From IMG/VR virus record IMGVR_UViG_3300025889_001153, positions 1-20,920 of that record: DNA of 20,920 nucleotides. One strand, 5' to 3'. Position 1 is the first letter of the stretch. Each line of letters starts with the position of its first letter. A program made the translations under genes and the position numbers. Shown here piece after piece: positions 1-20,920 of the stretch. Under the pieces are notes generated by a model, which did not search any database, had not been told where the DNA came from, and worked only from the letters and a program-made list of their open reading frames with translations. The stretch comes from a virus.

Positions 1-1
1 C

Positions 2-316
2 CGCATTGGTGCGCCCCTCGGCGATCGCGGCGGCCTGACGTTATGGGGCGACAAACCCCAGGAACACCGGCTTTTAGCCGAGCATTTGACCGCGGAATTC
101 CCCGTGGAAGTCACCGGTCGGGGTCGGACGGTGTCGGAATGGAAATGTCGGCCGCATAAACCGGATAATCACTGGCTAGATTGTGCGGTAGGGGCGACCG
201 TGGCGGCGTCAACGCTTGGAATAGCGTTGCCAGGTACGGAAACCGTGGCAAAACCACGGCAAAAAGTGAGCTGGGCCGAAATCCAACGGCAAAAGCGGGC
301 TAGTTATGGCCGATAA
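2..316 (+). CDS. phage terminase large subunit, GpA family, C-terminal end (partial)
   Basis: An open frame enters from the left edge and ends at TAA 314-316, giving 104 visible residues. It carries a motif typical of the C-terminal nuclease part of GpA-type large terminases: RPHKPDNHWLDCAVGA followed by AAS, where the DNHWLD stretch supplies acidic residues of the nuclease region. The full protein would be the ATPase/nuclease motor that cuts concatemeric DNA and pumps it into the prohead through the portal. A TTG at 86 could be misread as a start, but the coding frame continues upstream of it, so this is a truncated gene and not a 76-residue ORF. The end overlaps the zinc-ribbon gene by 11 bp, and the portal follows soon after, which is the normal order. 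The family call is sound; only the missing 5' part is unknown. Confidence 0.85.
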   Translation, partial: RIGAPLGDRGGLTLWGDKPQEHRLLAEHLTAEFPVEVTGRGRTVSEWKCRPHKPDNHWLDCAVGATVAASTLGIALPGTETVAKPRQKVSWAEIQRQKRASYGR

Positions 317-488
317 TGGGATTATTTGCCCGCGTTGCGGCTGCGCGGACCTCCGCGTAACGCATACGGTGCGAAAACCAAATCAAATCACACGTTACCG
401 ACGGTGCAGGCATTGTCAGAAAAAGTTAATAACTTATGAAACAGCGCCAGAAAATGCTATTAGTAGCATTACTTTAAAAAAGTTGTAA
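306..488 (+). CDS. small NrdR-like zinc-ribbon protein
   Basis: A 60-residue protein. CPRC at residues 9-12 and CRHC at about 35-38 form a four-cysteine zinc ribbon, and the second knuckle runs into a LITYE stretch. This pattern resembles the N-terminal zinc ribbon of NrdR (CxxC...CxxCxxRFTTYE), but the ATP-cone domain of NrdR is absent. It probably binds nucleic acid. It overlaps the terminase stop by 11 bp and so is translated with the packaging genes. A role in transcription (like the small Ogr/Delta zinc proteins of P2-like phages) or in packaging is possible, but neither is shown. The 3' end is much more AT-rich than its neighbours and contains a small hairpin (453-470). The zinc ribbon is clear; the function is not. 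Confidence 0.7.
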   Translation: MADNGIICPRCGCADLRVTHTVRKPNQITRYRRCRHCQKKLITYETAPENAISSITLKKL

Positions 489-530
489 CTTTTCCTTCCC
501 ATGGTGCGCCCTATTGGTTACAGTTTGGGT

Positions 531-725
531 ATGGCAGACATTGCAGACACACTTGAAACGGTCGCCGGCCAACCTAAAGAGGTTCAGGTTGACGGCCAGA
601 TTGTAAAATCTCAAGACTTGGATCAATTGATCCGGGCCGACCAGTATTTGAAATCCAAGGATGCCGCAAGCAAGAAAACCTCAGGATTGAGGTTCGTAAA
701 GTTGTCCCAACCTTCAAGCGTGTAA
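531..725 (+). CDS. putative gpW-like head-tail joining protein
   Basis: A 64-residue protein if translation begins at ATG 531; an in-frame ATG at 501 would add ten residues. I prefer 531 because MADIADTLE looks like a normal N-terminus, although neither start has a convincing ribosome-binding site. It stops one base before the portal ATG at 726. Small helical proteins in this slot between terminase and portal in GpA-type phages are usually gpW-like connectors. The pattern of a short helix, a V-DGQ-V hairpin and then DLDQLIRADQYL fits that class. In lambda, gpW sits beneath the portal and is needed before tails can attach. The assignment rests on size, position and general pattern, not on a strict motif. 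Confidence 0.5.
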   Translation: MADIADTLETVAGQPKEVQVDGQIVKSQDLDQLIRADQYLKSKDAASKKTSGLRFVKLSQPSSV

Positions 726-2141
726 ATGCTAAACTGGTTGAGAAAACTTATCCAGCCAACAACGCGGACCATCCGGCGGCCCGTTCGCGCACGTTATGAC
801 GCGGCGCAGACAACCGATGAGAATCAAAGGCACTGGGCGTACTCCGATTCACTTTCGGCCAAGTCGGCAAACACGCTTACAATCCGGCAAACACTACGCA
901 ACCGGGCCCGGTACGAGTTCGCTAACAATGGCTATTGTCACGGGCTCATTATTACCCTGGCGAATGACCTGATTGGCACAGGGCCGAGGTTGCAGGTACA
1001 AACCGACGACGCCGATTACAATCGGGCCGTCGAATTGGCCTGGAGCAACTGGACGGCGGCGGTCGGCCTGGTCGACAAATTGCACGTAATGACCCAGGCG
1101 AAAAAGCGGGACGGTGAAGCGTTTGCGGTTTTCGTCACAAACGAAACCTTACCAAACCCTGTCCAAATTGACCTTCGACTAGTCGAGTGCGATCAAGTGA
1201 CCACGCCTACAGGAATGCTACCGTCGATCAATGACGATGGGCTAGTATTTGACGCCTCGGGCAATGTCGTTGGCTTTCACGTGTTGCGGTTTCATCCCGG
1301 CGATACCTATTCCGGCACGTTGAATGAGTTTGACACGCTACCGGCCCGAAGTGTTATTCACTGGTTTCGGGCCGATCGGCCTGGTCAATTTCGCGGCGTT
1401 CCGGAAATCACGCCGAGCCTACCTTTATTCGGTCAACTTCGGCGGTATACCCTGGCGACCCTGACGGCCGCCGAAACCGCCGCCAACTTCGCCGCCGTTC
1501 TCGAATCACAGGCCCCGCCTGATGGCACAACCGAGGAACCGACCCCGTTTGAAACGCTCGAAATCGAGCGCGGCATGATGACCACGTTACCCGCCGGGGC
1601 CAAGTTGTCGCAGTTTGCCGCGCAACATCCAACAACTCTTTACCAGGAGTTCAAGCGCGAACTTCTCAAAGAAATCGGGCGGCCGTTGTCGGCCCCGTTC
1701 AACGTCATTTCCGGGGATAGTTCGCCTTACAACTATTCATCGGCCCGGCTGGATCATTTGCTCTATCGCCAGGCCCAGCGGGTCGAGCGGGACCATTGCC
1801 GGCGGATCGTACTTGAACGGGTCTTTCAAGCGTGGGTGGATGAGGCGCAAATGGTTCCGGGTCTGTTACCGTCCAGGCCCGGGACCAGCGCCGATTTGCC
1901 GCGCGATTGGATTTGGCCCGGGGCCGAGGCCATCGACCCAGAGAAGGAAGCAAAAGCCGACACGGAACGCCTGGGCAACAACACAACAACCCTGGCGGAG
2001 ATCCTTGCCGGGTACGGGCAAGACTGGGAAAGTTTTCTCCGGCAACGGGCCCGTGAACAACAACTGATTACTGAACTTGGACTAGGGAGCAGCAATGGCG
2101 CGACTAGCAGCCAAAATGCAGCCAATCAACCTAACGGCTGA
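726..2141 (+). CDS. phage portal protein, lambda (GpB) family
   Basis: 471 residues, close to the usual 480-530 of lambda-type portals. The N-terminus is basic (RKLIQPTTRTIRRPVRARYDAA). It is followed by the family signature region: R-R-RYEFANNGYCHGLI...LANDLIGTGPRLQ at about 57-90, then a core containing DGEAFAVF, LVECDQV and a QFRGVPEI stretch near 220. The C-terminal part includes GRPLSAPFNVISGDSSPYNYSSARLDHL, which is strongly conserved in this family, with FQAWVDEA after it. The protein forms the dodecameric ring at one capsid vertex, docks the terminase and guides DNA. It begins directly after the gpW-like stop, and its last 47 bases overlap the start of the protease-capsid fusion. High confidence. 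Confidence 0.93.
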   Translation: MLNWLRKLIQPTTRTIRRPVRARYDAAQTTDENQRHWAYSDSLSAKSANTLTIRQTLRNRARYEFANNGYCHGLIITLANDLIGTGPRLQVQTDDADYNRAVELAWSNWTAAVGLVDKLHVMTQAKKRDGEAFAVFVTNETLPNPVQIDLRLVECDQVTTPTGMLPSINDDGLVFDASGNVVGFHVLRFHPGDTYSGTLNEFDTLPARSVIHWFRADRPGQFRGVPEITPSLPLFGQLRRYTLATLTAAETAANFAAVLESQAPPDGTTEEPTPFETLEIERGMMTTLPAGAKLSQFAAQHPTTLYQEFKRELLKEIGRPLSAPFNVISGDSSPYNYSSARLDHLLYRQAQRVERDHCRRIVLERVFQAWVDEAQMVPGLLPSRPGTSADLPRDWIWPGAEAIDPEKEAKADTERLGNNTTTLAEILAGYGQDWESFLRQRAREQQLITELGLGSSNGATSSQNAANQPNG

Positions 2142-4188
2142 ATCGGTTGAAATGGATCTGGTCGCGGCCGCAACCGGGGCCGACGGCGGCCTTAAGCGGT
2201 TCACCATGACCGCCTACACCGGCGCGGCAATGCAGGTGGCGTATTATCAGCACCCTGTAGTGATCGACCTGGCGGGAATGAAGATCAAAGCTGCCAGGAA
2301 ACCAATTCTTAGGGACCATAACCCGGCGCAAATCGTAGGACACACGGACGCCGTTAGGGTCACGGATGGCCCGACGCAATCCCTGCAAGTTACCGGCGTC
2401 ATTTCCGGTACGGGGCCGGCGGCCCGGGAAGTCGTCGACCTGGCGGCGAACGGGTTTCCCTGGCAGGCGTCGGTAGGGGCCTCGGTCGATCGGATTGAAT
2501 TTGTTGAGCGGGGTCAATCGGCCAACGTCAACGGGCGATCTTTTTTCGGCCCGTTGTACGTCGCCCGAGCAACTGAACTCGGAGAAGTTTCCTTTGTACC
2601 TATCGGAGCGGACAACAACACCACGGCAAATGTTGCAGCACAACACAAAACCGGAGTAAACATGGAATTTGAAAAGTATTTACAGGGGGCCGGGTTTGAC
2701 CCCGACCAACTTACCGACACGCAACGGGCGTTACTTCACGCGGCTTTTCAAGCCGGTCATTCCAAGGCGCCGGCCCCGGTGGCAACGCCGGCCCCGGCGT
2801 CGTCGTTGGATGAAACCTTTGCCCGACTCAAAGCAGAAAAGGAACGTGAAGAACGCGTGGCCAGAACTTGCCAGGCCGCAATTCAGGCCGGGGCCAACAT
2901 CGAGGAAATCGAACGCCTCGGCCGGGCCGCCGTGGAAAATAATTGGGACCTTAACCGGGTCGAGCTTGAAGCGCTCCGGCTGACCAGGCCGGCCGCGTCA
3001 AGGTTTTCCGGTGGGGTGATCTCCCGGAGTTCCCGGGCGGCATCGCCCAAGGTGATCGAGGCCGCCGTGCTGTCCGCGGCCAGGTATGAACACCTTGAAC
3101 GGGACTATTCGCCCGAGGTACTGGAAGCCGCGAACGAGCAATGGCGTCACGGGCTCGGCCTGGGCGAACTTGTATTGACGTTCGCGCGGAAGAACGGCTA
3201 CCAGGGTTTAACCTTATCCGGTGGCCTGGCGTCGGCGTTGCGGTCGGCCTTTGAACCGCGAGATATGGATATTCGGGCCAGCATCGACGGGACCTCAAGC
3301 TATAGCATCAGCGGCATCCTGTCGAACGTCGCCAACAAGTTTTTACGGGTTGGTTTCGAGTCAGTCGAGCAATCCTGGCGACCCATTACCGCCATTCGGG
3401 CCGTCCGCGACTTCAAGCAAATTTCTAGCTATACGCTTACCGGAGCCATGGTTTATGAGAAGGTTGCACCGGGCGGGGAAATCAAACACGGTAGCCTGTC
3501 CGAGGAAACCTACACTAATAAGGCCGATACCTACGGCCGCATGATCGGCATCGACCGCCGGGACCTGATTAACGACGACCTGGGGGCCCTGTCCTCCGCC
3601 GGCCGTCGCCTGGGACGCGGCGGGGCTCTGAAACTGAATGACGTTTTCTGGACGGAGTGGCTGGACAACTCATCCTTCTTCACCTCGGGCAACGCGAACT
3701 ACATTTCGGGAGCCACGACCAATCTTTCCAGCGAAGGTATGCGGGCTGGCCTGGAGAAGTTCCGCAAACTGACCGACCCGGACGGTATGCCGATGGGCCA
3801 TACGCCGCGTTACCTGGTGGTTCCTCCGGAACTTGAAGTTATCGCCATGGAATTGTTCACGTCGACCAACTACAACACCGGCGGCGCCGCGACGACCGAG
3901 AAGGTTCCGAACCGAAACATTTTCGCCGGGAAATATCTTCCCGTTGTGAGCAATTACCTCAGCAACTCGAGCTATACCGGGTACAGCACGACGGCTTGGT
4001 ATTTGGTCGCCGACCCGGCCGACGTTCCGGTCATTGAAACCGTGTTTTTAAACGGCGTGGAGTCGCCTACGGTTGAAAGCGCCGAGGCGGAAATGAACCA
4101 ACTCGGAATATACCTTCGCGGTTACCATGACTTTGGCGTCAAGAAACAAGAAAAGCGCGGCGGCATCAAATCCAAGGGCGCGGCCTAA
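2095..4188 (+). CDS. prohead protease / scaffold / major capsid fusion (Mu gpT-like capsid domain)
   Basis: 697 residues, joining what are often separate genes. Residues about 10-185 look like an HK97-type prohead protease: DHNPAQIVG with His75, FPWQASVGA with Ser126, and ELGEVSFV near 161-168. Residues about 190-320 are helical and charged with an Ala/Pro linker, as expected for a scaffold or delta domain. Residues about 325-690 match Mu gpT-like capsid proteins (YGRMIGIDRRDLINDDLGAL, KLNDVFWTEWL, PRYLVVPPELE), an HK97-fold shell protein. The start lies inside the portal gene behind a GGGAG. An in-frame ATG at 2662 (Met190) has GGAG five bases upstream and would give a 508-residue scaffold-capsid product. 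The protease domain probably cuts itself and the scaffold during maturation. Confidence 0.88.
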   Translation: MARLAAKMQPINLTAESVEMDLVAAATGADGGLKRFTMTAYTGAAMQVAYYQHPVVIDLAGMKIKAARKPILRDHNPAQIVGHTDAVRVTDGPTQSLQVTGVISGTGPAAREVVDLAANGFPWQASVGASVDRIEFVERGQSANVNGRSFFGPLYVARATELGEVSFVPIGADNNTTANVAAQHKTGVNMEFEKYLQGAGFDPDQLTDTQRALLHAAFQAGHSKAPAPVATPAPASSLDETFARLKAEKEREERVARTCQAAIQAGANIEEIERLGRAAVENNWDLNRVELEALRLTRPAASRFSGGVISRSSRAASPKVIEAAVLSAARYEHLERDYSPEVLEAANEQWRHGLGLGELVLTFARKNGYQGLTLSGGLASALRSAFEPRDMDIRASIDGTSSYSISGILSNVANKFLRVGFESVEQSWRPITAIRAVRDFKQISSYTLTGAMVYEKVAPGGEIKHGSLSEETYTNKADTYGRMIGIDRRDLINDDLGALSSAGRRLGRGGALKLNDVFWTEWLDNSSFFTSGNANYISGATTNLSSEGMRAGLEKFRKLTDPDGMPMGHTPRYLVVPPELEVIAMELFTSTNYNTGGAATTEKVPNRNIFAGKYLPVVSNYLSNSSYTGYSTTAWYLVADPADVPVIETVFLNGVESPTVESAEAEMNQLGIYLRGYHDFGVKKQEKRGGIKSKGAA
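2652..2664 (+). promoter_or_regulatory. internal ribosome-binding site and in-frame ATG (nested capsid start)
   Basis: GGAG lies at about 2653-2656, five or six bases before ATG 2662, in the same frame as the protease-capsid fusion. The start falls exactly at the border between the protease domain and the scaffold-like region. Lambda C/Nu3 uses the same kind of nested start to make scaffold in excess. Use of this start is inferred from position and spacing only. Confidence 0.5.
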
Positions 4189-4206
4189 TACTGGGAGAAA
4201 ATAACA

Positions 4207-5175
4207 ATGGCACTTGAAGCGTATTACAAGCAAGAGGGGTGGATGAGGGACTACACTCCCGACGCCAACCTAACCGGCGGAACGGTAATACAGATGGCCG
4301 ACGGAACCGCCGGCGTTGTGGTTACCGATACAGACTCGGGCAAACTTGGCGCGGTTCGCGTCGCCGGACATTTCACCGTGCCGAAAACCTCGGGCGTAGT
4401 CATTCTGGACGGCGGCCAGGTCTTTTGGGACCATTCGGCAAATGAGGCGACCTATCGACAGGTCAGTGACCGGGATTTTTATTTAGGCACGGCCGTAGGT
4501 GACGCAGCCAGCGCATCTACGACAATGGTTGTAGACTTTAACCGCCGGCCACACTACAAGGTCGATTTCTCCGCCGATAGCGTTGCCAACTCGGTCATCG
4601 TCGGCACGGCCGCCGCGGGCGGGTTCGGATATCCGATAAGAAAGGGCGGCGGCAATAGTTTCCTTATCACGTCGACAAATGAAGCACAAAAAGCCGACCT
4701 GTTAAGCGTTCAGGGCTGGGCAACCGGAGCAAATGCGATCGTCGAGGGCGCTTTCCGTGTTGTTTCGGACGGGTCGGGCACGGCAACCGACGTTAACCTA
4801 GGCTGCGCGTCGGCGACTCATGCGACCGATGCCGACTCGATCGCCGAAAGCGTGTTCATTCACTTGAACGGGAACGAAGCGAACATCTACGCCGAAAGCG
4901 ACGACGGGACGACCGAGGTCGCCGCGACCGATACGACCATTGACTATACCGAAGGGTCGGCGTTATCGACCCGGGTAGAGTTCTGGATGGATATGCGCGA
5001 CCCGGCGAGCGTCAAGATCTACATTAACGGCGCCCAGGTGTTAAGCGGGTCAACCTTCAACGTGTCGGCCGCCGTCGGGCCCTGGTTCCTTTTGGCGCAC
5101 ATTGAAAAAACCGCGTCAACGGATACCTACGAACTGTCGGTCGACTGGCTCCGCGTTCGGACCTCGGAGAAGTAA
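4207..5175 (+). CDS. capsid cement protein (DUF2190-like) with C-terminal lectin-like domain
   Basis: 322 residues. Residues about 1-112 have the DUF2190 cement/decoration pattern: YYKQEGWMRDYTP, GGTVIQMADGTAGVV, GKLGAVRVAGHFTVPK, then GGQVFWD. Proteins of this family stud and stabilise the outer capsid. Residues about 115-322 are an added beta-rich part with features of a concanavalin A/LamG jelly roll, such as FAVESVF-like strands, RVEFWMDMRDPASVKIYINGAQVL and a closing VDWLRV. Ordinary cement proteins are near 110-130 residues, so this one is a fusion that may display a carbohydrate-binding domain on the head. A GGGAG precedes the ATG. Its stop overlaps the next start (TAATG). The cement call is firm; the lectin-like fold is inferred. 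Confidence 0.75.
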   Translation: MALEAYYKQEGWMRDYTPDANLTGGTVIQMADGTAGVVVTDTDSGKLGAVRVAGHFTVPKTSGVVILDGGQVFWDHSANEATYRQVSDRDFYLGTAVGDAASASTTMVVDFNRRPHYKVDFSADSVANSVIVGTAAAGGFGYPIRKGGGNSFLITSTNEAQKADLLSVQGWATGANAIVEGAFRVVSDGSGTATDVNLGCASATHATDADSIAESVFIHLNGNEANIYAESDDGTTEVAATDTTIDYTEGSALSTRVEFWMDMRDPASVKIYINGAQVLSGSTFNVSAAVGPWFLLAHIEKTASTDTYELSVDWLRVRTSEK

Positions 5176-5537
5176 TGGCCAACATGGTTTTAACCGGAAT
5201 GTCTGTCCTGGCCGAGCAGATTGGAACCCACGCGTCGAATACGGTCACGTATTCACGCGGGGGCCAGTCGGTTAGCCTGGCGGCCGCCCCGGGAAGAACG
5301 AACTACCGAATCGCCGACGATTACGGGAGCCGGCTTGAGTACGGCGATAGGGATTATGTTATTCAGGTTGCCGTACTCAAACTGGGCGGAGTGGCGACCA
5401 GGCCGGAAGTTGGCGACCGAATAACCGAGGCCGACGGATCTATCTATGAGGTTCTGACGGCGTTCGGCGAATCGGCCTGGCGGTATAGCGACCCGCAAAA
5501 ATTCGCCTACCGTGTCCACACAAAAAAGGTCGGGTGA
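5175..5537 (+). CDS. head-tail joining protein (gpFII / head-closure-like)
   Basis: 120 residues. It starts at the ATG overlapping the cement-protein stop. The pattern of a YSRGGQSVSL strand near 26, then YGDRDYVIQVAVL, PEVGDRITEADGSIYEVL and a closing HTK matches the small beta-barrel head-closure proteins (lambda gpFII and the related Gifsy-2 type) that bind below the portal/gpW ring and form the docking surface for the tail. Its place directly after the head proteins and before the tail-completion genes supports this. The last base of its TGA is the first base of the next ATG. Confidence 0.65.
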   Translation: MANMVLTGMSVLAEQIGTHASNTVTYSRGGQSVSLAAAPGRTNYRIADDYGSRLEYGDRDYVIQVAVLKLGGVATRPEVGDRITEADGSIYEVLTAFGESAWRYSDPQKFAYRVHTKKVG

Positions 5538-5968
5538 TGGCGGCCAAAATCGTAACCCTGGCGAATGAAATCGTGTCTCAGTTGAACACGGATTTTGTTG
5601 GGACATTTACGGCCGTCAGAAGTTACCGGCCGGCGGCCAAACTGGATGACCTGGCGACCGTCGCGGTAACCGTTGTTCCAAAAAGCATGGAATATCAGCC
5701 AATGTCGCGGTATTTCGAGCAGGTCGATCACACAATAGAAATCGGCGTGCAACAGCGCGTAGCGACGACGGCCGACATTGACAACAAAACCGATCTGGTC
5801 GAGCAAATCGGCGAAAGCCTACGCCGATCGGTATTCACTTCGGGGGCCGATAAATTTCACGTTCTAACTGTCGAGGTTTCCCCGTTGGTTGCAATTGAGC
5901 ATTTGGACGAACTTAACGTCTTTTCCTCGGTCGTTACCGTCACAGCGCGGGAGGCCCGAGCAACATGA
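5537..5968 (+). CDS. tail terminator / tail completion protein (gpU-like)
   Basis: 143 residues from ATG 5537, which overlaps the upstream TGA by one base; GTG 5534 one codon earlier is also in frame but less likely. The N-terminal helix (ANEIVSQLN), the following strands (AVTVVPKSMEY), the DHTIEIGVQQR strand and the helix DLVEQIGESLRR are typical of small alpha/beta tail-terminator proteins that stop tube growth and join tail to head. The order head closure, terminator, tail completion, tube fits. Sequence signatures in this class are weak, so the call leans on gene order and fold pattern. Confidence 0.55.
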   Translation: MAAKIVTLANEIVSQLNTDFVGTFTAVRSYRPAAKLDDLATVAVTVVPKSMEYQPMSRYFEQVDHTIEIGVQQRVATTADIDNKTDLVEQIGESLRRSVFTSGADKFHVLTVEVSPLVAIEHLDELNVFSSVVTVTAREARAT

Positions 5969-6417
5969 GTTACGCTTTCGACCTGGCACTAAAGAACGCG
6001 AAGAAGAACTTTTTTGACCGGGCGGCCGTTGTCCGGGCCGTGACCTCGGCCAACGCGAAAAACCTACGCCGGGTTGGGGCGTATATCCGCACAAGAGCAC
6101 GGTCAATAATAGGCAAGCCAAAAAAAGGAACCTCGGCCCCGGGCAAGCCGCCTCATTCGCACGTCGGGACCTTGAAGCGGTTCATCTTCTTCGGCCTTGA
6201 CCAACGGAAAGAGTCGGTCGCCATCGGTCCGGTGTTGGTCAAAGCCAATACCCAAACGGCTCCAAAGGCCCTGGAGTTTGGCGGGCCCTCGGTCGGGATC
6301 AGTCGAGGCCAACGCAAGGTAAGAAACATACGGGCCCGGCCGTTCATGCGGCCGGCGCTCGAGGCTGAACGGAATAACATTCCTGAAATTTGGCGCAATA
6401 GCGTGAAAGCGAGGTGA
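5965..6417 (+). CDS. tail completion / minor tail protein (HK97 gp10 or lambda gpZ-like)
   Basis: 150 residues, starting ATGAG across the upstream stop. An N-terminal helix leads to RRVGAYIRTRARSII, a basic segment GKPKKGTSAPGKPP, then LKRFIFFGLD and VAIGPV strands, LEFGG near 123 and a final RARPFMRPALEAE helix. The layout helix, APG-PP-H motif, strand, LEFGG and ARPFMRPAL is characteristic of the HK97 gp10/gpZ-type proteins that finish the tail for attachment. Four bases separate it from the tail-tube gene. Confidence 0.65.
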   Translation: MSYAFDLALKNAKKNFFDRAAVVRAVTSANAKNLRRVGAYIRTRARSIIGKPKKGTSAPGKPPHSHVGTLKRFIFFGLDQRKESVAIGPVLVKANTQTAPKALEFGGPSVGISRGQRKVRNIRARPFMRPALEAERNNIPEIWRNSVKAR

Positions 6418-6420
6418 TAA

Positions 6421-6858
6421 ATGGCAGTCGTCGCGGGATTAAATTGCAAACTTTATCGCAATACTGGCACTTACGGGTCGCCGACGTGGAACGAAATAGT
6501 CAACGTCCGGGACGTAACCCTTAATCAGACCTCAGATTCTGCCGACGCCTCGAAGCGCGCTTCCGCGTTCAAAATAAACGTGGCAACGCTCAAAGATTTA
6601 AGTTGTAATTTTGAAATGGTATATGTGAGCGGCGACGACGACTGGACTACGCTTAAGACCGCATATTACGGGTCGACCGTAATCGAGTTCGCGGTTCTGA
6701 ACGGCGGGTCGGCCGTGTCGGGTACGCTTGGAGTACGGTTTTCCGCGCAGGTGAAAGACTTCACGATTTCACAGGGACTAAACGACGTCGAAAAAGCTGC
6801 TGTAGTGTTGACCGTTGCTCAGTCGAGCAATGACCCTAGCGAGATGACCGTTGCCTAA
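6421..6858 (+). CDS. major tail tube protein
   Basis: 145 residues, beginning MAVVAGLNCKLYRNTG. WNEIVNVRDVTLNQTSDSADASKR around residues 24-47 resembles the loop and strand of siphovirus tube proteins, and the rest alternates beta strands (CNFEMVYV, VIEFAVL, LGVRFSAQVKDFTISQ). It would form stacked hexamers making the tail tube. It is followed at once by the tail-assembly chaperone and tape measure, the fixed order for long-tailed phages, and there is no sheath gene nearby, so the tail is probably non-contractile. Stop and next start overlap as TAATG. Confidence 0.7.
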   Translation: MAVVAGLNCKLYRNTGTYGSPTWNEIVNVRDVTLNQTSDSADASKRASAFKINVATLKDLSCNFEMVYVSGDDDWTTLKTAYYGSTVIEFAVLNGGSAVSGTLGVRFSAQVKDFTISQGLNDVEKAAVVLTVAQSSNDPSEMTVA

Positions 6859-7349
6859 TGCGGACATTCTGTGACAATCGCGGCCGCGTTTGGACCCTGG
6901 TTATAAACGTAGCCGCACTGAAAAGAGTAAAAGCCGCCGTAGGCGTCGACTTGGTCGCGTTAATTGAAGACGGGTTCAAGGGGTTGGACCTTTTGACCCG
7001 CCGCGACGTCATCCAGTTTGTCGACACGCTCTATGTTTTGTGTCGCGACCAGGCGGAGGCGGCCAAAGTTAGTGATGAGGACTTCGGGGCCGCGTTGTTT
7101 GGCGATTCACTCGCGGCCGCAACTGACTCGTTCATCGGTGAGCTAGTGGATTTTTTCCCTCAGGCACAGAGGGAAGCGATGACCAAGGCCCGAACCAAGA
7201 TGGGCCTAGTAGAGAAAATGGCAATGGCCCGGGCGATGAAAGCGCTAGAAGAGATCTCGGAGGAAGAAGTTCTGAAGTCACTCGAGCAATCTATGAGGCC
7301 GCCGGAATTATCGGAATCGACCCCGGCCCCTTCACCTGGAGAGAAATAG
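6858..7349 (+). CDS. tail assembly chaperone (gpG-like, upstream frame)
   Basis: 163 residues, mostly helical and acidic, located between tail tube and tape measure where gpG-type chaperones lie. The start overlaps the tube stop. These chaperones coat the tape measure and recruit tube subunits and are not in the virion. The end of the frame (PPELSESTPAPSPGEK) is low-complexity, whereas the -1 frame underneath reads YEAAGIIGIDPGPFTWREIVW and continues into the next ORF. A share of ribosomes therefore probably shifts by -1 before about 7292 to make a longer gpGT-like product. I see no textbook slippery heptamer. Confidence 0.6.
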   Translation: MRTFCDNRGRVWTLVINVAALKRVKAAVGVDLVALIEDGFKGLDLLTRRDVIQFVDTLYVLCRDQAEAAKVSDEDFGAALFGDSLAAATDSFIGELVDFFPQAQREAMTKARTKMGLVEKMAMARAMKALEEISEEEVLKSLEQSMRPPELSESTPAPSPGEK

Positions 7350-7354
7350 TCTGG

Positions 7355-7570
7355 ATGGCCGAGGGGCGGCTTAAGGCCGAGTGGGACCAGACCGCCCAGG
7401 TGATCGCACTACTGGCGAACATACACCGGGCAAAGGGCTCGGCGGCGATTCGGGCGGAAAACCTGAACCCGTACAGGAAACCGCAAAAGCTGAACAAGGA
7501 ACAGACCGGCCGCGCGATCCTAGAAGCGTTTGGACTACGAAAACAAGGGGGGCCGACAAATGGCAGTTAG
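7355..7570 (+). CDS. tail assembly chaperone, downstream (gpT-like) frame
   Basis: The first ATG in this frame is at 7355, giving 71 residues (MAEGRLKAEWDQ...LLANIHRAKG...NPYRKP). The coding-like sequence clearly begins earlier: the frame is open from 7142, just after a TGA at 7139-7141, and IDPGPFTWREIVWMAEGR reads through the ATG as a normal internal methionine. No ATG, GTG or TTG exists in this frame before 7355. The W-MAEGR...W...LANIHR...NPY pattern is one I know from small proteins preceding tape measures in planctomycete-type phages. Expression by frameshift from the gene at 6858 is the best explanation; independent initiation at 7355 is the alternative. It overlaps the tape-measure start by 11 bp. 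Confidence 0.6.
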   Translation: MAEGRLKAEWDQTAQVIALLANIHRAKGSAAIRAENLNPYRKPQKLNKEQTGRAILEAFGLRKQGGPTNGS

Positions 7571-9716
7571 CGCGGCTAGCGTCAAAGCCGGGTCGGCCTT
7601 CGTCGAAGTCGGGACAAACAACAACCCGCTTCACTCGGGGTTGGCGGCCGCCCAAGCAAAACTGCGATCATTCTCGGCGTCGGTTCAGTCGATCGGTTCC
7701 CAACTGGTCGGGGCTGGCGTCGCCGGCGGTATCCCGTTGTTCCTCGGGTTAAGTCAGTTTGCCGACTTTGACCAGGCGATGGCCCGGGTCAAGGCCGTGA
7801 CGGCCGGGATAACAAACAACGAATTTTCGGCAATGGTCGACGAAGCAAAACGCCTCGGCCTGGTCACGGCCTACAGCGCCCGCCAGGCCGCACAGGGTAT
7901 GGGCGTCTTGGCCCTTGCCGGGTTGCGACCAAAAGAAGTTATGCAGGCGATGGCCCCGGTTTTGGATCTGACGGCGGCCGCCCAAATCGACGTCGCCCAG
8001 TCGGCTGATATTGCCCTTAAAGTCATGAAAGGGATGGGCTATCAGGCAAGCGAACTTCGGACGGTGTTAGACGTCATGGGGTCGGCCATGACGACCGCTA
8101 ATACTGATTTGGTCATGTTGGGCGAGGCGTTCAAGTTCGTCGGCCCTATGGCAAAAACGGCCGGCGTAAGCCTAACGGAAATTACGGCCGGAATCCAACT
8201 TTTGAGCGATGCTGGCGTTCAGGGAGAAATGGCCGGAACAACACTTCGCGGAATGCTTCTTTCGCTGACTTCGCCTTCGGCCGAGGCGAAGGCGGAACTT
8301 GCCCGGTTGGGCGTTCAGGTCAAAGACGAAAAAGGCAACTTCCGCGGCCTGGTCGCCATTGTGACCGACCTAGAGCGAGCCCTTACCGGCGTCGGTACGG
8401 GCGACAAACTGGAATCCCTCGGGACGATCTTTCCCGCCAGGCAAGCCGCCGGGGCCGCCGAGCTGGTCAGCCAGGGCGGCGCCAAACTCCAGAAGTATTC
8501 CGACGCCCTCAAAAACTCTATGGGCACTACGTCGCGCATCGCGGCGACCCAGTTAGACACGCTAAAAGGGTCAGTCGAACTTTTGACAAGTTCACTCGAG
8601 GGCCTGGCGTTGTCGGCCGGCCAAGTTCTGGCCCCGATGATGCGCCAGATTGGCAACGTCGCCATGCTGGTGACCAATGGCCTGGCAAAACTGAACGAAG
8701 AAAACCCCCAAGTCGTCAAGACGTTTGCCATTGTCACCATGACGGCCCTCGGCCTGGGCGGCGCATTGCTCGGGCTGGCCGCCGCGATCTCGGTCGTTCA
8801 ATTCGCGTTTACGCCGTTCGTCGTTGCTGCGGGTGCGGTGAGTGCGGCGATGGGCCTGGCGACCGGGGCGGTTGCACTTTACTTCAACAAATGGTTTTTC
8901 ATGGCCCGCCAGGCTAGTTGGCTCTTATTCATCCCCTCGGTGCGGCGATGGGGAATGGAAACCAGCGATACGGTCGCCAGGGTCACGGCCGAGATGGGCC
9001 GCAACATTGCAAAGGCCGCCGCCGAAGTCATCGGCACTTTCCAGAGCATGAGTCAGGGAATATATGACGCCCTGGCGACGGCCGACCTAAAGACGGCAGC
9101 AAGTATCGCGTTCAAGGGAATCCAACTTGCCGCCGAACAGGCCTACCAGGGAGTGTTTGCCGGGTTTAGCGACTTCCGCGATGAACTTATTCACCGGGTT
9201 TCCCGGCTTTTTAACTGGGTTTACAGCAACTTCGAGACGGGCCTACGCGTCGTCGGCCGGGCCGCGACATTGAACACGGTTGATACCGGAGTAAACGAAT
9301 CAATCTTACGCGGACGCGAACGGGACCGGCTATTACAAGAAGACCGACGCAACCAGCGAGCGGATACAGAACAGGGTCGCCGGGATCGCATTGACGCCCT
9401 TAAGGCCCAGATCGCGGCCGAGTCAGAGCGGGCCGCACAAAAGCGCGACCTAGAAGAAATCACCGCCTGGTTGAAGGCCCAGGTTGAGAACTTCAAGCAA
9501 GCCAGGACGGCCGTGAACAAGGGAATACCCGACGCCTACCGGGGCCTCGGCATGGTCGCCGGGGCCGAGGTGGCCGGTACGTTTTCTTCGGCGGCGGCCG
9601 GCCTTATGGGCGCCAAGTCGATCGGGGAAAAAATGGTCACCATCGGAAAGGAACAGGTTGACCAACTAAAAGGACTTCGGAAAGACGTCAAAGCCGGCGG
9701 AGCTAAGTTCGACTAA
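7560..9716 (+). CDS. tail tape measure protein, TP901 family
   Basis: 718 residues from ATG 7560; an in-frame TTG at 7530 is less likely. Residues about 60-280 form the TP901-type core: FDQAMARVKAVTAG, RLGLVTAYSARQAAQGMGVLALAG, DVMGSAMTTANTDLVMLGEAFKFV and GEMAGTTLRGML. Residues about 385-440 are a long hydrophobic stretch (MTALGLGGALLGLAAAISV and onward) that could span a membrane during DNA ejection. The C-terminal third is charged and helical with coiled-coil character (RERDRLLQEDRRNQRADTEQGR). The tape measure sets tail length; at about 0.15 nm per residue this predicts a tail near 100 nm. The next gene starts inside its stop (TAATG). Confidence 0.9.
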   Translation: MAVSAASVKAGSAFVEVGTNNNPLHSGLAAAQAKLRSFSASVQSIGSQLVGAGVAGGIPLFLGLSQFADFDQAMARVKAVTAGITNNEFSAMVDEAKRLGLVTAYSARQAAQGMGVLALAGLRPKEVMQAMAPVLDLTAAAQIDVAQSADIALKVMKGMGYQASELRTVLDVMGSAMTTANTDLVMLGEAFKFVGPMAKTAGVSLTEITAGIQLLSDAGVQGEMAGTTLRGMLLSLTSPSAEAKAELARLGVQVKDEKGNFRGLVAIVTDLERALTGVGTGDKLESLGTIFPARQAAGAAELVSQGGAKLQKYSDALKNSMGTTSRIAATQLDTLKGSVELLTSSLEGLALSAGQVLAPMMRQIGNVAMLVTNGLAKLNEENPQVVKTFAIVTMTALGLGGALLGLAAAISVVQFAFTPFVVAAGAVSAAMGLATGAVALYFNKWFFMARQASWLLFIPSVRRWGMETSDTVARVTAEMGRNIAKAAAEVIGTFQSMSQGIYDALATADLKTAASIAFKGIQLAAEQAYQGVFAGFSDFRDELIHRVSRLFNWVYSNFETGLRVVGRAATLNTVDTGVNESILRGRERDRLLQEDRRNQRADTEQGRRDRIDALKAQIAAESERAAQKRDLEEITAWLKAQVENFKQARTAVNKGIPDAYRGLGMVAGAEVAGTFSSAAAGLMGAKSIGEKMVTIGKEQVDQLKGLRKDVKAGGAKFD

Positions 9717-10585
9717 TGCCAGTAACAACCTGGGAACTTGCTAACTCGCGTGAATACGATTATTCCCTTACCGGGGAAGTGTCGTTCGTTCGGCGTTGGG
9801 TTGCTACCGGGTCGGATACTGAATCGGATATTCATGACGAACTACGCAATAACGTCATACCGTTGCTTTTCAATGGCACGGTTTTGCAAACCTACTCGGC
9901 AACGCCACAAGGAAACGGGGTTTGGCTAGTCGAGGCCAACTATGAAGCAAAACTAAGGACAGCAACGACCGATAACACCGGGTCAAACCTGGCTTCCAGC
10001 CAGACCGGCGGACAAACACTGTCCGGCATGGCCGGCGAATATCCCATGTATGAGTTCGACACGACCGGCGGGACAAAACATATAACCCAAAGTCTATCGA
10101 CGGTTAACAAGTACGCCCCGGCCGGGAAGACGGCCCCGGACATGAAGGGCGCCATAGGCGTTACCCAAGATTCAGTCGAAGGGGTCGATATTGTTGTTCC
10201 TAGTTGCAGGTTTTCCGAGACGCACTATAAGACCTTGGCCGAAGTTACCAAGACCTACGTGAATACCTTGATCGACAAAACGGGCACGGTAAACAACGCA
10301 ACCTTCCGGGGCCGGGCCGCCGGCGAAGTTCTCTTCAAAGGTTGCACGGGCCGCCTAAAGAATTACGATTCTTGGGAATTAACCTACCATTTTGAGGTGA
10401 GCAAAAACGACACCAATATAACGGTCGGCGACATAACAGTTAGCACAAAAAAGGGCTGGAATTACCTTTGGATTCTGTACGGTACGTCGACCGATCAAAA
10501 CAGGATTGTAAAGCAACCCGTCGCGGCCTACGTGGAAGAAGTGTATTCGTCGTCGGCGTTCTCAACTTTGCAGATAGGAAGCTAA
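9716..10585 (+). CDS. conserved tail protein of unknown function (distal-tail position)
   Basis: 289 residues. I do not know a biochemical role. Sequence features: beta-rich throughout, an N-terminal segment with RRWVATGSDTESDIHDEL, a central VEGVDIVVPSCRFSETHY at about 155-172, GEVLFKGCTGRLKNYDSWELTYHFEVS near 203-229 and KGWNYLWILYG followed by VKQPVAAYVEEVY near the end. This ordered set recurs, as far as I recall, in phages of Planctomycetota directly after the tape measure. Coming right after the tape measure suggests a distal tail or tail-tip structural protein. It overlaps the tape-measure stop and ends directly against the next ATG. Confidence 0.5.
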   Translation: MPVTTWELANSREYDYSLTGEVSFVRRWVATGSDTESDIHDELRNNVIPLLFNGTVLQTYSATPQGNGVWLVEANYEAKLRTATTDNTGSNLASSQTGGQTLSGMAGEYPMYEFDTTGGTKHITQSLSTVNKYAPAGKTAPDMKGAIGVTQDSVEGVDIVVPSCRFSETHYKTLAEVTKTYVNTLIDKTGTVNNATFRGRAAGEVLFKGCTGRLKNYDSWELTYHFEVSKNDTNITVGDITVSTKKGWNYLWILYGTSTDQNRIVKQPVAAYVEEVYSSSAFSTLQIGS

Positions 10586-11332
10586 ATGAGTGAGACAAGA
10601 AAAGCTATCCCAGGCGAACCGTTGCGGATAGCGGCGAACACCTGGAACAAGCTAATCGACCTGGTCGAGCCAGGGTCGCGGCCTGGAGCCGAAACCTACG
10701 GAATCGGAGATTACCCGAGCGTTTTAAAAGTGTTGGTCAAATACGATACCGACGTACTTTCTATAGGCGGTTATGTTTTTAATCGTTTTGACGTTATAAG
10801 ATTAACCGGACTAAATCCTTTTATTAAATACGCCGACGAAGAATCAGAATTTAAACAACGGCCTAATTTCATTGCCAATTATGTTAGTAGTTACCGCCAA
10901 CAAATCGGCATATTATTAGAGCCAATGGAGCCAGGTGCGATAGCCTGGGCGGCGATCGCCGGGATTATTCCAGCCAGAATAGACATAATTGACGCGGGGC
11001 ATACAAGGGCTAAACCTACCGAATACACGGGCGGAACTTTTAATAAAGGACATTTAACTTCGTCAAGAAATGGGCCTTGCCAGATTATTTGGAAGGAAAC
11101 AGGAACAGGAATCAAATGGGGTTACGTTGCGTTACCAATGATGAGCCATTATATCAGGATGAGTGGATATACTCCGTCTTTATATTTAGACGAAATTGGA
11201 TCAAATGAATTACGATTTAATTCAACTGATTTTAAGGTAAGCGCCCCTGATTATCCTTCCTCGGATATGGGCGCTTTTATTGTTTCGGCCAATCGCACAA
11301 CAACTACAACATCCTCTTGGATGGGATTTTAA
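10586..11332 (+). CDS. phage particle/tail-tip protein of unknown function
   Basis: 248 residues, start directly after the upstream TAA. It begins with a short helix (EPLRIAANTWNKLIDLV), then a mostly beta protein with IGIL-EPMEPGAIAWAAIAGIIPARI around 112-137, a pattern common in phage particle proteins with small barrel domains. The C-terminal 80 residues are polar and rich in Thr/Ser. From about 10740 to 11230 the DNA is far more AT-rich than the tail genes before it (many TTA, AAT and TTT codons), which suggests a separately acquired module. It ends in a TAATG overlap. Role inferred from position only. Confidence 0.45.
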   Translation: MSETRKAIPGEPLRIAANTWNKLIDLVEPGSRPGAETYGIGDYPSVLKVLVKYDTDVLSIGGYVFNRFDVIRLTGLNPFIKYADEESEFKQRPNFIANYVSSYRQQIGILLEPMEPGAIAWAAIAGIIPARIDIIDAGHTRAKPTEYTGGTFNKGHLTSSRNGPCQIIWKETGTGIKWGYVALPMMSHYIRMSGYTPSLYLDEIGSNELRFNSTDFKVSAPDYPSSDMGAFIVSANRTTTTTSSWMGF

Positions 11333-11685
11333 TGGCTCTTGGGACATCTACGGCAACTGATTTCTTCGAGGGTTCCGCCTTCGGCGTAACCAATTCGACC
11401 ACGGCCGTTACAGCTATTGCGGCGCCGGCATCCGGCAAACGTAGGTTGATTCGGTCTGTTAGCATACACAACAACGACACGGTGAGCGCTACGGTTACAA
11501 TCCGGGTAGACAACAGCGGCACAAAATACATACTCCACAAAGAAGCGCTCGACTCCGGGAAACAACTTCTCTATGAGCGGGTTATTGTGCTGGCAGCTAC
11601 AACGGAAAGCCTGGAAATTGTTTTGGGCGGCGCAATCACAACCAACCAACTGGACTATTACGCGGTCTACGCCGAGGTGAGCTAA
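11332..11685 (+). CDS. small beta-rich phage particle protein
   Basis: 117 residues from the ATG that overlaps the previous stop; an in-frame ATG at 11317 lies within the upstream gene. Strand-rich sequence such as RLIRSVSIHNND, SATVTIRVDNSGTKYIL and ESLEIVLGGAITTNQLDYYAVYAEV suggests a small beta sandwich. I do not recognise a named family. It sits in a run of four small or mid-size tail-tip genes, each joined to the next by a TAATG overlap, so the products are probably made in similar amounts and belong to one assembly. Confidence 0.45.
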   Translation: MALGTSTATDFFEGSAFGVTNSTTAVTAIAAPASGKRRLIRSVSIHNNDTVSATVTIRVDNSGTKYILHKEALDSGKQLLYERVIVLAATTESLEIVLGGAITTNQLDYYAVYAEVS

Positions 11686-12041
11686 TGATTACAAACGACC
11701 TGTTACCTATTCCATTGAATACCACGGCGACGGTCGCCGTAAACGGAACCAGTACCGACGAAGTCGACCTGGGCCGAGGTCAACAGCTAGTCGGGATCTT
11801 TGTACCGTCTACGTTTGACGGGACGACGATAACCTTTACGGCCGCGTCGGAAACCGCCGGCACTTTTGTAACCGTTCAAGACGGGTACGGCGCAACGCTG
11901 ACACTGACTACAACGGCCAGTCGGTACGTTCCCATTCCAAACCTAGCGTTAACCGCCGGGCTCAGGTATCTAAAGTTGGTTTGTGGTTCGACTCAAACGA
12001 CAACTTCTACCGTATTCACCATTGTTACGAGGCCGGTCTAA
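11685..12041 (+). CDS. small beta-rich phage particle protein
   Basis: 118 residues, starting in the previous stop. Thr-rich beta protein: TATVAVNGTSTDEVDL, GQQLVGIFVPSTFDGTTITFTAASE, VQDGYGATLTL, SRYVPIPNLALTAGLRYLKLVCGS. The pattern LVGI-P--FDGT-ITF-A with RY-----L-AGLRYLKLV is frequent in small proteins of phage tail-tip regions (a discoidin/ConA-like small sandwich), but I know no demonstrated function. It immediately precedes the LamG-like protein and may be a structural partner of it. Confidence 0.45.
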   Translation: MITNDLLPIPLNTTATVAVNGTSTDEVDLGRGQQLVGIFVPSTFDGTTITFTAASETAGTFVTVQDGYGATLTLTTTASRYVPIPNLALTAGLRYLKLVCGSTQTTTSTVFTIVTRPV

Positions 12042-12814
12042 TGTTACGGCGTCATTTACTGGTTCCAACCCCGTTCAACCCGTTGCATTTTGCTCCCGCC
12101 CTCTGGCTCGACGCCAGCGACCAGGCCACGCTGTACCAGGATCGCACCGGCGCATCAGCTACAACGCTGGTATCGGCAGATTCAGATCCTATCGGGACGT
12201 GGAAAGACAAATCAGGCAACGCACGGCATGTTACAGCATCCAGCGACTCGAAAAGACCGACGTACAAGGTGGCTACACATAACGGTAGGTCATCTATTTA
12301 TTTTGACGGGGTAAATGACAATTTTATTGTCACTTCTTCGATTCTAAGCGGTTTGTCAGGATACAGTATATTCATGGTGCGGCAATGGGAAGTTCCAGGG
12401 GCGGCGGCGGCTAATTTAGCCGGGTCCAATAACATCTTGGAATATGTAACGGTTTCGGCTGGATCAGTTACGGGGCGCAGAAGTTATATCAGCGCGGGGA
12501 ATTATGGCTCGACCGCAACTTTATCACTTAGTTCAAGTGTTATTTCTATGATCTATGACGGAACCAAAAGCAATAATTCCACTAGACTTGTGAGACGAAC
12601 GGACGGGACGCAGGATACTTTAACCTTTACAGGAACCATACCGGCTACGTCTGACACTCATACTAGTATCACGATAGGATCATTGACCGACGCCGCCAGT
12701 TGGTTCAAAGGGTACATACTTGAAATTGTCGTCCTCACATCGACGGCAACTACTGACAAAATAAGCCAAATGGAACGCTATCTCGGGAATAAATGGGGGA
12801 TCACTCTTTTATGA
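12041..12814 (+). CDS. LamG/concanavalin-like phage protein, candidate receptor-binding protein
   Basis: 257 residues from ATG 12041, overlapping the previous TAA. It begins with PFNPLHFAPALWLDASDQATLYQD, then IGTWKDKSGNARHVTAS and SSIYFDGVNDNF, a hallmark order of LamG-type jelly-roll domains in phage and secreted proteins. Later strands include YSIFMVRQW, SSSVISMIYDG and ITIGSLTDAASWFKGYILEIVVL, ending with a helix (ISQMERYLGNKWGI). Such domains bind glycans, so host-surface recognition is likely. The second half of the gene is AT-richer than its surroundings, consistent with exchange of host-range modules. The stop overlaps the next start as ATGA. Confidence 0.6.
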   Translation: MLRRHLLVPTPFNPLHFAPALWLDASDQATLYQDRTGASATTLVSADSDPIGTWKDKSGNARHVTASSDSKRPTYKVATHNGRSSIYFDGVNDNFIVTSSILSGLSGYSIFMVRQWEVPGAAAANLAGSNNILEYVTVSAGSVTGRRSYISAGNYGSTATLSLSSSVISMIYDGTKSNNSTRLVRRTDGTQDTLTFTGTIPATSDTHTSITIGSLTDAASWFKGYILEIVVLTSTATTDKISQMERYLGNKWGITLL

Positions 12815-13218
12815 CTGATTACCTATTCAGAGTTCTTCTGATCGTACCTTCCGACCGAAAGGCCGGACTTGAAGCCTTCATTGCCGCCGAGTTCGACAAT
12901 GCGGAATGGTTGGTAGCGGAATTATCGGCATCAGGTACAGCACCAGCGACACACTATATGACGTGTTTCGCTTGCACGTTGGCAGATACCAGCAGGTGGG
13001 CTAACCGGCTTGCAACGGATGGGGGCGTACCTTTGCCGCCGGAGTTCCAGTATTACAACGCTGACCAACGAATTGCCTTTATTTCAGCGGCAAGGGCGAC
13101 ACTGAAGGAAAACACTGGCGTGTCGGTTTACGTTTGTAGAAACGACCAGCAATGGTTCAACGTGTCGGAGATTCTGGAAGATGAGCAACTGGTTGTTATC
13201 GATGCAATCATTCCATGA
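12811..13218 (+). CDS. hypothetical protein
   Basis: 135 residues from ATG 12811 (ATGA overlap with the LamG-like gene); an in-frame ATG 18 bp earlier lies inside that gene. An alpha/beta protein without a recognised family: an opening strand LFRVLLIVPSDRKAG, helix GLEAFIAAEF, a TACFACTL-like strand region near 50 and a Trp-containing QQWFNVSEIL near the end. No signal peptide or membrane segment. Its position between the receptor-binding candidate and the HNH/lysis region suggests either a tail-fibre chaperone or an accessory protein, but nothing in the sequence decides. Confidence 0.45.
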   Translation: MTDYLFRVLLIVPSDRKAGLEAFIAAEFDNAEWLVAELSASGTAPATHYMTCFACTLADTSRWANRLATDGGVPLPPEFQYYNADQRIAFISAARATLKENTGVSVYVCRNDQQWFNVSEILEDEQLVVIDAIIP

Positions 13219-13280
13219 TGGTTGTTTGATTTTCGCTGTTTGCGTGTCGATGGTGTTCCTTTTTCGGCTGGGCTGGATCG

Positions 13281-13607
13281 ATGATTGAAAGCCTGATGCG
13301 ATGGTTGGAACCGCGATCCTTTGGTGTGCCAAGGTCAACGCACTGGCCGAAGGTGCGTTCACAGTATCTAGAACGGTGGAACTACTGTGCGGCGTGTGGA
13401 CGACCGGACAAACTAGAAGTGCATCACATTACGCCAGTATTTGTTGATCCTTCCCTTGAATTGGAGTTGGACAACCTAATCACACTGTGCCGACCAACCT
13501 GTCATTTCCTGTACGGCCACCTGAACAACTGGAGGAGCCACAACGTCAAGGTACGGTCTGATGCGGCATATATTCTATCCCGGATAAACTCCAGACCGAG
13601 GGGGTGA
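13281..13607 (+). CDS. HNH endonuclease-like protein
   Basis: 108 residues. Cys36-x-x-Cys39, EVHHI with His48/His49, DNLITLC with Asn65 and Cys70, then CH at 74-75 and His80 reproduce an HNH nuclease (two zinc-binding CxxC-type pairs and H-N-H active residues). The C-terminal version CHFLYGHLNNWRSHN is one I associate with planctomycete phage and prophage proteins. Phage HNH proteins often nick DNA with the terminase during packaging, though they usually lie near terminase; here it lies just before the membrane protein. The 62 bp upstream contain no gene I can support. Four bases separate its stop from the next GTG. Confidence 0.7.
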   Translation: MIESLMRWLEPRSFGVPRSTHWPKVRSQYLERWNYCAACGRPDKLEVHHITPVFVDPSLELELDNLITLCRPTCHFLYGHLNNWRSHNVKVRSDAAYILSRINSRPRG

Positions 13608-13610
13608 AAC

Positions 13611-14105
13611 GTGACGAATGGCATGATTGCTGGATCACTGTCAGCGGTCGCAGGAAGCCTCTTTTGTGTTTCCTATCGGTCTGCGTTAACTCTTGTCGCA
13701 CAGGCCGAAGGCCCGCCCGGAGTCAACCGACTTACCGAGTTTGGCCTTGCTGGTTCACTTATGGCGGTGATTGTGTACATAGTTTATCTGCTTCTGAATC
13801 GAACACTGACGGGGCGGGAAACAGACCTGGCGTGGCATCGAGACGAGATGGCTAGACGAACTACTCTGTTTCAAAGTGTCATCGATGACACAAACAAGTT
13901 GCATGAGAAAAACATTGCTCATTTGAGTGACCGAATGACAGCGTCACTGGAAAAGATCGATGCCAGGCTAGGGTCCAGAACAGAAGATATTCTGAAGATC
14001 CTCGAAGCGATGCGAAGTGTGAACATGGTGATGGAAGGCGTCAAGGATATGCTGTCTTATTGTCGAGACGTACAAATTGCAAAAGGGCATACCGACAAGG
14101 ATTAA
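13611..14105 (+). CDS. membrane protein with C-terminal coiled coil, holin candidate
   Basis: 164 residues from GTG 13611, supported by a strong GGGGGTG ribosome-binding site seven bases or so upstream, which favours GTG over the internal ATG. A weakly hydrophobic N-terminal stretch (about 4-30) is followed by a clear transmembrane segment FGLAGSLMAVIVYIVYLLL (about 44-62), then a long charged helix with coiled-coil pattern (73-150). One or two membrane segments immediately before a secreted-type peptidase gene fit a holin or membrane anchor of a lysis cassette, but I see no holin family signature. A tail-associated membrane factor is the alternative. Confidence 0.5.
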   Translation: MTNGMIAGSLSAVAGSLFCVSYRSALTLVAQAEGPPGVNRLTEFGLAGSLMAVIVYIVYLLLNRTLTGRETDLAWHRDEMARRTTLFQSVIDDTNKLHEKNIAHLSDRMTASLEKIDARLGSRTEDILKILEAMRSVNMVMEGVKDMLSYCRDVQIAKGHTDKD

Positions 14106-14124
14106 CAGTGAATGAGGAGAGCAA

Positions 14125-14778
14125 ATGTTTGAACTAATGTTATTGGCCCTCCTGGGCAATCGGCCGGCTATCAAGGCCGAAAAAACCTATGAACCCTATA
14201 AATTGGTTCGCCTGGCGGCCGAAAACGTACCATCAAAGGCCGGCGTGGTCTGGAGGGTACGCCCAGGCCGCGACGTTGAAAAGTCAAGCCAACCCGACCG
14301 CACCAAACTGGAGTTTGTCGCCCCGCCGGGAACATACGACGTGGAAATTCTGGTCGTCACGGTTGCAACCGACGGCCAGGTTCAAATTGATGAATCAACC
14401 ACGACGATAACGATAGGTTCCAAGCAACCCGACCCGCCAGGCCCTGGCGACCCGTTGGCCGAGGCGTTGCGCGGGATTTATGGCGGCCTTCAGGATTCCG
14501 ACAAGGTAACTAAGGTCGCCGCCCTGGCGAAGGCGCACAAGCGCGGCCTGGAGCTTCTGGCCGACCCCGCAACGCAAACCGTCGGGCAACTCTATCAGGG
14601 TATGCGCGCGGCATCGACTCTGAATCCAAGCGATATCAAACCGATCCGCGACCGTATCGCGGAGGAATATACCCACGCGTTACCGACCGAAACTGAAACC
14701 GTTCTTTCATCCGAGCAGCGTTCGGCCGCCGCCAAACTATTCGGTCGGGTTGTTTCCATCTTGGAGGGCCTGAAATGA
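14125..14778 (+). CDS. hypothetical protein with possible Ig-like N-terminal domain
   Basis: 217 residues, with a good AGGAG ribosome-binding site before ATG 14125. It begins with a short hydrophobic run (MFELMLLALLG) that may be an uncleaved or weak signal. Residues about 20-98 are beta-rich with KAGVVWRVRPG and KLEFVAPPGTYDVEILVV, resembling an Ig/PKD-like fold, then a Pro-rich linker (KQPDPPGPGDP) and a helical C-terminal half (LAEALRGIYGG to the end). Its stop overlaps the peptidase start (ATGA), so the two are translationally coupled. It may be a partner or carrier for the peptidase; the function is unknown. Confidence 0.45.
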   Translation: MFELMLLALLGNRPAIKAEKTYEPYKLVRLAAENVPSKAGVVWRVRPGRDVEKSSQPDRTKLEFVAPPGTYDVEILVVTVATDGQVQIDESTTTITIGSKQPDPPGPGDPLAEALRGIYGGLQDSDKVTKVAALAKAHKRGLELLADPATQTVGQLYQGMRAASTLNPSDIKPIRDRIAEEYTHALPTETETVLSSEQRSAAAKLFGRVVSILEGLK

Positions 14779-15665
14779 GTTCCCCATACGTGCCCGGTTG
14801 GGAATACCTTCCCCATGAAGTCGAGGTGGTGCGCGCCGCGCAAGTATACCCGAATTTTGCAATGACTCCGGCCGCGCAATCGGCCGCGGATCTACCGGCG
14901 GAAGCTTTTTTGTGGAAAGCCTACGAGAAAGTCACCGGCAAAAAATGGCCATCGAGGAATCAGGGTTCCGTAGGGTCCTGTGTAAGTTTTGGCACGGCGG
15001 CCGCGATCGAGGCGACGATGGCGGTCGAGGTAATGATGGGAGAGCCGGAGGAAATCCGGGACCTGGTGCAAGAAGTCATTTACGGCGGTTCCCGGGTCGA
15101 GGTTGGCGGCGGGCGTATCGGCGGCGATGGGTCGGTAGGGGCCTGGGCGGCGGAGTTTGTTCGCCGGTGGGGCATCATCGACCGAGGCGTTCACGGTCGA
15201 TATGACCTGTCGTCGTACTCGGAGCGGACCTGTCGGGCCTGGGGTGACTCGGGAGTTCCCGACGACCTGGAGCCCGTTGTCAAAAAATATCCGGTCAAAT
15301 TCACAACCCAGGTAACCAACTGGAAGTCGGCAAAGGATGCACTGGCGAACGGGTACGGTATCGCCATTTGCAGCAACCAGGGATTCACCATGCAGCGGGA
15401 CGCCGATGGTTTTGCCAGGCCGAGTGGCTCATGGGCTCACTGTATGGCGCTAATCGGGTATCAAACGGGAAACCGGGAGGGAGGGTTTATTTGTAATTCA
15501 TGGGGGCCCTCGGCCCATACGGGGCCTGGCGGCCTGGGCGAACCGCCGCCGTGCGGGTTTTGGGCCGACGCCAAAGTCGTCGACGGGATGCTAGGCCAGG
15601 ATGATTCATGGGCTTTTAGCGGGGTCGGGGGGTTCCCGGCGCGCAAGATTAACTGGTTTATATAG
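14775..15665 (+). CDS. papain-like (C1) cysteine peptidase
   Basis: 296 residues. NQGSVGSCVSFG at 62-73 matches the papain active-site segment NQGxCGSCWAF: Gln63 (oxyanion hole) and Cys69 nucleophile, six apart as in papain. GSWAHCMALIGY supplies His222 and ICNSWGP supplies Asn241, so the whole catalytic set is present. There is no evident signal peptide and no long inhibitory prodomain; about 60 residues precede Gln63. It is coupled by ATGA to the preceding protein and follows a holin-like membrane protein, so it takes the place where an endolysin is expected. No amidase, lysozyme or transglycosylase is seen in the window. It could also act in head or tail maturation. The family call is firm; the biological role is inferred. 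Confidence 0.8.
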   Translation: MSSPYVPGWEYLPHEVEVVRAAQVYPNFAMTPAAQSAADLPAEAFLWKAYEKVTGKKWPSRNQGSVGSCVSFGTAAAIEATMAVEVMMGEPEEIRDLVQEVIYGGSRVEVGGGRIGGDGSVGAWAAEFVRRWGIIDRGVHGRYDLSSYSERTCRAWGDSGVPDDLEPVVKKYPVKFTTQVTNWKSAKDALANGYGIAICSNQGFTMQRDADGFARPSGSWAHCMALIGYQTGNREGGFICNSWGPSAHTGPGGLGEPPPCGFWADAKVVDGMLGQDDSWAFSGVGGFPARKINWFI

Positions 15666-15677
15666 GGGTAAGCTAAT

Positions 15678-15944
15678 ATGGAAAGATACCAAGACGTAAT
15701 CGACCAGGCCATTCGGTTGGCCGAGGCCGCCGCAAAACTCACGGAAAATAAATGGGACGACGCGATCGCCAACGGCGCGCGGGCAATGTTTGAAAGGTTC
15801 CTAAAAGAACCCCGGGTTTACGGGGTATCGCATATTGTTCCGACGAACTTTGAGTCGGCCGCAATCCCGGTTTGGATCATGCCTCTGATTCTGGAGTTGG
15901 TGCGTTACCTAATGACCCTCAAAAAGAAAGAGGAAAACCAATGA
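15678..15944 (+). CDS. small protein with C-terminal hydrophobic segment
   Basis: 88 residues with an AGGGG about seven bases before the ATG. Charged helical N-terminal half (RYQDVIDQAIRLAEAAAKLTENK), then a hydrophobic C-terminal segment AIPVWIMPLILELVRYLMTL (about 62-81) before a KKKEEN tail. This could be a tail-anchored membrane helix of a lysis accessory protein or a pinholin-like peptide, but no family is recognised. It lies between the cysteine peptidase and a secreted peptide, and the last four bases overlap the next ATG (ATGA). Confidence 0.5.
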   Translation: MERYQDVIDQAIRLAEAAAKLTENKWDDAIANGARAMFERFLKEPRVYGVSHIVPTNFESAAIPVWIMPLILELVRYLMTLKKKEENQ

Positions 15945-16228
15945 ACCCCCTAACCCAGAAAGGCAAGGTGATCCGAAATCTAACCGCACTCGCGGTTCTG
16001 GCTTTGGGCATCGCCCCTGGCAGGGTGAACGCCCAGGTCGCCGGCCTCATGTTTCTGTCGGGGCCGATTTATACTCCGGTCGTCGCGGTGTCCCATACTG
16101 GGCCGGTCACTATTCCCCTTGTGACCGTTGGGCCCGCGCGGCCGGCTATTATGTACGTGCAGCCAACCTATGCGGTTAACTCGGTTCCCATGCGGAACTA
16201 TTCCGTTTCCTGCTTTGGTCGAGGCTGA
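15941..16228 (+). CDS. small secreted protein with signal peptide
   Basis: 95 residues. A basic N-terminus, a hydrophobic core (LTALAVLALGIAPG) and VNA before Gln33 form a classical Sec signal peptide with predicted cleavage near 32. The mature part is about 63 residues, rich in Val, Pro and aromatic residues (GPIYTPVVAVSHTGP, GPARPAIMYVQPTY), with no motif I recognise and one cysteine. It is the last gene of the late block, ahead of the intrinsic terminator. A spanin-like or envelope-acting lysis helper is possible from the location; it lacks the lipobox of an outer-membrane spanin. Confidence 0.5.
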   Translation: MNPLTQKGKVIRNLTALAVLALGIAPGRVNAQVAGLMFLSGPIYTPVVAVSHTGPVTIPLVTVGPARPAIMYVQPTYAVNSVPMRNYSVSCFGRG

Positions 16229-16265
16229 CGTTAACAGCTATAACGACGCGGTCGCGTCGGATGCG

Positions 16266-16296
16266 GGCCCCGGGGGTTTTCCTCGGGGCCTTTTTT
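16266..16296 (+). terminator. intrinsic terminator ending the late operon
   Basis: GGCCCCGG (16266-16273) pairs with TCGGGGCC (16283-16290) around a nine-base loop, followed by six T residues (16291-16296). It lies 38 bp after the last late gene and faces the direction of transcription, so it should insulate the attachment/integrase region from late transcription. Confidence 0.85.
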
Positions 16297-16305
16297 GTTG
16301 GCAGT

Positions 16306-16325
16306 ATACCGGGTAAATACCGGGT
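16306..16325 (+). repeat. two phased direct repeats ATACCGGGT, candidate integrase arm sites
   Basis: ATACCGGGT occurs at 16306-16314 and again at 16317-16325, eleven bases apart (one helical turn). The same TACCGGG word recurs as a palindrome on the other side of the tRNA-like core (16593-16609). Repeats of this kind on both sides of an att core resemble arm-type binding sites of lambda-like integrases. In GC-rich DNA the word is not rare, so this is suggestive only. Confidence 0.4.
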
Positions 16326-16471
16326 TGGGTGGCCGCGAATGACCGCCTATGGCCGACGACAACTGGACACGGTTGGTCCGTGGTTGTATACTTTTTTCCA
16401 AGCAATATAAGTGCGCCGACGGTATCTGCGCCATATTGCAACCCAAGCTAGTAGAAGGTTAATACCCTGGG

Positions 16472-16513
16472 TTCCTAAACCGAGGGTCACAGGTTCAAAT
16501 CCTGTCGGGGGTA
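16472..16513 (+). other. candidate attP core: 3' half of a tRNA-Arg(CCU)-like gene
   Basis: The stretch reads as the second half of a tRNA: anticodon loop TTCCTAA (16472-16478, anticodon CCT), 3' anticodon stem ACCGA, variable region GGGTC, T stem ACAGG (16489-16493), T loop TTCAAAT, CCTGT (16501-16505), acceptor strand CGGGGGT and discriminator A at 16513. The five bases before the loop (CTGGG) do not pair with ACCGA, and no D arm or 5' acceptor strand (ACCCCCG) is found upstream, so this is not a complete tRNA. Homology that begins exactly at the 7-base anticodon loop is the usual form of a phage attP for tyrosine integrases, and the integrase gene lies 115 bp downstream. Confidence 0.7.
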
Positions 16514-16531
16514 ATCGACGTAAGTCGAACA

Positions 16532-16564
16532 CTTCTAACGCCTTCTAATCGTCTTCTATAGAAG
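16532..16564 (+). promoter_or_regulatory. 33-bp phased operator-like element upstream of int (copy 1)
   Basis: CTTCTA occurs at 16532 and 16542 and is followed at 16553 by the 12-bp palindrome CTTCTATAGAAG. The spacing of 10 and 11 bp puts all three boxes on one face of the helix. A second copy with the same spacing lies at 18156-18188, with 29 of 33 bases identical by my alignment. It sits between the att core and integrase, so it may bind a repressor, an excisionase or the integrase itself. Confidence 0.7.
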
Positions 16565-16592
16565 CTGCTAGCATGGGTGAACCCAGTCGAAA

Positions 16593-16609
16593 CCCGGTAG
16601 ACTACCGGG
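16593..16609. repeat. perfect palindrome CCCGGTAG-A-CTACCGGG before int
   Basis: Two 8-bp arms with one central base, 18 bp before the integrase ATG. It contains the TACCGGG word in both orientations, matching the direct repeats at 16306-16325. It may be an int operator or an arm-type site; overlap with the integrase ribosome-binding region (AGGGGA) would allow control of int. Confidence 0.5.
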
Positions 16610-16627
16610 GAAAAAAAGGGGAACACC

Positions 16628-17686
16628 ATGCCAAGGGGAAATCCGAGTTATCGGCATCACAGGCCGAGCGGCCAGGCCGTCGTGACCCTGAACGGGCGCG
16701 ACTTTTACTTAGGACCGTGGAATTCGCCGGAAAGTCATGCCCGGTATGCCGCGGCGATGCGATCTTACCGCGAAGGTCGACCCGTCGAGGCGATCGCCGG
16801 CCCGGCCGGAATGACGGTGGCCGAGGCGGTCGTTGTCTATTGCGACCATGCCCGGAGATATTACCGGGATGACCGGGGAATTGATACCAGGCAATTCCCG
16901 CGCATACGCCGGGCGCTTGGAACCCTGGTAGAACTCTATGCCTCGGTCGCCCTGGCGGACGTTGGCGCCCGGGAACTCCGGGACGTCCAGGGTCGATGGG
17001 TCGCCCAGGGCCTCGGCCGAACCTATGCCAATCATTTATTGGTGGCAACAAAGACCGCGTTTAAATGGTTGGCCCGGGAAGGGTATTACCCGCCTAATAA
17101 GTGGGTCGAAATCCAACTGGTCGCCGGCCTGAAAGTCGGGCGGACCGAGGCCCCTGAATCGACGCCGACCGTTCCCGTTGCGGAAAAGGATCTCGAGGCG
17201 ACCCGGCCGCACATGCCGGAAGTCATCGCGGCGATGGTCGACTTCCAACTACTCACCGGGGCCCGAACCGGGGAAGTCGTCGGGTTGACCTGGGAGCAAA
17301 TCGACCGATCCGGGGCCGTCTGGGTTTACCGGCCGGCCAGGCATAAGAACAAATGGCGAGGGCAACCGCGGGAAATCATGATCGGCCCGAAGGCCCAGGC
17401 CGTTATATTTGGCCGGCAATCTATTTCCGGGCCCGTGTTTCAGCATGGCGGCGGGCCTTACACGGTTCAGGCTTATGCGAAGGCCATCGCCCGGATATGC
17501 CGCCGGGCCGGGGTTCCGGTTTGGCGGCCAGGCCAGCTGCGACACAATGCCGCAACCCGGATTCAAGGGGAACTAGGTTGGGACGTCGCCCGGGCTGTTC
17601 TTGGTCACCGAACCGTTGAAACAACGCGAATATATGCCGACCGCGACGCGGCGGCGGCGGCCGAAGCGGCGCGACGCCTGGGGTAA
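16628..17686 (+). CDS. int: tyrosine-family site-specific integrase
   Basis: 352 residues, AGGGGA ahead of the ATG. Residues about 60-150 are the SAM-like core-binding domain (VAEAVVVYCDHARRYY to TKTAFKWLAREGY). The catalytic domain has TGARTGEVVGLTW (Arg213), the HKNKWRGQPREIMI strand (Lys240 or Lys242), GQLRHNAAT (Arg305), LGHRTVETT (His327) and the nucleophile Tyr336 in IYADRD. The first His of the usual HxxR box is Gly302, a variant I have seen as Asn in related planctomycete phage integrases (PNQLRH). It should recombine the adjacent tRNA-half attP with a host tRNA gene. Its N-terminal 50 residues could be the arm-binding part. Confidence 0.92.
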   Translation: MPRGNPSYRHHRPSGQAVVTLNGRDFYLGPWNSPESHARYAAAMRSYREGRPVEAIAGPAGMTVAEAVVVYCDHARRYYRDDRGIDTRQFPRIRRALGTLVELYASVALADVGARELRDVQGRWVAQGLGRTYANHLLVATKTAFKWLAREGYYPPNKWVEIQLVAGLKVGRTEAPESTPTVPVAEKDLEATRPHMPEVIAAMVDFQLLTGARTGEVVGLTWEQIDRSGAVWVYRPARHKNKWRGQPREIMIGPKAQAVIFGRQSISGPVFQHGGGPYTVQAYAKAIARICRRAGVPVWRPGQLRHNAATRIQGELGWDVARAVLGHRTVETTRIYADRDAAAAAEAARRLG

Positions 17687-17695
17687 GAGAAAAAC

Positions 17696-17715
17696 TTGGA
17701 AGACATTGGAAGACA
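17696..17715 (+). repeat. 10-bp tandem repeat upstream of the regulator promoter
   Basis: TTGGAAGACA is repeated exactly twice without a gap (17696-17705, 17706-17715), just after the integrase stop and 15 bp upstream of the putative -35 box at 17731. Two identical boxes on one helix face next to a promoter suggest a regulator binding site. Confidence 0.5.
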
Positions 17716-17730
17716 ATAGCGCCACCCACA

Positions 17731-17758
17731 TTGACCGCGTAATTACTCGGATTACTAT
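17731..17758 (+). promoter_or_regulatory. putative sigma70-type promoter for the winged-helix regulator
   Basis: TTGACC (17731-17736) and TACTAT (17753-17758) are separated by 16 bp, one less than the ideal 17. Transcription would start near 17765, about 20 bp before the ATG at 17785, with AAAGGAAGG as ribosome-binding site. Also seen here are two ATTACT words (17742 and 17751) that may belong to an operator. Confidence 0.55.
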
Positions 17759-17784
17759 AGGTTCGTCAGTTAAAGGAAGGAAAA

Positions 17785-18162
17785 ATGACGACCAAAACTT
17801 ATACCCGCTTGCAATCACTTGCCGCTCGCGCCCTTGCCGAAGTTTTCTTCAATGGTGGATTGAGCGAAGACGTTTTCATTACCTGTGCAGAATCCGCCGG
17901 GGTTCGCGCCGAAATCCGAATAACCCGGACCAAGACCCTGACCGATTGCGAACGCGACCTACTCCAATTGCTATGCGGCCAGTCGGGTCCACGGACGCAA
18001 CCGGAAATTTTCGCCGACGTCGACCAGGCCGGGATTATTCACGGCGAATCGACCATGCGGAACGCCCTGGCAGCACTCCGCAAGCGTTCCCTGGTCGAGG
18101 TCGGAGCTCGGGGCGGATTTCGGATAACCGCCATGGGCGAAGAAATGGTCAGGGCCTTCTAA
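17785..18162 (+). CDS. winged-helix DNA-binding regulator
   Basis: 125 residues, with an excellent AAGGAAGG before the ATG. The C-terminal half looks like a winged helix: DCERDLLQLLCG, EIFADVDQAG, then TMRNALAALRKRSLVEV (recognition helix region, about 92-108) and a wing GARGGFRITAMGEEMV. The N-terminal 45 residues (LQSLAARALAEVF..) are probably a small helical part. Its promoter region carries tandem repeats, and the first CTTCTA box of the second 33-bp operator overlaps its stop codon. As the first gene of the early region after int it is a fair candidate for the lysogeny or early-gene regulator. There is no peptidase domain of the CI type. Confidence 0.6.
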   Translation: MTTKTYTRLQSLAARALAEVFFNGGLSEDVFITCAESAGVRAEIRITRTKTLTDCERDLLQLLCGQSGPRTQPEIFADVDQAGIIHGESTMRNALAALRKRSLVEVGARGGFRITAMGEEMVRAF

Positions 18163-18188
18163 CGTCTTCTAAGTGACTTCTATAGAAG
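18156..18188 (+). promoter_or_regulatory. 33-bp phased operator-like element upstream of the xis-like gene (copy 2)
   Basis: CTTCTA at 18156 and 18166 and the palindrome CTTCTATAGAAG at 18177-18188, the same 10 and 11 bp spacing as copy 1 at 16532. Only the spacer bases differ. A TATATT at 18194 may be a -10 box, though I find no good -35 partner. The element sits 45 bp before the xis-like ATG. Confidence 0.7.
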
Positions 18189-18232
18189 GCGAATATATTG
18201 GTCTTGCCCTCGGGCTCGGGTAAAACCGGGGC

Positions 18233-18538
18233 ATGAAACCTGACCAGTTAATTCCTCTGACGATGGCGGCCGACCTTTTGGTTAGCCGCCTGGGAAAGAA
18301 ACCAAGCCGCCGAACCTTACGCCGTTGGGCGACCGAGGGGCGCGACGGCCACAAAATACGCGTCATTCGCCTGGGGCCAACATGGTGGACCCGGCCGGAA
18401 TGGGTCGCGGAGTTTATCCGCGATCTTTCAACGACCAGGCCGGCGGCCGAGGCCGGGCCTAAGCGGGCCCGGGTCACAAGGGCTCTCGCCGCACTGAAAC
18501 AAATGGGAATCGGTAAGGAAACATCCCGCCCGGGATGA
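18233..18538 (+). CDS. DUF1580-like / excisionase-like helix-turn-helix protein
   Basis: 101 residues. Residues 8-60 have the MerR/excisionase winged-helix layout: LTMAADLLVSRLG, SRRTLRRWATEG (recognition helix), then IRVIRLGPTWWTRPEWVAEFI, in which a strand, a Trp and a final helix give the wing. The same order (LT-AA-LLP--G--VS--TLWRW--KG...R--R-G--W-T) defines DUF1580 proteins abundant in Planctomycetes. A basic Ala-rich tail follows. Its upstream 33-bp element is also found before int, so it may be the excisionase (recombination directionality factor) or an autoregulator. A GGGG lies a few bases before the ATG. Confidence 0.65.
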   Translation: MKPDQLIPLTMAADLLVSRLGKKPSRRTLRRWATEGRDGHKIRVIRLGPTWWTRPEWVAEFIRDLSTTRPAAEAGPKRARVTRALAALKQMGIGKETSRPG

Positions 18539-18590
18539 CCGTGGGAAATAGACGAGCGGTTAGCGGTGCGTTGCCGCGCCCCGGGCGGGA
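18524..18590 (+). promoter_or_regulatory. long-range hairpin in the leader of the CsrA-fusion gene
   Basis: TCCCGCCCGGG (18524-18534) is exactly complementary to CCCGGGCGGGA (18580-18590), giving an 11-bp GC stem with a 45-base loop. The left arm covers the last codons of the xis-like gene. TTATTTT follows the right arm, so it might attenuate transcription. GGA motifs lie at both arms, in the loop (GTGGGAAA) and in the AGGAGGGG ribosome-binding site of the next gene, as in CsrA-controlled leaders. Confidence 0.55.
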
Positions 18591-18614
18591 TTATTTTGCC
18601 TCAGGAGGGGAACC

Positions 18615-18998
18615 ATGAAAGAAAGAATACGCGGTTTGCTCATTAACAATGGTCCGGGAACGGCGGCCCAGGTGGCAACCTGGCTAGGCGTCCCGGTCGG
18701 TAGGGCCGCTACCATGGCCGACGCGTTAACTGAACGCGGCGACCTCCGCCGCGATTTGGTGCAAGAGGGCCGAACGAGTTATTACCTTTACTCGGTTTCG
18801 AAGACGCCGGCCCCGGAACAATCCCGGTTGTGTATTACCAGGCGCGTAGGTCAATCGGTGGTGTTACAGTTGCCGGACGGTCGGGAAATGACCGTCTACC
18901 TCAGCGAGATTCGGACGGGAGACGCCCGGTTACATTTCATGGGGCCCAAAGACGTCAAGATATACCGCGATGAACTTCTTACCGGGGTACGCGGATGA
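18615..18998 (+). CDS. winged helix-CsrA domain fusion protein
   Basis: 127 residues with a very strong AGGAGGGG ribosome-binding site. Residues about 1-60 form a small helix-turn-helix/winged domain (RIRGLLINNGPGTAAQVATWLG, ADALTERGDLRRDL, SYYLYSV). Residues 71-124 match CsrA: RLCITRRVGQSV aligns with LILTRRVGET, putting Arg76 and Arg77 at CsrA Arg6 and Arg7, and PKDVKIYRDEL aligns with PKEVAVHREEI, putting Arg118 at the RNA-contacting Arg44. CsrA dimers bind GGA in mRNA leaders and control translation or decay. Normal CsrA is about 60 residues and starts at the first strand, so an N-terminal DNA-binding module is unusual. The leader is structured and GGA-rich. Its stop overlaps the next ATG. 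Confidence 0.75.
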   Translation: MKERIRGLLINNGPGTAAQVATWLGVPVGRAATMADALTERGDLRRDLVQEGRTSYYLYSVSKTPAPEQSRLCITRRVGQSVVLQLPDGREMTVYLSEIRTGDARLHFMGPKDVKIYRDELLTGVRG

Positions 18999-19228
18999 AC
19001 ACCGAACGGGAAGTTATGTACACTCGGGCCGACAAGTACATTTTGCCGCATTGTCTGAAACATTACATTTGTTTTGCTTGTGATCGCGTTTGCATTATGG
19101 ACAAACGGCTAGCCCAGCATTACGCGCAAGATGGCGTCGTTGCCCTGGGCGATTTCTTCGCCTCGGTCATATGGCCGGGACATATGCGGCCAGTGTGTGT
19201 GAAATGTCACAAAAGCAAAGAGGGATAA
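18995..19228 (+). CDS. small zinc-binding protein
   Basis: 77 residues, starting across the upstream TGA (ATGA). CFACDRVC at about 26-33 and CVKCHKSKEG at 68-77 give two cysteine pairs that could bind a zinc ion; the long insert with HYAQDG and FFASVIWPGHMRP is not typical of a plain zinc ribbon. It may be a relic or relative of a treble-clef/HNH fold, but a catalytic His-Asn pair is not evident. Function unknown. Translational coupling to the CsrA-fusion protein suggests joint expression. Confidence 0.5.
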   Translation: MNTEREVMYTRADKYILPHCLKHYICFACDRVCIMDKRLAQHYAQDGVVALGDFFASVIWPGHMRPVCVKCHKSKEG

Positions 19229-19229
19229 C

Positions 19230-19358
19230 ATGGAAGTGTTAGTATTTGCGGCCGCGTTGGCGGCCTGTCTGTTTTTGACCGGCCTTCCAGTGTCGGCAAG
19301 TATCGTTGGGTTGTGGTGCGTTATCAGTGTTGTTGTGTTAACTATCCAAGGGGAATGA
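19230..19358 (+). CDS. 42-residue membrane peptide
   Basis: A short ORF with AGAGGG ahead of its ATG and only one base between its TGA and the next ATG. Almost entirely hydrophobic: FAAALAACLFLTGLPVSASI and VGLWCVISVVVLTI form two membrane-spanning stretches joined by a tight turn, ending IQGE. No charged loop. Small inner-membrane peptides in phage early regions can act in superinfection exclusion or host takeover, but nothing here identifies the role. It fills the gap between two firmly called genes and shares the run of ribosome-binding sites, so it is probably real. Confidence 0.6.
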   Translation: MEVLVFAAALAACLFLTGLPVSASIVGLWCVISVVVLTIQGE

Positions 19359-19359
19359 A

Positions 19360-20199
19360 ATGTCTAACATATCACCGGTACAGGAATGCAGGCGCATGAT
19401 AATTACGCCTGAGCTTGCTCTAAATTGGATAACAAAAAACACAAATAACCGTCCTATGGACCGGGTAAATTTGGCCAGAATAAAAAAGGAAATAACTAAC
19501 GGAAATTTTATTTTTAATGGCGATACGATAAGGTTTGATACCAATGGCAACCTATTGGACGGACAACATAGATTAATGGCAGTAATCCAGACCGGAATAA
19601 GTATTGAATCGTTGGTTGTGTTCGGAATAAGAGAGGACGCATTTACCATAATTGATACAGGAAAAAGACGGTCGGCCGTCGATGCGTTATCAGTGGCTAA
19701 CTATAAAAACACAAGTTTATTAGCAGCATCATTAACGCTAATTGACAAATACTACACAAGCAGGGTAATGAAATACCCGCGTTATACGAATCGAGAAGTA
19801 ATATGTTTAGCGGAAAAGTATCAAATTGATTCATACGTCAAAACGTGGGGAAGTAAGTGCCGGAATCGATTAATAGAAGGGTCTTTGGGTGTTACGTGCC
19901 AATATCTATTTCACAAAGTAATGGCGCCGGGAAAGGTTGATTACTGGCTAATAGAGCAAGCAATTGAAGGGGTGGATTTGCAAAAGGACTCAGCGGCTTT
20001 TGTGTTACACAATCGGCTGCTACAAGATGGATTAGTTTTTAAAGGCAAAATGTCGCGGGAATATAAATTTGCGCTAATCATCAAAGCGTTTAACGCTTTC
20101 GCCACTAATAAGCCAATTAAGTTACTGAAATTTATGCCAGCAGGCGCAGCGGAACCGGAAGCGTTCCCGGAAATTCACAACTTTAACAAAGGGGAATGA
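19360..20199 (+). CDS. ParB/sulfiredoxin-fold phage protein (DGQHRL family)
   Basis: 279 residues. Residues about 14-110 have the ParB N-terminal/Srx-like pattern: ITPELALNWI, NNRPMDRVNLARIKKEI, GDTIRFDTNGNLLDGQHRLMAVI and IIDTGKRRSAVDAL. LLDGQHRL is the nucleotide-binding-type motif of this superfamily, which also includes nucleases and CTPases. The rest is helical without a recognised motif, so partitioning cannot be assumed. The gene is markedly AT-rich (many AAT, ATA and TTA codons) compared with both neighbours, which signals recent acquisition. The ribosome-binding region AAGGGGAATGAA and the first codons match those of the next gene exactly. Confidence 0.65.
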   Translation: MSNISPVQECRRMIITPELALNWITKNTNNRPMDRVNLARIKKEITNGNFIFNGDTIRFDTNGNLLDGQHRLMAVIQTGISIESLVVFGIREDAFTIIDTGKRRSAVDALSVANYKNTSLLAASLTLIDKYYTSRVMKYPRYTNREVICLAEKYQIDSYVKTWGSKCRNRLIEGSLGVTCQYLFHKVMAPGKVDYWLIEQAIEGVDLQKDSAAFVLHNRLLQDGLVFKGKMSREYKFALIIKAFNAFATNKPIKLLKFMPAGAAEPEAFPEIHNFNKGE

Positions 20200-20200
20200 A

Positions 20201-20884
20201 ATGTCTAACGAGATTATCGTAGTCGAGGAAATGCCGAAGGCCATCCGGGAGCGAGCGGACACGGCCGCAAAAGTTGCCCGGGATCTGGTATTACAGTCGG
20301 CCATACAGCTACAGGGGAAAAGGTACATCCCGGCCGAGGGTTGGCAATCACTCGCGGCCGTACTCGGATTGTCTCCCAAGATTGTTTCAGTGCAGGAACT
20401 CGAGAATGGCGACGTAATCGCGGTGGCCGAGATTGTCCGGGTATCCGATGGAAACGTGTTGAGTCGAGCCGAGGGATATTGCGGGACCGATGAGCAAGCC
20501 TGGGCCAAGCGGCCCCGATACGCCCGCCGGGGGATGGCCCAGACCAGGGCGATATCCCGGGCCTGCCGATCCTGCCTGTCCTGGGTTTTGCCCCTGGTCG
20601 ACCGCGACTTGGAAATGACGCCGGCCGAGGAAATTCCGCAACATCAGCAAATCGAAGTCAGGGTCGAGACGCCCAGGCCGGCCGCCAATGGGTCCGCGGT
20701 TAATGGCAACTGGACAACCTTTATGAAGTTGTTCAGGGAGGCGAAGAAACGGAAGCTGGTCGACGAAACATGGCAGCGGCGGGTACTCGATCGTTTCAAC
20801 GTGGGAAAATCCTCGGAGCTAACCGACGCCCAGTTGGCCGAAATCATTGCCGGTTTGGAGAGTCTTTTGGCCGAGCAAAACTAG
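20201..20884 (+). CDS. conserved phage early protein, possible recombination/ssDNA-annealing role
   Basis: 227 residues. Residues about 40-135 form the conserved part: KRYIPAEGWQSLAAVLG, VSVQELENGDVIAVAEIVRVSDGNVLSRAEGYC, DEQAW and RRGMAQTRAISRACRSCLSWVLPL, followed by TPAEE. I know this set from early genes of actinobacterial and other phages. The strand-rich part with a MAQTRAISRA helix loosely recalls single-strand annealing proteins, but I cannot confirm that. A Pro/Ala linker (about 150-170) leads to a helical C-terminal domain (FMKLFREAKKRKLVDETW ... LAEIIAGLESL). It begins two bases after the ParB-like gene and is GC-rich again. Confidence 0.5.
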   Translation: MSNEIIVVEEMPKAIRERADTAAKVARDLVLQSAIQLQGKRYIPAEGWQSLAAVLGLSPKIVSVQELENGDVIAVAEIVRVSDGNVLSRAEGYCGTDEQAWAKRPRYARRGMAQTRAISRACRSCLSWVLPLVDRDLEMTPAEEIPQHQQIEVRVETPRPAANGSAVNGNWTTFMKLFREAKKRKLVDETWQRRVLDRFNVGKSSELTDAQLAEIIAGLESLLAEQN

Positions 20885-20891
20885 CAAAAAC

Positions 20892-20920
20892 GTGTTGCGC
20901 TTGTGTTGCGCTTGTGTTGC
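20892..20920 (+). repeat. 11-bp tandem repeat running off the right edge
   Basis: GTGTTGCGCTT at 20892-20902 and 20903-20913, then GTGTTGC to the end of the window. The unit length equals about one helical turn and it begins 7 bp after the last stop codon. Total copy number is unknown because the window ends. It could be an iteron, an operator array or a simple tandem duplication. Confidence 0.7.

Follow-up and report, generated by a model that had tools for sequence, protein, structure and literature searches.

Why should a temperate phage carry the same compound site twice, once ahead of its integrase gene and once ahead of a gene for a small, possibly excisionase-like protein, and which protein would bind there? 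The window that raises this question is a whole IMG/VR virus record of 20,920 bases, and its initial annotation had proposed that a single protein controls both genes, tying integration to excision.

Sequence and conservation of the twin arrays

Copy 1 (16532-16564, plus strand, CTTCTAACGCCTTCTAATCGTCTTCTATAGAAG) and copy 2 (18156-18188, plus strand, CTTCTAACGTCTTCTAAGTGACTTCTATAGAAG) share the pattern CTTCTA-N4-CTTCTA-N5-CTTCTATAGAAG. The CTTCTA hexamers start at 16532, 16542 and 16553 in the former and at 18156, 18166 and 18177 in the latter, i.e. in both copies they are direct repeats spaced by 10 and 11 bp from start to start, about one turn of the helix. In each array the inverted hexamer TAGAAG abuts the third CTTCTA, and the two form at the end of the array the perfect 12-bp palindrome CTTCTATAGAAG; its half-sites are 6 bp apart, which places the inverted fourth half-site on nearly the opposite face of the helix from the third. 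The copies are identical at 29 of the 33 positions, and all four mismatches fall within the nine spacer bases. The arrays, their coordinates, their spacing and the restriction of the differences to the spacers had thus been described correctly to the base in the initial annotation.

That annotation had also called for a search for further copies, since many scattered ones would speak against a regulatory role. The full pattern occurs exactly twice in the 20.9-kb record, even with three mismatches allowed, and is not scattered. As these two copies are the only ones, and as both lie in the int/excision region, the idea of a dual control is partly supported. The architecture itself, with three phased copies of a hexamer and an abutting inverted half, was sought for hexamers of every sequence and appeared in none of 300 dinucleotide shuffles, and a triple phased hexamer of any sequence at spacings of 9-12, with the palindrome left aside, appeared on average 0.05 times per shuffle. 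The arrays are AT-rich, with 36-39% GC against 55% for the genome.

A comparison with relatives, likewise proposed beforehand, was made with the sole relative used, the IMG/VR contig L003 (14,430 bp, about 86% identical), which keeps both arrays at the two orthologous places (copy 1 at 12128-12160, copy 2 at 13751-13783). Over both pairs of arrays none of the 48 motif bases has changed, against 5 of the 18 spacer bases (Fisher p 0.001), and at the local divergence of 14.5% the probability of finding no change in 48 bases is 5e-4. From these alignments it follows that the CTTCTA hexamers are under selection, the stop codon of the preceding gene also constraining part of the first hexamer of copy 2.

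Position of the arrays and the probable attachment site

The gene int (16628-17686, plus strand) encodes a tyrosine recombinase of 352 aa, whose catalytic domain matches Pfam PF00589 (Phage_integrase) at 3.6e-14, above the cut-off, and phrog_1 at 6.8e-34. Copy 1 ends 63 bp ahead of the int ATG, and the distance from its start to the middle of a probable attP core is about 57 bp; the copy, lying between this core and int, occupies the int-side arm of the probable attP, upstream of int.

The core region is a tRNA-like sequence (16441-16513, plus strand), called by ARAGORN both in the window and in L003, with a degenerate 5' half and a good 3' half that ends 115 bp ahead of int. Rfam RF00005 matches it at 16449-16505 with 29.7 bits, just over the threshold, and the counterpart in L003 stays below it. 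Around the anticodon loop there is an inverted repeat with 10-bp arms, ACCCTGGGTT-CCTA-AACCGAGGGT (16464-16487), which is a candidate for the core-type integrase sites and the crossover region and belongs to a block of 67 bp (16461-16527) identical in L003. A tRNA-like sequence with an inverted repeat at the anticodon loop is the typical appearance of an attP core for tyrosine integrases. We infer that it is the probable attP core here too, and we would expect to find the same sequence, over 16472-16513, in the 3' half of a host tRNA gene, predicted to be one for Arg with anticodon CCT; among the genome contigs scanned no host match, hence no attB, was found, and in the viral contigs L003 alone carries it.

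The stop codon of gene 17785 (TAA at 18160-18162) lies within copy 2, and from the end of the copy to the ATG of gene 18233 there are 45 bp (44 intervening bases). The order on the same strand is int, 17785, copy 2, 18233 and further genes, and copy 2 sits 1.6 kb outside any att site.

A scan with the sigma-70 consensus, in the window and in L003, gave no good promoter at either array. Two sigma-70-like sites recur elsewhere in both phages, as consensus matches only and in numbers not above those of shuffles: TGGACA-17-TATACT (16364-16392, plus strand) on the P side of the core, directed towards int and the same in L003 (10/12), and TTGACC-16-TACTAT (17731-17758, plus strand) before 17785, found at the same place in L003. 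If the former is a real promoter, int would be transcribed in the circular phage from across attP, a connection that integration would sever. Further upstream, a terminator-like hairpin of the intrinsic type (16265-16291, plus strand), conserved in L003, closes the late gene block ahead of attP.

Other small elements flank the core. The element CTAGCWTGGGT has a P-side copy (16441-16451, minus strand) and an int-side copy (16568-16578, plus strand), and in L003 it also follows copy 2 (at 13787), where the window has none. On the P side, TACCGGG forms a direct pair 11 bp apart (16307-16324, plus strand), and TACCGGG elements, like CTAGCWTGGGT, occur on both sides of the core. Both were considered as weak candidates for arm-type integrase sites and rejected as not clearly above chance, the statistics of the TACCGGG pair being weak and an 11-mer match arising in 23% of arm shuffles; a CTTCCA pair at 17697-17712 was dropped since it is not kept in L003. 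In the int leader, on the int side of the core, stands the inverted pair ACCCGGTAGACTACCGGG (16592-16609), containing the perfect palindrome CCCGGTAGACTACCGGG (16593-16609), which is identical in L003 and lies just ahead of the ribosome-binding region. It may be a leader hairpin, or else a pair of protein sites or arm-type sites, for which it is a weak candidate.

The genes beside copy 2

Gene 18233 (18233-18538, plus strand) encodes a protein of 101 aa that had been called DUF1580-like. Its match to DUF1580 has an E of 0.024, but the score, 14.7 bits, lies under the Pfam gathering cut-off of 24.4 bits, so that the protein is not assigned to this family. The description of the gene as excisionase-like stands in part: its product has a predicted MerR/excisionase fold and matches phrog_66 (“excisionase and transcriptional regulator”), weakly, at E 0.0068 (0.0039 for the L003 protein), but its family matches remain below the curated cut-offs. 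Its viral matches include annotated phage “Excise” and HTH proteins.

The AF2 model of the 18233 product, built on two sequences, reaches a pLDDT near 85 in residues 20-60, the winged-helix core. Foldseek against the PDB alone returned no significant match for it (E-values > 0.5). With VIA-align the Z scores were 6.3 for BldC, 5.7 for both RdfS and RacA, 5.6 for Pukovnik Xis, 5.5 for lambda Xis and 4.6 for the phage P2 DNA-binding protein 4lhf, which are moderate values, a Z below 8 possibly reflecting a common arrangement only. The top of the list of structural neighbours is nevertheless dominated by one superfamily, the MerR/excisionase winged helices. The model thus predicts a MerR/Xis-type winged-helix protein, a candidate recombination directionality factor (RDF) and autoregulator.

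Gene 17785 (17785-18162, plus strand), whose product had been proposed as a winged-helix protein and as another possible binder, encodes 125 aa and is 97% identical in L003. Weak Pfam matches to wHTH domains agree with the proposal, and the C-terminal half is possibly a winged helix; the AF2 model, on the other hand, has a mean pLDDT of 50, too poor for a fold search. We retain the protein as a candidate repressor. For both 18233 and 17785, as for the N-terminus of Int, sequence searches against solved structures gave nothing usable.

Comparison with known systems

The closest arrangement of sites is that of Apl of coliphage 186, grouped here with P2-like Cox. Apl has 6-bp direct repeats spaced by 10-11 bp both at att and in the interval separating pR from pL (PMC7498355); the repeats of the window stand at a probable attachment site and at a second place, just before 18233. 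Efficient binding of Apl requires three adjacent operators (PMC7498355). The differences are that the operators of Apl consist of five and of seven degenerate repeats, the seven lying between face-to-face promoters, whereas the present candidate operators have three mismatch-free repeats with an abutting inverted half-site.

RdfS of ICEMlSym-R7A binds attP directly upstream of intS as well as its own promoter PrdfS, activating intS and attenuating its own expression, so that the two are coordinated (PMC11963761). Gene 18233 resembles it as a candidate wHTH RDF with putative sites upstream of int, in a probable attP, and before its own gene; the fold is also among its nearest neighbours (Z 5.7, as given above). 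On the other hand, the sites of RdfS are without consensus, the protein has an extra N-terminal helix and its gene belongs to a conjugation operon. In KplE1, TorI represses intS from a group of sites next to the intS -35, and an arm site of the integrase overlaps the -10 (PMC2951348). The candidate RDF sites of the window similarly form a block near int inside the probable att region; but in KplE1 the sites of TorI and IntS have been placed on a known promoter, and here there is a second array, by the RDF-like gene. Finally BldC of Streptomyces, which is MerR-like, occupies direct repeats in a head-to-tail manner (PMC5859096). It is, like the predicted 18233 product, a small MerR-like wHTH protein, and its best structural match, but it is a chromosomal developmental regulator that uses 9-bp repeats and has no link with recombination.

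By analogy with these cases, the layout in the window may well be the same design as that of the Apl/Cox/RdfS-like RDFs, with dual operators at att and at a promoter. The case would add an operator that the attachment site shares with the excision gene, in a phage lineage for which the 50,697 phage records searched gave no DNA relative, and would support the idea that the coupling of att with the excision gene arises repeatedly.

Which protein would bind the arrays

We propose, with a probability of roughly one half, that a small winged-helix protein able to oligomerise, encoded most likely by 18233, uses both arrays as its operators and acts as RDF (excisionase) and as transcriptional regulator. 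The phased hexamers, the conservation of the motif, the position on an attP arm, the RDF-like fold predicted for 18233 and the precedents just described together favour this reading. Monomers of 18233 would line up head to tail on the CTTCTA hexamers, binding cooperatively with one monomer to each turn of the helix and bending the DNA. At copy 1 this bending of the int-side arm would favour excision, and the filament would at once alter the transcription of int; at copy 2 the protein would regulate its own gene and the early genes behind it. One small DNA-binding protein thus probably tunes int and the excisionase-like gene and aids the excision of the phage. The initial proposal of a single protein for both genes is supported in part: there are only two copies, both conserved in L003, the first is in a probable attP and the neighbouring gene has the predicted fold. 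The proposal also suggests, in concrete terms, what a DUF1580-like protein may do.

Several observations count against the RDF reading: the family matches of 18233 lie under the curated cut-offs, its structural Z scores are moderate and come from a model of two sequences, no good sigma-70 promoter was seen at either array, no host attB was found, and the last half-site is inverted. In addition, RDF operators tend towards degeneracy and low specificity, and here all the hexamers are identical in sequence across both arrays. Identical sites suit a specific domain, and such identity is more typical of arm-type sites, which brings in the integrase itself: an N-terminal domain of Int might bind the three tandem CTTCTA on the int-side arm, and Int at copy 2 might regulate 18233. 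We hold this explanation to be unlikely, though worth weighing. The tandem repeats of copy 1 start at a distance from the core centre that is as expected on one arm, the integrases of KplE1 and ICEMlSym bind their own att/promoter and exert repression there, and by eye residues 1-60 of Int seem to resemble a small beta-sheet DNA-binding domain. But the distance of copy 2 from any att site is hard to reconcile with arm sites; the other arm has a single CTTCTA (16452-16457, minus strand), which reads CTTCAT in L003; in the searches made, the N-terminus of Int matched no arm-domain family; and other weak motifs on both flanks of the core could be the arm sites instead.

A somewhat more doubtful explanation is that a lysogeny repressor, perhaps 17785 or the product of a gene beyond the fragment, uses the arrays as operators and silences int and the early genes jointly. 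The perfect palindrome CTTCTATAGAAG suits a symmetric dimer, both arrays stand ahead of genes that a repressor would silence, and 17785, with its weak winged-helix matches, adjoins copy 2. The 6 bp between the half-sites are however tighter than usual for a dimer reaching into two grooves, such a dimer needs no direct phased repeats, and 17785 is both of uncertain fold and without an array ahead of itself. Very improbable is an origin with no regulatory protein, copy 2 being the remnant of a local duplication of the att side or the sequence acting in RNA: in L003 the likeness between the two array places does extend over about 49 bp, including CTAGCATGGGTGA, a tail that copy 2 of the window lacks, and the leader RNAs slightly exceed their shuffles in folding stability (z -0.96 to -2.9), but conservation across all four copies is confined to the hexamers and leaves out the spacers, and the array forms no common RNA hairpin across the four leaders.

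The abutting inverted half-site is explained well by none of these readings, and a one-way filament does not need it. Within the RDF reading, an improbable refinement is that the operator is unusually strict and partly palindromic, and that on it three head-to-tail monomers are halted by one inverted monomer, which would fix the length and polarity of the filament at both sites. Known RDF filaments form on degenerate sites and are capable of spreading, so that a built-in end stop would be new; the identical repeated site makes such a model of filament length directly testable.

Wider searches and neighbouring genes

Among 50,697 phage records neither a DNA relative of the phage nor a relative of 18233 was found. 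Scans of viral contigs for relatives of Int, 18233 and gene 19360 gave L003 alone or nothing, and the genome contigs yielded none for Int. A loosened pattern of three CTTCTA was found in 17 other contigs, which were rejected as relatives, no link with int being seen where they were examined. In a freshwater phage group, small genes are closely preceded by three CTTCTA-type repeats (CTTCTAGGGG...), each about a helix turn from the next, in a context unrelated to the window, as at 6593-6625 of L010 and similarly in L007, L009, L012, L014-L018 and L020.

Downstream of 18233, a 127-aa ORF (18615-18998) combines an AlkZ-like HTH winged-helix segment (E 2e-7) with a CsrA domain (E 3e-7), and these domain matches make a regulator binding both DNA and RNA possible. 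The late gene block includes, from profile matches, portal, capsid-protease and papain-like peptidase genes. The peptidase, of the papain family of cysteine peptidases (Pfam C1, E 8e-6), is encoded at 14775-15665; a small ORF at 13281-13607 matches the IscB model at E 2e-6, below the cut-off, and is probably an HNH endonuclease; and at 2095-4188 a protease and the major capsid protein are fused in one ORF of 697 aa, which overlaps the portal gene.
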